The notes below the pieces were generated by a model. The model saw only the letters and a list, made by a program, of their open reading frames with translations. It was not told where the DNA came from and searched no databases. A DNA stretch of 64,000 bases. Source: Macellibacteroides fermentans. GTDB taxonomy: Bacteria > Bacteroidota > Bacteroidia > Bacteroidales > Tannerellaceae. Of the stretch, positions 1-64,000 are shown piece after piece (positions within the stretch are counted from its first letter, which is position 1; every line of letters begins with the position of its first letter). The stretch spans positions 1 to 64,000 of the forward strand of contig NZ_JACCCY010000006.1 of assembly GCF_013409575.1 (NCBI RefSeq). The letters run 5' to 3'. The position numbers were made by a program, and so were the translations under genes.

Positions 1-4
1 CTAT

Positions 5-20
5 TGAATTTTTTAGTGGT
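5..20 (-). promoter_or_regulatory. Start-codon leader motif upstream of the next tra gene
   Basis: On the minus strand these bases read ACCACTAAAAAATTCA, identical over 16 bases to 19229-19244, which lies 5 bases before the DUF1896 start codon. A close variant precedes topB. By analogy it should be the leader of the next transfer gene (traE), whose coding region lies to the left of the window. Bases 1-90 hold no gene. The identity is seen; the role is inference. Confidence 0.45.
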
Positions 21-90
21 GGCTATCGTCGTTAGCCGTAATCTCTTTCTTTCATCTTTTCTTCGTTTTACATTATTAATACTGTTCGCT

Positions 91-840
91 CTATGCGAAA
101 TCTTTGATATTAAAGCTGTCGGGAGCTTTCTTTCCGCTTCCGGTAGTTCCGGCTTCCTTATCTTTCAATTCATAAAAAGCCGAAAGGCTCTCTGCCATGA
201 GGTCGGAAACGATTTTCTTTGCATCGGGTTTACCTGAAACCACCTGTTCAAACATATCGGTCTGCCGTATATCCAACAGGGTATCGCCAGCCTTTTTCTT
301 TTGTTCGGGAGTGGCTTCGTCGGTTTTATTTACTGTGCGAACCATATTTCCCAAATCATCAAACTGAACTCCTGAAGCAAGTGCGGCTTGTGCCGTGCCT
401 TCGACTTCTTCTTCCTCGTTCTCCGGCTCATCTTCGTTGTCGTCCGCCCGTTCATATTCGAGCGGGACATCTATATCCATCGGCTCGTTATCTTCATCGG
501 GCGGAGTGTCGGAAAATGTTTCGTCCAATTCTTCCTGCGGTACTTCTGCCGACGGTTTTACCTCGTTAGGCGGAACAAATGTATTGGGATTTCCTGTCGG
601 ATTTTCAGTTTTTGGCGAGCTGGCAGCAAGTGGCTCCGATTTGGCAGTAAGTGGCTTCGCTGCACTTAAATCGAACCTACTTTTTCCTACAATATCCGAC
701 TTCAATCGCCCTGTTTCTTGGATTGAAGAACCTTGTCCGACAATGTTCTTTCTTCGCCTTTTGCCTACTTTCAGTCGCAGAAGATAAATTCCGACGAAAA
801 GGGCATACAGGATAACTACGGTTATAAATATCTTTTCCAT
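91..840 (-). CDS. traD: Conjugal transfer protein TraD-like
   Basis: A 249-residue protein with one hydrophobic segment at residues 4-22, then a basic stretch and a long acidic, Pro/Glu-rich low-complexity centre (about 95-150), ending in a better conserved C-terminal part. It is the fourth gene of a minus-strand set in the order ParA, DUF3408, DUF3408, this gene, which is the traA-traD order of Bacteroides conjugative transposons; the symbol rests on that order more than on a motif. The start lies 1 base after the stop of the preceding DUF3408 gene, so the two are probably coupled. Codons 60-73 are encoded by a copy of the 39-bp element found in front of three operons of this ICE (see 620-658), which is odd inside a coding region. 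Molecular function is unknown; it is probably a membrane-anchored accessory protein of the transfer apparatus. Confidence 0.75.
   Translation of the reverse strand: MEKIFITVVILYALFVGIYLLRLKVGKRRRKNIVGQGSSIQETGRLKSDIVGKSRFDLSAAKPLTAKSEPLAASSPKTENPTGNPNTFVPPNEVKPSAEVPQEELDETFSDTPPDEDNEPMDIDVPLEYERADDNEDEPENEEEEVEGTAQAALASGVQFDDLGNMVRTVNKTDEATPEQKKKAGDTLLDIRQTDMFEQVVSGKPDAKKIVSDLMAESLSAFYELKDKEAGTTGSGKKAPDSFNIKDFA
620..658 (-). repeat. Copy of the 39-bp ICE promoter element inside traD
   Basis: The minus strand matches the element at 2884-2924 at 34 of 39 positions by eye, including the paired GCCACTT blocks and GCCAAATCG. Unlike the other three copies it is inside a gene and no TAnnTTTG-like box was found at the usual 35-bp distance. 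It may be a decoy site, an internal promoter site or a chance insertion of the element. Confidence 0.6.
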
Positions 841-841
841 C

Positions 842-1291
842 TTACTTATTGGGGCTTAAATAGTCATCGTCGCAACTCTTTTTGTATAGTTCTGAAATAT
901 CGTCTTGAAAGGTTTCAAAATGGTGCTTCAACACATTGTCTATGTAGCTAAAAATGGAAACTTCATTGTCGCCAATGGTCTTCACAATCTTTGAAATCCG
1001 ATTGTGGTATTTTTGGCGGATAGCGACCTGTTTTCCGTTTCTTGTAGGTATGTTCGCATTTACAAGAAATCGTCTTTTATAGATGTCGGTAGATTTACGT
1101 TCTTCGCTTGGAATAACTATCATTTCTACTTCCTGTTCGCCCGGAACAACTTTTTCACTCTCGTTTTGTTTCACTTGTTTTCGGTGGCGTATTGCTTTGG
1201 GTATCATTACCGCAGCAAGCACCACGAGGCAACACACGATAAGACCTATCGTCATCGTGGTGTCATTGTAAAAAATCGGATTGGGTATCAT
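842..1291 (-). CDS. traC: DUF3408 conjugal transfer protein with membrane anchor (TraC-like)
   Basis: 149 residues. A hydrophobic segment at about residues 13-31 anchors it in the inner membrane; a charged linker follows, then a C-terminal DUF3408 domain (about 80-145) with the phrase RNGKQVAIRQKYHNRISKIV and FSYIDNVLKHHFE, which has ribbon-helix-helix-like character. It is a paralogue of the neighbouring gene at 1310-1774; the C-terminal 65 residues of the two align without gaps, while the N termini differ. The gap to the upstream DUF3408 gene is 18 bases. In the family these proteins are conserved in Bacteroides conjugative elements but have no defined biochemical role; DNA binding at the cell pole or membrane is inference. 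Confidence 0.8.
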   Translation of the reverse strand: MIPNPIFYNDTTMTIGLIVCCLVVLAAVMIPKAIRHRKQVKQNESEKVVPGEQEVEMIVIPSEERKSTDIYKRRFLVNANIPTRNGKQVAIRQKYHNRISKIVKTIGDNEVSIFSYIDNVLKHHFETFQDDISELYKKSCDDDYLSPNK

Positions 1292-1309
1292 ACATTTGTT
1301 GTTTATGGA

Positions 1310-1774
1310 TTAGAAAATTGATTCGTTATTTTTGTTGTACAGTTCCGTTATCTCATCCTGATAAGCGGCAAAATGTTGGGTCAGCACATTGTCAATGTAG
1401 CTGAACAAAGACACCTGATTTTTACTGATAACCTGAACTATCTTCGTTATCTTTTCGTGGTGTTCTTTGCGGATATAAACCGATTTTCCTGTACGTGCCG
1501 TAATCCCGACTTCCTGAATGAACAGGCTTTCGTAATCGGGCGATTTGCTTCGTTTGCGTTTCGGTTCTTCACGGGAAGTTTCTTCCTGAACGGTCGCAAC
1601 GGGTTGTACCGTTTCTTCGGATTCTGCTTCCTGTTCCTGCTTTTTCTCGTATTCGGGAACTAATGCTCTGGGTATGGAACTCGGATTGTTTCGTCGTTCC
1701 TTATTTTTGAATGAGGATATGACAAAACTTGCGTCTATCTCATTCAAATTCACTTCTTCTTTCTTTTTTGCCAT
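1310..1774 (-). CDS. traB: DUF3408 conjugal transfer protein (TraB-like)
   Basis: 154 residues, soluble, with a Glu/Gln-rich N-terminal half (residues 40-75), a basic patch KRKRSK near 78, and the DUF3408 domain at about 90-150 (ARTGKSVYIRKEHHEKITKI, FSYIDNVLTQHFAAYQ). It follows the ParA gene by 6 bases and precedes its membrane-anchored paralogue. ParA plus a small ribbon-helix-helix-like protein resembles a ParA/ParB-type partition pair, so a role in stabilising or positioning the excised element is possible (inference). Placement as TraB comes from gene order. Confidence 0.8.
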   Translation of the reverse strand: MAKKKEEVNLNEIDASFVISSFKNKERRNNPSSIPRALVPEYEKKQEQEAESEETVQPVATVQEETSREEPKRKRSKSPDYESLFIQEVGITARTGKSVYIRKEHHEKITKIVQVISKNQVSLFSYIDNVLTQHFAAYQDEITELYNKNNESIF

Positions 1775-1780
1775 GACTGA

Positions 1781-2533
1781 TTATTTTAGGGTTTCCAACA
1801 TTTCATTTATCAGGGCATCGAGGTTGCTACCCCTTACCAGTGCTTTGTCCGCAGGGAATAGCGTAGAACGAAACAGGGCTTTGTGGTTTACCGATTGTTC
1901 TCGACGAAATCGCTTGCTGTCGGGCAGGAATGTTTTGAAAAGCGGGAAACCCAGTTTGTCAATCACATCCTCATATACTTCGTAGAGTTCCGTTTTTTCA
2001 CGCCCATCGACAAGATTCCAAAGCAGGTACAATCCTTTGATTTTGGCTTTGCCCGGCGTAATCAGGGCATCATTGACCGTAATTACATATTGCAGGGTAC
2101 TTTCCAATACCAAGCGGTCGGCGCTTATGGGAGCTATGATATAGTCCATAAGTGAAAGCGTATGTACCACCGCAGGATTGTTGATAGTTCCCGGCAGGTC
2201 GAAAAATACGAAGTCGGGCTTCAATTCTTCGATTACGTCCTGTGCATCTTCCATAGCGTTTTCGGGACTGCTCTCGATAACTTCGTAAGCCTTTTTCCCC
2301 AACGCGGAAAATTGCTCGTAAGCCATGAGTTTGTAATGCTCATCGTCCATTGTCATTTGCATATCACGCTCACGCATTTCTGCAATCGAATGTTGCGGAA
2401 AGTCGCAGTCAATCACGGCTACATTGTAGCCACGTACATAGTGCAGGTAGGAAGCTACCAACACCGTAAGAGTTGTTTTTCCGGCTCCGCCCTTTTGGGT
2501 GCTGAAAGCCACATTCAAAATTTTCTTTTCCAT
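1781..2533 (-). CDS. traA: ParA-family ATPase (TraA)
   Basis: 250 residues, a ParA/MinD-type deviant Walker ATPase. The N terminus has the deviant Walker A motif QKGGAGKTT (about 13-21), followed by the switch region VIDCDFPQ (about 40) and FVFFDLPGT (about 108), which is the Walker B region. First gene of the tra operon of Bacteroides-type ICEs; ParA-type proteins of such elements are thought to act in partition or in organising transfer. Its predicted promoter lies far upstream at about 2841-2848, giving a leader of about 300 bases made largely of the 8-bp repeat array. No classical Shine-Dalgarno sequence precedes the start, as is usual in Bacteroidetes. Confidence 0.9.
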   Translation of the reverse strand: MEKKILNVAFSTQKGGAGKTTLTVLVASYLHYVRGYNVAVIDCDFPQHSIAEMRERDMQMTMDDEHYKLMAYEQFSALGKKAYEVIESSPENAMEDAQDVIEELKPDFVFFDLPGTINNPAVVHTLSLMDYIIAPISADRLVLESTLQYVITVNDALITPGKAKIKGLYLLWNLVDGREKTELYEVYEDVIDKLGFPLFKTFLPDSKRFRREQSVNHKALFRSTLFPADKALVRGSNLDALINEMLETLK

Positions 2534-2595
2534 TGTCTGAAATTTTTAATTAATAAACATTGTTTGTATCTCTGGTCGGCTATACAGCTATCCGC

Positions 2596-2835
2596 CTGTT
2601 TAGCCATTCGTTTAATCATTTGTCTATCCGTTTATCCGTCCGCACGTTCGAGCGTTTGGCTGTTTAGCTGTTTGTCCGTCCCTCTGTTTAACCGTTGGAA
2701 TGTTTAGCCGTTTAGCCAGCCGTTTGTTTGTTCAGCCATTTATTTGGCTCTATCTCCATACAGCCGACTGTATGTTTTTATATCCGTACAGCTATTCGTT
2801 GGGCTGTCCGTCTGTTTGTGCATACAGCCGTTTTT
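2596..2835. repeat. 240-bp degenerate array on a 4/8-bp grid (traA leader)
   Basis: The plus strand can be cut into exactly thirty 8-base blocks, most of type NNGTTTNN: CTGTTTAG, CCGTTTAT, CTGTTTGT, ATGTTTAG, CCGTTTAG and so on, with units also slipping by 4. The period is not a multiple of three and stop codons occur, so it is not a coding repeat. It begins where transcription of traA is predicted to start (about 2834) and would form most of its untranslated leader, read as an A- and C-rich RNA with units like CTAAACGG. The repeat is seen directly; the leader role is inference. Confidence 0.8.
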
Positions 2836-2840
2836 CTCTG

Positions 2841-2848
2841 CAAATAAA
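2841..2848 (-). promoter_or_regulatory. Probable traA promoter, -7 box
   Basis: The minus strand reads TTTATTTG, one mismatch from the Bacteroidetes -7 consensus TAnnTTTG. It lies exactly 35 bases downstream of the 39-bp element at 2884-2924, the same distance as at the mobC and DUF4099 promoters, which is the main reason for choosing it. Confidence 0.5.
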
Positions 2849-2883
2849 AACCTAAAATCTCGCCTGCACACTACTTTTTCACG

Positions 2884-2924
2884 AGGTGGCAGCAAGTGGC
2901 GTCGATTTGGCGGCAAGTGGCTTC
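2884..2924 (-). promoter_or_regulatory. ICE promoter element, copy upstream of traA
   Basis: Minus-strand direct-repeat-like element, GAAGCCACTT-GCCGCCAAATCGAC-GCCACTTGCTGCCACCT, with two GCCACTTGC blocks about 22 bases apart (two turns of the helix). Related copies lie at 9406-9446 and 15355-15395 in the orientation of the gene they precede, and a fourth at 620-658 in traD. It is probably the binding site of an activator common to the transfer operons (inference). Confidence 0.6.
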
Positions 2925-2957
2925 TCTCGCTGGAATACAGCACGTTACTTTAGACTG

Positions 2958-2965
2958 TAACTTTG
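2958..2965 (+). promoter_or_regulatory. mobA-mobB promoter, -7 box
   Basis: TAACTTTG fits the TAnnTTTG consensus exactly and would start a transcript near 2972, giving a leader of about 268 bases before mobA. It lies between the traA element and the mob genes, so transcription of tra and mob is divergent. Confidence 0.55.
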
Positions 2966-3024
2966 CAGCATGAAACGTCGGGAGGTATTCGACCGCCATT
3001 TTAGCTCGCTTGGCTCGCATTCAT

Positions 3025-3047
3025 ATCTGCCCCTGTTCAGGGCAGAT
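3025..3047 (+). terminator. Hairpin in the mobA leader (attenuator-like)
   Basis: ATCTGCCC and GGGCAGAT form a perfect 8-bp stem with a 7-base loop, followed by TTTATTTG. It lies in the leader of mobA, so it may be an attenuator, or a structural part of the transfer origin region. Confidence 0.4.
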
Positions 3048-3059
3048 TTTATTTGCGAC

Positions 3060-3239
3060 ATGGCAAATAGCAAGCTGTATTTTTTGCTGCACGGAAACCG
3101 TTTTGCTGCAAAAAATGCTTGCCCCACAAGGGGGACGCAAAACCTCCGAAGTCGGGTTGCTGATTGAATCATTTCGGGCAATGATTGTATGGCGTCGGAT
3201 GCCGGAACGACGGATTGTAACACTAAAAAAATCCGACGT
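3060..3239. other. Candidate origin of transfer (oriT) region
   Basis: Gene-free DNA immediately upstream of the relaxosome genes, where oriT lies in related elements. It contains short inverted repeats, notably GCCCCACAAGGGGG at about 3121-3134 and ATTTGCGACATGGCAAAT near 3051-3068. The motif GGGGGACG recurs just inside mobA as the palindrome GGGGGACGTCCCCC (3279-3292). No nick site could be assigned from sequence alone. Confidence 0.35.
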
Positions 3240-3677
3240 ATGAATGAAAATGTGAAGAACTCCTCAAAAAAGGGAAAAGGGGGACGTCCCCCCAAGAATA
3301 ACGCTGCCGCTTACCGATACTCGGTAAACTTCACGGCTACCGAACACGCCCGGTTTCTCTCCATGTTTGAGCAATCGGGAGTACAATCAATGGCACGTTT
3401 TATTGCTGCCCGTGTGTTCGGGGACGAGTTTCGGGTGGTAAAAATCGACCGTTCCGCTATGGAATACGTTACCAAACTCACTTCGCTTTACGCACAATTC
3501 CGTGCGGTGGGCGTGAATTACAACCAAGTTGTAAAGGAGTTGCACAGCAATTTTTCGGAGAAAAAAGCATTGGCTTTGCTCTATAAATTGGAAAAGGCAA
3601 CCGTGGAACTGGCAGAAACGGGTAAGAAAATTCTGGAATTATCGGAAGAATTTAAGGAAAAATGGTTGCAAAAATAA
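3240..3677 (+). CDS. mobA: Relaxosome accessory protein MobA (MobC-type)
   Basis: 145 residues from the ATG at 3240; an earlier start at 3189 would add 17 unlikely residues. The N terminus is basic and Lys/Gly-rich (KKGKGGRPPKNN), followed by a ribbon-helix-helix-like segment (YRYSVNFTATEHARFLSMFE) and a helical C-terminal half (FRAVGVNYNQVVKELH is the family signature of plasmid mobilisation accessory proteins). It should bind oriT and help the relaxase nick DNA. It overlaps mobB by 16 bases, so the two are cotranslated. In Bacteroides elements this protein is called MobA although it resembles MobC of other systems. Confidence 0.85.
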   Translation: MNENVKNSSKKGKGGRPPKNNAAAYRYSVNFTATEHARFLSMFEQSGVQSMARFIAARVFGDEFRVVKIDRSAMEYVTKLTSLYAQFRAVGVNYNQVVKELHSNFSEKKALALLYKLEKATVELAETGKKILELSEEFKEKWLQK

Positions 3678-4924
3678 ATATCGGAAGCAACCTGTATGGT
3701 GCGTTGGCATACAATCAGGAGAAGGTGGACGAAGGTCTGGGGAAGATATTGGGAAGCAATCTGGTCTTTGAACCTGCCGACGGCCAGATCAATGTTGCAG
3801 AATGTATGAATGATTTTATGCAGTTTGTTCCGGCTCACTTTCGTACCGAAAAACCCGTTTTTCATGTATCACTCAATCCACATCCTGATGACCGCCTGAC
3901 GGACGACCAACTGGCAGACATCGGACGGGAGTACATGGAGAAACTCGGATACGGCAATCAGCCTTATCTTATTTTCAAGCATGAAGACATCGGGCGGGAA
4001 CACATACATATCGTTTCGCTCCGGGTGGATAGTGAGGGAAAGAAAATTGACGGTTACAAGGAACATGAGCGAAGCAAAGAGATAACCGAACAGTTGGAAC
4101 GCAAGTATGACTTGCATCCTGCGGAGGGACAGAAACGCTCCGAAGGGTGGGAACTTTCGCCTGTCGATATTTCCAAAGGCGATTTGAAAAAGCAGATTGC
4201 TTCAGTTATCAAACCGCTGGCTTCGATGTACCATTTCCAGTCAATGGGCGAATACAAAGCCGTTCTTTCTCTGTATAATATAAATGTAGAGGAATTGAAA
4301 GGCGAAGCGAAAGGCAAACCATATCGGGGGTTGCTTTATTCGGCAATGGACAGCGAGGGTAACAAAGTCGGCAATCCGTTAAAATCTTCCATTTTCGGAA
4401 AGTCTGTCGGTTATGATGGACTTGAAAAACGTATGGAGAAATCGACCGAACGTATTAAAACCAAAAACCTGAAAGCACATACGTTAAAAGTGGTATCGGA
4501 AGCCAAACAGGGCAGCCAAAGTGAGAGCGAGTTCCGAGCGAAACTAAGGCAGCAGGGTATTGATGTTTTGTTCCGGCGGAATGACGAAGGACGTATTTAT
4601 GGGGCAACATTTATCGACCATACCACTCGTACCGTTTTGAACGGTTCTCGGTTGGGCAAAGATTATTCCGCTAATGTATTCAATGGTTTGTACGGTGGGA
4701 ATCAGCAGCAGATACAAGAGCCAATTCAAGATACCCGACTTTCCGATGTTTATAAAAATACCGAACAGTCAAGTAAGCACTATGAAAGTAGCCACAGTTC
4801 GGATAACGTAACAGGTGGGCTTTTCTCAATTCTTACTCCGGAGCCGGAGAATTATCCGAAAGATGATATGCCATTGCCACGCCGCAAGAAAAAGAAGAAA
4901 CGGAGGTATGGGAGGCAGATGTAG
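3662..4924 (+). CDS. mobB: Relaxase MobB (MobP-type mobilisation nuclease)
   Basis: 420 residues. The N-terminal 250 residues are a relaxase/mobilisation nuclease domain: a catalytic-tyrosine candidate in NLYGALAYNQEK (residues 10-20), and the metal-binding HxH motif in REHIHIVSLR (about 115). It nicks one strand at oriT, stays attached to the 5' end and is carried to the recipient by the coupling protein. The C-terminal third is low-complexity, with a basic tail (PRRKKKKKRR). It overlaps mobA and ends 63 bases before the convergent TPR gene; in CTnDOT-type elements mobC follows directly, whereas here the Gabija operon lies in between. Confidence 0.9.
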   Translation: MVAKINIGSNLYGALAYNQEKVDEGLGKILGSNLVFEPADGQINVAECMNDFMQFVPAHFRTEKPVFHVSLNPHPDDRLTDDQLADIGREYMEKLGYGNQPYLIFKHEDIGREHIHIVSLRVDSEGKKIDGYKEHERSKEITEQLERKYDLHPAEGQKRSEGWELSPVDISKGDLKKQIASVIKPLASMYHFQSMGEYKAVLSLYNINVEELKGEAKGKPYRGLLYSAMDSEGNKVGNPLKSSIFGKSVGYDGLEKRMEKSTERIKTKNLKAHTLKVVSEAKQGSQSESEFRAKLRQQGIDVLFRRNDEGRIYGATFIDHTTRTVLNGSRLGKDYSANVFNGLYGGNQQQIQEPIQDTRLSDVYKNTEQSSKHYESSHSSDNVTGGLFSILTPEPENYPKDDMPLPRRKKKKKRRYGRQM

Positions 4925-4987
4925 TCGAAAATTAAAATTGCCCCGAAAGTTCATGTGGAATTATCAGGGCAAAACTATGGTTCTTTC

Positions 4988-5821
4988 TTATTTTATAGAA
5001 CTGAAAAAGGCTTTAACTCGTTTGTCTGTTAATAAAGACTTATTGTTTTTCCAATATTCATATGCCTCTTGAATGGAACCCATAGGAATGCCTGCGTCAA
5101 AATACGGCTCGCCGGGAATCCTGAAAGGAAGAGGAGCAACGTGTTTACTCTTTGTGATTTCTTCGGGAACGAACTTATTTCGCTTTATTGCTTCCGCCAA
5201 AAGAGATTTCAATTTGCCATTCTCATTGTTTATGATTGCAAGCAGTAATCTTCCATAAACAAATTCAATACCCCAATCATCCTTATGCTTTCTCAATAAT
5301 TTGGCAGCTGTTTCATAGTCTTTCAGAGCGAAATAACATTCCAATAACAAATATCTCACGCCTTGATGGTCATCTTCATTATAACCAAGTATTTCGGAAT
5401 AGAGCAGTATTGCTTCCTCATATTGTTTTCTGTCCTGATGCTCCATTCCTAAAATGTGGCAAGACCGTAAAAATGGACGATTATCCAAGTTACTCCAACG
5501 TAGCTTATGTTTGGATTGCTTCAATTCTTTTGGGAAACACGATTTTCCGATAAGGTATGATTTTTCTGCTGTCAAGAAACTTTCAAAAGACTTTTTCTGA
5601 TTCTTGAATGCAATGCTTAAATGATTGTAAGCGTCGATATGATATGGGTGCTTCTTGATAATTTTCTTGAAAATCTGCTCTGCCTCCACATCATTATAGT
5701 CTAACAACTCAACACCCTCATAATATTCATTATACGTTTCCTCATTGTCAATGGAGGGCGGAAATACAAATTCCCATTCGCTTTCGTGGAAATTGACTAC
5801 CTTTGGTTTTTGCGCTACCAT
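4988..5821 (-). CDS. TPR protein, third gene of the Gabija operon
   Basis: 277 residues with helical repeats typical of TPR/ST7-like proteins: residues about 30-100 (AEQIFKKIIKKHPYHIDAYNHLS) and 110-210 (RPFLRSCHILGMEHQDRKQY, NEDDHQGVRYLLLECYFALK). No catalytic motif, signal peptide or membrane segment is seen. It starts 19 bases after the UvrD-like gene and is on the same strand, so it is probably cotranscribed with gajA and gajB. Known Gabija systems have two genes; a third TPR gene could be a regulator, an adaptor, or a passenger. Function not assigned. Confidence 0.7.
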   Translation of the reverse strand: MVAQKPKVVNFHESEWEFVFPPSIDNEETYNEYYEGVELLDYNDVEAEQIFKKIIKKHPYHIDAYNHLSIAFKNQKKSFESFLTAEKSYLIGKSCFPKELKQSKHKLRWSNLDNRPFLRSCHILGMEHQDRKQYEEAILLYSEILGYNEDDHQGVRYLLLECYFALKDYETAAKLLRKHKDDWGIEFVYGRLLLAIINNENGKLKSLLAEAIKRNKFVPEEITKSKHVAPLPFRIPGEPYFDAGIPMGSIQEAYEYWKNNKSLLTDKRVKAFFSSIK

Positions 5822-5840
5822 ATTTGTTTTTATTTATATT

Positions 5841-7526
5841 TCAATTACGAACCAACTTATTTTCCCAAGCATTTTTGTTATCATCATTGGGAACTGCAAT
5901 AACTAAGATTTTGCTTGGTCGTGTCATTCCAACGTATGCGATTCTTAATTCTTCGCTTGCCGAAATTGATATATTTTTATTGAGTAGTGTTTTATATGCA
6001 CTACCAATGCCTTTAGTCTTTAATATTAAAAGAACAGCTTCAAATGTTTCTCCTTTCACACTATGCACCGTGCCATATCTGTAATTTTTCTCAATAATCT
6101 GTTTGTCTTCATTTAAAAATAATTGGGGAAACGAAAGGCGTAAGCCGTCTTTATGAACACGTAATTCAAAACCACAATTATTTTCTTTTAGAGCCTTGTT
6201 TGCTGCATCAACCCACTCTCCAATAGAAATATTTGTTCGAGGAAGCAGATTTATAAAAGCATGGATTTGGCTTTTAAAGGTAACAAATCCCATTTGAGCA
6301 ATTGCATCATTAATATCATCCTCTGAACAATAAGATAAATTGCTCAAGGTTTTCAATAAGATTCGCTCCAATATTTTAAAGCCGTCTTTGAAACGCCCGT
6401 TATCATATAGGAATTTTCCTCTTGCAAATTCTCGCGTATGACTATCTACCCATACATTAGTACCAAAAGTAATTTCAGGAATGCCAAGAATTTCATTAAC
6501 GATGCTTTTACTTCGATAAATTATCGCGGTAGATTCTTTAGACACATTGATTCCCTGTTGCTGGCATTCATCAATAAAGTCAGATACTATCTGAGGCAAA
6601 TTGCTGTTATATGTAATTACTTTAGGTCGATGAGCAAATTCCCGGACTTGCTCGTTTACAGAAACAGAAGCATCACTCAAAGAAGAAATTCCAAAAGTGA
6701 AACCACAGATATTTTGCGAACTTCTTCGGTTTTCATTCAGTATAATGGAGTTTTCCCATTCGTCATATTTTTGAGTGAGTAATTCCGGTCTTGCGTCATT
6801 CCATTCAAAAATAGCTTGGTCTGGATCGCCGACAAGCATTATTTCACTCAATCCGTTTTCAATGAGTATATCAATTATTTTCATCTGAATATCAGATGTG
6901 TCTTGGGCTTCATCTACTATCAAATAAGGAAATCTGACGGCAATAGCTTTGGCGATTTGAGGATATTTTTCAAGGATTTTCATCGCAAAAAAGTTTGCAT
7001 CATTTTGTGTGGCATACCCCGCTTTATTATAGCGCTTCTTTGCTCCTGTAATATATTTGTTTTGCTGCCAATTAGCATTCATTTTTGTTGCTTGAATGGC
7101 ATACATACTACCATCAATAGCGTAACTTATATTGTCAAATAGAGTGCTACTAAAGTCTTTTCCACTCCAAGTCCCATGAGGTTCACCAACTAAAATAGGC
7201 CTTCCTTTACATCCTAAGATTAAATGCCCAAAGGGAAGGAAAATGTATTTGTTTACAAAGCTGTCGATAGTCCCAAGAAAATGGGGATATGCGATTTTAC
7301 TAATACTAAATTTCTCGTTGCACTTTTTCTCTATTTCTTGCCATGCAACATTTGTAAAAGAAAGCACGGCTATTCCCTCATGTCTCTTTTTCCAATCATG
7401 GATTAATCGAGCTAATCTTGCACCTACACAATAAGTTTTTCCACTACCCGGACAGGCTCTCACAACAAATTTTCCTGATTTGTTGAATACAATTTCTCGT
7501 TGACTATCTGATAGCGTTCTAAACAT
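5841..7526 (-). CDS. gajB: GajB-like UvrD/Rep superfamily 1 helicase (Gabija)
   Basis: 561 residues. Superfamily 1 helicase motifs in order: Walker A CPGSGKTY (about 25-32), motif Ia AVLSFTNVAW, motif II VDEAQDTSD (about 205), motif III VGDPDQAIFEW (about 235), motif V YGTVHSVKGETF (about 490) and motif VI AYVGMTRP (about 530). It follows an OLD-type nuclease gene by 4 bases; that pair and order are the definition of the Gabija anti-phage system, where GajB binds and assists GajA as nucleic-acid-sensing helicase/ATPase. The ORF is somewhat longer than the commonest GajB (about 500). A stand-alone UvrD/OLD pair of another type (for example retron- or Septu-related) is less likely. Confidence 0.85.
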   Translation of the reverse strand: MFRTLSDSQREIVFNKSGKFVVRACPGSGKTYCVGARLARLIHDWKKRHEGIAVLSFTNVAWQEIEKKCNEKFSISKIAYPHFLGTIDSFVNKYIFLPFGHLILGCKGRPILVGEPHGTWSGKDFSSTLFDNISYAIDGSMYAIQATKMNANWQQNKYITGAKKRYNKAGYATQNDANFFAMKILEKYPQIAKAIAVRFPYLIVDEAQDTSDIQMKIIDILIENGLSEIMLVGDPDQAIFEWNDARPELLTQKYDEWENSIILNENRRSSQNICGFTFGISSLSDASVSVNEQVREFAHRPKVITYNSNLPQIVSDFIDECQQQGINVSKESTAIIYRSKSIVNEILGIPEITFGTNVWVDSHTREFARGKFLYDNGRFKDGFKILERILLKTLSNLSYCSEDDINDAIAQMGFVTFKSQIHAFINLLPRTNISIGEWVDAANKALKENNCGFELRVHKDGLRLSFPQLFLNEDKQIIEKNYRYGTVHSVKGETFEAVLLILKTKGIGSAYKTLLNKNISISASEELRIAYVGMTRPSKILVIAVPNDDNKNAWENKLVRN

Positions 7527-7530
7527 TCGA

Positions 7531-9303
7531 TTATTCTCCTTTCGTAGCGTATTTTATAGCATTTTGGAGATATGTAGGCACAACAAACGCATTTCTCGCA
7601 TTTTCGTCCGAAGCCAATTTCACAGCCAATCTATGTGCTAATTCTGATTTTGCCTTATTTGAGATAACTTTCTCTAAGAAATTTGTCGCATGAATTTTTA
7701 CGTCAGCATTTTCAATAATTCTACCCGCTGCGACAGGATGCATTTCCTTGAATATTTCTATGAGAATATCTTTGTTTCCTGCAATGAAAAGTTCAAATTC
7801 AAATGTTTGTTCTGCCAAAAACACTTTTAGATTCTTTCTTTCAAGTTCACTGGCTACCTTTGCTCTTGAAGCAATTTCGTCCGTTTCTTTATCTCTATCA
7901 TCATCGGTAATCAAAGAGCATCTTGTTTTCAAATTTTTGTCATTATCATCATTGTTAAACAAATTAGCAAAATGAGAGAATGCGACACCATTTAAATTGA
8001 CTAATTCAACTCCAGCACTTTCGATATCGTACTTTCCATTCTCTTCCATAATTTTGCTAAAAATCGGTAGAAGTAATGATTCCGAAATACCCTCAACTAA
8101 AATCACCCCATTAGAAAAGAATAGTTGCGACTTTGTTACATCTAAGAATTTATGCAAGTATTTTCGGTTATCTCCTGACAAGCCTGATTTGTCAAGAGAT
8201 AAGGCAGACACTTTATTATCCTGATTCTGCAAAACCACAACGGACTTCAAATCTGACTTTGCTGTGATTGTCGGAGAGTGTGATGATATGAATATTTGAA
8301 ATCCTTGCTCCGTATCAAGTTTATTCAGGTATTTAAAGAAAAGATTTTGTAGTTGCGGGTGTAGATGGGCTTCGGGTTCTTCTATAAGTAGGGCTGCATA
8401 ACTTTCCTTGTTGAGTTCTTTTCGTTGTTTCAAATCCCCTAAAACAGTAGCTGTATAAATTAGGTTGTTATATCCAAGTCCGTTTTGATATAGTTCGAAA
8501 TGCTTCTGCTTTGATGAATCGCCTTCAAGCAATTCATCAGTGTAGATAGGCATTTGAATTTTTAGATTATCTACTAATCGGTTAAAATCAAATGGGAGAA
8601 ACAAAATTTCAACTTGCTGTTGTTTGCTCGCAAAGCTCGTTTCTCTCAAATGTTCGTTTATTTTTTCTTTCCCTTTGCCAATGTGTTGTGTCCAATCAGT
8701 ATCACTATCAACTGCTTCACGAACCTTTTTTGCAATCTCTTTTTTCTTTTCTTTATCGGTTTCAGCGTTCGGATCAATTTGAATATTGGCATATAATTGC
8801 CCTAAACGGTTTCCCCTGATTGGGCGCAAATGATTTTCTGCATCTCGTAATGCGTCCAAATGAACATGATACAAAAGAAATAAGATCTCTGGAGCGATTG
8901 CCTGTCCTTCATTTGTTCCTCCCCATACCTTATACCTGATTCTTTCCTCTTCATCAAGATAATAGCGGAAATGTAATTGCAAATCCTGTGTCCCGTCTTC
9001 TTGAACACTCAATAAATCGTTGAACCAACCCGCTTCAGCTGGGTCTTCTATTTTAAAATGCAAGTGAAATTCTATATCGTTTAGGGTATCACTTATTTCG
9101 GTTTTTTCTATATGAAAGTCAGGATACGAGATATAAATGTCCCTTTTCTGATTACCGTAACTTAAACAGATGCGTAAAGCGTCAATAATCGCCGTTTTAC
9201 TGGAGTTGTTTTCTCCGATAAGTACGTTTAGCCCTTTGCTAAAGTGAAGAGCTAAATCGGCAATTCCCCTAAAGTTTTTTATAATGAACTTTTCTATATA
9301 CAT
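7531..9303 (-). CDS. gajA: GajA-like OLD-family nuclease with ABC ATPase and TOPRIM (Gabija)
   Basis: 590 residues, close to typical GajA. ATPase part: Walker A region IGENNSSKTAI (about 30-40), ABC-type signature region and Walker B LLIEEPEAHLHPQ (about 312-324), H-loop ISSHSPTI (about 345). TOPRIM part: VILVEGISES (about 399, the Glu) and ITDDDRDKE (about 466, the DxD), metal ligands for DNA nicking. In Gabija this protein is a sequence-directed nicking enzyme held off by nucleotides and released when phage replication depletes them. Promoter at 9358-9365; first gene of a three-gene minus-strand operon set between mobB and mobC. Confidence 0.87.
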   Translation of the reverse strand: MYIEKFIIKNFRGIADLALHFSKGLNVLIGENNSSKTAIIDALRICLSYGNQKRDIYISYPDFHIEKTEISDTLNDIEFHLHFKIEDPAEAGWFNDLLSVQEDGTQDLQLHFRYYLDEEERIRYKVWGGTNEGQAIAPEILFLLYHVHLDALRDAENHLRPIRGNRLGQLYANIQIDPNAETDKEKKKEIAKKVREAVDSDTDWTQHIGKGKEKINEHLRETSFASKQQQVEILFLPFDFNRLVDNLKIQMPIYTDELLEGDSSKQKHFELYQNGLGYNNLIYTATVLGDLKQRKELNKESYAALLIEEPEAHLHPQLQNLFFKYLNKLDTEQGFQIFISSHSPTITAKSDLKSVVVLQNQDNKVSALSLDKSGLSGDNRKYLHKFLDVTKSQLFFSNGVILVEGISESLLLPIFSKIMEENGKYDIESAGVELVNLNGVAFSHFANLFNNDDNDKNLKTRCSLITDDDRDKETDEIASRAKVASELERKNLKVFLAEQTFEFELFIAGNKDILIEIFKEMHPVAAGRIIENADVKIHATNFLEKVISNKAKSELAHRLAVKLASDENARNAFVVPTYLQNAIKYATKGE

Positions 9304-9357
9304 AGTTTTATTGATGCTTATAAGTTGTTGATTATTCGTTAAACTTTAACACATCTG

Positions 9358-9365
9358 CAAAGATA
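9358..9365 (-). promoter_or_regulatory. gajA promoter, -7 box
   Basis: The minus strand reads TATCTTTG, a perfect TAnnTTTG match, followed by CAG at the usual distance of a start site near 9351, leaving a leader of about 48 bases. The cargo thus has its own promoter, independent of the ICE backbone, and is divergent from mobC. Confidence 0.6.
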
Positions 9366-9405
9366 AGGTATTTTATAGTATTCGGGGTTAATTTTCATAT
9401 AGACA

Positions 9406-9446
9406 AGTGCCACAAGCAGCCAAACCGAAGCCACATACTGCCACCT
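9406..9446 (+). promoter_or_regulatory. ICE promoter element, copy upstream of mobC
   Basis: Plus-strand copy of the element, with GCCACAAGCAGCCAAACCGA followed by AGCCACATACTGCCACCT. It ends exactly 35 bases before TACTTTCG (9482-9489), a near match to the Bacteroidetes -7 box, which in turn lies 28 bases before the mobC start codon. The same geometry is seen at traA and at DUF4099. Confidence 0.6.
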
Positions 9447-9481
9447 AAAGCAAAACTGCATAAAACCTCACATATCCCCTA

Positions 9482-9489
9482 TACTTTCG
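9482..9489 (+). promoter_or_regulatory. Probable mobC promoter, -7 box
   Basis: TACTTTCG, one mismatch from TAnnTTTG. A start site near 9496 would give a leader of about 22 bases before the mobC ATG. The weak box fits a promoter that needs an activator bound at 9406-9446 (inference). Confidence 0.45.
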
Positions 9490-9517
9490 CTTCTTAAACA
9501 ATTTAATTTTTAAGAAA

Positions 9518-11527
9518 ATGCAACAAGAAGACGATTTAAGAGGACTTGCTAAAGTCATGGAGTTTATGCGGGCAATCAGTATTTTGTTCGTGGTTATGAA
9601 CATATACTGGTTTTGCTATTATGCCATTCGAGAATGGGGAATCAACATCGGAGTAGTAGATAAGATACTCCTGAACTTCGACCGCACCGCTGGACTTTTC
9701 GGCTGTATCATTTACACCAAAATATTCGCCGTTGTTTTCCTTGCCCTGTCGTGCTTTGGAACAAAGGGCGTGAAAGAGGAAAAAATCACTTGGCCGAAAA
9801 TTTATGTTTTTCTGACAATCGGTTTTATCCTGTTCTTTATGAACTGGTGGATACTCGACCTGCCATTACCCGCAGCAGCAATAACGGGGTTTTATGTTCT
9901 TACAATGACAACAGGTTATCTGTTCCTGTTGGTTGGAGGATTATGGATGAGCCGATTGCTGAAGAACAATCTTATGGACGACGTTTTCAATATGGAGAAC
10001 GAATCGTTTATGCAGGAAACACGGCTATTACAGAGCGAATATTCCGTGAATTTGCCAACTAAGTTTTGGTATAAAAAGAAGCAATGGAAAGGTTGGATAA
10101 ACGTAGTAAATCCGTTTAGAGCGAGCATTGTATTGGGAACGCCGGGTAGTGGTAAATCATACGCCGTTGTCAATCAATACATAAAACAACAGATTGAAAA
10201 AGGATTTTCAATGTACGTGTATGATTTCAAATTCCCAGACCTTTCCACAATAGCCTACAATCACTTGCTTAATAATCAATTAGGCTATAAAAAAGTGCCG
10301 ACTTTCTTTGTGATTAACTTCGATGATCCGAGCCATTCGCACCGTTGCAACCCTATCAATCCGTCTTTCATGGAAGACATATCGGACGCATACGAATCGA
10401 GTTATACCATCATGCTCAATCTCAATAAAACGTGGGTGCAGAAACAGGGCGACTTCTTTGTAGAATCGCCGATTATCCTATTTGCTTCGATTATTTGGTA
10501 TCTGCGTATATATAAAGAAGGGAAATTTTGTACATTCCCACATGCGATTGAATTCCTAAATAAAAGATACGAAGATATTTTCCCGATTTTGACTTCCTAT
10601 CCCGAACTCGAAAACTATCTGAGTCCATTTATGGACGCATGGCTCGGTGGTGCAGCCGACCAATTAATGGGACAGATAGCGAGTGCTAAAATTCCGCTTT
10701 CGAGAATGATTTCGCCACAACTGTATTGGATAATGAGCGGGGACGAATTTACGCTTGATATAAACAATCCTGATGACCCGAAAGTGTTGGTGGTCGGTAA
10801 CAATCCCGATAGACAAAATATTTACGGTGCAGCTCTCGGACTTTATAATTCACGCATTGTGAAACTTATAAACAAGAAAGGACAGCTAAAAAGTTCGGTC
10901 GTGATTGACGAGCTACCGACCATTTATTTCAAAGGCTTGGATAATCTGATTGCGACCGCCCGAAGCAATAAAGTAGCAGTATTATTGGGTTTTCAGGATT
11001 TCTCACAATTAACAAGGGATTACGGCGATAAAGAAGCCAAAGTCGTAATGAATACTGTTGGCAATATTTTCAGCGGTCAGGTGGTTGGAGATACTGCCAA
11101 AACGCTTTCCGACCGCTTCGGGAAAGTCTTACAGAAACGTCAGTCAATGACTATCAACCGCAACGATAAATCAACCTCTATCAGTACCCAAATGGATAGT
11201 CTTATTCCTGCTTCCAAAATCTCCAATCTGACACAGGGTATGTTCGTCGGTGCGATTGCCGATAATTTTGACGAGCGTATTGAGCAGAAGATTTTCCATT
11301 GCGAAATAGTGGTGGATAATGCGAAAGTCGCTGCCGAAACGAAGGCGTATCAATCCATTCCTGTGATTACCGACTTTACGGACGAAAACGGAGTTAATCG
11401 AATGAAAGATATGATTAAGGAAAATTACGACCGAATCAAAGCCGAAACCAAACAGATTGTTGCAGAGGAATTACAACGTATTAAAGACGACCCTGCATTG
11501 GTTCATTTGTTGCAGCAAGGGGAATAA
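9518..11527 (+). CDS. mobC: Type IV coupling protein MobC (YWFCY/TraG-like)
   Basis: 669 residues. The N terminus has about four membrane segments (residues about 18-38, 66-82, 92-110 and 118-145) and contains the YWFCY motif that names the Bacteroidetes coupling-protein N-terminal domain. The cytoplasmic ATPase follows: Walker A GTPGSGKSY (about 207), Walker B VVIDELPTIYF (about 459) and the TARSNKVAVLLGFQDFSQL region of VirD4/TraG proteins. A hexamer of this kind brings the relaxase-DNA complex to the mating channel and pumps DNA. In related ICEs it follows mobB directly; here a 4.4-kb Gabija insert separates them and mobC has its own promoter. Confidence 0.92.
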   Translation: MQQEDDLRGLAKVMEFMRAISILFVVMNIYWFCYYAIREWGINIGVVDKILLNFDRTAGLFGCIIYTKIFAVVFLALSCFGTKGVKEEKITWPKIYVFLTIGFILFFMNWWILDLPLPAAAITGFYVLTMTTGYLFLLVGGLWMSRLLKNNLMDDVFNMENESFMQETRLLQSEYSVNLPTKFWYKKKQWKGWINVVNPFRASIVLGTPGSGKSYAVVNQYIKQQIEKGFSMYVYDFKFPDLSTIAYNHLLNNQLGYKKVPTFFVINFDDPSHSHRCNPINPSFMEDISDAYESSYTIMLNLNKTWVQKQGDFFVESPIILFASIIWYLRIYKEGKFCTFPHAIEFLNKRYEDIFPILTSYPELENYLSPFMDAWLGGAADQLMGQIASAKIPLSRMISPQLYWIMSGDEFTLDINNPDDPKVLVVGNNPDRQNIYGAALGLYNSRIVKLINKKGQLKSSVVIDELPTIYFKGLDNLIATARSNKVAVLLGFQDFSQLTRDYGDKEAKVVMNTVGNIFSGQVVGDTAKTLSDRFGKVLQKRQSMTINRNDKSTSISTQMDSLIPASKISNLTQGMFVGAIADNFDERIEQKIFHCEIVVDNAKVAAETKAYQSIPVITDFTDENGVNRMKDMIKENYDRIKAETKQIVAEELQRIKDDPALVHLLQQGE

Positions 11528-11566
11528 AATCAGGTCTTAACTTTCTTATAAGGCGGAATAAAATCG

Positions 11567-11574
11567 TACCTTTG
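11567..11574 (+). promoter_or_regulatory. Promoter of the CoiA/DUF6035-like gene, -7 box
   Basis: TACCTTTG matches TAnnTTTG and is followed by CAGCATT, so transcription should begin near 11580. The only start codon nearby in frame is the TTG at 11597, so this promoter helps choose that start. Confidence 0.55.
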
Positions 11575-11596
11575 CAGCATTCAGATATTATATATA

Positions 11597-13450
11597 TTGA
11601 ACAATTTTAAAGATATACGAACAGTTGAAGATATTCTCAATTTAGAAACGGGCGAGAATATCAGTGCTTCCGCATTGCTTGGCAATATGGATAGCGATGA
11701 TATTGTACTGCTAAGAAGGAAACTGCGTACTGCTAACAGAGAAGGAAAACCTATACTGGTTTGTGCCGAATGCTCAACCAAGTTAGAATTGAGATGCAAT
11801 AAATTGAGTCGCGAAAGTAGAGGGAAAGATTTCTATTTCTTCAAGCATTATAAAGACGTTAATGAATGTTCCATTAAAACAAACTCTCGATTGCCTGTGG
11901 GTGTATTATTGGCTCGAAAATATGAAAATGTAAAAGAGAGCATTCCACATATAGATTTAAAGAATAGATTAGGATATATCATTGAACAATTTCATTCACC
12001 AAAACAAATCAGCATTGATGATAAATTTTACTTTGACAAGTCAGGTAATGGAGAAAGACGAAAACCAGACGTTTACGCTATTATTGATGATAAAGAATAT
12101 GCATTTGAGATACAGTTGAACACAACGTTTCTTAGTGTAATTGAAGAAAGGGAGGTATTTTATGAAAGAAATGATGTTTCTATTCTATGGATTTTCAAGC
12201 ATTTTCCTTTAGAAGATGGGCTTCAACGATTAACCCAAAAAGACATATACGTTCCTAATAGACTAAATGCTTTTGTGTTGGACGACGAAATGCTCGACTT
12301 ATCTATTAAAGAAAAGGAATTACATTTAAGAGTTTACTATAAGACTTTTCATGTTGACGGGTGGGAAATTTACAGCCAGTGGGATACAGATGTTGCTACA
12401 ATCAAGGATTTAAAATATGCTGAAAATTTCAAGCCCTTTTTCTATGATTCTTTTGCAGATAAAGAATATGCAAAACAAGAGTTGAAACAAAAAGAAGAAG
12501 AGTATAGATTAGAACAACGAAGAATTCAACGTATTCAACGACAGGAAGAGGAGCGATTGGCTGAGCAGGAACGAATAAAGCAACTTAAAGTATCAAGATG
12601 TAAAAGACTAATTAATTTTATACAATCTGATATTGACTGTTTAGAAGAAAAGCAATCTGAATTATTGATAGATAAAAAACAATTAGAGAATAAAGTTGAC
12701 GAGCTTCAAATCAAGAATGAAGAAATATCTCAAATACAAAATGATATAATTGAAGTTGTGGAGAAAATGTACAACTATCTAAAAAAATATAACAATAAAG
12801 CATGGAGATATGACTCTAATCCCTTATATCGACATTGTGATATTTCTTCTATCAAAGACAAATACGAAGATCAAATAAGAGGATTCGAGAATGCCAAAAA
12901 TGAAATTCAAACCAAATTAAGAACAGAAATTATTCCAAAAAAAACATTTATAAATGAATTTTTAACCTGCGATATTGGTGGAATAATATACTCTATAATT
13001 ACGCCTGATAAAAAATATGAATGGCTTGTGGAAAAATTCCCAGGAGAAATTAAAGTGATAGGAACAAAGGATTTAGGTACGATATTCGCGGATAGTTGCA
13101 TTAAAGATATTCCTAATGTTTCTTTTTTTCGTTGGAGCATTGGAATTAAAAATAACCAAAATACATTCTTAATGGATATGTCTTCAAGAAAAGCAGACAC
13201 CATTTCTAAAGAAACGGAATTGAACAAACAACTTGATAAAATATCACACGACGAAAACAATTGTATTGCCGAATTAAAAAATGACACTATCAAATTATTA
13301 AACGACGAACAGAGCAAAAATACAGCTTTGATGAAAGAATGTAAAGATAAGGCAAATACAACTATGAACGCTCTTTTGGACAGTTCGGCAAGGACAGAGA
13401 TTCTTATAAACAGGCTAAATATATGTCAGCAATACATGTATAACTTCTAA
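11597..13450 (+). CDS. CoiA/DUF6035-like nuclease with coiled coil
   Basis: 617 residues from a TTG at 11597. The next in-frame ATG (about 11687) would remove 30 residues that look structured, and the promoter at 11567 fits the TTG. Residues about 50-95 form a Cys/His zinc-finger-like segment (CAEC, FFKHYKD, EC). Residues about 150-180 hold KPDVYAIIDDKEYAFEIQLNT, the D...EIQ core of a PD-(D/E)XK nuclease of the type seen in CoiA and DUF6035 proteins. A long coiled coil follows (about 290-420) and a C-terminal helical region. CoiA acts in processing of incoming DNA in competence; homologues on mobile elements are of unknown role. AT-rich, own promoter, between mobC and an IS: it looks like cargo, possibly defence. 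Family call moderate, role unproven. Confidence 0.6.
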   Translation: MNNFKDIRTVEDILNLETGENISASALLGNMDSDDIVLLRRKLRTANREGKPILVCAECSTKLELRCNKLSRESRGKDFYFFKHYKDVNECSIKTNSRLPVGVLLARKYENVKESIPHIDLKNRLGYIIEQFHSPKQISIDDKFYFDKSGNGERRKPDVYAIIDDKEYAFEIQLNTTFLSVIEEREVFYERNDVSILWIFKHFPLEDGLQRLTQKDIYVPNRLNAFVLDDEMLDLSIKEKELHLRVYYKTFHVDGWEIYSQWDTDVATIKDLKYAENFKPFFYDSFADKEYAKQELKQKEEEYRLEQRRIQRIQRQEEERLAEQERIKQLKVSRCKRLINFIQSDIDCLEEKQSELLIDKKQLENKVDELQIKNEEISQIQNDIIEVVEKMYNYLKKYNNKAWRYDSNPLYRHCDISSIKDKYEDQIRGFENAKNEIQTKLRTEIIPKKTFINEFLTCDIGGIIYSIITPDKKYEWLVEKFPGEIKVIGTKDLGTIFADSCIKDIPNVSFFRWSIGIKNNQNTFLMDMSSRKADTISKETELNKQLDKISHDENNCIAELKNDTIKLLNDEQSKNTALMKECKDKANTTMNALLDSSARTEILINRLNICQQYMYNF

Positions 13451-13513
13451 AAAAATAGTTCCAGTTTAGTCTGGTAATATTTAAAAAATATATTCTCTTG
13501 AAATAGAATTGGG

Positions 13514-15341
13514 AGTAATGAGGCTGTCTCAAAAGGGAGGCAGTCTCTTTTTTTTTTTTGCAATTTCATATAAAATATTCTTCCAAAAATTTTCTATTTT
13601 TACAATTTATTTGTATCTTTATGACTGTATATCAAACATATAAGATATGTCAAAACCAATATTTAAGTCATACAATCAAGGTCAAATAAGCCTGTTTCCC
13701 GCCAGTTTAGATGAGAAAATTCCACAAGACTCACCTGTACGCACAATCAATCAAATAGTTGACAATCTGGATATCACCAACGTATTCGATACTTATAAAG
13801 GTGGCGGCACCAGTGCATACCATCCCCGGATGATGCTTAAAGTGATATTATACAGCTACTTGAACAATATTTATTCGTGCCGTAAAATCGAACAGGCACT
13901 TTTAGATAGAGTTAGTTTTATGTGGTTAGCAAGCAATCAAACCCCTGATCACAATACGATTAATCGCTTTCGATCTTCTCATTTAAAGAATACGATACAT
14001 CAGATCTTTACCCAGGTGGTGGTCATGCTGGTGGATATGGGCTATTTAAGTTTGGATGTGATTTATGTGGACGGGACTAAATTAGAATCACGTGCCAACC
14101 GTTATACTTTTGTATGGCGCAAATCTGTAGAAAAGAACAAAGCAAAGTTAGAAGCAAAAATCCGTAAAGTACTGGAAATGGTCGAAGAGGGTATTGCACA
14201 GGACAATCAACCGGACGATGAGCCTCCTACACCCATCAACAGTTAAGAATTAAAAAAACGGATTGCTCAGATAAATCAGGAGAACCGCTCGAAAGAAGAG
14301 AAAAAATCAATAAAAACGCTTGAAGATAAGTATTTGCCAAAACTTGAGGAATACGAAAAACACCTCAAAACGTTAGGCAGCCGAAATAGTTATTCTAAAA
14401 CCGATCCGGATGCCACCTTTATGCGAATGAAGGAGGATCACATGATGAACGGTCAACTCAAACCGGCTTACAATGTTCAGATAGGAACAGAAAACCAGTT
14501 CTTTACTCATTATGATTTTTACCCTAATCCTACAGACACACTTACTTTTATTCCCTTTGTCAATGGGTTCAGCGAACGTTACGGTCTTCTTCCTGCCAAA
14601 ACAGTAGCCGATTCGGGTTACGGCAGCGAGGAAAATTATGAGTTTATGGAAACAAATGAAATTGAACCGTTTGTAAAATACAACTATTTTCACAAGGAGC
14701 AGAAGAGGTCATTCAAAAACAATGGTTTTCTTGTTCAAAACCTGTATTACAATGCTCACGAGGATTACTTTGTGTGTCCCATGGGCCAACACATGGAAAA
14801 AACCGGAACTACGGAGAGAAAAACTGATAACGGATATATCTCGAAAATAAGTGTTTATGAGGCAAAAAACTGTCAGGATTGTCCACTGAGGTGTTTGTGC
14901 CACAAAGCGAAAGAAAATCGCAGGATAGAAGTTAACCATAATCTAAACCGACATAAGCACAAAGTCAGGGAGCTGCTAAACTCTGAGGAAGGGCTTTTAC
15001 ACAGAAGCCGAAGACCCATAGAGCCTGAGGCGGTATTTGGTCAGACTAAATCCAATAAACACTACAACCGGTTCAGGCATTTTGATAAAGACAAAGTTAT
15101 GATGGACTTTGCTATATTTGCTATTGCATTCAATTTGGGGAAAATGTATCGAAAAACTGAAAATATCAACAAAAACACACCCAAAACCGTAAAAAACACT
15201 CAATTATGTGTTTTGATCTTTTTTGTGGTTCAGTACACAAAAAAAAGTGCTGAATTTACAAGAAATGATTTCTCAAATCCTGAAATTGCAGCATAAGAAA
15301 AAAAAAGAAAGAAGCTGCCCTTATGGGACAGCCTCATTACT
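13514..15341. mobile_element. IS1182-family insertion sequence
   Basis: About 1.83 kb bounded by inverted repeats: the left end AGTAATGAGGCTGTC matches the reverse complement of the right end over 15 bases, with similarity continuing for about 8 more (CA[A/T]AAGGG). Canonical IS ends may start at GAGGCTGTC (13520 and 15335), in which case AGTAAT/ATTACT is flanking. Each end can fold on itself and the left end carries a 12-T run. No clear target-site duplication is visible. It holds one interrupted transposase gene and lies between the CoiA-like gene and the promoter element of the DUF4099 gene. Confidence 0.85.
13647..15296 (+). pseudogene. IS1182-family transposase, interrupted by a nonsense codon
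   Basis: The first 199 residues carry the DUF772-type N-terminal transposase domain (SLFPASLDEKIPQ, YHPRMMLKVILYSYLNNIYS) and the first catalytic Asp in VIYVDGTKLESRAN. A TAA at 14244-14246 interrupts the frame; beyond it the same frame continues without a shift through a Lys/Glu-rich linker (ELKKRIAQ) into the C-terminal half (DATFMRMKEDHMMNG, VADSGYGSEENY, and the Cys-rich CQDCPLRCLCHK block) to the stop at 15296. Joined, it would be 549 residues, normal for the family. One substitution therefore explains the break; residual activity would need readthrough. Confidence 0.85.
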
Positions 15342-15354
15342 ATTTATTGCTTTC

Positions 15355-15395
15355 AACGCCACACATTACCAAACCGAAGCCACACACTACCACCT
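15355..15395 (+). promoter_or_regulatory. ICE promoter element, copy upstream of DUF4099
   Basis: Plus-strand copy: GCCACACATTACCAAACCGA followed by AGCCACACACTACCACCT, nearly the mobC copy in its second half. It ends exactly 35 bases before TACTTTTA at 15431-15438, one mismatch from TAnnTTTG. The IS right end lies only about 14 bases upstream, so the insertion just spared the element. Confidence 0.6.
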
Positions 15396-15430
15396 CACTA
15401 AAAACCAACCGCTAACACGCTGATTAATTC

Positions 15431-15438
15431 TACTTTTA
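15431..15438 (+). promoter_or_regulatory. Probable DUF4099-topB promoter, -7 box
   Basis: TACTTTTA, at 35 bases from the upstream element, as at traA and mobC. Start site about 15445 and leader about 36 bases. Confidence 0.45.
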
Positions 15439-15480
15439 TTCTGCATTAATAGTGATGCAGAACAAAAAACAGTTTTAATC

Positions 15481-16965
15481 ATGGATGAAAAATTAAATCC
15501 GAAAGACAAGGTTCTCCTTATGCGGGATGAAGGGGAAGGCAACAAACTCAAAGTTGTAAAAGGTATTGACAAGAAAGGAAAAATCAATGCCATTGATCCC
15601 ATGAAGGCGAAAAATACCGATTTTCTAAAAATCGACAAACACGCCGACCCAATCGAAAACTTTTTCAAGAACTTCCTCAATCAAGCCAAAAATCCCTCGC
15701 ATACGGGATTTTATGCTGTTACGGTTGATATGCTTGACAAAATACTGCATATCCAGGAAGAAGATTTGCAAAAGCACCGTATCAATCCGAAAGATTACCT
15801 GAACAACGAGCAGGAGCAATCTTCCAAACAATCAGAAAACAAAGTATCAACCACCGAAAAAGAGAAAAAAATGGAAACAACAACCGAACAGAAAACCGAA
15901 TTTAAGCAATTCGACACAAGCCGTATCCATGAAAGCGAGTATCAAAAGTACGGCATCAACCCTGAAAATTTGGAAGGCGAACTCAAAGCGATGAGTTACG
16001 GCTATAAATCCCCGCATTTGGTAGATATTAACCCCAATATTGACGGAGTGGACTATCCGATGAAAGCCCGCCTGTCATTGGAAGAACAACCCGACGGAAG
16101 CCTGAAATTCATTCCGCATCCCCTTCAGCAACAGGTCGATTTGGATAAACCGTTTCAAGGAATTATGCTGCCAAATGATGTGAAAGAAAACCTGTTGGCA
16201 ACAGGCAATGCCGGTCGTGTCGTAGAATTACAACCCAACGGCGAAAAAATACCGTCGTTGGTATCTATCGACAAACTGACCAACCGTTTGGAAGCCGTAC
16301 CCCTTGACAAACTGACCGTTTCTCAAAACCTCAAAGGTGCGGAACTATCTCCCGAACAGCAACAGGCGCTCAAAGAGGGGAAGAAAGTATTGGTCGAAGA
16401 AATGACCTCTAAGAGTACTATCGGCACGGAGAACCCCCGAAAGTTCGATGCTTACGTTCAGTTCAACGCTGCCAAAGGTGGATACGATTTTTCTTACGAC
16501 GGATTGGACCGTAATAAGTATAGACAAGAGAACAAACGTGAACAAAGTCAAAGTCAAAGTCAAAACGATGACCAGCAGAATAAAGTCCGTATTCCCAAAA
16601 AACTCTTAGGAGTAGATTTGGACGATAAACAACAAAACTCACTCCGTGAAGGTAAATCGGTCTATGTGCAGGGAATGTTGAAAGACGAAAAAGGCGAACC
16701 TTTTAACGCATACGTGAAAGTAAATCAGGAAAAAGGCAAACTTGACTTTTTCAAATGGAATCCCGATAGAGCCAAAAAGCAGGGAGCAGACATTAAAGTA
16801 GCCGAAGGAAACAAAACACAGGTGGCTGTTAATTCGCAAGGAAAAACCAATGAAGCGACCAAACATTCCAAAGAGCCCTTGAAACAAGGTCAGCAGCAAC
16901 CGACCGAAAATCAGCAACAGAACAATCGACGAACTGTAAAGAAAAATACAGGACATAAAATGTAA
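15481..16965 (+). CDS. DUF4099/DUF3945 ICE protein
   Basis: 494 residues, soluble and very rich in Lys, Gln and Glu. An N-terminal domain (1-90) has the phrase HADPIENFFKNFLNQAKNPS; a DUF4099-like domain follows at about 150-260 (YQKYGINPENLEGELKAMSYG), and repeated DUF3945-like units at about 270-340 and 365-425 (LLGVDLDDKQQNSLREGKSV, AYVKVNQEKGKLDFF). Linkers are Gln-rich. Such genes are found next to topB in Bacteroides conjugative elements, but no activity is established. It starts an operon with topB (30-base gap) and is under the common 39-bp element. Confidence 0.8.
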   Translation: MDEKLNPKDKVLLMRDEGEGNKLKVVKGIDKKGKINAIDPMKAKNTDFLKIDKHADPIENFFKNFLNQAKNPSHTGFYAVTVDMLDKILHIQEEDLQKHRINPKDYLNNEQEQSSKQSENKVSTTEKEKKMETTTEQKTEFKQFDTSRIHESEYQKYGINPENLEGELKAMSYGYKSPHLVDINPNIDGVDYPMKARLSLEEQPDGSLKFIPHPLQQQVDLDKPFQGIMLPNDVKENLLATGNAGRVVELQPNGEKIPSLVSIDKLTNRLEAVPLDKLTVSQNLKGAELSPEQQQALKEGKKVLVEEMTSKSTIGTENPRKFDAYVQFNAAKGGYDFSYDGLDRNKYRQENKREQSQSQSQNDDQQNKVRIPKKLLGVDLDDKQQNSLREGKSVYVQGMLKDEKGEPFNAYVKVNQEKGKLDFFKWNPDRAKKQGADIKVAEGNKTQVAVNSQGKTNEATKHSKEPLKQGQQQPTENQQQNNRRTVKKNTGHKM

Positions 16966-16971
16966 AATCAA

Positions 16972-16987
16972 CCACTAAAAAAATCCA
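16972..16987 (+). promoter_or_regulatory. Leader motif before topB
   Basis: CCACTAAAAAAATCCA, 8 bases before the topB ATG at 16996. The exact reverse complement occurs at 19159-19174 after topB, and a near variant lies before the DUF1896 gene and at the window's left edge. Possibly a translation enhancer standing in for a Shine-Dalgarno site (inference). Confidence 0.45.
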
Positions 16988-16995
16988 CATCAAAA

Positions 16996-19086
16996 ATGAA
17001 AGTAATAATTGCAGAAAAACCAAGCGTAGCCCGTGATATAGCGGCTATCGTTGGTGCGAGTAACCGCAAGGACGGTTATTTGGAAGGTAACGGATATTGT
17101 GTTGCATGGGCATTCGGCCACCTCGTTGGATTGGCGATGCCGCAGGATTATGGTATCACAGGATTTCAGGCTGAAAACCTACCGATACTTCCGTCAGAAT
17201 TTAAGTTGCTGCCCCGTCAAGTAAAGGACGGCAAGGAATACAAGCCCGATCCGGGAACGATGAAGCAACTAAAAGTTATCCGAGAACTATTCAATAAATG
17301 CGAGCGTATCGTGGTTGCAACCGATGCGGGTCGCGAAGGAGAGCTAATATTCAGATACATTTATAGTTATTTGGAGTGTAATAAACCTTTCGACCGTCTT
17401 TGGATAAGTTCGCTTACCGACCAAGCTATACGAAAAGGGCTGGAAAATCTTCGTCCGGGAAAAGAATATGACAACTTGTACGGTTCCGCCAAAGCACGCA
17501 GCCAAGCCGATTGGATTGTTGGAATAAACGCTTCGCAAGCCCTTTCCATATCAGCCGGACACGGCGTATGGTCGTTAGGCAGGGTACAAACGCCCACACT
17601 TGCGATGATATGCAGCCGATACCTCGAAAACAAGGAGTTCAAACCACAAACTTATTTTCAATTCAGATTGCACACAGCAAAAGATGAAATCCAATTTGCT
17701 GTAATTTCTACCGAACGGTACAATACGAAACAGGATGCAGACACAATCTTAGAGCGTATCCGCTCGTCAGAATCAGTCCGCATCGTCAATATGGAAACGA
17801 AACAAGGACGTCAGGAACCGACATTACTTTATGACCTGACCACCTTGCAGAAAGAAGCCAATAGCCGGCACGGTTTTTCGGCAGATAAAACCCTGTCGGT
17901 GGCACAATCGCTTTATGAAGCCAAGCTCATTTCTTATCCGAGAACCGGAAGCCGTTATATTTCCGATGACGTTTTTGCTGAAATACCGGCCCTAATCAGT
18001 ATGCTTTCTAATCATTCTTCATTCGGCAACTATGCAAAAACATTGTCGGAAGCAAGTCTGAACAGGCGTTCAGTAAACGACAAGAAAGTTACCGACCACC
18101 ACGCCCTGATAATTACCGAAAATACGCCGAAAGATATTTCAGCCGACCAGTGTATTATCTATGATATGATTGCTGCCCGGCTATTGGAAGCCTTTTCGGG
18201 TAAATGTACCAAAGAAAACACAAACGTTTCTTTGGATGCTGCGGGCGTTCCGTTTTCGGTTAAAGGCAGTGTTGTCCTTATTCCGGGTTGGAGAGCGGTA
18301 TTGAATGCACCCGATGATGAGAAAGGCGAAGATGATGTTTCTACACTTCCTTTCTTATCCAATGGCGACGTACTTCCTATTAACGGAACGGATTTATTGG
18401 AGAAACAAACCAATCCCCGTCCGTTACACACGGAAAGCAGTCTATTGTCTTCAATGGAAACCTGCGGCAAAGATCTGACCGATGAAGCTGAGCGGGAAGC
18501 CATTAAAGAATCGGGTATCGGTACACCTGCTACACGAGCAAGTATTATTGAAACCTTATTTTCACGTGAGTATATCATAAGGGAGAAAAAATCCCTTGTG
18601 CCGACCAACAAAGGATTGGTGGTGTATTTAGCTGTCCGTGATAAAAAGATTGCGGATATCGGTATGACGGGCGAATGGGAAAGTGCCCTGAATGAGATAG
18701 CTTCGGGAGAAATGAATGCAGATACTTTCCACAGGGGGATTGCAGTGTATGCCGCGCAGATTACCACCGAACTGTTGGGAAGTAAAATTGAAGGCGGCAA
18801 TACAAAAGAAAGTTGTCCGTGTCCCAAATGTAAAAACGGTCAGATCGTTTTCTACCCAAAAGTAGCCAAGTGTAATAACGAAGATTGCGGATTGACTGTG
18901 TTCCGGAACAAGTCGGGCAAGGACCTGACCGATGGACAACTGAAAGACCTGCTCACCAAAGGGAAAACAGGCATTATCAAAGGTTTTAAGAGCAAAAAAA
19001 ATAAGTTTTTTGATGCTGCTATCGCTTTTGACGAAGCCTATAAAACAGTTTTTGAATTTCCTCCGAGAAACAAAAAACGGAAATAA
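16996..19086 (+). CDS. topB: DNA topoisomerase III (TopB-like)
   Basis: 696 residues, type IA topoisomerase. TOPRIM domain at the N terminus (IIAEKPSVARDIA with the catalytic Glu at about 6; VATDAGREGELIFRY at about 105-119 with the DxD-type Asp), active-site tyrosine in SYPRTGSRYIS (about 314), and a C-terminal zinc-ribbon-like segment CPKCKNGQ...CNNEDCG (about 613-635). Relaxes and decatenates DNA through single-strand passage; ICE-borne copies probably help replication or resolution of transferred DNA. Part of the DUF4099-topB unit; a hairpin at 19176-19202 follows it. Confidence 0.93.
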   Translation: MKVIIAEKPSVARDIAAIVGASNRKDGYLEGNGYCVAWAFGHLVGLAMPQDYGITGFQAENLPILPSEFKLLPRQVKDGKEYKPDPGTMKQLKVIRELFNKCERIVVATDAGREGELIFRYIYSYLECNKPFDRLWISSLTDQAIRKGLENLRPGKEYDNLYGSAKARSQADWIVGINASQALSISAGHGVWSLGRVQTPTLAMICSRYLENKEFKPQTYFQFRLHTAKDEIQFAVISTERYNTKQDADTILERIRSSESVRIVNMETKQGRQEPTLLYDLTTLQKEANSRHGFSADKTLSVAQSLYEAKLISYPRTGSRYISDDVFAEIPALISMLSNHSSFGNYAKTLSEASLNRRSVNDKKVTDHHALIITENTPKDISADQCIIYDMIAARLLEAFSGKCTKENTNVSLDAAGVPFSVKGSVVLIPGWRAVLNAPDDEKGEDDVSTLPFLSNGDVLPINGTDLLEKQTNPRPLHTESSLLSSMETCGKDLTDEAEREAIKESGIGTPATRASIIETLFSREYIIREKKSLVPTNKGLVVYLAVRDKKIADIGMTGEWESALNEIASGEMNADTFHRGIAVYAAQITTELLGSKIEGGNTKESCPCPKCKNGQIVFYPKVAKCNNEDCGLTVFRNKSGKDLTDGQLKDLLTKGKTGIIKGFKSKKNKFFDAAIAFDEAYKTVFEFPPRNKKRK

Positions 19087-19092
19087 AAGTAG

Positions 19093-19100
19093 TATCTTTA
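19093..19100 (+). promoter_or_regulatory. Possible promoter for the DUF1896-methylase/helicase unit
   Basis: TATCTTTA, one mismatch from TAnnTTTG, 7 bases after the topB stop. It would give a leader of about 140 bases that contains the folded region 19159-19244. Confidence 0.35.
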
Positions 19101-19158
19101 CCGCTAAGAAAGTTCATACAGCCACAAGTTTGACGAGAAATTGTTGGATATGTACTGT

Positions 19159-19244
19159 TGGATTTTTTTAGTGGTGGCACTGGGGAGGGATACCCCGGTG
19201 CCTTTTGCATATCTACATCAACAATTTTACCACTAAAAAATTCA
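19159..19244 (+). promoter_or_regulatory. Nested inverted repeat in the DUF1896 leader (terminator or riboregulator)
   Basis: An inner GC-rich hairpin, GGCACTGGGG with CCCCGGTGCC (19176-19202, 7-base loop) is followed by TTTT, so it could end the topB transcript. It is flanked by an outer inverted repeat, TTTTTTAGTGGT on the left and ACCACTAAAAAA on the right (to 19240), whose right arm ends 10 bases before the DUF1896 ATG. The outer pairing would place the start codon next to a stem, which suggests control of translation. Structure seen, control inferred. Confidence 0.5.
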
Positions 19245-19249
19245 TCAGT

Positions 19250-19696
19250 ATGAAATACAATTCAAACTTAGAGCCTGCGGAAATGTCCTACTTCCGCCTT
19301 AATTTACTATCCTTTTTACGTGATTCCCACCCCGACAAAGCCAACGACCTTTCCTTTATTGCAGGACGTGGGGATATGGCAGCCGAAGCGTACAGCGAAG
19401 CCGTAAAAAGTGGTTTAGACCATATTCAGACAGCCGAAATTGCCAACGAAACCTTATTCAAAGGTTTGCATTTCTCTCCTTACAATGTGATTGTTGAAAT
19501 TCTTTGGAACGAGTTCTTCGACGAAGTTTCTCCCAATGAAGCCCAAGCAAAGGCAAAAGAACTATTGCCCGAATGTCAAGCGGTATTTTCCAACTACAAC
19601 CTGAATGATGATTTTGCCGAGACGACAGAGTACCAGTCGCTCTATACGGAGCTTGTCGGCACAATCCTGATTTTGCTCGAAAATGAGTTACAATAA
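19250..19696 (+). CDS. DUF1896 protein
   Basis: 148 residues from the ATG at 19250; a TTG 45 bases earlier would add an unlikely N terminus and lies in the leader hairpin. Acidic, helical, with the family phrase [20 protein letters not shown] near the start and ALFKGL-like text [11 protein letters not shown] at about 85. DUF1896 proteins are found with the large methylase-helicase of Bacteroides mobile elements; function unknown. It overlaps that gene by 14 bases, so the two are translationally coupled and may form a complex. Confidence 0.85.
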
Positions 19697-22600
19697 GCGA
19701 ACTCATTTGCGTCAGAACATTGATGCTGTCAAGTTGGCGTTAAGGCTCGACAAGGAACAGAAGAGAGCAACTCCCGAAGAGCGGGAAATACTCGCCAACT
19801 ATTCAGGTTTCGGAGGAATTAAGGCAATTCTTAATCCTGCGGAAAAGCCCGAAGATATTGAGCGGTGGTCTAAATCCGAAATCGAGCTTTTTCCCTTAGT
19901 GCAGGAACTTCACGAGGTACTCCGTGAAAGTTCTCCCACACCGGAAGTTTACAAACGCTATGTCAGTTCCTTGAAAAGCTCTATCCTAACGGCATTTTAT
20001 ACGCCGAAGCCTGTTATTAACGCGTTGGCGGATGCCTTAAAAGATAGCGGTATCACACCGACTCGCTTCTTAGAACCCAGTGCCGGCACAGGTGCTTTTA
20101 TTGCCTCTTTCAAAGAAATCGCACCCGAAGCCAAAGTAACCGGATTTGAAAAGGATTTGCTTACGGGAAAAATCCTCTCACACCTTTACCCGCAAGATAA
20201 AGTGCGGATTGAGGGTTACGAGAAAATGGAAGGACGTTACGCACAGCATTTTGATGTGATAGCATCCAATATTCCATTTGGCGATATTGCCGTATTTGAC
20301 CCGCTGTTATCCACCCACGAGATACCGGCGGTCAAACAATCGACACAGGCTATCCACAACTACTTTTTTACCAAAAGCGTTATGACGGCAAGAGAGGGCG
20401 GAATAATCGCCTTTATCACTTCACAGGGCGTTCTTAATTCAGAGCAAAACAAGCCGATACGTGAATACCTGATGAGCACCTGCGATGTGGTTTCGGCTGT
20501 CCGCTTACCGAACAACCTCTTTACCGACCACGCCGGAACTGATGTCGGCAGCGATTTGATTATCCTGCAACGCAACAGTCAAAATACGGAATTGAACCAA
20601 CGACAGCAGAATTTTATCGAATCCCGCAAGTTGTCAAACGATATTTCCATCAATAACCTGTTTCGTGATTTCGACAGGGTGGTGCAGACCGGTTCAAAGA
20701 TAGATACCGACCCTTATGGCAAACCTGCCATTGTCTTTACACACGAGGGTGGAGTGGACGGTATTGCCAAAGACCTGCGTAAAATGCTGGATGAAGATTT
20801 TTCCCAACATTTGGATTTACAACGATACCAAAACTTTGCACAAGATGCTTCGGAACAAATAAAGTCTTTGCCCACCGAAGAAATAGAGTTGAAACCTGAA
20901 TCAGAAGAAGCCGTATATGCCAACGACCTCAATCCCCTTTGGCAAACAGATGAGCTTGATCCTTTTTGGGAAGCACTTGAAGAACATTGGTTTTCTGATG
21001 AAAATATGCTTTCACAGAATACAAGAGAAACTGTTTCCATAGAACAATCGGTAAAAAATGAATCTGAAAAGCAAACCCTAAACAAGCCAACTTCGGGATT
21101 TGCAACTACTCTTTTCGATATGGACAACCCTGCCATTAAAAAAGAGCCGACTCCGGAGACAAAACCGAAGCCTGTTACAGAGCAACCATTAATTACGCTC
21201 TATGACCTCTTCGGATTTACCCAAGAGGAACGCAGTCAGGCAAATAAACCAAGAAAACGGAGCAAGAAGCCTCAAAAGCAGGAAAGCAAACCACAAGAAC
21301 TTCCTTTTATGGATTGGCGGGAAGAATTGCAGTATGAAGCCACTCAAAAGAGGGAACAATTGCAACAGGAAACAGCACAAGCTTATCCCGTATTCGATGC
21401 CCGTCGGGAAGAACAATTGGAAAACCTTCGGGCGGAAGCTGAACGGGAACAACAAGAGCGTTTGAAACCTGTCCCTTTCCAACCGGAAGATATTCCATCC
21501 CATTACAGGGAAGGCACATTGGTAACGGACAATAACAACCGTATCGGTTATTTACGTGATTTGAACGGATTTCAGCCGATGTTCCATCCGCTTCAGCTCA
21601 CCGGAACACAGCAGGCGAAAGCATCCCTTTACATCGAAATACGGGATACTTATCACCACCTGTACAGCAACGAAGCAACAAGGTTGGAAGCAAATCCCGC
21701 CTTGCGTGAAATGCTCAACAGGCTTTATGATGATTTTACCCGCCGTTTCGGAAACATAAACGACGCGAAAAACCTGAGCCTTATTAAAATGGATGCCGGA
21801 GGAACGGAAATTTTGTCCCTTGAACGCTATGTCAACGGCAAAGCTGTCAAAGCCGATATTTTCCAACAACCGGTTGCTTTTAATCCAAACGAAATAACTT
21901 CTGCCGATAACGCACGGGAAGCCCTGACCGCTTCGCTCAACAAATACGCGACTGTTGATCTTGACTATATGGCAGGGCTTACAGGCGGCACTTCGGAAGA
22001 GATTTTATACGAACTAAAAGGGCAGGTATTCTTCAACCCGATGATCGGTGCTTATGAAATCGCGGACAAATTCATAAGTGGCAATGTAATTTCCAAAGCC
22101 GAACACGTCGAACGCTATCTGGACAATCATCCCGATAATGAATCCGCAAAAGAATCCCTCACAGCACTTCGGGAAGCAACGCCCCGTCCGATATCCTTTG
22201 AGGATTTGGACTTCAATTTTGGAGAACGATGGATTCCGACAGGTATTTACAGCAAGTATGCTTCGTACTTGTTCGATACCGATGTGTCGGTACACTATGC
22301 ACAAAGCCGGGATGAATACAGTCTGAAAGCCGACCATAAGAATATCAAGATTTGGGATCAATACGCTGTCAGGGCACAAAGTCGGAGTTATGACGGGATT
22401 GCGTTGATGAAGCACGCTTTGCACAATACCTCTCCCGATATTACCAAGAAAGTACGAAAATTGGTTGACGGAGAAATGCAAGACGTTAAAGTGAGAGATT
22501 CGGAATCCATCCAACTTGCCAATTCCAAGATTGACGAGATACGCAACGGTTTTACCGAATGGTTGGGCGAACAGTCGCAGGAGTTCAAAGACCGGTTGGC

Positions 22601-25406
22601 GGATAAATACAACCGCACGTTCAACTGCTTCGTTCGTCCCGATTACGACGGCAGTCATCAGGAGTTTCCCGGATTGGACTTGAAGGGTTTAGGTATCCCC
22701 GACCTGTACAAGAGCCAAAAAGATGCGGTTTGGATGGATAAACTCAATGGAGGGGGCATCATCGACCACGAGGTGGGCGGTGGAAAAACCCTGATAATGT
22801 GCGTAAGCGCCTACGAGAAAAAACGGTTGGGATTAGTTAACAAACCCCTCATTATGGCTCTCAAAGCCAATGTACACGAGATAGCCCAAACTTTCTGTAC
22901 GGCTTATCCCAATGCAAAGGTACTGTATCCGGGTAAGGAAGATTTTACCCCTGCAAAACGGGCGAAGATCTTCAACGAAATGAAGAACAACAACTGGGAT
23001 GCTATCATTTTGACGCACGAACAATTTGGTATGATCCCCCAGTCGCCCGAGATACAGCAACGCATTTTACAGGCGGAACTCGATTCGGTCGAAGAAAATT
23101 TGGAAGTATTAAGGGCACAGGGCAAGGAGATTTCCCGTGCAATGGAGAAAGGTCTGGTTAAACGACAACTTAATCTTGAAGCCAAGTTAAATACGATCGC
23201 TTATCAGATTGAAAACCGGAAAGATGATACAGTCGATTTTCGTTTAATGGGCATCGACCATTTGTACGTTGATGAGAGCCACCGTTTCAAGAACCTGACC
23301 TTTACCACCCGTCACGATAGAGTGGCAGGATTGGGAAATGCCGAAGGTTCTCAACGTGCCTTAAATATGCTGTTCGCCTTGCGTACCATTCAGGACAGGA
23401 CGGGAAAGGATTTGGGAGCGACTTTCCTTTCAGGTACAACCATTTCCAATTCACTGACGGAGTTATACTTGCTTTTCAAGTATCTCCGGCCAAACGAACT
23501 GGAACGGCAGAACATAAATACGTTCGATGCCTGGGCGGCTATTTTTGCCAAAAAGTCGATAGACTATGAATTTTCGGTTACGAACGAGATTGTACAGAAA
23601 GAACGCTTCCGGTATTTTATCAAAGTACCCGAATTGGCGGCTTTTTATGCCGAAATTACGGATTATCGCTCCGCCGAAGATATCGGAATCGACCGGCCTG
23701 TCAAGAATGAAATCCTGCACAATATTCCACCTACGCCCGACCAACAGGAATTTATTCAGAAGTTGGTAGAGTTTGCCAAGACAGGCAAAGGCGAAGTATT
23801 GGGACGTGCTCCGCTATCGGAAAGCGAAGAAAAAGCAAAGATGCTGATCGCGACGGACTATGCCCGCAAAATGTCGCTCGATATGCGGTTGATTGACCCC
23901 GTAAAGTACGGCGACCATATAGATAACAAGGCTTCACACGTTGCTAAGATGGTATCGGATTACTATACCAAATTCAAGGATCACAAGGCTACACAGTTTG
24001 TTTTCTCTGATTTGGGGACCTACAAACCCGGAGAATGGAATCCCTGTTCCGAGATAAAGCGTAAACTGATGGATGACTACGGAATCCCCGCTCACGAAAT
24101 ACGCTTTATTCAGGAGGCAAAAACGGACAAGGCTCGCAAAACAATGATAAAAGATATGAACGAGGGCAAGATCCGTGTGTTGTTTGGCTCTACCGAAATG
24201 TTGGGAACAGGTGTAAATGCCCAAAAACGATGCGTTGCCATTCACCATTTGGATGCGCCTTGGCGACCGTCCGACCTTGAACAGCGAGACGGTCGGGGCA
24301 TTCGTAAAGGTAATGATATTGCCAAACTGTATGCCGGCAATAAAGTGGATGTACTGATTTACGCCGTTGAAAAATCATTGGACGCTTATAAATTCGGTTT
24401 GTTGCATAATAAGCAGCTTTTCATCCGCCAGTTGAAAAACAACTCAATGGGTAGCCGTACCATTGACGAAGGCAGCATGGACGAAAAAGGCGGAATGAAC
24501 TTTTCTGAATACGTGGCTATCCTTTCAGGTAATACCGAGTTACTCGAAAAAGCACGGCTGGAGAAGAAGATCGCTTCCCTTGAATCGGAACGACAGGCGT
24601 TTACCAGAGGTAAATCATCATCCCGCCATAAGTTGGAAGGTATTATGTCCGATGTGGAGAAAAATGACGGTATAATTAGCCGTATTTCCAAAGATATGGA
24701 AGCATTCAATTCCCGTGTTCAGTTTCAATCGGATGGCGTTACCCGCCTGAATCCTGTTTTATTGGACGGTTTGCAGGAAAGTAATCCGAAAGAGGTTGGA
24801 ATAAAATTAAATGAGATAGCCGACAAAGCCCGGACTCACGGAGCACACGATAAAATCGGTACACTTTATGGTTTTGATTTATTGGTAAAATCCGAAACGA
24901 GTAATAAAGACGGTTTTGATGTGATACAAAACCGCTTTTTTGCCAAAGGGGAAGGAGGTATTCTTTACAATTACAATCACGGTTATATTGCTTCTGACCC
25001 GAAGACAGCAGCACTGAATTTTCTGAATGCCCTTGATACGATGCCTAAATTGTTGGAGAAATACCAATCGGATAATGAGAAATTGCAAAAGGATATTCCC
25101 GTTCTCAAAGAAGTCGTCGAAGCCACTTGGCGGAAAGAACCGGAACTGAAAGTGCTGAAAGATGACCTGATTAAATTAGACCGTGAAATCCAACTCTCGC
25201 TCAAACCAATCGAGGAGAGCGTACAGAACGATGCCGTTTCGATAAATAGTGCAAACCAGCCTACTGCCTCTGTCCGGGACACTCCTTTACCCAACAATTT
25301 ACAGGGAGTGAAAGACATTATGGGTGACAGGCTTTTAATTGCATCGGTGGGGGGTAGTCCGCCGAAAGTGGAGAAGAAAGATACATCTAAGGCATTCAAG
25401 CTTTAA
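19683..25406 (+). CDS. Giant N6-adenine methylase-like/SNF2-type helicase fusion
   Basis: 1907 residues. Methylase part: AdoMet motif [12 protein letters not shown] at about 130 and motif IV as NIPF (about 195) where active N6-adenine enzymes usually have NPPF/Y. A Gln/Glu/Lys-rich linker covers about 470-600. Helicase part: Walker [10 protein letters not shown] at about 1030, motif II DESHRF at about 1196, SGTTISN (motif III-like), and the C-terminal lobe with LGTGVNAQ (about 1508) and [10 protein letters not shown] (about 1535). C-terminal coiled coil from about 1620. The layout recalls phage P1 DarB, an anti-restriction methylase-helicase, so protecting transferred DNA is a reasonable guess. 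This protein is standard in Bacteroides ICEs. Ends in a terminator shared with the convergent abiEii gene. Confidence 0.85.
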
Positions 25407-25412
25407 TAGAAA

Positions 25413-25438
25413 TGGCGATTGAACATATCCAATCGCCA
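25413..25438. terminator. Bidirectional terminator
   Basis: TGGCGATT and AATCGCCA form a perfect 8-bp stem with a 10-base loop, followed on the plus strand by CTTTTATTATTTTTTTT. It sits between the convergent methylase-helicase and abiEii genes. Confidence 0.75.
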
Positions 25439-25444
25439 CTTTTA

Positions 25445-26521
25445 TTATTTTTTTTCTGTGCTTGAAGTTATTTCAGATAACTGGTATAGGTAGAAGAACG
25501 CTTCTGGATTTGATTTTTTAAATTTATTAAATTTGGTACTTGTCGGTTCTTTTATCAGCCAATCTTTCATTTCTTGTATTTTTTCAGCATCGAATTTCTT
25601 TATATCCGTTTGTCCATATTTTATTACGGTAGCCATATATGCCACTTTTGCCGCATAAGTAATTGCCTTTTCAAGATGAAACACTTCCGAGTAAATAAAG
25701 CCCTTTACTTGCAATATACCTTTGGAGAGAATAGCGAAATCCGCCTTACCGTGATTACCCCGCAAACATATCTCTAATGAATTATCAATAATATCATCGA
25801 GTACGTCTGAAACCGTACAAATATTTTCCCTGTATTGTATTTCCGTTTCGGCAAATGATGAAAATACAGAAGAAACTATCTCCGCATTATCTGCATGGTC
25901 GCACAAGCAACCTATATCATACATTTGCTTGATAATTTCCATACCCATTTCTTTTTCGCCCTTCTTATAGGGTATGCCTGTTGTATTGGGAGCAAAGGCA
26001 GTCAGTTTGTCGCCCAGTATGTTGTTGAAATCAGGAACTCTTACTTGTGTTGCTGTTCCGTCTAATTTCACAAACAAACTATCTATAGGAACTTCAACCA
26101 CATTTTGATAGTTTATTTTTTCTTTCAGAATATCCAGTAATACATAAGATTCTTTTTCTTCAATAACCGAATGGAAATACAGTTTATAATGTACTTTGTC
26201 TATTTTGGCTTTTGCCTTACGTGGGTGTTCTTCAAATCGAGTGAACCCATATTCTTTACAGATTTCGTCTAATATACTATCGAATTTCGCTTCTTTTTCG
26301 GGTACAATAATATCAATATCTATGGATAACCGTTTGCTCGAACGGAATAATAACATTAAAGCAGTTCCCCCTTTGAAAACAAAATCCAAATTAGATTTTG
26401 CAAGACCTTCTAAAAGCATTAAAGCTCTCACTACTTTTTCGACAAGTATTTTATCTTTTGCCTTTGTGGATTTTGTTATTGCTTCAATCCACTCTTTTGA
26501 TGCGTTTTCTGATTTTATCAT
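25445..26521 (-). CDS. abiEii: AbiEii-type nucleotidyltransferase toxin (first AbiE pair)
   Basis: 358 residues. The N-terminal part has the nucleotidyltransferase core FKGGTALMLLFRSSKRLSID followed by IDIIVPE, i.e. GG-S and DxD-like ligands (about 60-85), of the AbiEii/AbiGii family. These enzymes add nucleotides to tRNA or a similar target and halt growth on phage infection; they are held back by the cognate antitoxin at expression level. The gene follows its partner by 29 bases and a copy of the antitoxin operator half-site lies 5 bases upstream of its ATG. AT-rich cargo between the methylase-helicase and the HTH/replication block. Confidence 0.88.
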   Translation of the reverse strand: MIKSENASKEWIEAITKSTKAKDKILVEKVVRALMLLEGLAKSNLDFVFKGGTALMLLFRSSKRLSIDIDIIVPEKEAKFDSILDEICKEYGFTRFEEHPRKAKAKIDKVHYKLYFHSVIEEKESYVLLDILKEKINYQNVVEVPIDSLFVKLDGTATQVRVPDFNNILGDKLTAFAPNTTGIPYKKGEKEMGMEIIKQMYDIGCLCDHADNAEIVSSVFSSFAETEIQYRENICTVSDVLDDIIDNSLEICLRGNHGKADFAILSKGILQVKGFIYSEVFHLEKAITYAAKVAYMATVIKYGQTDIKKFDAEKIQEMKDWLIKEPTSTKFNKFKKSNPEAFFYLYQLSEITSSTEKK

Positions 26522-26525
26522 ATTT

Positions 26526-26563
26526 TCAAATTTACGTCAATTTATGACGATTATTGACGATTT
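26526..26563. promoter_or_regulatory. Extra operator half-site at the toxin start
   Basis: TCAAATTTACGTCAA (26526-26540) is the same 14-mer as one arm of the operator at 27301-27343, followed by two more TGACGA words (26545 and 26555). It covers the intergenic space between antitoxin stop and toxin ATG. A regulator bound here could repress or tune the toxin separately. The repeat is exact; binding is inferred. Confidence 0.55.
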
Positions 26564-27270
26564 ATAGTTTTCAAGATATCCTCTATTTCCCTTCTCTTAT
26601 TTTTACGCCCTGCATATCTAAGCATCGTGTTTTGATTGATCGTGTATTTCTCAAAAGCAGTGCGTATAATCGTATATATTTCGTTTCCTTGAAAAGATAT
26701 TAGTTCTTTATCCGTTGCTAAATCCACCAACATTTTTTCGAGAGTAGCCACATAGCAGTTTTTCACCTTTTGTGTAGGAGAATCCGATATCAAAGGACGA
26801 ATAATAATTGTGTCGCTGAAATCCGATATATCTCCATAAAGATTACTAATCAGCATCACTTTTGAATATTGCTCTTTCAAAGCATAATATACAGCATCTA
26901 ACGCATCTTTCTCTACATCCACAAATAGAATGTTGAAATTGATAAGATGTTGCGAGAAATAATTAACGTGGGACAATTCCCACTGGCAATAGTTGGCAAA
27001 TGGAAAATTTTTGTTTATAAACTGGCTAATGCTTTTTTTCTTATGGGTAATTTCTGGAACAAATATTTCTGTTTTACCTAAACGGTATAACCCTTTGCCC
27101 ACCCTTTGAAGTACTCCTTCCTGAACAAGAGCATACACACGCCAATTCACAGTTGTTTTAGGAATAGAGGGTTCTTCCTTCCTATAAAAAGCATCAATAT
27201 CTTTTAATTCAATGATATTTTTGCTGCCAAACTCTTTTTGCAGCTTGTCGATATTTGTTATTTTACTCAT
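26551..27270 (-). CDS. abiEi: AbiEi-type antitoxin/autoregulator (first AbiE pair)
   Basis: 239 residues from the ATG at 27270. A longer frame to 27294 is rejected because it would begin upstream of the predicted transcription start. The N-terminal third is winged-helix-like (VNWRVYALVQEGVLQRVGKG, then LYRLGKTE), as in AbiEi proteins that bind their own promoter; the C-terminal part is of the kind found before AbiEii (resembling the DUF6577 group). Antitoxins of this type neutralise without a stable complex and repress their operon through inverted repeats, and a perfect 14-bp inverted repeat indeed lies upstream. Confidence 0.8.
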   Translation of the reverse strand: MSKITNIDKLQKEFGSKNIIELKDIDAFYRKEEPSIPKTTVNWRVYALVQEGVLQRVGKGLYRLGKTEIFVPEITHKKKSISQFINKNFPFANYCQWELSHVNYFSQHLINFNILFVDVEKDALDAVYYALKEQYSKVMLISNLYGDISDFSDTIIIRPLISDSPTQKVKNCYVATLEKMLVDLATDKELISFQGNEIYTIIRTAFEKYTINQNTMLRYAGRKNKRREIEDILKTINRQ

Positions 27271-27291
27271 ATATGCTACTTTAATTCTCTG

Positions 27292-27343
27292 CAAAGGTAA
27301 TCAAATTTACGTCAATAAATAGTTTTTTTTGACGTAAATTTGA
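27292..27343 (-). promoter_or_regulatory. Promoter and operator of the first AbiE pair
   Basis: The minus strand has TACCTTTG (27292-27299) as -7 box. Directly upstream lie TCAAATTTACGTCA (27301-27314) and its perfect reverse complement TGACGTAAATTTGA (27330-27343), 15 bases apart. The arms cover the -33 region, so a bound AbiEi dimer would block polymerase. Confidence 0.75.
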
Positions 27344-27350
27344 AAAGACA

Positions 27351-27384
27351 AAACCCGTGCCTGTCATCACGACGGTACGGGTTT
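27351..27384 (-). terminator. Terminator of the HTH/replication operon
   Basis: AAACCCGTGCC pairs with GGTACGGGTTT (one mismatch) around a 12-base loop; on the minus strand the stem is followed by TGTCTTTTC. It ends the block 30127-27434 before the AbiE promoter. Confidence 0.6.
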
Positions 27385-27433
27385 CTGTCAAACTGAAATT
27401 TCTAAAAATGAATGTATTGAAATTAAACAGCCC

Positions 27434-27748
27434 TCACGGGTTTTCCGTAGGCTTCCTGCCATTCCGTTTTTTATTGAAATTTTCTCTGATGAACGTATGT
27501 ACATCACTCTCTTTATAGTAGGTCTTTTGGTAAACCGTCTGAAAAGGCAGTTCGCCTGTACTGCGATAGCGTTGCAGCGTTCGCTTACTTATATGGAGAA
27601 GCTGACACAAATCCTGATTGTCAAGCAATAGTTCTCCGTCTAACATATTCCTACGTTTACTCATTTTATCAAGGGTTTTATCCTGTTTGTCGAAGCGGTA
27701 CATGACTCGTTCCATCCATGCTTCAAAGTCTTCTCTGCTGATATACAT
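27434..27748 (-). CDS. Small helix-turn-helix (excisionase-like) protein
   Basis: 104 residues, with a MerR/excisionase-type HTH_17 domain at about 38-92: LLDNQDLCQLLHISKRTLQR, then YRSTGELPFQTVYQKTYYKE. Such proteins bind DNA and in ICEs act as excisionase or as regulator of the replication block. It starts 14 bases after the replication gene stop, and belongs to the same operon. The C-terminal tail is basic (KKRNGRK). A second protein of this type is encoded at 29768-30127. Confidence 0.8.
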   Translation of the reverse strand: MYISREDFEAWMERVMYRFDKQDKTLDKMSKRRNMLDGELLLDNQDLCQLLHISKRTLQRYRSTGELPFQTVYQKTYYKESDVHTFIRENFNKKRNGRKPTENP

Positions 27749-27762
27749 AATTGTTCAAGTGT

Positions 27763-29805
27763 TTAGAAGATATGCCCTATCATAAAGTAATTCTGATTGG
27801 ACGGATCTTTTATGATTATTTCTTTTTCTCGCATATACTTAATGTAGCTTTTGGCGGTACGTTCCTTTACATCCATTGTTTGCTGGATGCGGTCGCACAG
27901 GTCGATATAAGTCAAGTGCTTTTGTACGCCAAATATCTCACGGGCAACTGTCGCCAGCTCCTTTTCTTTTCGCTTTTCCTTTTCCTCTCGTGGCTTTTCA
28001 CCGATATAAATGTGCATTCCCAGTTCCTTATCCCAAGAGAACTGCATCAAAGGAACGTCGAGCGGGCTGCCGTCCCGTACTTTGAGTGCCTTAACCACCG
28101 ATACCGACGGCTCGCTGTCGAGTTCGATACTCACGATTGCAGCCGCTTTACGTTGCAGTTCCGAGCCTAAATGTCCGCGAAGTTTCAACCCGTTTGGTAC
28201 ATAATGAAGTACGCAAACAATGCAGGTGCGGTATATTCCTGCCAAACGATATAACTCATCCACAATGCGAATACTTTCCGCTTCGTCATTGGCAGATAAT
28301 ACCAAATCGGCAATACCGTCAATTACAACCAATCGGATACCCTCATATTCGTAATGATATTTGTCCATACTTTGAACTATGGCTTGCAGTCGTTCTTTTC
28401 GGGACATTCCCGTAAGGGAGAACGCCCGTAGTTCTTCAGGTTTCTCGTTCAGTTTGGCACGTTTCAAAAGGTTGGAAACATTCTTGAATAGTTGTACTTC
28501 GGATTGTTCGGTATCATAAAGCAAAACTGCTTTGCCGTCGGAATTATCACGGACATTCACGCCCAACGTATCAATAGTGCGATTGTCTTTGATTATCGAA
28601 CCTGCAATCAGGGCGGCAACATAGTTGCTTTTGCCGGTCCCTTCTCCGCCAGTAATGCAAAGAATATTACCCTGCGTTCCCAATGGTACGTCGCCAGCCG
28701 AGATTACTTCTTCGGCTTTGGCAGGAGGATTGTTGAAATCAATTTCACAGGATTTAAGCATGGTCATTGTTTCGTTATATAGATTGTCAAGAAAATCAAT
28801 GAATAGTTGGCGGAACTCCTTTCGGCTGTTGCCTTTAGTGAAATAGTCGGTTATATCTTTCTCCCTTTTTTCGCCCGAAAGCGGTAACACAAGACGTTTA
28901 ACACCATATTCTGTCAATGCTTTTTCGTGTTTGATTGCGGCTTCTAGTCCTGTTTTATCCACGTCGTAGAGTAGGACGATATGTTTGAAGCGAAATGTAA
29001 GTTTGTAGATTATTCCTGTCGGAATGGTCGAAGTTTCGCTGTTGAAGCAAATCGCATGAAAGCCGTGAGCGGCAAGAGTCATCACATCCTTTTCTCCCCC
29101 CGTGATGAACAGCGTATCTCCTTTGGCAGGTAATTGTTCCAGACCGAAACAGTAGCTTTCCCCGATATTACCTCCATATAAAAAACGAATTTCAGAGAAC
29201 GGACGGTATATTTTTACATACCGTTTTCCCATATAACCGAAAATTGGTTCGTTCTCTGATGAAGTATAGTAAAAAGGCTTATTGTCCTTATTTTCGCTTC
29301 TAAACTCTTTCAGGGATACGGCTCTGTATAGTTTCAGTATTTCGGGAGTGATACCTGACCTTAACCAAAAGTCCAGTTCCTTTTGAGTAAACTTCTGTTG
29401 TGTGATATTATAGGGTTTGATTTTGGGTAGTTCCGGGATCGTCGAATTATTCTTTTGTGGAACTGACTGCGGAATATGAGTTGCATAGTCCGAACTATCC
29501 AATCCCAATGACATCTCCCTGTTTATGGTTTTCAGAATTTCAACGAAGTCCGCTCCATCGTTGCAATGCAAACCTTTCAACTTGCCAACGAAGAAAAAGC
29601 AATCGCCGCTATACTCATCGTTTCCAAAGTCTTTTATCTTGTAAACACTATTTCGACGGTCAAAATATACATTACATGAAGCTTTACGGTCTTCGTACAA
29701 AGGATTGAGGAAATTCCGCCCCGTTTTCCATTGCACAGGAATATAGTGTTTGAATACATCCAAACCGCTATTTGTCCGTCTTAACAGTTCGTCTTTGTTG
29801 AGCAT
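27763..29805 (-). CDS. TOPRIM/AAA replication protein (primase-helicase-like)
   Basis: 680 residues. The N-terminal 100 residues look like a primase-type domain without zinc cysteines (LLRRTNSGLDVFKHYIP, KASCNVYFDRRNSVYKIKDF). A TOPRIM fold follows, with ITGGEKDVMTLAAHG (about 228) and LLYDVDKTGLEA (about 280). The C-terminal part is a RecA-like AAA_25 ATPase with Walker A GGEGTGKSNY (about 385), Walker B LVVIDGIADLV (about 497) and GHLGSELQRKAAA. It most likely supports autonomous replication of the excised element. Its start overlaps the HTH gene before it by 38 bases. Confidence 0.82.
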   Translation of the reverse strand: MLNKDELLRRTNSGLDVFKHYIPVQWKTGRNFLNPLYEDRKASCNVYFDRRNSVYKIKDFGNDEYSGDCFFFVGKLKGLHCNDGADFVEILKTINREMSLGLDSSDYATHIPQSVPQKNNSTIPELPKIKPYNITQQKFTQKELDFWLRSGITPEILKLYRAVSLKEFRSENKDNKPFYYTSSENEPIFGYMGKRYVKIYRPFSEIRFLYGGNIGESYCFGLEQLPAKGDTLFITGGEKDVMTLAAHGFHAICFNSETSTIPTGIIYKLTFRFKHIVLLYDVDKTGLEAAIKHEKALTEYGVKRLVLPLSGEKREKDITDYFTKGNSRKEFRQLFIDFLDNLYNETMTMLKSCEIDFNNPPAKAEEVISAGDVPLGTQGNILCITGGEGTGKSNYVAALIAGSIIKDNRTIDTLGVNVRDNSDGKAVLLYDTEQSEVQLFKNVSNLLKRAKLNEKPEELRAFSLTGMSRKERLQAIVQSMDKYHYEYEGIRLVVIDGIADLVLSANDEAESIRIVDELYRLAGIYRTCIVCVLHYVPNGLKLRGHLGSELQRKAAAIVSIELDSEPSVSVVKALKVRDGSPLDVPLMQFSWDKELGMHIYIGEKPREEKEKRKEKELATVAREIFGVQKHLTYIDLCDRIQQTMDVKERTAKSYIKYMREKEIIIKDPSNQNYFMIGHIF

Positions 29806-30127
29806 GGAGTTGATAATTGTTTATAAGGTCATTCATACATTCGTCGGTACTGCGGATTCTCTTTTCTGAGAGCATTCGCTTAACTTCTGCAATGGTGTAA
29901 TATGATTTGCCGGATATGATAGAGTAGGAAATTAGCCGTTTAGTGCGTAAACGTTGAAGTGTTCGTTCGCTAATTTTGAGGAAGGTGCATACTTCGTAAC
30001 TGTCCACCCACATTTCGTCTGGATTGACAGTATCATCGTCCTGATGATCGATGACGAACTTGGCTATCGCATTAATTTTAGATACCAGTTCTTTGTATGC
30101 TTGGCTGTCTATTGTAATGACTTCCAT
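29768..30127 (-). CDS. Helix-turn-helix (excisionase-like) regulator
   Basis: 119 residues with an HTH_17 domain at about 45-90: WVDSYEVCTFLKISERTLQR followed by LRTKRLISYSI and YYTIAEVKRML. First gene of the HTH/replication operon, overlapping the next gene by 38 bases. A matched inverted repeat TTTGCAAC/GTTGCAAA lies just upstream of its start and is a candidate site for this protein or for another element regulator. Confidence 0.8.
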   Translation of the reverse strand: MEVITIDSQAYKELVSKINAIAKFVIDHQDDDTVNPDEMWVDSYEVCTFLKISERTLQRLRTKRLISYSIISGKSYYTIAEVKRMLSEKRIRSTDECMNDLINNYQLHAQQRRTVKTDK

Positions 30128-30128
30128 A

Positions 30129-30154
30129 TTTGCAACTTATTGATTTGTTGCAAA
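30129..30154 (-). promoter_or_regulatory. Operator-like inverted repeat at the HTH gene
   Basis: TTTGCAAC (30129-30136) and GTTGCAAA (30147-30154) are perfect complements with a 10-base spacer. The distal arm overlaps a -7-like sequence on the minus strand (ACCTTTGC) and the proximal arm adjoins the start codon at 30127. Confidence 0.45.
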
Positions 30155-30182
30155 GGTCGGGGAAAGGATAATACAAAAACAG

Positions 30183-30204
30183 GGGGAGTAGTTAACTACT
30201 CCCC
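30183..30204. terminator. 22-bp perfect palindrome, probable terminator
   Basis: GGGGAGTAGTTAACTACTCC plus CC, a perfect palindrome; on the minus strand it is followed by CTGTTTTTG, so it fits a terminator for the RteC-like gene ending at 30248. It could also be an operator for the HTH gene. Confidence 0.55.
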
Positions 30205-30247
30205 GAAGTTTAGAATATAATACTCAGTAATTCAGACAAATAAAAAA

Positions 30248-30667
30248 TCATTCTTTTTCATTTTGTTTCAAAAGGTTGATTTTTCGACCTCGTTCCAAAC
30301 TCCCTTTGAGGAAATCTAATGATTTTGTCAGGTTGCAAGATTTTCGGTTATATACCTCTGCCTGCTTATCGTATATACTTCCGAAGTTGCAATTGAAAAC
30401 ATATTCAAAAGCTCTTGCCAGTTGCACCAAAGATGCAGGTTTACCGTTTCGGTTCTTTATTTCTTTTGAAAGAAAAATGCTTATCACTAATTCCGCCAAC
30501 CCGATAATTCCCAGTCCTTTTGCTTTGGGGATTACATAGAGTTCCGACTTAAACGATAGTTCTTCTGTTAGAGAAAATCTTTCCGGGTATTGTATCTTTA
30601 GTTTTAGCAATTCCATTTCAGAATGTAGAAAGCTCAAAGCCTTTCGGATGTAATTAAACTTAATCAT
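30248..30667 (-). CDS. RteC-like protein, C-terminal part
   Basis: 139 residues resembling the C-terminal domain of RteC, the regulator of excision genes in CTnDOT: LHSEMELLKLKIQYPERFSL, then an HTH-like GKPASLVQLARAFEYVFN and RKSCNLTKSLDFLKGSLERG. The ATG is offset by one base from the end of the upstream 77-residue frame, next to a run of nine G. Loss of one G would fuse both frames into about 215 residues, about the size of full RteC. It may therefore be the second half of a frameshifted or phase-variable gene. Confidence 0.6.
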   Translation of the reverse strand: MIKFNYIRKALSFLHSEMELLKLKIQYPERFSLTEELSFKSELYVIPKAKGLGIIGLAELVISIFLSKEIKNRNGKPASLVQLARAFEYVFNCNFGSIYDKQAEVYNRKSCNLTKSLDFLKGSLERGRKINLLKQNEKE

Positions 30668-30893
30668 ATCCCCCCCCCGACTCGTAAAGTGATGATGTTT
30701 TTATTGAATCTATCTCGATACGGGAGTGATTCAATAGACGAAACACTTTCGAGTAATCTGCCTCTGAGTTGCTTGTTTCTGTAATCTGCTTAACAAAAGA
30801 TTCATACGAAGTTTGAATTTCTTTGTTCGATACTTGCGAAGGTTCAGACAATAGTCTGAAAAACTCCTTGGTTTTTAAATCATTCATAGACAT
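30660..30893 (-). CDS. Small protein, possible N-terminal part of the RteC-like gene
   Basis: 77 residues, helical and acidic, no recognised domain on its own. It ends ...YESGGGYD through a nine-G run (30670-30678) and overlaps the start of the RteC-like frame by 8 bases. With eight G it would read ...SGGDMIKF straight into that frame. Either a real small gene coupled to the next one, or the 5' part of a split gene. Confidence 0.5.
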   Translation of the reverse strand: MSMNDLKTKEFFRLLSEPSQVSNKEIQTSYESFVKQITETSNSEADYSKVFRLLNHSRIEIDSIKTSSLYESGGGYD

Positions 30894-30962
30894 AATTTTT
30901 TAATGTTAGACGTTATGTGATAGACATACAAAGTCTTTCTTATGCCTGTATATAATCCTCAA

Positions 30963-33900
30963 TTAAGAGGTGATCTTCCCCTGCAATGTATCAAATGTAT
31001 CTGCTAATTCTAATTTTATTCCGGTTTCAAGGGCAGCGAAGTGTTTCTTGCCACAGGTTATTTTTGCTCTCTCGGTTGGTTTTATAGCGTCTTCAAACAA
31101 ACCGCCCTTAGTCTCTACAACAAAATAAAGTTTCTGTTCGTTACCATCATCCCAAACAAGTGCCCAGTCGGGATTGTAGGCTCCCAATGGCGTATCAATC
31201 TTAAACCAGGAGGGTAGTTTGGTAAACACCTTAACATTATCGGAGCTTTCAAATCGTTGTGCCATACTGCGCTCTGTTTCCGAATCATAAATCACATAAT
31301 CGTAGGGTGATTTGTTACTTTCCAGTAAGTTGCTGCTTAGATAACCTTGCAGCTCTTTGTTTTCAAACAGTTCCTGACACCACATATCCTTATCTATCCG
31401 CTTGTATTTGATGCCATCAACCAATAAGAGGCGCATCTCGTTACGGATGATATCAATAACCGATTCGATAAAGGCTTGCGGATTTTTCTTAAATGCTTCC
31501 AAGCGTTTGCTTCCGGTCAAGATGGAAACGATAGATTGCCGGGTCAATCCGGTCTCGTTTTGCAAGTAGGTAACAATATCCGGCAGTACCGAAACCGTAT
31601 CGTCCATAATCCGTGTCGATTCACGCGGTGTATCTTCTCCTTCATGAACACCGCCTTCTGTTATAGCTAATTTTACCTTACGGGTAACAAAACGTCCTCT
31701 GCCTACAACCACTTCCTCGAATATTCGTTGAGCGCATTGCGTTATCAACTTGTCAGAATCAATCTTTACAGAGTAAGTCGTTTTGTATTTTATCCGATCC
31801 CACAGATTTTTGAAATCTTCGTTGTTGATAAAGAACTCTTTCCTAAACGTTACCCGACGTGCATCATCCCGATTTTTAATGTTCATGAAGTTTCCGCTGA
31901 TACGCTTCAAGATTTTCAGAATCGGCATTTTTATATAATCGAACTCTTCGGGAATAACGACCCGGTTATCACGCAAGTCTATTTTTAACTTTTCCTGTAC
32001 TTTGGCGGCAAATTCTTTGCTCTTCCGATTGATAACCTCTTCTTTTACATAGCCTTTCTCTACAAAATAGTCGTACAGACGTACAGATTTTTCTTCGTTC
32101 AGATAAATCGCCTTATCATTTTCTGCACCTACTTCGATACGGGCAAAAGAGTGTTTGTGCAGGTAACCGAACTTGATTCCGGTATCTTCCTCTATCTCAT
32201 TCTGCAAGGCTTTAGCAAACTCTTCATAACTTTCGTTTGCCATGACCGTCAGTGTGTTTACTTCAAAACCTTTTACCCGCTCACCCTCCTGATTGACACA
32301 CAAGCGAAGTCCCCGCCCAATCTCTTGCCGTTTCTTTATCTCTTTGGTTGTTTCGTTGAGCGTACAGATTTGGAACACATTCGGATTGTCCCAACCCTCA
32401 CGCAAGGCGGAGTGGGAGAAAATAAAGCGTAGTGGCGTTTCGAAGCTCAACAACCGCTCCTTATCGCGCATAATCAAATTGAAAGCATCATCGTCTTTAG
32501 CCGTTTTCCCGGAGGTGTCTACAAAACGTTCGAACTTATCTCTCCTGTTTGATGCTTTACTTTGCTTATCCACGGAGAAATAACCATCGTGAATTTGGCT
32601 TACCTCCACATCCCGGTCTTTCAGCTCCTTGAACAAGGATCGATATTTCGCTTTCTGTATCAAACTGTTGTATTCCTCTTCGAAGATGCGGGCATACTTG
32701 CCGTTTTGGCGGTTTCCCTCCGCATCGTACTCCCGGTAGTTTGCCACCTTGTCGATAAAGAACAGGCTCAGCACTTTTATTCCTTGCGGATTGAGCACTA
32801 TTTCTTTGTCAAGATGCGCCTCGATGGTCATGCGTATTTGCTCTCGCTTCAGCAGGTCGTCACTCAAACTCCCCGAGACAACGCCTTGTTCTATAATCTG
32901 ATCATTGCTTGTAAACGACATATTCCAGCGTTCGTTTTCGTACCAAATATCTTCCACGATATACCCTTCGTATTGTTCACGCCGGGTTATATCAAATAGA
33001 TCCTGACCTTGTTTTACCCACGCTTTCTTGCGGTCAACTTTTCCTTTGTTTTGAAAGTCCAATTCCACTTGCGCTTTAATACCGGCTTTGTTATCCACTT
33101 TCACCAAGTCAATATATGCATCATTTTGGAAACCTTCCACAGTGGCAGTCGCCACTTCAATCTGTTTGACCAATTTCAATTCGTAAGCATCTACCGAGTC
33201 GAGCTTATACATCATGTTGTAGGGCGTGCGGTGTGTGGCAGAATAACGCAAACAGCAGAGCGGATTGAGCGCAGCGATAGCTTCTTTGGCTTTGTCGGTA
33301 TTATCCACACTTTGCGGTTCGTCGATAATCACTATCGGATTCGTTTCTTTAATCAGGTCGATGGGTTTGTAGCCCAACTTATCGTTGTAACGGTGGATAA
33401 TGTTTGACTTGCTGTTTTCATCTTCACTTTCAAAACTTTTGCGGAATGCATCGATGTTGATCACCATAATTTGAATACTGTCACCCGTGGCAAACGACCG
33501 TACTTGCTCCAATTTGGCAGCATCGTACACAAAATAATCGTACACCACATTCTCGTATTCGCCTTTGAAGTGTTCTTTGGTGATCTGTAAGGATTTGTAT
33601 GTACCCTCTTTGATGGCGATGCTCGGCACTACAATGATAAATTTGGTAAAACCGTAACGCTTATTGAGTTCAAAGATCGTTTTCAGATAGACGTAGGTTT
33701 TACCTGTACCGGTCTCCATTTCTACAGAGAAGTTCATTCCCTCTTTCTTGAAACTCTCGGTCGTCGATTGCGGCACGCCGTTGCGCAATTGGATACGCTG
33801 CATATTGGCAAGCATATCCTCCTCGATCATCTTTATGGAGTTTCCGATACCGATGGTCGCACGTTGAAATAGCAAACTTTCTTCGCCCTTGATGGGCGTG

Positions 33901-34016
33901 ATAGAGAAGTTGCTTTGGAAAATCTCTTCGCCTTCAAAGATGTCGCAGATACTATTTACTGCGTCGTCCTGATATTCGAGGTGACTCTCGAATTTTAATG
34001 TCATATTTTTAGCCAT
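30963..34016 (-). CDS. res: Type III restriction enzyme, Res subunit
   Basis: 1017 residues, normal for Res. Superfamily 2 motor: Walker A METGTGKTYVY (about 100), motif II VIIDEPQS (about 230), motif III YSATHRT (about 265), motifs V-VI REGWDNPNVFQI and RQEIGRGLRL (about 560-600). C-terminal PD-(D/E)XK nuclease: NPDWALVWDD and FVVETKGG (about 955-980). With Mod it would cleave unmodified DNA after ATP-driven communication between two sites. Last gene of the seven-gene defence operon, 14 bases after mod. Confidence 0.93.
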   Translation of the reverse strand: MAKNMTLKFESHLEYQDDAVNSICDIFEGEEIFQSNFSITPIKGEESLLFQRATIGIGNSIKMIEEDMLANMQRIQLRNGVPQSTTESFKKEGMNFSVEMETGTGKTYVYLKTIFELNKRYGFTKFIIVVPSIAIKEGTYKSLQITKEHFKGEYENVVYDYFVYDAAKLEQVRSFATGDSIQIMVINIDAFRKSFESEDENSKSNIIHRYNDKLGYKPIDLIKETNPIVIIDEPQSVDNTDKAKEAIAALNPLCCLRYSATHRTPYNMMYKLDSVDAYELKLVKQIEVATATVEGFQNDAYIDLVKVDNKAGIKAQVELDFQNKGKVDRKKAWVKQGQDLFDITRREQYEGYIVEDIWYENERWNMSFTSNDQIIEQGVVSGSLSDDLLKREQIRMTIEAHLDKEIVLNPQGIKVLSLFFIDKVANYREYDAEGNRQNGKYARIFEEEYNSLIQKAKYRSLFKELKDRDVEVSQIHDGYFSVDKQSKASNRRDKFERFVDTSGKTAKDDDAFNLIMRDKERLLSFETPLRFIFSHSALREGWDNPNVFQICTLNETTKEIKKRQEIGRGLRLCVNQEGERVKGFEVNTLTVMANESYEEFAKALQNEIEEDTGIKFGYLHKHSFARIEVGAENDKAIYLNEEKSVRLYDYFVEKGYVKEEVINRKSKEFAAKVQEKLKIDLRDNRVVIPEEFDYIKMPILKILKRISGNFMNIKNRDDARRVTFRKEFFINNEDFKNLWDRIKYKTTYSVKIDSDKLITQCAQRIFEEVVVGRGRFVTRKVKLAITEGGVHEGEDTPRESTRIMDDTVSVLPDIVTYLQNETGLTRQSIVSILTGSKRLEAFKKNPQAFIESVIDIIRNEMRLLLVDGIKYKRIDKDMWCQELFENKELQGYLSSNLLESNKSPYDYVIYDSETERSMAQRFESSDNVKVFTKLPSWFKIDTPLGAYNPDWALVWDDGNEQKLYFVVETKGGLFEDAIKPTERAKITCGKKHFAALETGIKLELADTFDTLQGKITS

Positions 34017-34030
34017 ACTGCGTCCTCTTT

Positions 34031-35899
34031 TTAAACGGTTGCCACATTCGTAATGCCGTGCTGTTTCAGGATCAGCAGCGTATTGGTTTTCACTTCGTCC
34101 GAACCATTAAATCCGGCTTCTTTGAATACCACCCGACAATTGGCATCTACACCTTCGGGGCTAACTGCTTTGTAGAGTTTTCCGATGCCTTCGGCAACTG
34201 TTGTGGATAGGTTATCTGCCAAGCAAACTATCAACGACCCGGCTCCCATTTCGTAGACTGTTTTTCCATCTATGGTGTGACGATTAATCTTTTCGGTCAG
34301 TTCTATGCCGTACTTGATCAATATCTCGTATAACAGATCGTCTTCGCTTCTATCCGTTTTGATATTGAACAGAGAGTTATTAAGCGCTGTTTCCAGATTA
34401 TCGGGATTGCTATCCCAAGCATTGATATTGGAACTGTCGAGTTTGAAGACTTTAAAACCGGTATCGAGTTTCTTTGGTTCTTCAGTGAACAACCCTTCTT
34501 TCTCGACTTTCGCTTTTTGTTCTTCGAGTATCTTTTTACCGGCACGGCGAATGCGTTCTTTGGCTATTTCGGGAATGGTGGCATAACCAGCTTTCCGAGC
34601 TTCGCTCTCTTCGGGTGTTGGTTCGGGTATTTGTACACAGATGTATTTGCGGTTGCCTCCGTCTTCGGCATTGAGTTGCATCACCGCATGGGCGGTAGTG
34701 GCGGAGCCGGAGAAGAAGTCGAGAATGAGAGAGTCTTTCGCTGAACCTATATTTAAAAGATATTTTAGTAAGCTTATAGGTTTAGGAAAATCAAACAATC
34801 GTTGCTCTAATAATGCTTCAACTTCTAAACTCGCTCGTTGATTTGTTCCATATTCGATTCCCCAAAAATCATTGGGTATTTGTCCTTGACTTTCGGAAAG
34901 ATAAATTTTCCCATAAGGCTGTTCGTCTCCTCCGCTTGTCCAGTAGATTCCATCTTCGGCATCAAGTTTTTGAAAATCTTCTTTTTTAATCATCCAAGGT
35001 CCATTAAGAATATTACCACTTTTTGTTTTTACTTCAAAATAATGACGACCTCGAGTTTTGTGAAATAAAATATCTCTACGGAACAAGCCTTTTTTGTCTT
35101 CATAACGATATTCATTCTTTGCCTTTTCAGATAATGGTAACTTTCCAACAGATACATTACTACCTGATTTAGCATAACAAGCAATATATTCTTTTACTTT
35201 TGCTATGTTTCCAATATTAGATTGATTGTCTGTCCTTCTCCAAGCGATCTGAAATACAAAATTCTCCTCCCCCATAATCTCATCACAAACCTTCCTCAAA
35301 TTCGCTACTTCATTATCATCAATGGAGATAAATATCACCCCATCCTCTGTCAGCAGGTTGCGTGCCAATTTCAACCGTGGATACATCATATTGAGCCAGT
35401 TGGAGTGGTAGCGTCCGTCGCTTTCGGTATTGGTAGATAGTTTCTTGTCCTGCCCCGTTAGCTCGAGGTAGTTTTTCATATTATCCTTGTAGTTGTCTTT
35501 ATATACAAAGTCTTTTCCTGTATTGTAGGGCGGATCGATGTAAATCATCTTTACACGGCTGTGGTAGCTCTTTTGCAGCAGCTTTAACACCTCCAGGTTG
35601 TCGCCTTCAATGTAGAGATTGTCGGTCGTATCCCAATCCACGCTCTCTTCGGGGCAAGGGCGCAGTGTGCCGGTGCTTCGCTTTTGTGCTTCACGGCGTG
35701 CGTTGGCTTTGCCGGCCCAATTGAGTGCAAAACGCTCTTCGGCTGTATCAGCATAATTACCCAACAAGTCGTTGAGGGCTTCAAAATCGACCTTTCCCTC
35801 TTTGATAACTTCGGGGAAAATCTGTTTGAGTTGTTCCAGATTTTGTGCAACCAAGTCGGCACTTTTGCTCTCGGCTTGCGGTATGTTTGTCTTTTGCAT
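34031..35899 (-). CDS. mod: Type III DNA methyltransferase, Mod subunit
   Basis: 622 residues. Motif order is that of beta-class N6-adenine enzymes: catalytic DPPYNTGKDF (about 122) comes before the AdoMet motif LDFFSGSATTAHA (about 393). The central region between them is the variable target-recognition domain, so the specificity cannot be read. ISIDDNEVANL (about 195) is the usual type III Mod phrase. It starts only 2 bases after the DUF4391 stop and is followed at 14 bases by res. Confidence 0.93.
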   Translation of the reverse strand: MQKTNIPQAESKSADLVAQNLEQLKQIFPEVIKEGKVDFEALNDLLGNYADTAEERFALNWAGKANARREAQKRSTGTLRPCPEESVDWDTTDNLYIEGDNLEVLKLLQKSYHSRVKMIYIDPPYNTGKDFVYKDNYKDNMKNYLELTGQDKKLSTNTESDGRYHSNWLNMMYPRLKLARNLLTEDGVIFISIDDNEVANLRKVCDEIMGEENFVFQIAWRRTDNQSNIGNIAKVKEYIACYAKSGSNVSVGKLPLSEKAKNEYRYEDKKGLFRRDILFHKTRGRHYFEVKTKSGNILNGPWMIKKEDFQKLDAEDGIYWTSGGDEQPYGKIYLSESQGQIPNDFWGIEYGTNQRASLEVEALLEQRLFDFPKPISLLKYLLNIGSAKDSLILDFFSGSATTAHAVMQLNAEDGGNRKYICVQIPEPTPEESEARKAGYATIPEIAKERIRRAGKKILEEQKAKVEKEGLFTEEPKKLDTGFKVFKLDSSNINAWDSNPDNLETALNNSLFNIKTDRSEDDLLYEILIKYGIELTEKINRHTIDGKTVYEMGAGSLIVCLADNLSTTVAEGIGKLYKAVSPEGVDANCRVVFKEAGFNGSDEVKTNTLLILKQHGITNVATV

Positions 35900-35901
35900 A
35901 G

Positions 35902-36645
35902 CTATATCAATTGATTTTTCAATATTTTTTCTTGTTGTTGTAACTCTTTCAGTTTTGTTGTCAGCTTTAAACGGAGGTTGAATTGCGTTTCCGCTTTTAC
36001 TTCAGCGGTTATTCGTTTTTGTTCCATGCGGTTGGTATTTAACTGTTCCAGCAAGACACGGTATTGCTCTGTTTTCTGCCTGTCGCTTTCGAGATAGATA
36101 CCTGCCTCGTCGGAAACTGCCAGCATCAACAGGCGGTTTGCCAAGGCTTCGAATAGTTCTTTCAGTGAATTACAGCGGATGCGTGTTATATCTAACGAAG
36201 GCAACCAAGCACGGATAATGCTATCGTCGCCTTCAGGTACAAAGAAACGGGTTATTTGATGTTCTTCCATCACCCGCCTTGTTTTATCCGCCTGATTGAT
36301 TCGTTTTACGCACCAATTCACACAAAAACTTTCGCCACAATGAATCACTAAAAACATCGGAGCAGGAAAGGCTTTCTGTACCATGGTAGCTACCGGCATC
36401 GCTTTAGCCGGATTCTTGATACTTGCTTCGGCAATGGTGATTTGGTCGTAAGCCTGTTCATCATCCATGTATGCAGCCAATCCAATGGTGCGGGTCTGCA
36501 ATAAACCTTTCATCGTGAGCTTTTCTATCTCTTCACGCAACAATCGTTTTTCCCCGGAAGACAAAGGCGCTTTCTCGGCAAAAAGTTTTTTGCTGATAGG
36601 CGTATTGATTAATGCCCCGGACGGTATGTTGAAGTACTCTATCAT
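35902..36645 (-). CDS. DUF4391 protein of the composite defence operon
   Basis: 247 residues. The N-terminal part has the DUF4391 opening (FNIPSGALINTPISKKLF) and a central FFVPEGDDSIIRAWLPS; the C-terminal 60 residues are a Gln/Glu/Lys-rich coiled coil. No catalytic motif is recognised. DUF4391 genes are commonly found between an SNF2-type helicase and a type III Mod. Here its ATG shares a base with the AbiEii stop (TAATG), and mod follows after 2 bases. Probably an adaptor in a helicase-Mod-Res assembly (inference). Confidence 0.8.
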   Translation of the reverse strand: MIEYFNIPSGALINTPISKKLFAEKAPLSSGEKRLLREEIEKLTMKGLLQTRTIGLAAYMDDEQAYDQITIAEASIKNPAKAMPVATMVQKAFPAPMFLVIHCGESFCVNWCVKRINQADKTRRVMEEHQITRFFVPEGDDSIIRAWLPSLDITRIRCNSLKELFEALANRLLMLAVSDEAGIYLESDRQKTEQYRVLLEQLNTNRMEQKRITAEVKAETQFNLRLKLTTKLKELQQQEKILKNQLI

Positions 36646-37637
36646 TATAGGTTGATTTTTCTTATCCTGCCGGTAAGCTCTTCCATCCTCTCGATAATTT
36701 TATCGAATGTTTTTTTCTCTTTATCATAAATGAAACTCTCTTTCATGTTTTCGTAATCTTTTCTCCAACTCCCCATCAAGTGGTCGGGAGGACAAATCCG
36801 GATCTGAACAGGTTCGTGTGTTGTATAGTCAACATCCTTTATGCTGTTGAACTTTTGACGATGACTGACAACGGCTTTGTATAAGTCCGTATCTTGCAAC
36901 GCTGATTGAGCGAAAGAGCTATCCATCATCTTTTCCAAATCGTATAAATGTCTTGACATCCTATCCGTGCGTGGATTTTCCTTTTGATACTCCTCGTGCA
37001 ACAAGAATATTTTTTCCAAAAAGGTACGTTCCGGTAATACGGACTTAAAAAGTGACTTTATTTCGCTATCAATTTCAGGAAACCGGGAATGGATAAGCGT
37101 TGCAATTTCTCGATTTTCAAACGGCTCGTCAAGAGACATGGCACTGAACTCAATCTTGACAACCGGAAGGAGGTAATCTATTTTAGTCGGAAGAATACTT
37201 TTGTATTTTACTTCTACTAAAGTTACCATATCGCTACTGTTTTTTGTAACAAGCTCAATTTTATAACCTGTTATTCCTTCTGAAGAAAGTATACCATCTA
37301 ACTCGGGGAGCAACTTCTCTTCTATGTAATGGAAAGCTTCTCGGCGAATTTTTGTTCGTTGCTGATTGGTTTCTTCAGGTAGATCGAAAAACGAACGACT
37401 TATAGTCAAATCTATATCTTCACTGAAGCGACTAATCAATCCCCACGCTTTACTGAGGGAAGTTCCGCCCTTGAATTGCAGAAAATCCGCCCACGAAGAT
37501 TTTGACAATGCTGCCAAAATGGCCGTTACCCACCAATCCTTTTCAATTGCCTGTTCTGCTGAAATTTTTCTGGCCACTGCTGTTTGTTGTAGCAAAACCA
37601 TTTTTTCATCTTCGCTATAATTCAGCCAAATACTCAT
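36645..37637 (-). CDS. abiEii: AbiEii-type nucleotidyltransferase toxin (second AbiE pair)
   Basis: 330 residues from the ATG at 37637, chosen because it forms an ATGA overlap with the antitoxin stop; a start 45 bases earlier is possible but inside the antitoxin. Nucleotidyltransferase core: FLQFKGGTSLSKAWGLI and FSEDIDLTIS (about 55-80). Only distantly like the first AbiEii of this window. It is coupled upstream to its antitoxin and downstream to DUF4391 by a TAATG overlap, so the toxin is embedded in the restriction operon. Confidence 0.87.
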   Translation of the reverse strand: MSIWLNYSEDEKMVLLQQTAVARKISAEQAIEKDWWVTAILAALSKSSWADFLQFKGGTSLSKAWGLISRFSEDIDLTISRSFFDLPEETNQQRTKIRREAFHYIEEKLLPELDGILSSEGITGYKIELVTKNSSDMVTLVEVKYKSILPTKIDYLLPVVKIEFSAMSLDEPFENREIATLIHSRFPEIDSEIKSLFKSVLPERTFLEKIFLLHEEYQKENPRTDRMSRHLYDLEKMMDSSFAQSALQDTDLYKAVVSHRQKFNSIKDVDYTTHEPVQIRICPPDHLMGSWRKDYENMKESFIYDKEKKTFDKIIERMEELTGRIRKINL

Positions 37638-38251
37638 TCTGTTACTGTTTTTATGATTGGTAATAGCAATTCTTTCATCCATACCGGCGACAGGTATAAA
37701 TCGTGCATCATTGTTGCTCGCTCTTCGGCATCACTCTCCGAAAGAAGCTTACTTATTTTGTCCTTTATTTCGTCCGTTACCTGATTTTCTCCAAGTTCTT
37801 TTAGTGCAATAATTATCAATGGCAGAAGCTTACCCTTGAATTGAAAGTTTTTCTGAACAACATTTTTGAAAATAATATTTCTTTCGCCAACTTGCACTTT
37901 TCGCTTAGCTCCGTTGGTAATATATACGGCGTTCATCGGTACTTGAGTAGAAAAGCCCAAAATATTTAAGGCAGTATCACCGGTTGGCATAATCTGAGCC
38001 CTGTCTCGTTCGGCTATTTTGTGGGCAATTTGGTCAATCGTAGGGTGCAGAACACCAAATTGCGTTTTTATGGGATTCATATAGATGCCGGTTGCCACAC
38101 GAACAATGATGCCTTCATTTTGCAGACGGGATAACGTTCGGGTAACAAGGCTATCATTATTTAAATCTTCAAAATCACGCACAGTGAACAAGTCGCCTTT
38201 CTTAAAGCGAGTTACTCGATCTCTAACTTTTTGTGAAATATTCTCTTCCAT
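37634..38251 (-). CDS. abiEi: AbiEi-type antitoxin, DUF6088 (second AbiE pair)
   Basis: 205 residues. The N-terminal winged helix (VTRFKKGDLFTVRDFEDLNN, VTRTLSRLQNEGIIVRV) should bind DNA; the rest is of the DUF6088 type (MPTGDTALNILGFSTQVP). Begins 60 bases after the helicase gene with its own promoter and inverted-repeat operator (38270-38305), so toxin, DUF4391, mod and res can be expressed from a promoter under antitoxin control. Confidence 0.85.
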   Translation of the reverse strand: MEENISQKVRDRVTRFKKGDLFTVRDFEDLNNDSLVTRTLSRLQNEGIIVRVATGIYMNPIKTQFGVLHPTIDQIAHKIAERDRAQIMPTGDTALNILGFSTQVPMNAVYITNGAKRKVQVGERNIIFKNVVQKNFQFKGKLLPLIIIALKELGENQVTDEIKDKISKLLSESDAEERATMMHDLYLSPVWMKELLLPIIKTVTE

Positions 38252-38269
38252 TATTAAACCCCAATAATA

Positions 38270-38305
38270 TTGTCCGAAATATTCGGTAGATTTCGGACAA
38301 AGATA
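38270..38305 (-). promoter_or_regulatory. Promoter and operator of the second AbiE pair
   Basis: The minus strand has the -7 box TATCTTTG at 38298-38305. A perfect 11-bp inverted repeat, TTGTCCGAAAT (38270-38280) and ATTTCGGACAA (38290-38300), 9 bases apart, overlaps the box and the expected start site. It is the best candidate site for the DUF6088 antitoxin. Confidence 0.7.
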
Positions 38306-38310
38306 AAGAA

Positions 38311-41300
38311 TTATTTCCGCTTGACAACAACAAATGCCACAATATCAAAATCGCTTTGTGAGGTAACCCCTTCGGCATTGAGCGAAACTAATTCTGTAGA
38401 GAAAAACGAAGCAGCACCTACCTCTTGCGATTTACCGATAACGCTCTCAATGGCTAACTGAAAAGCGGACGAATAGGCTTTCATATTGGCATAGTTCTTT
38501 GTCTCTCTTTTCAGTTGTTGCGCTAACTCTGCCAGCACTTCCGTTTTGCCCTGACACAGTTTTTTCAGGTAATCCAGACAACGTTTTCCCTGCATATAGC
38601 CTAAAACCGTTTCTCCATCTTCGCCCATATACACCAAATAATAGGGAGCCAACAGACTTTGGCCTTTTTGTTGTACAGAGCTACGCATACAGAAAATAGT
38701 GCCGGGCGGTATATCTTCATCGTCTATTTCGACCACGGTATGGACGCCCAACGGAATATCCTGCAAATCGGCAAGGTGGTTTTTCTCGTATTCCATAATA
38801 TCCATTCGGAAATCGTTCATGTTGGTGTCTGTAATGGTTATTCCTCCTTGAATGTCTTCCAAATCGAGTACTGTACTTTGGAGTTGCTCCAACTGTTTAC
38901 GACGATATTCCAAATCGGTCATTTCGTCGTTTTCGTTCATCTCTATGAGATTCTCCTCTCCGGTAGCGGAAATATCGAGTAAGACCATCTTCCCTTTCAC
39001 CCGGCTCTCTAAGTTGATATATTCATTCAGCTCCATATTCGGCCAGAAATTGACCAACTGGATTTGTTCATTCTTGGAGCCTAAGCGGTCGATACGACCG
39101 AAACGTTGAATGATACGCACCGGATTCCAATGAATATCATAGTTTACCAAATAGTCACAATCTTGCAGGTTTTGTCCTTCCGAAATACAATCGGTGGCAA
39201 TGAGCAGGTCTATCTCTCTTTTGACATTCGGATAGGTTTTATCACGCTCTTTTGAATAAGGCGAGAAATGAGTAAGCAGTTCGTTCATCTCTTTCCTTTC
39301 TATATCAGGGAAGTTTGTTTTATTTGTCCCGCTTCCTTTTATCAAAGCGGTAAATAAGCCATATTCATCCAATATCCATTCTGACAATTCTTGATAAAGA
39401 TAGGTAGCCGTATCCGCAAAAGCGGTAAAAACAATGACTTTTTTATTGTCTTCGTTGATCGGGTTTTCTATTTTGCGGGCGATGACCTCTTTCAGTCGTG
39501 TCAGTTTTTCATCACGAGCAGCCGATATGGTGGCGGCACTCTCCATTAGCTTTGTAAGTGTATCGCGGTCGTATTCTAACTCTTGTCGCCATTTTACCAA
39601 ATCAATATCTTGAAGTAATACTTTTACCTTGTTGCCAATCAAATAATCACTTTCATCCTCTTCTATATCAACATTATCTATGGTAATGGATTTATCCGAC
39701 AATTCGGATATATGTTCTATCTTGTATAAATTTTGATTGACTTGCTCTAATAGCGCTTTTACACTCAGATAAAAAGAATAAATGGAACTCTCCATCCGTT
39801 TCAGGTAATTCACCCGCATAAGGTCAACTAAGTTCTTTTCCCGGTCGGACTGCGTAAAAACACTTCCCGTACTCAACTGATAGTCATATTTTGCCGCATA
39901 TTCCGCTTTTTTCTCCTCTTTCAGTGAAGATACGGGCGAGTAATTTGCCAGATTCAGCTTCCGAATAGCATTGTTGATGTTACGTAACGAAGGAAACAGT
40001 TGTTCACTGTCGATATCGGTTTTTTCGTTTATCGGTCTCAGACGGGTCGGAAACCTTCCCACATCCGCCGAATCGTAATATTTCACGATATGCTTGCGTG
40101 AACGGGCGATAGTAAGCATGTCCAATAGTTTGAAATAACGATTATCCAACCGGTCGAACAACTCGTTTATATTCCGATCCGAATATTTTGCCCAATCGGA
40201 AAACTGCCGCTGCGCCAGCTTCATTACGTTGGATATATTATCTATGCCCTCTTCTTCGAATACGCTGTCGTCGCCTTCCGTGATAAACGATATTTGGTTT
40301 TTGAGATCATTCATCCGGTTGTTCACCGGTGTCGCCGAAAGCATCAACAGTTTTGTTTTTACACCCTTTTTGATGACTTCATTCATCATTCGGGCATAAC
40401 GGGTCATTTCGCCTTTAGAGGGATAATTATTCCGGAAATTGTGTGATTCGTCAATGACCACCAAGTCGTAGTTTGCCCAATTGATAGCGGCAAGGTCTAT
40501 ATCGCCCGACTTTCCACGAAGACGGGTTAAGTCGGTGTGACATAATACATCGTAGTTGAAACGGTCGTTGATAAGAATGTTGCGTTTGTCATTCTGTGTA
40601 TAAACCGTCCAGTTGTCGCGCAATTTTTTGGGACAAAGAACAAGCACCCGGTCGTTTCGCAATTCATAATATTTGATAACGGCAAGTGCCTCAAAGGTTT
40701 TACCCAGCCCCACACTATCAGCTATGATACAACCGCCATACTTCTCTATCTTCTCAATGGCTCCCATTACTCCATCTTGCTGAAATTTGTAGAGCTTTTT
40801 CCAAATCTCCTTTTCCTTAAAGCCGGTCTTGGATTTAAAGATCTTATCGTCGGCAAAGTCAACGATAGAGTAGTGGAACAGATGGTGCAATATCATGTAA
40901 TAGACTGAATCGGGAGAATAATCCCTATATCCCTTTTTCAGTTCTTCAATAGCCAATTTTGTGATCTCCTTAGTCAGGGTTGAGTCCGTCCAAGTCTGAT
41001 CATATATCTGTTTGAGTTGGACAACTTCATTATTCCCGTCTTGTAAAATATGTTGCTGCGGATTTTTAGCGCCGATAAAACCTAAGGTGTCTGCACTGAA
41101 ATCTGCCATCCCTGAATGAATCACACAACCTTCATTCTCTTTTTCAACAAAAATCAACTTAAATCCAAAAGCATTGGGAACTTTAAGCGCACGGATGCGG
41201 CTTCTTTCAAGGATACGGCTGCACTCTTCGGCTGCCGTTCTCAACAGCAGTTGTCTTTTAAGCTCTCCCTCCTCAGTCGCACCCCAAAATGAATTATCCA

Positions 41301-41511
41301 TCGCAATGGAGACTCCATTTGCTTTATTTGTTTGCGGATTGGTCAAAAGTAAAATGTTTAGCCCCTTGACATGTTTCATCTTTTCACGCAAAAGATAAAA
41401 AGCATAGATGCTGAACATCCCGGTACTAATAGAGACAATCGTGCTATTGTCTATTCTCTGTGATAATTCATTCTCGACCGTCCGGCCTTGCTTGTTATCT
41501 AATATCTTCAT
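38311..41511 (-). CDS. SNF2-type helicase of the composite defence operon
   Basis: 1066 residues. The N-terminal 200 residues (STGMFSIYAFYLL, VIHSGMADFSADTLGF) resemble the PLD-like domain seen in related helicases, but no HxK motif is evident. Helicase motifs: ADSVGLGKTFEALAV (about 265), VVIDESHNFRN (about 355), MLSATPVNNRM (about 393), and the C-terminal lobe with SEGQNLQDCDYLVNYD (about 775) and RFGRIDRLGSK (about 800). The linked xre gene lies 14 bases upstream and AbiEi 60 bases downstream. It could translocate on DNA for the Mod-Res complex or license it. Confidence 0.87.
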   Translation of the reverse strand: MKILDNKQGRTVENELSQRIDNSTIVSISTGMFSIYAFYLLREKMKHVKGLNILLLTNPQTNKANGVSIAMDNSFWGATEEGELKRQLLLRTAAEECSRILERSRIRALKVPNAFGFKLIFVEKENEGCVIHSGMADFSADTLGFIGAKNPQQHILQDGNNEVVQLKQIYDQTWTDSTLTKEITKLAIEELKKGYRDYSPDSVYYMILHHLFHYSIVDFADDKIFKSKTGFKEKEIWKKLYKFQQDGVMGAIEKIEKYGGCIIADSVGLGKTFEALAVIKYYELRNDRVLVLCPKKLRDNWTVYTQNDKRNILINDRFNYDVLCHTDLTRLRGKSGDIDLAAINWANYDLVVIDESHNFRNNYPSKGEMTRYARMMNEVIKKGVKTKLLMLSATPVNNRMNDLKNQISFITEGDDSVFEEEGIDNISNVMKLAQRQFSDWAKYSDRNINELFDRLDNRYFKLLDMLTIARSRKHIVKYYDSADVGRFPTRLRPINEKTDIDSEQLFPSLRNINNAIRKLNLANYSPVSSLKEEKKAEYAAKYDYQLSTGSVFTQSDREKNLVDLMRVNYLKRMESSIYSFYLSVKALLEQVNQNLYKIEHISELSDKSITIDNVDIEEDESDYLIGNKVKVLLQDIDLVKWRQELEYDRDTLTKLMESAATISAARDEKLTRLKEVIARKIENPINEDNKKVIVFTAFADTATYLYQELSEWILDEYGLFTALIKGSGTNKTNFPDIERKEMNELLTHFSPYSKERDKTYPNVKREIDLLIATDCISEGQNLQDCDYLVNYDIHWNPVRIIQRFGRIDRLGSKNEQIQLVNFWPNMELNEYINLESRVKGKMVLLDISATGEENLIEMNENDEMTDLEYRRKQLEQLQSTVLDLEDIQGGITITDTNMNDFRMDIMEYEKNHLADLQDIPLGVHTVVEIDDEDIPPGTIFCMRSSVQQKGQSLLAPYYLVYMGEDGETVLGYMQGKRCLDYLKKLCQGKTEVLAELAQQLKRETKNYANMKAYSSAFQLAIESVIGKSQEVGAASFFSTELVSLNAEGVTSQSDFDIVAFVVVKRK

Positions 41512-41524
41512 GCTTCGGCAGGTA

Positions 41525-41737
41525 TTACTCTTTAGTCGTATTAAATAACACTCTCACATCCACATCCAATGCTTCCGCTATAAGCCCGAACACCTCTACC
41601 GAGGGCTGCGCTTTGTTAGAACACCATCGGGATATGGTTGTTTCATTTTTAGCTATTCTCTCCGCAAGCCAGCGATTGGTTTTGCCTTTTTCAGCTAAAA
41701 CGACCTTAATTCTATTTGTGACTTTTCTCTCTGACAT
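41525..41737 (-). CDS. Xre-family regulator of the composite defence operon
   Basis: 70 residues, a single HTH_3 (Cro/CI-type) domain: LAEKGKTNRWLAERIAKNET and TISRWCSNKAQPSVEVFGLI. First gene of the minus-strand operon, 13 bases before the helicase, probably an autorepressor. Promoter box TATATTTG at 41777-41784. Confidence 0.85.
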   Translation of the reverse strand: MSERKVTNRIKVVLAEKGKTNRWLAERIAKNETTISRWCSNKAQPSVEVFGLIAEALDVDVRVLFNTTKE

Positions 41738-41776
41738 ACTTGTCTTATTTAGTCAAACATTTGATGTTATTAGATG

Positions 41777-41784
41777 CAAATATA
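41777..41784 (-). promoter_or_regulatory. xre-helicase promoter, -7 box
   Basis: The minus strand reads TATATTTG, a perfect TAnnTTTG match, with a leader of about 33 bases to the xre ATG. It drives the whole seven-gene operon unless the internal AbiE promoter contributes. Confidence 0.55.
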
Positions 41785-41852
41785 GCGTTTTTATTTAAAC
41801 TAAATCGTATAACATTCAATTTATCATACAATCATAGGACAAGGCTGCATTA

Positions 41853-41898
41853 GTGCAAGGTGCAAGTATCTATATATAGATAAACTTGCACCTTGCAC
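41853..41898. repeat. Long inverted repeat with internal direct repeats
   Basis: GTGCAAGGTGCAAGT (41853-41867) and ACTTGCACCTTGCAC (41884-41898) are perfect complements; each arm contains GTGCAAG twice. The centre is itself palindromic (ATCTATATATAGAT). It lies upstream of xre on the border of the ICE. Could be an operator, a terminus, or a structured RNA. Confidence 0.6.
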
Positions 41899-41949
41899 CA
41901 ATATTAAGATATTGTGATTCAGAATAGTTGTTGATTCAAAAATAAGTTG

Positions 41950-42167
41950 TAACTTTGAACCTGAGTTTTATGCAGACAAATTGCGGACAATAGTAGCCAG
42001 AACTGCCAAAATAAAGAGCAGAAATGGGAACTAACCTAATTTGTACCCCATAGAGATCTTTGAGAAGATAATTCACTGAATATTAACGGTCTGATGTATT
42101 AAGTTCATAATCCGTCCGGACCGCCAACGGAAAGGTCTTGATAATGTAAATTATCAAGACCTTTTTT
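41950..42167 (+). ncRNA. Candidate small untranslated RNA
   Basis: TAACTTTG at 41950-41957 fits the -7 consensus, with TTG 19 bases upstream (41928-41930). No frame of note follows; about 200 bases later a strong hairpin plus T run (42131-42167) would end the transcript. The interior has potential stems (ACGGTC with GACCG, about 42086-42122). No known RNA family is recognised. Confidence 0.35.
42131..42167. terminator. Strong terminator
   Basis: AAAGGTCTTGATAAT, loop GTAA, ATTATCAAGACCTTT: a perfect 15-bp stem, followed by TTTCTTTTT on the plus strand. It separates ICE-side DNA from the repeat-rich border. Confidence 0.85.
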
Positions 42168-42831
42168 CTTTTTATGCACAATCGCATTTCTTATTTTGGA
42201 TCAACCCCAAGAATCCACTCCATCTACTTTCAATTTTACACATTAACTTTCTCTACGAAACTTGAATTTGCAAAAATGAACTGTCATCTGTCATTTTATG
42301 TGCCGAAACCCTTTGTGTACCTGTGTTTCGGGTATGACAGATGTCTTGTGACAGATACAGATCATCTGTCATCCATCATTAATTTCAAGGCGGATTTTGG
42401 GGAAATGCCTGGAGTTTCTGTATAACGATGGACGATTAGACTACTTTATCAGTTTAATACTTCATAAAGTGCCTGCACAAATAGGCAGTAGTAGTCCGCT
42501 TCTAACGATGAAGTATCTGTAACACGTATACAAACTATTCCAAAGACTTAAGGCAACTATTCGTTTGACAGCTGTTCAACGCAAAGTCAACAATTGTATA
42601 CCTTGCGTTCAACATATGTCAAACGCAAAGTACACAATTGTCAAACGAATAGTTGTTCGTACTCAAAAAATTAGAATCCCTAAGGATACGCACTAGTAGA
42701 TAGAGAGGTTGAGGTTAGCTTTCCGCTAGCCGCGATATTCGGAATCATTATTAAAATAACAAAAAACGTCCGGTTAAAGCGAATGTTTTTGTAATTTTGG
42801 ATTTCAACAACCAAGCAAAATAGAAACGAAT
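42168..42831. other. Gene-free border region with clustered inverted repeats
   Basis: No credible gene. At about 42285-42380 the words CTGTCAT and ATGACAG occur repeatedly in both orientations, around a CCGAAAC/GTTTCGG stem. At 42554-42570 and 42639-42655, CAACTATTCGTTTGACA and its exact complement bracket three copies of TGTYNAACGCAAAG-type words (one inverted). A frame of 83 codons at 42174 has no support. This may be an old mobile-element remnant, a MITE-like repeat or the ICE attachment area. Confidence 0.5.
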
Positions 42832-43077
42832 ATGAAAGTATCAATTGAAATAAGCTATTACCCACTTTTGGAAGATTATAAACCTACCATCAAGAAATTT
42901 ATTGCAGCATTGGAAGCTAATCCGGCTATTACTGTAAAACCGAACAGCATGTCCACCCATATTTTTGGAGAATTCGACCAAACCATGTCGGCCGTAACCC
43001 AATGTATAAAGGATGCCTTCGAAGTGCCCAGCAGTATATTTGTACTTAAGGTAATGAATCTGGACCGGAATAAATAA
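42832..43077 (+). CDS. Thiamine-binding/YkoF-type small protein
   Basis: 81 residues; a compact ferredoxin-like fold of the MTH1187/YkoF type is suggested by VSIEISYYPLLEDYKPTIKK and MSTHIFGEFDQTM. Proteins of this family bind thiamine or pyrimidine precursors. First of two genes, 1 base before the next. First clearly chromosomal gene right of the ICE border. Confidence 0.7.
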   Translation: MKVSIEISYYPLLEDYKPTIKKFIAALEANPAITVKPNSMSTHIFGEFDQTMSAVTQCIKDAFEVPSSIFVLKVMNLDRNK

Positions 43078-43078
43078 A

Positions 43079-43390
43079 ATGTCTTCTCCCAAAATAGAAA
43101 GAGAAAAGAGGACGGCCGAGTTGATGATACGGCTGTATTGCCGTAAAAAGGAAAAGAACCAAGAGCTTTGCGATTCATGCAAAGCCTTGATGGAATATGC
43201 CTTTGCCCGGCTGGACAGATGCCCATTCGGCGAAAATAAAACGGCTTGTAAACAGTGTACGGTACATTGTTACAAGCCGCAAATGCGCGAAAAGATGAAA
43301 CAGGTGATGCGTTATGCCGGTCCCCGGATGTTACTCTACTCTCCCGGAGCAGCATTAAGGCATATGATAGAGTCATTGTTCTCAAAATAA
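43079..43390 (+). CDS. Nitrous-oxide-stimulated promoter family protein
   Basis: 103 residues, Cys-rich: CDSC (about 34), CPFGENKTACKQCTVHCYKP (about 54-73) and YAGPRMLLYSP. This is the pattern of the PF11756 family, named after a promoter and without known function; the cysteines suggest a metal or Fe-S site. Translated with the preceding gene (1-base gap) and followed by a terminator. Confidence 0.75.
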   Translation: MSSPKIEREKRTAELMIRLYCRKKEKNQELCDSCKALMEYAFARLDRCPFGENKTACKQCTVHCYKPQMREKMKQVMRYAGPRMLLYSPGAALRHMIESLFSK

Positions 43391-43392
43391 TG

Positions 43393-43430
43393 AAGCCCCA
43401 AAGTGTATTTAGTACACCCCGGGGCTTTTA
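43393..43430 (+). terminator. Terminator
   Basis: AAGCCCC with GGGGCTT, with an inner GTGTA/TACAC stem, followed by TTATTT. Confidence 0.65.
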
Positions 43431-43446
43431 TTTGGATTGTGATGCA

Positions 43447-43773
43447 TCATTTTTTTAGAAAGCAAGTCTTAAGGACAATGCTGCTTCCGTCGATCTTGCA
43501 ATCTACTTCTTCCGGATTTTCTGTAAGTCGTATGCTTTTCACTTTGGTTCCACGCTTGATAACCATGGACGAACCTTTTACTTTTAAATCTTTGATAACC
43601 GTAACCGAGTCGCCATCCTCCAAAAGGGCGCCGTTGCTGTCTTTTGCAACTTCAACGTGTTCCTGCACATCATTTTCAGACCATTCATAACTACAATCCG
43701 GACAAACATTGGTTGTGCCATCAAAATAGGTGTTGTCCATGTTGCACTTCGGACAGTTGGAAATTTCACTCAT
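43447..43773 (-). CDS. yjdM: YjdM/PhnA-family zinc-ribbon protein
   Basis: 108 residues: zinc ribbon CPKCNMDNTYFDG...CPDCSYEW at 8-30, then the PhnA domain with LEDGDSVTVIKDLKVKGSS. The family is often labelled alkylphosphonate utilisation, but its role is not settled. Stand-alone minus-strand gene convergent with the preceding pair. Confidence 0.88.
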   Translation of the reverse strand: MSEISNCPKCNMDNTYFDGTTNVCPDCSYEWSENDVQEHVEVAKDSNGALLEDGDSVTVIKDLKVKGSSMVIKRGTKVKSIRLTENPEEVDCKIDGSSIVLKTCFLKK

Positions 43774-43959
43774 AATTCTAATTTTAAAATGAGCGGCAAA
43801 GATAGGGATATTACTTCTTACCTTTTAGGTAAAATGAGGCATAGTGTTAATTCTTTTTAATTATCTTCGCTGCCAGTTTACATTTTAAGGTTTCGAACAT
43901 CTATATATGTATAAGAACAATATGATTTATTTCTTTTATTCACATAATACAAAAGAGAT

Positions 43960-45060
43960 ATGAAAAAGTTTAAGACAATTGCAATAATCGCTGTATTTAC
44001 ATTTATTGTATCAGGATTTACAGCGTGTATGTCGCCATATTATACAACAGACGAACAGGTGGTTTATGATAATCCAGACTGGGCGCCTCCTTATTATAGT
44101 GGCGTAAGGTATTATTATATTCCCGATATTGAGGTTTATTATGATCTGGGTGAACGAGTGTTTATTTACCTCGATAATGGTTATTGGCGTTACTCACGTA
44201 TTCTTCCGGGAATGTATGCCGGATTTAACCTGCGTGATTGTTATTCCATCGCCTTGAATGTAAGGGTGTATGAGCCTTGGAAACATCATCAGTATTATGT
44301 ATCCAACTATCCACGTTATTACTATAGAGATTATTACGACAGAAGTAATATTCCTTACGTAAGAGGATATAACGAAAATACGAGAAGTGCGTTTTTCTGG
44401 AAGAACAACGAACGTAATCGTGCCCGCGATTGGAACGACGAAAGCATACGTAACGGCCGTGAGTTTAAATATTCGAAAGAGGATAAGGCCCGACAGATTA
44501 AACCTACTCAGCCCGCAAGATCTTCCAGATCGGCAGGTAATTCCAATTCGAATGTGAATCGTCAGCAAGACAATCGGAACGGGAATGCGAATGTAACAAA
44601 TCCACGTCCGTCCGGAAACGTAAACGACCGTTCAACAACGCCCAACCGCTCAAGCAGAAGTGGTAACAATACAATTGAACGTAATAATGCTACGGATCGT
44701 TCCAATGTAGGAGGTGCAAGCGAAACGAATCGTTCCAATTCAAACAACCGGAGCAATAACGATGATCGTTCAGGTTCTGTAAACAGATCTAATGAGAATC
44801 AGAACAGACAAAATAATGCTTCGGAAGCTGTTAAGGATTCGCAACATACCAATTATTACGGACGTCAGATTGGTCAGCCTGTAAAGGTGGAACGTCAGAT
44901 GAGGAAAGAAGAACAGAACGTTACCCGGAGCGAATCAAACAACAGTAGTCGCAGTTCACGCAGCAGTGTAAGTAACAGTTCTCGTAGTAATACAGAAACG
45001 AAAAGCACCGAAAGCAAAACTTCTACGGAAACAAAACGTACAGAAGTAAGACGCAGATAA
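43960..45060 (+). CDS. Lipoprotein with Tyr-rich head and Asn/Ser/Arg-rich tail
   Basis: 366 residues. Signal peptide with lipobox FTAC at about 20-23, so exported and lipid-anchored. Residues 25-150 are Tyr-rich (YYTTDEQVVYDNPDWAPPYY, YYRDYYDR) and may be a folded domain; residues 165-366 are low-complexity and dominated by Asn, Ser, Arg, Thr and Gln. No enzymatic motif. The tail is probably disordered and could bind polyanions or the cell surface. Family not recognised. Confidence 0.7.
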   Translation: MKKFKTIAIIAVFTFIVSGFTACMSPYYTTDEQVVYDNPDWAPPYYSGVRYYYIPDIEVYYDLGERVFIYLDNGYWRYSRILPGMYAGFNLRDCYSIALNVRVYEPWKHHQYYVSNYPRYYYRDYYDRSNIPYVRGYNENTRSAFFWKNNERNRARDWNDESIRNGREFKYSKEDKARQIKPTQPARSSRSAGNSNSNVNRQQDNRNGNANVTNPRPSGNVNDRSTTPNRSSRSGNNTIERNNATDRSNVGGASETNRSNSNNRSNNDDRSGSVNRSNENQNRQNNASEAVKDSQHTNYYGRQIGQPVKVERQMRKEEQNVTRSESNNSSRSSRSSVSNSSRSNTETKSTESKTSTETKRTEVRRR

Positions 45061-45366
45061 TAAAGAAGGGCGCTATATTTCCTTCTCGTAATAACAAAAA
45101 GGGTAAGTCAAGATTTTGACTACCCTTTTTTATTCCCCAAAAAGGGATGTAGTAATTTGTTTTTATCTTTTATGATGTTAGTTTGCCTATTTAGCTTCAA
45201 AAAACTTTGTTATTAGTCGGAATTCGTTGAATTATTAATTAGCTATATTTGTGTTTTATTAATTAATAATAACTGAATAAGTTTGCACTATAATATAAAA
45301 AACTCGTTCTTCGCTAACATAAGGATTATGTAAAATGTTAATCATTAAACACTTAATTTTCTAACA
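45061..45366 (+). promoter_or_regulatory. Intergenic region: terminator and next promoter
   Basis: A terminator lies at 45097-45134 (AGTCAA/TTGACT stem extended by GGGT/ACCC, then TTTTTT). TATATTTG at 45244-45251 is a probable -7 box for the beta-barrel gene at 45367, with a leader of about 110 AT-rich bases. No gene seen. Confidence 0.55.
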
Positions 45367-46041
45367 ATGAGAAAAAGTATATTATGTGTAATTTTAGGAT
45401 GTTTCTTTAGTATTTTATGCCACGGCCAAGTTTCGTTTGGAGTTAATGCATCTATAACTTCATCAACCCTTTCTGAAAATTTTGCTAATAGTAAAACAGG
45501 TATACAGATTGGTGTGCTATGCAATTACGAGTTAAATGAAGACTTAACTCTTTTAAGCGGACTGGGATACGTGGTTAAAGGTGTTAACGGATTGTGGAGC
45601 GACTTGAACTATTCTCAGCAGTTGAAAATGTTCGATGTCCAACTATCATATCTGGAACTTCCACTATCCATAGGATATAAAATTCCTATTGGGAACAATA
45701 TCAGGCTAATTCCTAATGTAGGTATTTTTCTTTCGTATGGTTTACATGGTCATAGTGAGATTAAATCCATAAATTTTGAAGCAGAAGAGGTATTTCGGTT
45801 TGCAGATAACAGCTGGAATCCATTTAAAGACGAAAAGTTTAATGATTGGGCGCAAACGACTGTAACAGCCTTCGAAAGTTGGGATTATGGAGTACGTTCC
45901 GGATTAAATATTGAAGCCGGTAATATTATTTGCCACGGAGCATATGATTTAGGATTCAATAAGGTGTGGAATGGTTATGGAAAAATGGGCAATGCCTTAA
46001 AAAGCCGAAGTCTTATAATCGGAATTGGCTATAAGTTCTAA
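45367..46041 (+). CDS. Outer-membrane beta-barrel (porin-like) protein
   Basis: 224 residues. Signal peptide at 1-20 (LGCFFSILCHGQ), then the PF13568-like barrel: GVNASITSSTLSEN, LLSGLGYVVKG, YLELPLSIGYKIPIG, and the final strand ending in aromatic GIGYKF. Such proteins are eight-stranded outer-membrane barrels of unknown cargo. Distant relative of the two barrels at 46731 and 48861. Confidence 0.8.
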   Translation: MRKSILCVILGCFFSILCHGQVSFGVNASITSSTLSENFANSKTGIQIGVLCNYELNEDLTLLSGLGYVVKGVNGLWSDLNYSQQLKMFDVQLSYLELPLSIGYKIPIGNNIRLIPNVGIFLSYGLHGHSEIKSINFEAEEVFRFADNSWNPFKDEKFNDWAQTTVTAFESWDYGVRSGLNIEAGNIICHGAYDLGFNKVWNGYGKMGNALKSRSLIIGIGYKF

Positions 46042-46078
46042 ATAAGGTGCCTTAATTTTGATAGCTATGATATAAAGT

Positions 46079-46124
46079 AAGGTTGCAAGAAAGATGGATT
46101 ACACATCCAGAATCTTGCAACCTT
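46079..46124. terminator. Bidirectional terminator
   Basis: AAGGTTGCAAGA and TCTTGCAACCTT form a perfect 12-bp stem with a 22-base loop between the convergent genes ending at 46041 and 46190. Confidence 0.65.
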
Positions 46125-46189
46125 AATTATTATAAAACATTCTCAATTAATAGTAAAGCTTTAAATGCAATTTGCCAGATACATACATG

Positions 46190-46564
46190 CTAATTTGAAA
46201 ACCGAACTATCCCAATATTATTTTTGTCAAATTCGATGTAAGTAGTATTATCCTTCATAATTTGAAATCCAGTTTTTCCGTAAAATGCTGAACTTGAATA
46301 TGGTTTTAGAATATAATTACCTACATTTAATGGAATTTCGATATCAACTCTGTTATCCATAGACACTTCGTATATCGGAGTGGTTTCATTATCAATGGAA
46401 TAGACCGAAAGTATAATATCTGGATGTTTATTAGTAAATGAAATGTTCACACGTCCATTTTGTTTTAAGTCATCTTCTTTCAAACAACTAAAACAGATAG
46501 AAAAAAAGAGAAAAAATAATAAAACTTTTACTGCGCTTAGATTAAAAAATAATTTTGTTTTCAT
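46190..46564 (-). CDS. Small lipoprotein of unknown function
   Basis: 124 residues from the ATG at 46564, which opens with a proper signal peptide (MKTKLFFNLSAVKVLLFFLF) and lipobox FSC; a start 48 bases earlier would spoil it. The mature part is short and beta-rich (RVNISFTNKHPDIILSVYSI), perhaps a small immunoglobulin-like domain. No family recognised. Confidence 0.65.
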   Translation of the reverse strand: MKTKLFFNLSAVKVLLFFLFFSICFSCLKEDDLKQNGRVNISFTNKHPDIILSVYSIDNETTPIYEVSMDNRVDIEIPLNVGNYILKPYSSSAFYGKTGFQIMKDNTTYIEFDKNNIGIVRFSN

Positions 46565-46650
46565 AATTATCCATATTTTTGTTAGTTGGTTATAGTAATT
46601 TGATAGTTCCAAATATACGAAATAATTAATGATAATTAATTTGTATTGTA

Positions 46651-46658
46651 TATATTTG
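46651..46658 (+). promoter_or_regulatory. Promoter of the first duplicated barrel gene, -7 box
   Basis: TATATTTG, followed by CAGCA; about 73 bases before the ATG at 46731. The preceding GATAATTAATTT resembles the DNA in front of TAGATTTG at 47600-47607, so the promoters look copied together with the genes. Confidence 0.5.
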
Positions 46659-46730
46659 CAGCAACATGATATTTATCATTGAATCGTATACGTATTTAAT
46701 ACCAATTAATAATTATCTTAACATTGTGCT

Positions 46731-47357
46731 ATGAAAAAGAAATTAATTACTACTTTACTATTGCTTTTAGTTTGTTTGTCTGGATATAGCCAAATATCAT
46801 GGAATGCAAAAGCCGGAGTAAATATTAGCAATACTATTAACTCAGGCGACGTGGACTTTAAGCCCGGTTACCAGTTTGGTGTTGGAATGGACTATTATTT
46901 CAATGACCATTGGGGAATTCAACCTTCACTCATGCTGATATCCAAAGGCTATAAAATTAAAGGAGATTATCCTCCTTTTATAAATAAATCCGAGCAGCTG
47001 AAATCGTATGATATTACTGACAATAAAGTATATGTTGAATTACCCCTGTTGCTGACTTACAGATTTAATGTTTCAGGGAAATATAAACTTATATTTAGTG
47101 GAGGTGGGTATGTTGGTTATGGAATTGCCGGAAAGACAAAAAATACTGCAACTCTATTGAATGGATCAATAAGAAAGGAAAAGATGGACTCATTTTCTGA
47201 GGGTGTAGAAAAGTTTGATACAGGTCTTGCTGCCGGAGCAACTTTAGAATATAAGGAGAAATATTCTATCGGCATAAGCAGTGATTTCGGACTACAATCT
47301 ACCCAGTCAACGTTTAAGAACCGGACTTACGGTCTGACTTTTGGCTACAGATTCTAA
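46731..47357 (+). CDS. Outer-membrane beta-barrel protein, duplicate 1
   Basis: 208 residues: signal peptide (1-20, LLLLVCLSGYSQ), barrel strands such as WNAKAGVNISNT, QFGVGMDYYFNDHWGIQPSL, VYVELPLLLTYRFNV, closing FGYRF. Its first 95 bases are almost identical to those of the gene at 48861, and the proteins are about 80% alike by eye. PF13568-like. Confidence 0.82.
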   Translation: MKKKLITTLLLLLVCLSGYSQISWNAKAGVNISNTINSGDVDFKPGYQFGVGMDYYFNDHWGIQPSLMLISKGYKIKGDYPPFINKSEQLKSYDITDNKVYVELPLLLTYRFNVSGKYKLIFSGGGYVGYGIAGKTKNTATLLNGSIRKEKMDSFSEGVEKFDTGLAAGATLEYKEKYSIGISSDFGLQSTQSTFKNRTYGLTFGYRF

Positions 47358-47717
47358 ATAAATTCCTGTATTGTTGAAATTTATGCAGGTGTAGAATAGT
47401 TATTTTCTGTTGTATTTTGATACCTTGGGAAATATATTTCGTTATGGTTATTGCACGTTACTCTTCTTTTGAAGTATTATTTACTACATAATCGACCCTT
47501 TCTGGTTAACTTATCTTTGCGTTTAAAGTGTTAAGAGTTAATAATGATGAATATTGTATATAATAATTAAAAAATTAAAGATAATCAATTTATATTTTAT
47601 AGATTTGTGACGATATATATATATACGTGCACGCTAACTTATTTATCACTGGAAAATGCAATATAAAGCACAGACCTTTTATCAATGAATTTATGTATTA
47701 TTAATCCCTATTTAAAA
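47358..47717 (+). promoter_or_regulatory. AT-rich intergenic region with two promoter-like boxes
   Basis: TATCTTTG at 47512-47519 and TAGATTTG at 47600-47607 fit the -7 consensus; the second matches the setting of the promoter at 46651. The rest is AT-rich without a gene. Confidence 0.4.
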
Positions 47718-48815
47718 ATGAAAAAAAGCATTGTTTATCAAATTAAATTTTTTATTACTCTATTTTTGTTAACTCTTTTTTCTTGTAACAATGAATCTGA
47801 TATTATAGATTCAAAGGAACAACAAATTAAGGATTACGAATTAGTATCATTAAAAGATTATTCAACTCTGACCAAAACCTTTAAATCTCAAGATAAGCAA
47901 GACCCGTTTATTCTTAAATTTAAAGATGAAGCTTCGTTTGAAAGGACCCTGAAACAACTTCAACAAATGACTTATGAGGAAAGAATACTGTGGATGCAAA
48001 ATCTGGAAGGGTTTAATTCACTTCAAGATGTTTTTGAACAAGCATTGTCAGACTTTGACAATGTAGATGAAACGGAATCTTCATATATGGCTTTTAAACA
48101 AAAATATGAACAATACTTATATTTTCCTATGTATAAGGAGGATATGGGCTTCTATTTGCCGACAATAGAAGAGGAAAAAGCGATTCTCGCAAATTTAAAT
48201 GGCTTAGTTATTGTTGGGGAAGAAATAAGAAATTTAAAAAATATTTTTAACTATTCGGATCTTCAAACAACAGGAAAAGCATATTATGATTTAAATAATT
48301 CGATGAATTTAAAGGCCATTGCATTGGTTAATTCAAGCACCGTTTCTGATTTTATTGGTGATGAAGTTGATTCAGGATGGTTTTATGATTCTGATGGAGA
48401 TAGAAAATTGAGGTTTAAATTTGGGCGTAAAAGTAATAAACAAAATATAAATCCAATTCCTCCTTCTACGTCTGGGTTTAATTTCAGAATGTATTTAAAG
48501 CTAGAAATTTCTTTCAGAAAAAAAACTTGGCTTGGATGGGCAAATTACAAGAGTGAAACAAATACTAATATGAAGTTTTTTATTGAAGGTAGAGAATTTA
48601 CATATAATTTTCATAAAAAAGCAGATTCATCACATGATTGGCTTGATAGTAATCCACTCCCTTGGGGAATAACAGGTAATTATGATAATGGAAAGCCGAT
48701 TTATATTACTCCTCCTATTAGCGCTGAGTTTAGAACTGAATTTAGAGCTTTTGATGGAACACCAGTCATCGTATGGACTTGTTATCTGCCTGAAGCAACT
48801 TTTGTTGAATTTTAG
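47718..48815 (+). CDS. Lipoprotein of unknown function
   Basis: 365 residues from the ATG at 47718, which gives a signal peptide and lipobox FSC; an ATG 33 bases earlier would put 11 polar residues in front. The mature protein is acidic, helical in its first half (FERTLKQLQQMTYEERILWM) and beta-rich later. No domain recognised. Its stop is 45 bases before the second duplicated barrel gene, so both are probably cotranscribed. Confidence 0.65.
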   Translation: MKKSIVYQIKFFITLFLLTLFSCNNESDIIDSKEQQIKDYELVSLKDYSTLTKTFKSQDKQDPFILKFKDEASFERTLKQLQQMTYEERILWMQNLEGFNSLQDVFEQALSDFDNVDETESSYMAFKQKYEQYLYFPMYKEDMGFYLPTIEEEKAILANLNGLVIVGEEIRNLKNIFNYSDLQTTGKAYYDLNNSMNLKAIALVNSSTVSDFIGDEVDSGWFYDSDGDRKLRFKFGRKSNKQNINPIPPSTSGFNFRMYLKLEISFRKKTWLGWANYKSETNTNMKFFIEGREFTYNFHKKADSSHDWLDSNPLPWGITGNYDNGKPIYITPPISAEFRTEFRAFDGTPVIVWTCYLPEATFVEF

Positions 48816-48860
48816 CAGGAATAGGCATTAGACAATAATTATAATTTTATATTTTGAACA

Positions 48861-49493
48861 ATGAAAAAGAAATTAATTACTACTTTACTATTGCTTTTAG
48901 TTTGTTTGTCTGGATATAGCCAAATATCATGGAATGCAAAAGCCGGAATAAATATCAGCAATATTATTAACTGGGGGGATGTGGACTTCAAACCCGGATA
49001 TCAGGTTGGTGTTGGAATGGATTATTATTTCAATGACCATTGGGGGGTTCAACCTTCACTCTTACTAATATCTAAGGGCTATAAAGATAAAGGAGATTAT
49101 TATTTCCCTCCTTTTATGGAAAACTCAGAGAAGCTGAAGTCGTACAATATTACAGACAATAAAGTATATGTTGAATTACCTCTGCTGCTGACTTACAGAT
49201 TTAATGTTTCAGAGAAATTAAAACTTATCTTCAGTGGCGGAGGGTATATTGCTTACGGCATTACTGGGAAGTTCAAAAATACGAATACACTACTGGATGG
49301 ATCAAAGAGAAAGGATAAGGTGGATTCATTTTCTGCCGGAGTAGAAAAATTTGATACTGGTCTTGCTGCCGGAGCAGCTTTGGAATACAATGACAAATAT
49401 TCTATCGGTCTCTCCAGTGATTTTGGCCTAAAATCAACTCAAGCAAGATTTAAGAACCGGACCTATGGTTTGAGTTTCGGCTACAGATTCTAA
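48861..49493 (+). CDS. Outer-membrane beta-barrel protein, duplicate 2
   Basis: 210 residues, signal peptide identical to that of the gene at 46731. Differences are scattered (INWGDVDFKPGYQVGVG, YYFPPFMENSEKLK) and include a 2-residue insertion. It lacks its own clear promoter and would be read with the lipoprotein upstream. Confidence 0.82.
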   Translation: MKKKLITTLLLLLVCLSGYSQISWNAKAGINISNIINWGDVDFKPGYQVGVGMDYYFNDHWGVQPSLLLISKGYKDKGDYYFPPFMENSEKLKSYNITDNKVYVELPLLLTYRFNVSEKLKLIFSGGGYIAYGITGKFKNTNTLLDGSKRKDKVDSFSAGVEKFDTGLAAGAALEYNDKYSIGLSSDFGLKSTQARFKNRTYGLSFGYRF

Positions 49494-49538
49494 ATAAATT
49501 CCTGTTTAATTGATATTTGGATTAGCATTAAAAAGATG

Positions 49539-49574
49539 TTCCCCGTTGTATATTGATACGACGGGGAATGTTTT
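49539..49574 (+). terminator. Terminator
   Basis: TTCCCCGTTGTAT with ATACGACGGGGAA (one wobble) around ATTG, followed by TGTTTTTT. Confidence 0.75.
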
Positions 49575-49687
49575 TTATGTGATTAATATGAACAAGTGTT
49601 CAAAACTATTTTTATCTTTGCTGCCATAAAAGACCTTCATTTATCTGTGGAGGAACAATTTTATAGTATTATTTAAACGTAGCAAGT

Positions 49688-50053
49688 ATGAAAATAGCAG
49701 TGCCGGTAAAGGATAATAACCAGATAGATGCGCACTTTGGACATTGTGCTTTTTATCAGATTTATGAGATTTCGTCTAATCAGGTTGTCTCTGTAACAAA
49801 GATGGATTCACCACAAGGTTGTGGATGTAAGTCGAATATCGCCGAGGTGTTTGAGCGGGAGGGGGTTAAGCTAATGATTGCCGGAGGTATAGGCGATGGC
49901 GCTATCCAAAAACTGAATACGCATGGAATTTCTGTTGTCCGCAATTGTACAGGTGATGTAACCGAATTGGTTACCCGGTATCTGGATGGCGACTTGAAGG
50001 ATGGTGGTCATACTTGCGATGCACATGCGGAGGGGCATACTTGCAATCATTAA
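49688..50053 (+). CDS. NifX/NifB-type cofactor-binding protein
   Basis: 121 residues of the dinitrogenase Fe-Mo cofactor biosynthesis fold (IAVPVKDNNQIDAHFGHCAF, CGCKSNIAEVF, MIAGGIGDGAIQKLN). Relatives bind Fe-S or Fe-Mo precursors; no nitrogenase genes are near, so a general Fe-S or metal role is likely. The last 15 residues are His/Cys-rich (GHTCDAHAEGHTCNH), a probable metal tail. Followed 14 bases later by the FKBP gene. Confidence 0.85.
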   Translation: MKIAVPVKDNNQIDAHFGHCAFYQIYEISSNQVVSVTKMDSPQGCGCKSNIAEVFEREGVKLMIAGGIGDGAIQKLNTHGISVVRNCTGDVTELVTRYLDGDLKDGGHTCDAHAEGHTCNH

Positions 50054-50066
50054 TCATAATTTATCT

Positions 50067-50468
50067 ATGAGTTTAAAATATATGGAATATAAGGAGGCGA
50101 ATATCCTGTTTCTGAAAGAGAATCTGAAGGAGGAAGGTGTCGAGGTGCTGCCTTGCGGGGTACAATATAAAGTGTTGGTAAAGGGTAAAGGAACAATCCC
50201 TACCGCCAAAAGCATGGTGCAGGTACATTATAAGGGTACCTTAATTAACGGTAAGGAGTTTGATAACTCTTTTAAAAGAAACAGACCGGAATCTTTCCGT
50301 GTAAATGAGGTGATAAAGGGTTGGCAGGAGGCTCTTAAAGTGATGCCTGCCGGTTCTCGCTGGATACTTTATATTCCCTGCGAACTGGGGTATGGATCCA
50401 TGCCGGATCCAATTATCAAACCCTATTCTACCCTTATTTTTGAAGTAGAGTTGCTAGCCGTTAAATAG
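50067..50468 (+). CDS. FKBP-type peptidyl-prolyl isomerase
   Basis: 133 residues from the ATG at 50067; earlier starts lie inside the preceding gene. C-terminal FKBP domain with VQVHYKGTLINGKEFDNSF, VIKGWQEALKVMPAGSRW and ELGYG. No signal peptide, so cytoplasmic unless missed. The short N-terminal helix (about 35 residues) is like that of Mip/FkpA-type proteins. Confidence 0.88.
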   Translation: MSLKYMEYKEANILFLKENLKEEGVEVLPCGVQYKVLVKGKGTIPTAKSMVQVHYKGTLINGKEFDNSFKRNRPESFRVNEVIKGWQEALKVMPAGSRWILYIPCELGYGSMPDPIIKPYSTLIFEVELLAVK

Positions 50469-50490
50469 TAGGCAGTTATTAAATGGATGT

Positions 50491-51507
50491 TTAAAGGTGG
50501 GATGCCAGAATTTGCTTAAGTGCATCCACCCAAGGATCGGAGTCATTCAGACTCTCCACCAAAGTGAGCTGTTCTCCTCCGGCAGCCATGAATTCTTTTT
50601 TGTATTCGTGTCCGATCTCGTCGGTTGTTTCAAGACAGTCGGCCGTAAATGAGGGAGCTACCACAAGCAGACGTTTTACTCCTTTTTGGGCAAGCATGTT
50701 CAATGTTTTATCGGTAAAAGGCTGCATCCAGTTATTGGAAAGACGTGACTGAAAAGCAGTGGTAAACTTGTCGCCCTGCAGGTTTAGTTTTTCAACAAGC
50801 AGACGGGTGGTTTCGTAGCAGGCTGCCTTGTAACAGAATTGTCCGTGGGGAGGCATTGCCTTCTCGCATTCACATTGGGCGGAAGGGATGCCCGGGTGAC
50901 TTTTATCATTGTGATTGTTTGGCAGTCCGTGGTAGCTGAATAGTACAAAGTCGTACGTATTTGGCTGGTATGCGGCTATACGTTGAGCAAATGCGTCCAC
51001 AAAGGCCGGGTGGTTGTAAAACTGATTGATAAAATGCACGTGCGGTATGGTGTTCCATTTCCCGATCTCTTCCATTACGGCCTGCGAGGCTGTACCACTG
51101 GTTGATGAGGCATATTGGGGAAACATCGGCAATACGATTAACCGGGTGTAACCTCCTTCTTTAATGCTTTCGGCAGCCTTGCGGATAGAGGGCTCCTGAT
51201 AACGCATACCCACAAACACATCGGCTTGACACTCCAGACTTTTTTGTAGTTTTTCCTGCAGTCGGATGGTATTGGTCAGCAACGGAGATCCTTCGTCGGT
51301 CCACAATCTTTGATAGAGTTTGGCCGATTTGGGCGCACGAAAGGGCACGATGATGAGGTTGACCAGTATCTTTCTTGCCAGCCAGGGCAGATCTATCACC
51401 CGCGGATCGTTCAGAAATTGAAACAGGTAGCGGCGCACAGCTTGTACGGAGGGGTTGTTGGGGGTGCCAACGTTTACGAGCAATAGGGCTGTTTTATCTT
51501 TTAGCAT
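50491..51507 (-). CDS. hemH: Ferrochelatase
   Basis: 338 residues; inserts Fe2+ into protoporphyrin IX (or a precursor) in haem synthesis. Seen: LLVNVGTPNNPSVQAVRRYL at the start, RLWTDEGSPLL, catalytic-His region LFSYHGLPNNH, and CYETTRLLVEKL. Normal length for bacterial HemH. Minus strand, alone, 35 bases from the DUF4130 gene start. Confidence 0.93.
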   Translation of the reverse strand: MLKDKTALLLVNVGTPNNPSVQAVRRYLFQFLNDPRVIDLPWLARKILVNLIIVPFRAPKSAKLYQRLWTDEGSPLLTNTIRLQEKLQKSLECQADVFVGMRYQEPSIRKAAESIKEGGYTRLIVLPMFPQYASSTSGTASQAVMEEIGKWNTIPHVHFINQFYNHPAFVDAFAQRIAAYQPNTYDFVLFSYHGLPNNHNDKSHPGIPSAQCECEKAMPPHGQFCYKAACYETTRLLVEKLNLQGDKFTTAFQSRLSNNWMQPFTDKTLNMLAQKGVKRLLVVAPSFTADCLETTDEIGHEYKKEFMAAGGEQLTLVESLNDSDPWVDALKQILASHL

Positions 51508-51542
51508 GATTATTCGGTTGGGATTTATGCAAAGTTACTATT

Positions 51543-52310
51543 TTATCCTTGCTTTTCGGTCAGGTATTTCCAGAATCTTACAGGCATGTGCTGCTTGTGA
51601 AGCCTTGGATTGATCCGTTCCTTTATGGCGATGGCTTTAAAATAGGCCTTCCAAAGATTCTGAAAAAGTTTTTCATCTTCGGCCATTAATTTATCGTTCA
51701 GAATTCCCGAAAGAAGATGCTCTTCCATCCTGTCGAAACGTACTTCCCGAACTTCCTGAAGGTCGTAGTAGCAACCGTAGGCACGCTTCAAATCGTAGAT
51801 AAGCCACTTCTGATCGGCAAAACGGTCTTTAAAGTGACCAACAACCAGCGGAAGTACATTATACAGCGGTTCCATTGCCCCGAAAAAGGTGCCGTCTTCT
51901 GCTTTCTGGAATCGTATAAATTCGATCATCCGGTGTTTCTCATGACTTACTTTTCGCCATACCTTGGATACTTCCAATACATCGGGGTCGCCAAAGTTCA
52001 GCTCGATAGACGACGGGGAGTTAAATGCTTTTTTGATGTAACGAAACAACAGGAGGTCCACGTCCGCCAATTCGGAAAGCCAGCATACGGTGAGGCAATG
52101 GAGGGCGGTAGCCGAAAGTTTCTTCTGTAATCCCTTCCATACCCGTTCTACCTTCGTATCGTCTGTGCAGATGGTCACAACTTCATCGCAAAACAATGGA
52201 AGAGCTTCACCTTCGGCAAGTAGTAATTCGGGAAACGATTTGCGGGCAAAGGCATCGAATACAGCGGTAAGCAGACCGTCGAATGTTTTATCGTAAACGT
52301 AGATTACCAT
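51543..52310 (-). CDS. DUF4130 DNA-repair-associated protein (TIGR03915 type)
   Basis: 255 residues. The opening VIYVYDKTFDGLLTAVFDAF and the C-terminal HLLSGILNDKLMA...FEDLW-like LWKAYFKAIAIKERINPRLH, then QHMPVRFWKYLTE, are the DUF4130 pattern. It follows the radical-SAM gene by 3 bases; the pair is conserved in many bacteria and is called a putative DNA modification or repair system, sometimes with a uracil-DNA glycosylase domain, which is absent here. Confidence 0.87.
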   Translation of the reverse strand: MVIYVYDKTFDGLLTAVFDAFARKSFPELLLAEGEALPLFCDEVVTICTDDTKVERVWKGLQKKLSATALHCLTVCWLSELADVDLLLFRYIKKAFNSPSSIELNFGDPDVLEVSKVWRKVSHEKHRMIEFIRFQKAEDGTFFGAMEPLYNVLPLVVGHFKDRFADQKWLIYDLKRAYGCYYDLQEVREVRFDRMEEHLLSGILNDKLMAEDEKLFQNLWKAYFKAIAIKERINPRLHKQHMPVRFWKYLTEKQG

Positions 52311-52313
52311 AAC

Positions 52314-53573
52314 TTATTCTTCGAACTGGATCACTTGCTGACGATCGTCGGTCTTCCTGCCGGGTTTTCTGGATAATAAACTGCGCACCGAAAGGGGCGA
52401 CAGCTCGTTGATGGTTCGTACGGGCAGTTCGTTACAGGTAATGAAATACTGTGCCTTTTTCATTACGATACCCATTTTCTTGAGTTGCGAAGCTCCCAAT
52501 CGTCCATATCTGCGGGATACCAGAATAAGTTTAGCCGATTTTACACCTATACCGGGTACACGCAGCAGCATTTCATAGTCGGCCCGGTTGATATCTACCG
52601 GAAAGGCCTGTGGATTACGCAATGCCCAGGATAACTTGGGGTCTACTTCCAGATCCAGATCCGGATAGGCATCATTTACAATCTCGTCTACCTTGAATTG
52701 ATAGAACCGAAGCAACCAGTCCGCCTGATACAACCGGTTCTCGCGTACAAGGGGTGCCTGTTTAAGTACAGGTAAGCGGTTGTCGTAGGTATTTACGGGA
52801 ATGTAGCCCGAATAATAGACCCTTTTCATGGACGGACGCTGGTATAAGGCCGATGAAAGTTGCAGGATGTCTTTGTCTGTTTCGGCAGTAGCTCCTACAA
52901 TCATCTGGGTGCTTTGTCCGGCCGGAGCAAAACGTGGGGCGTATCTGTACTTTTTACGCTCTTCGGCGCTTTCCAAAACTCCTTGCTGGATATAGCTCAT
53001 GGGTTTGAATACACTCTGGAAGTCCTTCTCGGGAGCAAGTAACTGCAGACTCTTCTCATTGGGTATTTCTATATTTACACTGAGGCGGTCGGCATACAGG
53101 CCGGCCTCGTTTACCAGTTCCCTGCTGGCCCCGGGGATACTCTTCAGGTGGATGTAGCCGTTAAAGCGATGAACCAACCTGAGGTCTTTTGCCACACGGA
53201 CCAGCCGCTCCATGGTATAATCGGGATTGCGCACCACTCCGGAGCTTAGAAAAAGCCCTTCGATGTAATTACGCCGGTAGAATTCGATGGTGAGGTTTAC
53301 CAGTTCGGTTACGGAGAAAGTAGCCCGCTTCAAATCGTTGCTTCTCCGGTTGATGCAGTAGGCACAATCGTAGATGCAATGGTTCGTAAGCATAATCTTA
53401 AGCAGGGAAATGCATCGGCCGTCTTCGGCAAAACTATGGCAGATACCCCATCCGGCCGCATTCCCTATCCCCCCTTTCTGGTTGGAACGGGTGGTGCCGC
53501 TTGAAGAGCAGGATACATCGTACTTGGCTGATTCTGCCAGAATTTTAAGCTTGTCAATTACACTTTCGTCCAT
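52314..53573 (-). CDS. Radical-SAM DNA-repair-type protein (TIGR03916)
   Basis: 419 residues. Radical-SAM CX3CX2C-like site in NHCIYDCAYCINRRSND (about 67-80) and helix-hairpin-helix DNA-binding motif in LLRVPGIGVKSAKLILVS (about 340-357). Coupled to the DUF4130 gene. Predicted to modify or repair a base; substrate unknown. Confidence 0.88.
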   Translation of the reverse strand: MDESVIDKLKILAESAKYDVSCSSSGTTRSNQKGGIGNAAGWGICHSFAEDGRCISLLKIMLTNHCIYDCAYCINRRSNDLKRATFSVTELVNLTIEFYRRNYIEGLFLSSGVVRNPDYTMERLVRVAKDLRLVHRFNGYIHLKSIPGASRELVNEAGLYADRLSVNIEIPNEKSLQLLAPEKDFQSVFKPMSYIQQGVLESAEERKKYRYAPRFAPAGQSTQMIVGATAETDKDILQLSSALYQRPSMKRVYYSGYIPVNTYDNRLPVLKQAPLVRENRLYQADWLLRFYQFKVDEIVNDAYPDLDLEVDPKLSWALRNPQAFPVDINRADYEMLLRVPGIGVKSAKLILVSRRYGRLGASQLKKMGIVMKKAQYFITCNELPVRTINELSPLSVRSLLSRKPGRKTDDRQQVIQFEE

Positions 53574-53819
53574 ATAGATTGATCCGGATATAAATGGTCT
53601 GTCCGTATACCTTACAAAAATAAGGATTTTTCTTCTTTCCGGATGCTTCCCCAGGGAAAATGTTGCTGCCGATACTGCCTTCCTTTAGTGAAATAATGCA
53701 AAAATACCTTCGCTAATCTAAATTTTATCTCTCTTTTTTTTATTATTTTCTTTTATGAATTGTTTATATAAGTATAGGGTTGAACATATTTAGCATCAAT
53801 GGATTAAGTTTGATTAGTC

Positions 53820-54620
53820 ATGATAGGAGCAATTACAGGCGATATCGTGGGGTCGCGGTTTGAATTTAATAATCACAAGGGAACTGATTTCGAGTTATTT
53901 GAAAAAGGGTGTGATTATACAGACGATACTATATGTACTGTTGCTGTGGCCGATTGGTTGATCAGAAGGAGGGAAGGTCCGGTTAGTCTGGCTTCTGTTA
54001 TGCAAAGATGGTGCCGCCGCTTTCCGTATCCTACAGGTGCTTATGGTGCAAGTTTCTTTCGCTGGATATGGGACGAATCCCCCGAACCGTATTATAGTTT
54101 CGGAAATGGATCGGCCATGAGGGTGTCTCCTGTCGGCTGGTGTTTTGATTCCTTAAGCGAAACCATAAACATGGCTACCGAATCGGCCTGCATCACCCAC
54201 AATCATCCGGAGGGTATTAAAGGTGCCCAGGCTGTGGCAGCAGCTATATACCTGGCGAGGACGGGGCGTACGAAGCAAGAAATTAAATATTATATTGAAT
54301 CATCCTTTGGATACAATTTGAATCATTCTTGTAAACAATTGCGCATCTATTACCAGTTTAACGAAACCTGCCAGCATACTGTTCCGGAGGCATTGGTGGC
54401 TTTTCTGGAAAGTTCAGATTATGAAGATGCGGTTCGTCTGGCTGTATCCCTGGGTGGAGATTCCGATACACTGGCCTGTATAACAGGGGGAGTGGCCGAG
54501 GCTTTTTACGGTTTGCCGTTGCGCATAAAAATAAAAACGCTAAGTTATCTGCCCGAAAAAATAAAGAAAACTGTTGAGGTATTCTATACCGAATTTATAG
54601 AACCGAAACAGAAAGGATAA
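53820..54620 (+). CDS. ADP-ribosylglycohydrolase (DraG-like)
   Basis: 266 residues; hydrolyses ADP-ribose linkages. Metal sites YTDDTICT (about 38) and LGGDSDTLACITGG (about 220); GSAMRVSPVG at about 100. Size is normal. Intergenic region 53574-53819 is AT-rich and without a gene. Confidence 0.9.
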   Translation: MIGAITGDIVGSRFEFNNHKGTDFELFEKGCDYTDDTICTVAVADWLIRRREGPVSLASVMQRWCRRFPYPTGAYGASFFRWIWDESPEPYYSFGNGSAMRVSPVGWCFDSLSETINMATESACITHNHPEGIKGAQAVAAAIYLARTGRTKQEIKYYIESSFGYNLNHSCKQLRIYYQFNETCQHTVPEALVAFLESSDYEDAVRLAVSLGGDSDTLACITGGVAEAFYGLPLRIKIKTLSYLPEKIKKTVEVFYTEFIEPKQKG

Positions 54621-54666
54621 GAAATCGAAATGTTTTCTGTATTATTGATGGTTGTTTTGATTTTCT

Positions 54667-54674
54667 TATCTTTG
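54667..54674 (+). promoter_or_regulatory. Sensor-kinase promoter, -7 box
   Basis: TATCTTTG; start site about 54681, leader of about 32 bases to the ATG at 54713. It covers a GTG at 54674, which is thereby ruled out as start. Confidence 0.5.
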
Positions 54675-54712
54675 TGAAAACTCAATTTGATACACCTCAT
54701 ATATACCTTACT

Positions 54713-56776
54713 ATGTCTGAAATAGAAGAAGAAAATAGACTTAATGATTTGCTTGCTGTACTCAATGCCGGTTATTGGGAGGCCAATCTTACCGGTAAAT
54801 CTTGTTATTTTTCGGAGTTGCTGTGTAAGATATTCCGGATGAAGAGTCCGTATATCACTTTCAGGGAACTTTCGGCTTATTTTAACGACGATTACATTGT
54901 GTTGTTTCAGAATCTGATAGCCTCGCTTCTCAACGATGAAATTCATGAGTTGTTATTACCTCCCACTTATTTTAATAAATATGTGGCTACGGGACTTAAT
55001 GGGAGATTGATCCGGACCGGACTGATAAGACGGACTGTTTTGGAGGATGGTAGTGTAAAATGTTTCGGATACCTTCAGCTTATTGATAAAAGGGATGCGG
55101 AACACAGGGTGTTGAAGTTGGAGAATAAAATGAACAGTCTTATAAATCAGCTGAATTCCCTTTCGGTTTCTTTGCAGAATTTTCTGACAAAGCATGATCC
55201 GTTGGCTGTTACGGAAGATATTATGAGGAAGGTGCTTAATAACTTTAATGGAAGCCGCGTATATATTTTTCAATTTAACGAGGATGCTTCCCTGCAGAGT
55301 TGTACCCACGAAGTTGTATCAGAAGGCGTTTCGTCCGAGATAAATTGGCTCCAGAATATTCCTACCATAGATACTCGTTGGCTTTTTGAAGAATTGTCAT
55401 CGGGCAGGCCGGTAATATTGAACTCGCTGGATGATATTCCTGCACAAGGAGAAGTAGAACGGAACATGCTGGAAAGTCAGGATATACGCTCCATGATGCT
55501 CGCTCCCATGTATTCTGGAAAACGTATGATCGGCTATATGGGGATTGATCTGGTGTGTGTACCCCGGAAGTGGACCAACGAAGATTATCTTTGGCTGCTG
55601 TCTTTGGCCAATATCATTGCGATCTGTACAGAATTGTATAATCAGAAAAAGCAATCGGATGAGGATAAGAAATATGCCGAAAACAACGACCGGTTAAAGT
55701 CGGCCTTCCTGGCAAATATGAGTCACGAAATACGTACACCTCTGAACTCTATTATTGGTTTTTCCGAACTTTTGGCCGAAACGGATGATGCCGAAGAGAA
55801 AAAGGAATATGCTTCCATTATCCAGAGCAGCAATAACCTGTTGCTGCAGCTTATCAATGATATAATCGATATTTCGAAGATTGAGTCCAATAGACTTGAC
55901 TTTATCTATTCGGATGTGGATGTAAATGCCATTCTGAAGGAGTTGACTGCCGATCTGAAGTTAAGATTGAAAGATAAGGATATTGAAGTTTGTCTTGAAT
56001 TGGGATTGCCTGATTGTACAGTCTATTCGGAAAGGAACCGGTTGATGCAGGTGATTGTTAATTTGTTATCCAATGCCGCTAAGTTTACTGAACAAGGTAA
56101 GATTACTATCGGTTATATACTCCGGGACGGAATGTTGGAATTCTTTGTTCAGGATACGGGGATGGGGATACCCAAAGATAAACAATCCCAGCTTTTCGGA
56201 CGTTTTAAGAAACTGAACAGTGTGGCTCAAGGCTCCGGATTGGGTTTGTTTATATCCAAAACGGTCGTGGAGAGATTGGGAGGGACCATTCAGGCGGAAT
56301 CGGAAGAGGGTGCGGGGTCTGTTTTTCGTTTCAGCATCCCGTATAAAGTGAGTAAAACATCTTCTGCTAAACGGAAAGCAACCAATCCGGTTATAGTTAA
56401 AAAGGATGTACTTTCTGATAAACCGATATTGCTGGTGGCTGAAGATACGCTTCCCAATTACAAACTTATCGAGGCGATGCTGCGCAAAGAGTATGAGTTG
56501 GTACATGCAAAAAATGGATTGGAGGCGGTTACCCTTTTTAAGGAGAAACATCCGGCATTGGTTCTTATGGATATCAAAATGCCCGAAATGGATGGGATAG
56601 AGGCATTGAAGGGTATACGGGATCTTTCGCCCGATTTTCCTGTGATTGCTGTAACTGCCTATGCCTTTGAAGAGAATATTCGTGAGATAGTGAATAATGG
56701 GTTCAATGATTACCTCATAAAGCCGATCCGTTGTTCCACGTTGAAGGAAAAATTGGATGCGATATTACACAATTAA
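54713..56776 (+). CDS. Hybrid sensor histidine kinase (GAF-HisKA-HATPase-REC)
   Basis: 687 residues. Region 1-140 is PAS-like (NDLLAVLNAGYWEANLTGK), GAF at about 165-305 (RSMMLAPMYSGKRMIGYMGI), HisKA with SHEIRTPLN (H about 338), ATPase with QDTGMGIPKDKQSQLFGRF and GLGLFISK (about 485-520), and a C-terminal receiver with LVLMDIKMPEMDG (Asp about 622) and KPI. No signal peptide, no DNA-binding output; a cytosolic phosphorelay kinase. Confidence 0.9.
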   Translation: MSEIEEENRLNDLLAVLNAGYWEANLTGKSCYFSELLCKIFRMKSPYITFRELSAYFNDDYIVLFQNLIASLLNDEIHELLLPPTYFNKYVATGLNGRLIRTGLIRRTVLEDGSVKCFGYLQLIDKRDAEHRVLKLENKMNSLINQLNSLSVSLQNFLTKHDPLAVTEDIMRKVLNNFNGSRVYIFQFNEDASLQSCTHEVVSEGVSSEINWLQNIPTIDTRWLFEELSSGRPVILNSLDDIPAQGEVERNMLESQDIRSMMLAPMYSGKRMIGYMGIDLVCVPRKWTNEDYLWLLSLANIIAICTELYNQKKQSDEDKKYAENNDRLKSAFLANMSHEIRTPLNSIIGFSELLAETDDAEEKKEYASIIQSSNNLLLQLINDIIDISKIESNRLDFIYSDVDVNAILKELTADLKLRLKDKDIEVCLELGLPDCTVYSERNRLMQVIVNLLSNAAKFTEQGKITIGYILRDGMLEFFVQDTGMGIPKDKQSQLFGRFKKLNSVAQGSGLGLFISKTVVERLGGTIQAESEEGAGSVFRFSIPYKVSKTSSAKRKATNPVIVKKDVLSDKPILLVAEDTLPNYKLIEAMLRKEYELVHAKNGLEAVTLFKEKHPALVLMDIKMPEMDGIEALKGIRDLSPDFPVIAVTAYAFEENIREIVNNGFNDYLIKPIRCSTLKEKLDAILHN

Positions 56777-56798
56777 AAATAATATATAATCGAAGCAT

Positions 56799-57941
56799 AT
56801 GAATAATTTTAGTTTTCAGAATCCTACCCGCCTGATTTTTGGCGATGGAATGATTGCCTCTTTATCAAAGGAAATACCTGCAGGAAAGAAGATTATGGTA
56901 ACCTTTGGTGGTGGCAGCGTGAAAAAGAATGGTGTGTACGATCAGGTAATCAAGGCATTGGAAGGTCGGATTGTTACCGAATTCTGGGGTATTGAAGCGA
57001 ATCCAACGATCGAAACCCTGCGTAAAGCTATCGCATTGGGTAAAGAGAAACAGATTGATTTCTTGCTCGCCGTTGGTGGTGGATCGGTATTGGACGGAAC
57101 GAAACTGATCTCTTCGGGATTGTTGTACGACGGAGATGCCTGGGATCTGGTAAAAAAAGGGTATTATCCGGAATCGGTGCCCATGGGGACGGTGCTTACA
57201 TTGCCGGCTACTGGTTCCGAGATGAACAGCGGGGCGGTTATTTCAAGGATTGAAACCCATGAAAAGTATCCGTTTTACAGCAATTATCCTGTATTTTCAA
57301 TCCTGGATCCGAAGGTTACGTTTACATTACCCGATTTCCAGATTGCATGTGGTATTGCAGATACGTTTGTGCACGTAATGGAACAGTATATGACTTCGCC
57401 AGGACAGTCGCGTCTGATGGATCGCTGGGCCGAGAGTATTCTTGCCTCTCTGATTGAGATTGCCCCAAAGATTAAGGAAAATAAGACGAATTACGACCTG
57501 ATGGCCGACTTTATGTTGTGTGCAACCATGGCGTTGAATGGTTTTATCTCGATGGGGGTTAACAACGACTGGGCTACCCATATGATAGGTCACGAACTTA
57601 CGGCATTGCACGGTCTTACCCACGGTGCTACATTGGTGATTGTTTTACCCGGAACATTGCGTGTGCTGGCGACTAAGAAACAGGATAAGCTTCTTCAATA
57701 CGGCGAACGTATCTGGGGTATAACCAGCGGAACTACCGAAGAAAGGGTTGCCCTGGCTATCAAAAAAACAGAAGATTTCTTCCGTAGTCTCGGTCTGCAT
57801 ACCCGGTTGAGTGAGGAGAATATCGGTGATGCGACCATAGACGAGATTACACGTAGGTTTACAGAACGGAATGTTGCCTTTGGCGAAGACCGCGATGTTA
57901 CTGCCCAGGTTGCCCGCGAAATATTGATAAGCTGCAAGTAA
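56799..57941 (+). CDS. Iron-containing (YqhD/BdhA-like) alcohol dehydrogenase
   Basis: 380 residues. NAD(P) site GGGSVLDGTK (about 92), TLPATGSEMNSGAV (about 139), and metal-ligand histidines in THMIGHELTALHGLTHG (about 265-279). Reduces aldehydes to alcohols; close in layout to the NADPH-dependent YqhD group. Followed at 3 bases by the photolyase. Confidence 0.9.
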   Translation: MNNFSFQNPTRLIFGDGMIASLSKEIPAGKKIMVTFGGGSVKKNGVYDQVIKALEGRIVTEFWGIEANPTIETLRKAIALGKEKQIDFLLAVGGGSVLDGTKLISSGLLYDGDAWDLVKKGYYPESVPMGTVLTLPATGSEMNSGAVISRIETHEKYPFYSNYPVFSILDPKVTFTLPDFQIACGIADTFVHVMEQYMTSPGQSRLMDRWAESILASLIEIAPKIKENKTNYDLMADFMLCATMALNGFISMGVNNDWATHMIGHELTALHGLTHGATLVIVLPGTLRVLATKKQDKLLQYGERIWGITSGTTEERVALAIKKTEDFFRSLGLHTRLSEENIGDATIDEITRRFTERNVAFGEDRDVTAQVAREILISCK

Positions 57942-57944
57942 GAT

Positions 57945-59282
57945 ATGAGAAAAGAACGGATTCATGAGTTGAACAACCGGACTTATCTGCCGGGCAGGTA
58001 TGTGCTTTACCGTATGCAGGCTTCGGTCCGGATAAGAAATAATCAGGCGTTGTTTCATGCAATCCGTTTGGCAAACGAATTGAACTTGCCCCTGAAGGTC
58101 GTGTTTCGGCTGGATGCTTCCTTCCCGGAGGCAAACTACCGTCATTTCGAGTTTCTTATTCAGGGATTAAAAGATTTTGCTTCCGGGGTATCACTCCTGG
58201 GTTGTGAATTTGAAATAAGAACGGGTACGTTGGAAGAGGCTTTCTTAGAGCCTCTTTCAAATGCTGCCTGTGTTGTTACCGACAAAGGGTACCTGCGCAT
58301 CCAGCGCGATTGGTCCGGATGGCTTGGCGAACATGCACCCTGTAAGGTGATTGAGGTGGAGGATAATCTGATTGTGCCTGTCGAATCTGCTTCTCATAAA
58401 GGGGAGTGGGCGGCAAGGACATTGCGTCCTAAAATTACGGATAAACTACCTTACTTCACTTCAGAGCTGGAGGATGAGATACCTGTCTTGACCTGCCGTA
58501 AAGAGGCATCACCGGAACTGTCCGCACTAAATGAACGGATTCTGACCAATACACTTGAGAAGCTGCGAAGTGATGCGTGGTTGATTCCTGTTGCGATGAA
58601 GGGGGGAGAACAAGAGGCGAACCGATTGCTGAATGTTTTTGTTAAGGATAAACTTGCCTCGTACGATAATGACCGGAACGATCCGTCGTTGGTTGCCACA
58701 TCAAGGTTGAGTGCTTATTTGCACTTCGGATTTATATCGCCCGTGGAGATATGGAAGGCAGTAGAGACATATCCGGAGTCGGCTCCGTTTATTGAACAAT
58801 TGGTGGTTCGCAGGGAGCTGGCTCATAATTACATCTGGTTTACAAAGAACTACGATTCCTATAATTCATTACCCGAATGGAGTCGTAAAAGTCTGGAGCT
58901 ACATGAACCGGACAAGCGTCCGTTTGTTTACGACCTCAACCTGTTAGAAGAGGCTGCAACGCATGATGCTTCCTGGAATGCCGCTATGAGAGAAATGATA
59001 CAGACCGGCTTTATGGAAAACACCATGCGTATGTATTGGGGGAAGAAACTGATAGAATGGTCGGCCACTCCCCAAGAGGCCTATCATCGTATGAGCTATC
59101 TGAACAACCGTTACTTTTTGGATGGTCGCGACGCCAATTCTTTTACCGGGATAGGATGGTGCTTTGGTCTGCACGATCGCCCCTGGCAGGAAAGGCCGGT
59201 ATTCGGTATGGTACGGTATATGAATGAAGCCGGATTATACCGAAAATACAACATGAATGCCTACATCGGGAAGTGGAGCTGA
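57945..59282 (+). CDS. phr: Class II CPD photolyase
   Basis: 445 residues. The C-terminal half has the class II signatures MRMYWGKKLIEWS, YLNNRYFLDGRDANSFTGI and WCFGLHDRPWQERPVFG, for FAD binding and repair of pyrimidine dimers by light. The N-terminal Rossmann domain (YRMQASVRIRNNQAL) can bind an antenna. Cotranscribed with the alcohol dehydrogenase gene by distance. Confidence 0.92.
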   Translation: MRKERIHELNNRTYLPGRYVLYRMQASVRIRNNQALFHAIRLANELNLPLKVVFRLDASFPEANYRHFEFLIQGLKDFASGVSLLGCEFEIRTGTLEEAFLEPLSNAACVVTDKGYLRIQRDWSGWLGEHAPCKVIEVEDNLIVPVESASHKGEWAARTLRPKITDKLPYFTSELEDEIPVLTCRKEASPELSALNERILTNTLEKLRSDAWLIPVAMKGGEQEANRLLNVFVKDKLASYDNDRNDPSLVATSRLSAYLHFGFISPVEIWKAVETYPESAPFIEQLVVRRELAHNYIWFTKNYDSYNSLPEWSRKSLELHEPDKRPFVYDLNLLEEAATHDASWNAAMREMIQTGFMENTMRMYWGKKLIEWSATPQEAYHRMSYLNNRYFLDGRDANSFTGIGWCFGLHDRPWQERPVFGMVRYMNEAGLYRKYNMNAYIGKWS

Positions 59283-59303
59283 CAGCTTTGTCTGTAACAT
59301 TGC

Positions 59304-60629
59304 TTACCTGTTATTCTTTTCGGCCCAATCGTGAAGTAAATGTATGGCTTTTGCCAGTACCCCGGCCGATCCTTTAAAATTACCGGAACCACTGGGTATA
59401 TTTCCCATACCATACCACTCATAAAAGCCGTTGTTTTTAATAACCCGATTTATCATCGGATTTATTTCCTGGTATGCTTCCTCAACAAATCCGTTGAGAA
59501 TCAATTGTTGGATCATCCTTCCGCCAAACCAGGTCCAGTCGCCGCCGTTCTGATAGCCATAGGGATACATTCCCTTATTTTGGAAGAATCCTTCGGGGTA
59601 GGGAGGATAGAGTGTTAGTCCGATTGTTGGAGCACCCGATGCCTTTACATTGGCCACCATGGTTGCATTGGCTGCCGCAATTTCCTCCTTTGAAAGCAAT
59701 CCGGCTTCGATCGCCATGGCTGTTCCGCCGTGGTAATAAATTGAATTCTCATCGAAATCGGATGGAAAAGGCGAGTCTTTTAAGTAAATGTGTGGAATAA
59801 ACTTCTGTTTCGCTTCGTCCCATAGATATTTGCGCGTATTTACCTTAATATCGTCGCGAACCTTTGCCCAGCGCTCTTTAGCTTCGGGACGGTCGGTCAG
59901 CTCAATAAAGTGATTCAACGCAATGATAAAAAAGGCATTGTCGTAAATGTCTATTGCAAGATGTGAGTTCTCGTCCAGCTCCACTCCCCAGGGATGCTCC
60001 GGCTGTACGTCTCCCCAATCTGCTGTGGTTGTACCCCAAATCAAACCGTATGTTTTGTCCAGTCGCTCGTTCATTAAAAACTCCAGGGCCATCTCCAAAC
60101 GTTTCTCTACCGTCTGGCCATTAATCTGCTTTTGCAAAAAGGATTTGTTACCACTTTTATTCACGTAGCGCCAAACAGCCTGCACTAGGGATGCCTCGTG
60201 ATCTGTCTCCACCGTATTCTTATGTGCGGCATAGCGAGGTTCCGTATCGGATAATCGGTATTTATATCCTCCTTTATTATTCAGATCGGCCTTATTGATG
60301 TCGATAAATCCATCCACGATATCACCCGTTTTCCCTTGAAAATGGAAGAAGGTGATCAGATTGTCCTGTATGGTACTGTCCGGCATTACCTCCATGGCTA
60401 GCTCTATAAAGGTATTGTAGTCGCGAATCCAGACCTCGCCATAGCCGTCGCCCGCATTGAAACCTCCTTTTACAACCTCTCTGGCCATCGAATCCACCTT
60501 ATGCATGAGGGTGTCATTCGTAATTTGATAAGCCAATTGTTGTTCCGGCGATTTAGTTTTTGCTCCGCTGCAGCCGGCAGTCAGGCATACAAGTGCTGCG
60601 GCAAGTGATAAGAAAGTGTGCTTAATCAT
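59304..60629 (-). CDS. Lipoprotein glycosidase of the MGH1/GH63-like type
   Basis: 441 residues; signal peptide and lipobox TAGC at 17-20. An (alpha/alpha)6 hydrolase of the mannosylglycerate hydrolase/GH63-like group is suggested by GYGEVWIRDYNTFIELAMEV, ADWGDVQPEHPWG and WTWFGGRMIQQL. The substrate cannot be given. Convergent with the photolyase gene. Confidence 0.8.
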   Translation of the reverse strand: MIKHTFLSLAAALVCLTAGCSGAKTKSPEQQLAYQITNDTLMHKVDSMAREVVKGGFNAGDGYGEVWIRDYNTFIELAMEVMPDSTIQDNLITFFHFQGKTGDIVDGFIDINKADLNNKGGYKYRLSDTEPRYAAHKNTVETDHEASLVQAVWRYVNKSGNKSFLQKQINGQTVEKRLEMALEFLMNERLDKTYGLIWGTTTADWGDVQPEHPWGVELDENSHLAIDIYDNAFFIIALNHFIELTDRPEAKERWAKVRDDIKVNTRKYLWDEAKQKFIPHIYLKDSPFPSDFDENSIYYHGGTAMAIEAGLLSKEEIAAANATMVANVKASGAPTIGLTLYPPYPEGFFQNKGMYPYGYQNGGDWTWFGGRMIQQLILNGFVEEAYQEINPMINRVIKNNGFYEWYGMGNIPSGSGNFKGSAGVLAKAIHLLHDWAEKNNR

Positions 60630-60665
60630 CGTTTATTGTGCTTTTGTAAGTTGTTTATTCTGTGG

Positions 60666-60673
60666 CAAATATA
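60666..60673 (-). promoter_or_regulatory. Glycosidase promoter, -7 box
   Basis: Minus strand TATATTTG, about 37 bases before the ATG; divergent with TACTTTTG at 60740-60747 on the plus strand, the probable promoter of the AlbA-type gene. Confidence 0.5.
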
Positions 60674-60739
60674 GAGGGTTGTCCCGTTTTGCCCATTGTG
60701 TTTTGTTCCTATTCACTTATACAATCTTACTTTTTTCTT

Positions 60740-60747
60740 TACTTTTG
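60740..60747 (+). promoter_or_regulatory. Promoter of the AlbA-type gene, -7 box
   Basis: TACTTTTG, one of two divergent boxes in the 187-bp space; leader about 63 bases. Confidence 0.45.
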
Positions 60748-60816
60748 TAGGTGTGAAACGAACATGTGTACAACTTTCTACCTGTTTCGGACCTTCCATC
60801 TTAAAATGTTATTCGT

Positions 60817-61470
60817 ATGAAAGCAATGACTGATACAGACTATATATATTCTCTGATAGCCGAAGGAGAACATCAGAAGCAGGATTTTAAATTTGAGATT
60901 TCGGATGCAAGAAAGATTGCCCGTACTTTATCGGCATTTGCCAATACGGATGGAGGAAGATTGCTTATCGGAGTTAAAGATAACGGCCGCATTGCCGGTA
61001 TTCGTTCGGATGAGGAGATTTATATGATTGAAGCTGCCGCACAGATGTATTGTGTGCCGGAGGTAAAGTATTCCATGCAGGTATACAAAGTGGAAGGTCG
61101 TTCGGTCTTGCTGGTCAACGTGGATCAAACTGATAAGAAACCTGTTTATGCGAAAGACGAATCCGGTAAAGAGCTCGCTTATGTACGCGTGAAAGACGAA
61201 AATATCCTGGCTACGACCGTTCATTTGAAAGTGTGGCAACAGAGTGGAAGTCCCACAGGCGTCTTGGTAGAATTTACCCAGAAAGAGCAACTTCTGCTTG
61301 ATCTGCTTGAGCAGAATGAATATATTTCTCTCAATCAATATTGTAAACAGGGAGGTATTCCCCGCAGGGCTGCCGAGAATCTGATGGCCAAATTTATCCG
61401 TTTTCAATTAATCGAACCTGTTCTGGTAAATAGAAAATTCTATTTTAAACGAACAAATGAACCTAAATAA
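60817..61470 (+). CDS. AlbA_2/Schlafen-type ATP-binding protein
   Basis: 217 residues. N-terminal AlbA_2 domain with EHQKQDFKFEISDARKIART, SAFANTDGGRLLIGVKDNGR (about 46-66), and a winged-helix-like C-terminus. Often a transcription-like regulator; function unknown. Complete on its own. Confidence 0.85.
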   Translation: MKAMTDTDYIYSLIAEGEHQKQDFKFEISDARKIARTLSAFANTDGGRLLIGVKDNGRIAGIRSDEEIYMIEAAAQMYCVPEVKYSMQVYKVEGRSVLLVNVDQTDKKPVYAKDESGKELAYVRVKDENILATTVHLKVWQQSGSPTGVLVEFTQKEQLLLDLLEQNEYISLNQYCKQGGIPRRAAENLMAKFIRFQLIEPVLVNRKFYFKRTNEPK

Positions 61471-61803
61471 TAACGAAGAAAATCATTTTACTAATTGAAG
61501 TATATGGAGTGTAGGCTTTATTGTACCCTGCGACAGCCTGTCAAATCTGACAGGCTGTACGAAGGTAATTGATGAATAGTGTTTAATCACAGGTAGAATC
61601 AGTGTGATGCATTGCATATATATAACAAGAAAAGGGTAAAACAAGTTACAAACTTTTCGAAAAAATGAATTTTAACAGTGAATTTAAAAGCTAATTTTAT
61701 GTATCGTTAATAATTTAGTGGCTTGAAATTTGGGTTTGTGAAATATTTTTTTAATTTTGTAAACTAAAATTAAAGTTTTGACTGCTTACCTATTTTATAT
61801 GCT
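61471..61803 (+). promoter_or_regulatory. Intergenic region: hairpin and crtI promoter
   Basis: ACAGCCTGTCA (61533-61543) and TGACAGGCTGT (61548-61558) form a perfect 11-bp hairpin with loop AATC, no T run. TTTG (61729-61732), 19 bases, TAATTTTG (61752-61759) is a good Bacteroidetes promoter for crtI. No gene seen. Confidence 0.6.
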
Positions 61804-63267
61804 ATGAAAACTGTGACTCTGATTGGTTCAGGTTTTTCCTCTTTATCCGCAGCTTGCTATATGGCAAAGAATGGATACAAGGTCACTCTGTTCGAAAAGA
61901 ATGAGACGATCGGAGGGCGGGCGAGGCAGTTTACCGAAGAGGGGTTTACATTCGATATGGGACCTACTTTCTATTGGATGCCTGATCTTATAGAACGTTT
62001 TTTTAATGATTTCGGTAAAACAAGTGCCGACTATTATGAATTGATTCGGCTGGATCCCGGATATAAGATCTATTTTTCAGAGAAGGAAGCGCTATCAGTA
62101 TCTGCCGATTTAACGGAGATATATGCCATGTTCGATTCCCTGGAGCCCGGAAGCAGTCGGTTTTTACGTTCTTTTTTACAGGACGCCGAGTTTAATTACC
62201 GGGTGGCAGTTGATAAAGTATTGTATAAGCCGGCTAATTCATTTTCCGAACTTATCATGCCCGATACTGTAAAACGGCTTTCTCAATTTTTTACTACGAT
62301 CAGTGCGCGGGTTAAACAACATATTAAACATCCTTATTTAAGGCAATTGCTGGAATTCCCGGTAATCTTTCTGGGAGCAAAGCCAAGTAATACCCCTTTG
62401 TTCTATTGCCTTATGAATTATGCCGATATGGTGTTGGGCACCTGGCATATCAAAGGTGGTATGTTCCGTCTGGCGGATGCTATGAAGCAGGTGGCCGAAA
62501 GTCTGGGGGTGGAGATCGTGACACAAAGTCCGGTCGACAAAATTGTGGTAGAGAAGGATAAAGCAACCGGTGTTGTGGTAAAGGACACTTTTCATGCAAC
62601 CGACCTGATCATATCAGGAGCCGACTACCATCATACCGAATATCTGCTGGATGAATCATTCCGCAATTATAGCGAAACCTATTGGCAAAAAAGAGTGATG
62701 GCTCCTTCGGCTTTGTTGTATTATGTAGGCTTTGACCGGAAAATAGATCAGGTGGCACACCACACCTTGTTTTTTGATACCGACTTCACGCTTCATGCGG
62801 AGAATATATACGATCGTCCCGGTTGGCCCGATAAACCGCTGTTCTATACAAGTTTCCCCAGCATAACGGATCCTCAACTGGCTCCTGAAGGTAAAGAGAC
62901 GGGTATATTCCTGATTCCTATCGCCCCGGGAATTACCGATTCCGAAGAGATTCGTTCTTTTTATTTCAATCAGCTTATCGACCGGATGGAGAATATCACG
63001 GGGCAATCGCTTAAAAAGGATGTGTTATTTTATAAGTCGTATGCCGGAGCTGACTTTATGCGCGACTACAATGCATACAAGGGTAATGCCTACGGATTGG
63101 CAAATACCCTGTTGCAGACGGCTTTCCTTAAACCGTCTGTTCACAATAAACAGGTGAAGAACCTTTTCTATACCGGACAACTTACGGTTCCCGGGCCGGG
63201 TGTTCCTCCGGCTATTATTTCCGGTAAAATAGCAGCGGGAGAAGCAAGTAAATACTTTAATAAATAG
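61804..63267 (+). CDS. crtI: Phytoene desaturase (CrtI family)
   Basis: 487 residues. FAD dinucleotide site LIGSGFSSLSAACYMAKNGY followed by FEKNETIGGRA (3-40), DMGPTFYWMPD (about 57), and the C-terminal GQLTVPGPGVPPAIISGK signature. Desaturates phytoene in carotenoid synthesis. Phytoene synthase follows 3 bases later. Confidence 0.9.
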   Translation: MKTVTLIGSGFSSLSAACYMAKNGYKVTLFEKNETIGGRARQFTEEGFTFDMGPTFYWMPDLIERFFNDFGKTSADYYELIRLDPGYKIYFSEKEALSVSADLTEIYAMFDSLEPGSSRFLRSFLQDAEFNYRVAVDKVLYKPANSFSELIMPDTVKRLSQFFTTISARVKQHIKHPYLRQLLEFPVIFLGAKPSNTPLFYCLMNYADMVLGTWHIKGGMFRLADAMKQVAESLGVEIVTQSPVDKIVVEKDKATGVVVKDTFHATDLIISGADYHHTEYLLDESFRNYSETYWQKRVMAPSALLYYVGFDRKIDQVAHHTLFFDTDFTLHAENIYDRPGWPDKPLFYTSFPSITDPQLAPEGKETGIFLIPIAPGITDSEEIRSFYFNQLIDRMENITGQSLKKDVLFYKSYAGADFMRDYNAYKGNAYGLANTLLQTAFLKPSVHNKQVKNLFYTGQLTVPGPGVPPAIISGKIAAGEASKYFNK

Positions 63268-63270
63268 AAT

Positions 63271-64000
63271 ATGGATCCACTATACAGCACATTGTCTTTC
63301 GACATAAGCCGACTGGTCACCCAAAGGTACAGCACCTCCTTCTCTTTGGGCATTACCTGTTTCGATCCTCAGATAAGAGGTCCCATTTACAGCCTGTATG
63401 GTTTTGTAAGGTTTGCCGACGAGATTGTGGATTCTTTTCATGAATACGATAAAGCAAAACTACTGGACGATTTCGAAAGGGATTTCTATAAGGCCAAAGC
63501 CGAAGGGATAAGCCTGAATCCGATATTGAACTCATTTCAGCAAACAGTTAAGAGGTATAACATAGACGATGATTTGATTCAAGCATTTATTTCAAGCATG
63601 CGGAGCGACTTACTCAGAAGCAGTTATTCGGAGAAGGAGATAAAGGATTATATCTATGGCTCGGCCGATGTAGTGGGACTAATGTGCCTGAAAATATTTG
63701 TGGATGGTAATCAATCGGAATACGAACGGCTTAAGCCCTATGCCATGCGCCTGGGGTCTGCGTTTCAGAAAATAAATTTCCTTCGGGATATCGGTCACGA
63801 TATCCAGGAGCTGCATCGGATCTATTTCCCCGTTTTGAGAAATCAACCTTTAAATGAATCGACAAAGAAGGAGATTCTTGAAGAAATTGAAGAAGACTAT
63901 AAGGTAGCCATGCAAGGGATAAGGCAATTGCCTAAATGCGCTTATGCCGGAGTATACACGGCTTACCTGTATTATTATACGCTGACACGAAAAATAGAGA
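63271..64000 (+). CDS. crtB: Phytoene/squalene synthase family, cut by the window end
   Basis: 243 codons visible from the ATG at 63271, open to the end. Asp-rich sites FADEIVD (about 50) and NFLRDIGHD (about 172) bind the two prenyl diphosphates through Mg2+. Condenses two GGPP into phytoene. Directly follows crtI in one operon. Confidence 0.88.
   Translation, partial: MDPLYSTLSFDISRLVTQRYSTSFSLGITCFDPQIRGPIYSLYGFVRFADEIVDSFHEYDKAKLLDDFERDFYKAKAEGISLNPILNSFQQTVKRYNIDDDLIQAFISSMRSDLLRSSYSEKEIKDYIYGSADVVGLMCLKIFVDGNQSEYERLKPYAMRLGSAFQKINFLRDIGHDIQELHRIYFPVLRNQPLNESTKKEILEEIEEDYKVAMQGIRQLPKCAYAGVYTAYLYYYTLTRKIE

Follow-up and report, generated by a model that had tools for sequence, protein, structure and literature searches.

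A phase-locked array of four-base words between traA and the mob genes of a Macellibacteroides fermentans element: a candidate binding-site array for the DUF3408 protein TraB

Introduction

The delta/omega system of pSM19035 has a ribbon-helix-helix (RHH) ParB and 7–10 consecutive 7-bp repeats, of which at least four, without gaps, are needed for omega to activate its ParA, and these repeats overlap promoters (excerpts of PMC9499535). According to the same excerpts, the N-terminus of RHH-ParBs contacts ParA, and RHH-ParBs repress their own promoters (PMC9499535). In TP228 parFGH, the parH site consists of degenerate tetramer boxes with AT-rich spacers and has an operator function (excerpts of PMC7308502). 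The Par-like proteins VirC1 and VirC2 of Agrobacterium serve DNA transfer rather than partition, and VirC1 binds overdrive (excerpts of PMC4285021 and PMC8406263). The met boxes of MetJ are, by the title of the work cited for them, a tandem 8-bp palindrome.

The 64,000-nucleotide stretch of Macellibacteroides fermentans DNA analysed here (the window) begins within the promoter-proximal part of a minus-strand tra operon, with divergent mob genes on the plus strand and a periodic array between traA and mobA (Table 1). TraB and TraC both score above the PF11888 gathering cut-off of 29.9. A Gabija defence pair on the minus strand (window 5841–9303; GajB 5841–7526, GajA 7531–9303) separates the relaxase gene from the coupling-protein gene (9518–11527). 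One copy of the sequence GGCAGCAAGTGGC, with a one-base variant after it, is found between the mob and tra genes (about 2885–2925), and a second copy with its variant lies inside the traD-like gene (about 620–660). Earlier work on CTnDOT is said to have dealt with the mob-tra intergenic region (Xis2d). Searches of the open-access literature on DUF3408 and on traA repeats or partition in Bacteroides elements, a literature that mostly leaves subscription papers outside, turned up no account of an array like this one.

Table 1. Features of the tra-mob region, in window coordinates.
Feature	Position	Strand	Remarks
Array, 69 four-base words in one phase	2562..2837	-	proposed parS/overdrive-like TraB binding array
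TTTATTTGC, -7-like promoter motif	2840..2848	-	directly upstream of array; predicted tra promoter
GTAACTTTG, resembles TAnnTTTG; divergent mob side	2957..2965	+	
traA, ParA/MinD-type ATPase, 250 aa	1781..2533	-	PF01656, 49.1 bits (cut-off 25.4)
traB, DUF3408 protein, 154 aa, proposed array binder	1310..1774	-	PF11888, E 1.3e-28, 100.5 bits
TraB C-terminal domain, residues 85-154	1313..1522	-	predicted extended segment, then two helices; mean pLDDT 87.4
Putative DNA-contact segment of TraB, residues 97-102 (KSVYIR)	1469..1486	-	contact role predicted
traC, second DUF3408 protein	842..1291	-	PF11888, 85.4 bits
traD-like gene	91..840	-	DUF4122, 26.5 bits, just below cut-off 27
mobA, MobC_2-like relaxosome accessory protein	3189..3677	+	
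mobB, relaxase	3662..4924	+	PF03432

Results

Extent and composition of the array

An earlier note on this DNA described a 240-bp array at 2596–2835 on a strict 4/8-bp grid. The periodicity is real: the self-match of 2596–2835 at every multiple-of-four lag from 4 to 40 was reached by none of 1000 dinucleotide shuffles, with the excess present at both period 4 and period 8. The contrast between lags from 4 to 24 divisible by four and the remaining lags is 0.22 for the array and 0.076 for the runner-up 160-bp stretch in the 64-kb window. At lag 4 alone, a 240-bp stretch at 47557 reaches 0.428 vs. 0.419 for the array; for lags 8, 12, and 16 no stretch of the window surpasses it. The grid thus stands as first described but its length does not, the phase-locked stretch being longer (about 2562–2837, 276 bases, 69 words). 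To call the blocks mostly NNGTTTNN was also an overstatement, as AAAC accounts for only 15 of the 69 words. The most frequent words on the minus strand are AAAC (15), GGCT (7), and GGAC, AGCC, and GGAT (4 each). All 15 AAAC words (GTTT on the plus strand) share one 4-bp phase and 12 of them fall in one 8-bp phase, and purine-N-N-pyrimidine is the common rule (61/69 words). Tandem Repeats Finder returned no row at the array position, and the near-identical copies of an ordinary tandem repeat or microsatellite were not found there by that program. Protein coding on the sense strand was ruled out by 3 to 7 stops in each of the three frames. A block inside the array, ATAGCTGTACGGATATAAAAACATACA (window about 2769–2795, minus strand), shows strong conservation in an alignment of 12 sequences; in the consensus fold, the end of this block is paired with the start of the array.

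No more than about ten bases separate the start of the array from the promoter-like motif TTTATTTGC, which resembles the Bacteroides -7 promoter element. A tra transcription start near 2833–2837 is plausible from the position of this motif, and the array probably lies, as had been proposed, in the predicted traA leader, with the motif just before it. The TAnnTTTG-like GTAACTTTG is assigned to the divergent mob side. A promoter-like NTTTGC motif precedes 83 of 101 arrays, a raw count without shuffle control to which no weight is given.

The grid in related transfer systems

Loci with TraA homologues were gathered in several scans (60 loci in one; matches in 31 of 123 and 24 of 393 genomes, under differing E-value limits), and more stretches were fetched. 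With duplicates merged, 169 loci yielded 132 distinct 400-bp upstream regions, L048, L050, L086, and L163 being excluded for having less than 400 bp upstream; a shorter minimum gave the 133 regions of the period scan. The 4-bp grid beat all 100 shuffles of the same region in 108 of the 132 regions, across TraA identities from 100 to 31%. By TraA identity, the test was passed in 19/19 regions at 80–100%, 34/36 at 60–80%, 35/36 at 50–60%, 7/14 at 45–50%, and 13/27 at 30–45%. It was failed in 24 of the 132 regions, several of which have DUF3408 after traA and several of which carry an 8-bp period (L087, L138, L147, and L149).

The maximum of 937 control windows, taken at or downstream of the traA start, was exceeded in 92 of the 132 regions. 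When periods 3–12 were scanned in the 133 regions, with 461 control windows of 450 bp setting the scale and a threshold of more than 4 standard deviations, period 4 was best in 69 and period 8 in 49; no other period was a strong best in any of the 133, and 15 were without a strong best. Both control sets are mostly coding DNA, and the regions' own shuffles are the fairer control.

DUF3408 follows traA in all but 11 listed regions, and among these 11 are several with DUF3408 ahead of traA. At eight loci (L140–L143, L160–L162, and L108), the interval from traA to the mob side contains a DUF3408 gene. The grid, with a contrast of 0.148–0.176, stands just before that gene in L141, L143, and L162 or across its start in L142, and the contrast is only 0.055–0.090 in L140, L108, L160, and L161. 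Among 76 plasmid records with a TraA match, five were examined (three from Cytophagia, one Bacteroides plasmid, and one RteC-bearing element in plasmid form), all with divergent mob genes and ParA. The best period of the mob-ParA intergenic region was 4 or 8 in 5/5, although these regions of 511–853 bp were scaled by 450-bp control windows, which somewhat favours the plasmids. DUF3408 is annotated after ParA in 4/5 plasmids, and in L186 the next gene is annotated only as hypothetical. In an RteC-bearing element, L179 (5713–6753), the start annotated for the ParA gene is 288 bp upstream of the one given by the alignment, and part of the array region is therefore annotated as coding.

One lone DUF3408 gene of the M. 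fermentans genome, beside mob genes and without ParA, showed nothing above the control maximum in its surroundings, where the best contrast (0.085) lies 1.5 kb off inside another ORF. This single case fits an array that goes with ParA and DUF3408 together. It also bears on the view that the array is a plain operator, bound by TraB only for autoregulation of tra and without ParA-dependent positioning. Such a role is in keeping with the start of the array so near the promoter-like motif, with the four loci in which DUF3408 comes first and the array stands before it, and with the repression of their own promoters by RHH-ParBs (excerpts of PMC9499535). Nevertheless, 69 words would seem far beyond the need of an operator, and the array accompanies ParA and DUF3408 as a pair, with none seen near the lone DUF3408 gene, so a purely regulatory array is considered unlikely.

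Replacement of words on a constant grid

The words differ completely between lineages while the grid is kept. In relatives whose TraA is 89–96% identical, GATT/AATC words replace AAAC/GGCT, and remoter relatives use AAGT/ACTC, TGAA/AGCA, GATA, AATG, and others. The length variability suspected earlier is confirmed across relatives and consists mostly of whole words: a comparison of 64 pairs of similar regions gave 86 distinct indel contexts located 30–300 bp before the start codon, of which 56 were multiples of four, vs. 7 of 29 elsewhere. Strict orthogonality, with its own words for each resident element, is not supported, as the pairs L009/L011, L013/L016, and L015/L017, each assigned to one genome by contig prefix and title, are all of the AAAC/GGCT type.

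The words are also self-complementary. The column profile matched its own reverse complement with a mean of 0.77 over 95 arrays, compared with 0.44 between lineages. For 41 lineages (TraA below 75% identity), the mean was 0.771 vs. 0.606 for relabelled profiles and was equalled by 0/200 null means, with only 6 of the 41 single lineages above their own 90% null.

Upstream of traA in L164 and L090, near-perfect tandem forms occur, built from 8-bp units of the AGGTATCG type and from a four-word, 16-bp unit; these forms are perhaps young expansions. Tandems of this kind, and length shifts of mostly whole words, are what a neutral tetranucleotide microsatellite upheld by slippage would produce. Such an origin is hardly credible, however, for an array whose words are replaced while the grid persists, whose word use is self-complementary, whose position is the same in distant elements, and whose word set covaries with TraB across an unswapped traA, as set out below.

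Covariation of the word set with TraB

Two vocabularies were compared at 21 loci with 18 different traA (TraA at least 80% identical, identical copies left out), the two labels being assigned by the analyst from the words present. The TraB segment reads SVYIR in 14/14 AAAC/GGCT arrays and LVSIR in 7/7 GATT/AATC arrays, so that residues S98 and Y100 differ between the two. The TraB columns separating the kinds are 86–105, 119, 123, and the last few residues, with none in the first 85. The traA gene lies between the array and traB, yet its tree mixes the kinds, with 5 changes, a number as low as that in 113 of 500 label shuffles. L005 and L008 share 94% of their traA DNA and 95% of the TraB N-terminus, but their C-terminal domains are 57% identical and their vocabularies differ. 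TraC does not track the words in the 21-locus comparison; it is missing among the matches in L025 and L031.

In 89 of the 95 arrays with a contrast of at least 0.10, vocabulary correlated with identity of the TraB segment when TraA was held constant (partial r 0.34, 0/500 permutations) and not with the TraB N-terminus (partial r 0.01, 186/500 permutations), although the 3916 pairs behind these values are not independent. By the outward-residue rule for RHH strands, three residues of the segment would face outward. Pairs with TraA at least 80% identical have a vocabulary similarity of 0.96 (n=151) when these putative outward residues are the same and 0.46 (n=91) otherwise, and at 55–65% TraA identity the two groups hardly differ (0.47 vs. 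0.43). L137, with TraA only 47% identical and P-Y-R in the segment, uses AGCC/AAAC words, and L077 has S-Y-R as in the window element but other words. Per lineage, the association of AAAC with Tyr/Arg in the segment is weak (p 0.013), with exceptions such as L077. A simple three-residue code was rejected, being broken by L077 and with hardly any effect at 55–65% TraA identity. Judged from these comparisons, the segment matters, though the three residues fall short of a full code.

Among 286 pairs with TraA above 75%, the TraB N-terminus follows TraA with r 0.77 and the C-terminal domain with r 0.38; over all 3828 pairs, both halves follow TraA (partial r 0.56 for the N-terminus and 0.64 for the C-terminal domain). 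In L005, L018, L021, and L023, the TraB C-terminal domain resembles the TraC domain of other elements, as if domains had been exchanged between the two DUF3408 genes.

Self-complementary words, whole-word length changes, and a vocabulary that tracks the TraB segment together suggest that the array is read by TraB as double-stranded DNA. Of the roles floated in the earlier note, a landing zone for a protein is accordingly the best supported by sequence covariation and self-complementarity. Curvature by phasing appears improbable, as 4 and 8 bp would be out of phase with the helical turn. The same mismatch bears on the idea that the array bends DNA or binds a nucleoid protein of the host, which periodic DNA without a strict consensus might otherwise suggest; the vocabulary moreover follows a protein encoded by the element itself, and this idea is regarded as very improbable.

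Folding of the leader as RNA

Alternatively, the array might be transcribed as the 5′ end of the tra message and act as RNA, by forming hairpins, by attenuation, or by being recognized by a small RNA or an RNA-binding protein. The promoter-like motif directly upstream would place it there; the leader folds better than shuffles (z -4.6, 0/100), z is below -2 in 27 of 43 lineages, and 12 sequences (the window and 11 relatives) share a conserved 5′ hairpin, with a double change in 6 of 28 consensus pairs. When the words are kept and their order is shuffled, however, the mean z is -0.92 and only 7 of 43 lineages remain below -2. The antisense strand folds about equally well (average -37.6 vs. -38.8 kcal/mol), the covariation term of the 12-sequence consensus fold is unfavourable (+1.55), an Rfam match is absent in window 1–12000, and an RNA function would leave the link between vocabulary and one TraB segment unaccounted for. 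An RNA role in place of DNA binding is therefore quite improbable, while an additional one is possible. The unstructured landing zone for ribosomes that had been proposed is at odds with the folding of the leader, and the evidence favours double-stranded DNA bound by TraB.

Predicted fold of TraB

DSSP assigned no strand in either the full-length or the domain model of TraB, which could be expected if the ribbon forms only between two chains. Full-length TraB gave seven matches against the PDB, none of them significant, including AtaR (Z 4.3, Foldseek E 9.4) and Reg576 (Z 3.5, Foldseek E 7.1). These two, like ORF56 and NikR, are RHH proteins, though matches at such levels may carry little weight. 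The domain model gave one unrelated PDB match and neither AtaR nor Reg576, and the viral structure library held no significant match to TraB. A profile search of PDB sequences placed an unrelated receptor first and ORF56 at E 0.73, behind unrelated proteins. Profile-profile comparison with NikR-like RHH_1 domains (from a thin alignment) and with MobA revealed no similarity, and a search for RHH_3 in 30 relatives found none. The models weakly suggest that the C-terminal domain of TraB is probably RHH-like. Because the DSSP strand is absent from both models and L077 breaks a simple residue code, trust in the reading of the array by TraB, and in the broader centromere proposal discussed below, is slightly lowered.

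Discussion

A proposed role for the array

We consider the array to be a double-stranded DNA binding-site array for the DUF3408 protein TraB, parS- or overdrive-like, working with TraA and also autoregulatory, with a probability of roughly two in three. Binding of TraB to the array is suggested by their covariation. The TraB C-terminal domain would insert a beta-strand into the DNA, and TraB dimers would line up next to one another, each on an 8-bp site of two 4-bp half-sites; a met box is likewise two 4-bp halves. The phase could not slip, because the dimers would adjoin on these sites. The N-terminus of TraB may contact the ParA-type ATPase TraA, and the TraB-array complex would mark the DNA of the element beside the mob genes in the manner of a plasmid centromere (parS) or of overdrive and VirC. 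TraA may then position or couple the marked DNA for transfer, or keep the excised form. Coating by TraB just after the tra promoter would repress traA-traB.

A broader proposal, to which we give slightly less than even odds, is that of a re-spellable conjugation centromere across Bacteroidota, in which DUF3408 would be the ParB, and the TraB C-terminal domain and the array would be exchanged together while TraA and the TraB N-terminus stay constant. Such an exchange would move a specificity cassette with its array on the far side of traA, and the residues of one beta-strand would set the word set.

These proposals offer a role for DUF3408, a family of unknown function that is a regular neighbour of traA, and turn an odd leader into a testable problem of DNA recognition with dozens of natural variants. 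Such elements spread genes between gut bacteria, and the way in which their DNA comes to be positioned for transfer is a fundamental issue. If true, the joint exchange of the array and its reading domain across a conserved traA would be a natural experiment in protein-DNA coevolution.

Comparison with known systems

The earlier view that a period not divisible by three has no standard explanation in a leader was too strong, since known RHH partition proteins mark DNA at contiguous short repeats, as in pSM19035 and TP228. As far as the excerpts on pSM19035 go, that system resembles the present one in its small ParA, its short contiguous repeats at the promoter of the operon, the use of either orientation, and its many adjacent binding units. 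It differs in that the words here are degenerate, 4/8 bp long, 69 in number, and drawn from lineage-specific sets, that the partner is a DUF3408 protein with an RHH fold only putative, and that the array belongs to a conjugative element, where it lies between the mob operon and the tra operon. TP228, from the excerpts on it, shares the degenerate tetramer boxes and the ParA-type ATPase with a DNA-binding partner; unlike there, no AT-rich spacer rule was seen in the array here.

The VirC1/VirC2-overdrive system, as excerpted, is alike in combining a ParA-like ATPase, a small DNA-binding partner, and a cis site, which here is beside the mob genes. Unlike VirC1, TraA falls under the curated cut-offs (PF07015, 18.9 bits against 24; NF010423, 21.1 bits against 313), and the array is far longer than overdrive. 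MetJ, to judge by the title of the work on its boxes, shares the side-by-side 8-bp sites, but it is a chromosomal metabolic repressor with few boxes and no ParA.

Two features of RHH-type ParABS (type Ib) are found at the locus: a small ParA ATPase in the operon (TraA, 250 aa, PF01656, without an extra N-terminal domain as judged from its length) and a short contiguous repeat array next to the operon. From its sequence, the array system may thus be viewed as a variant akin to the RHH-ParA systems, without a claim to membership among them.
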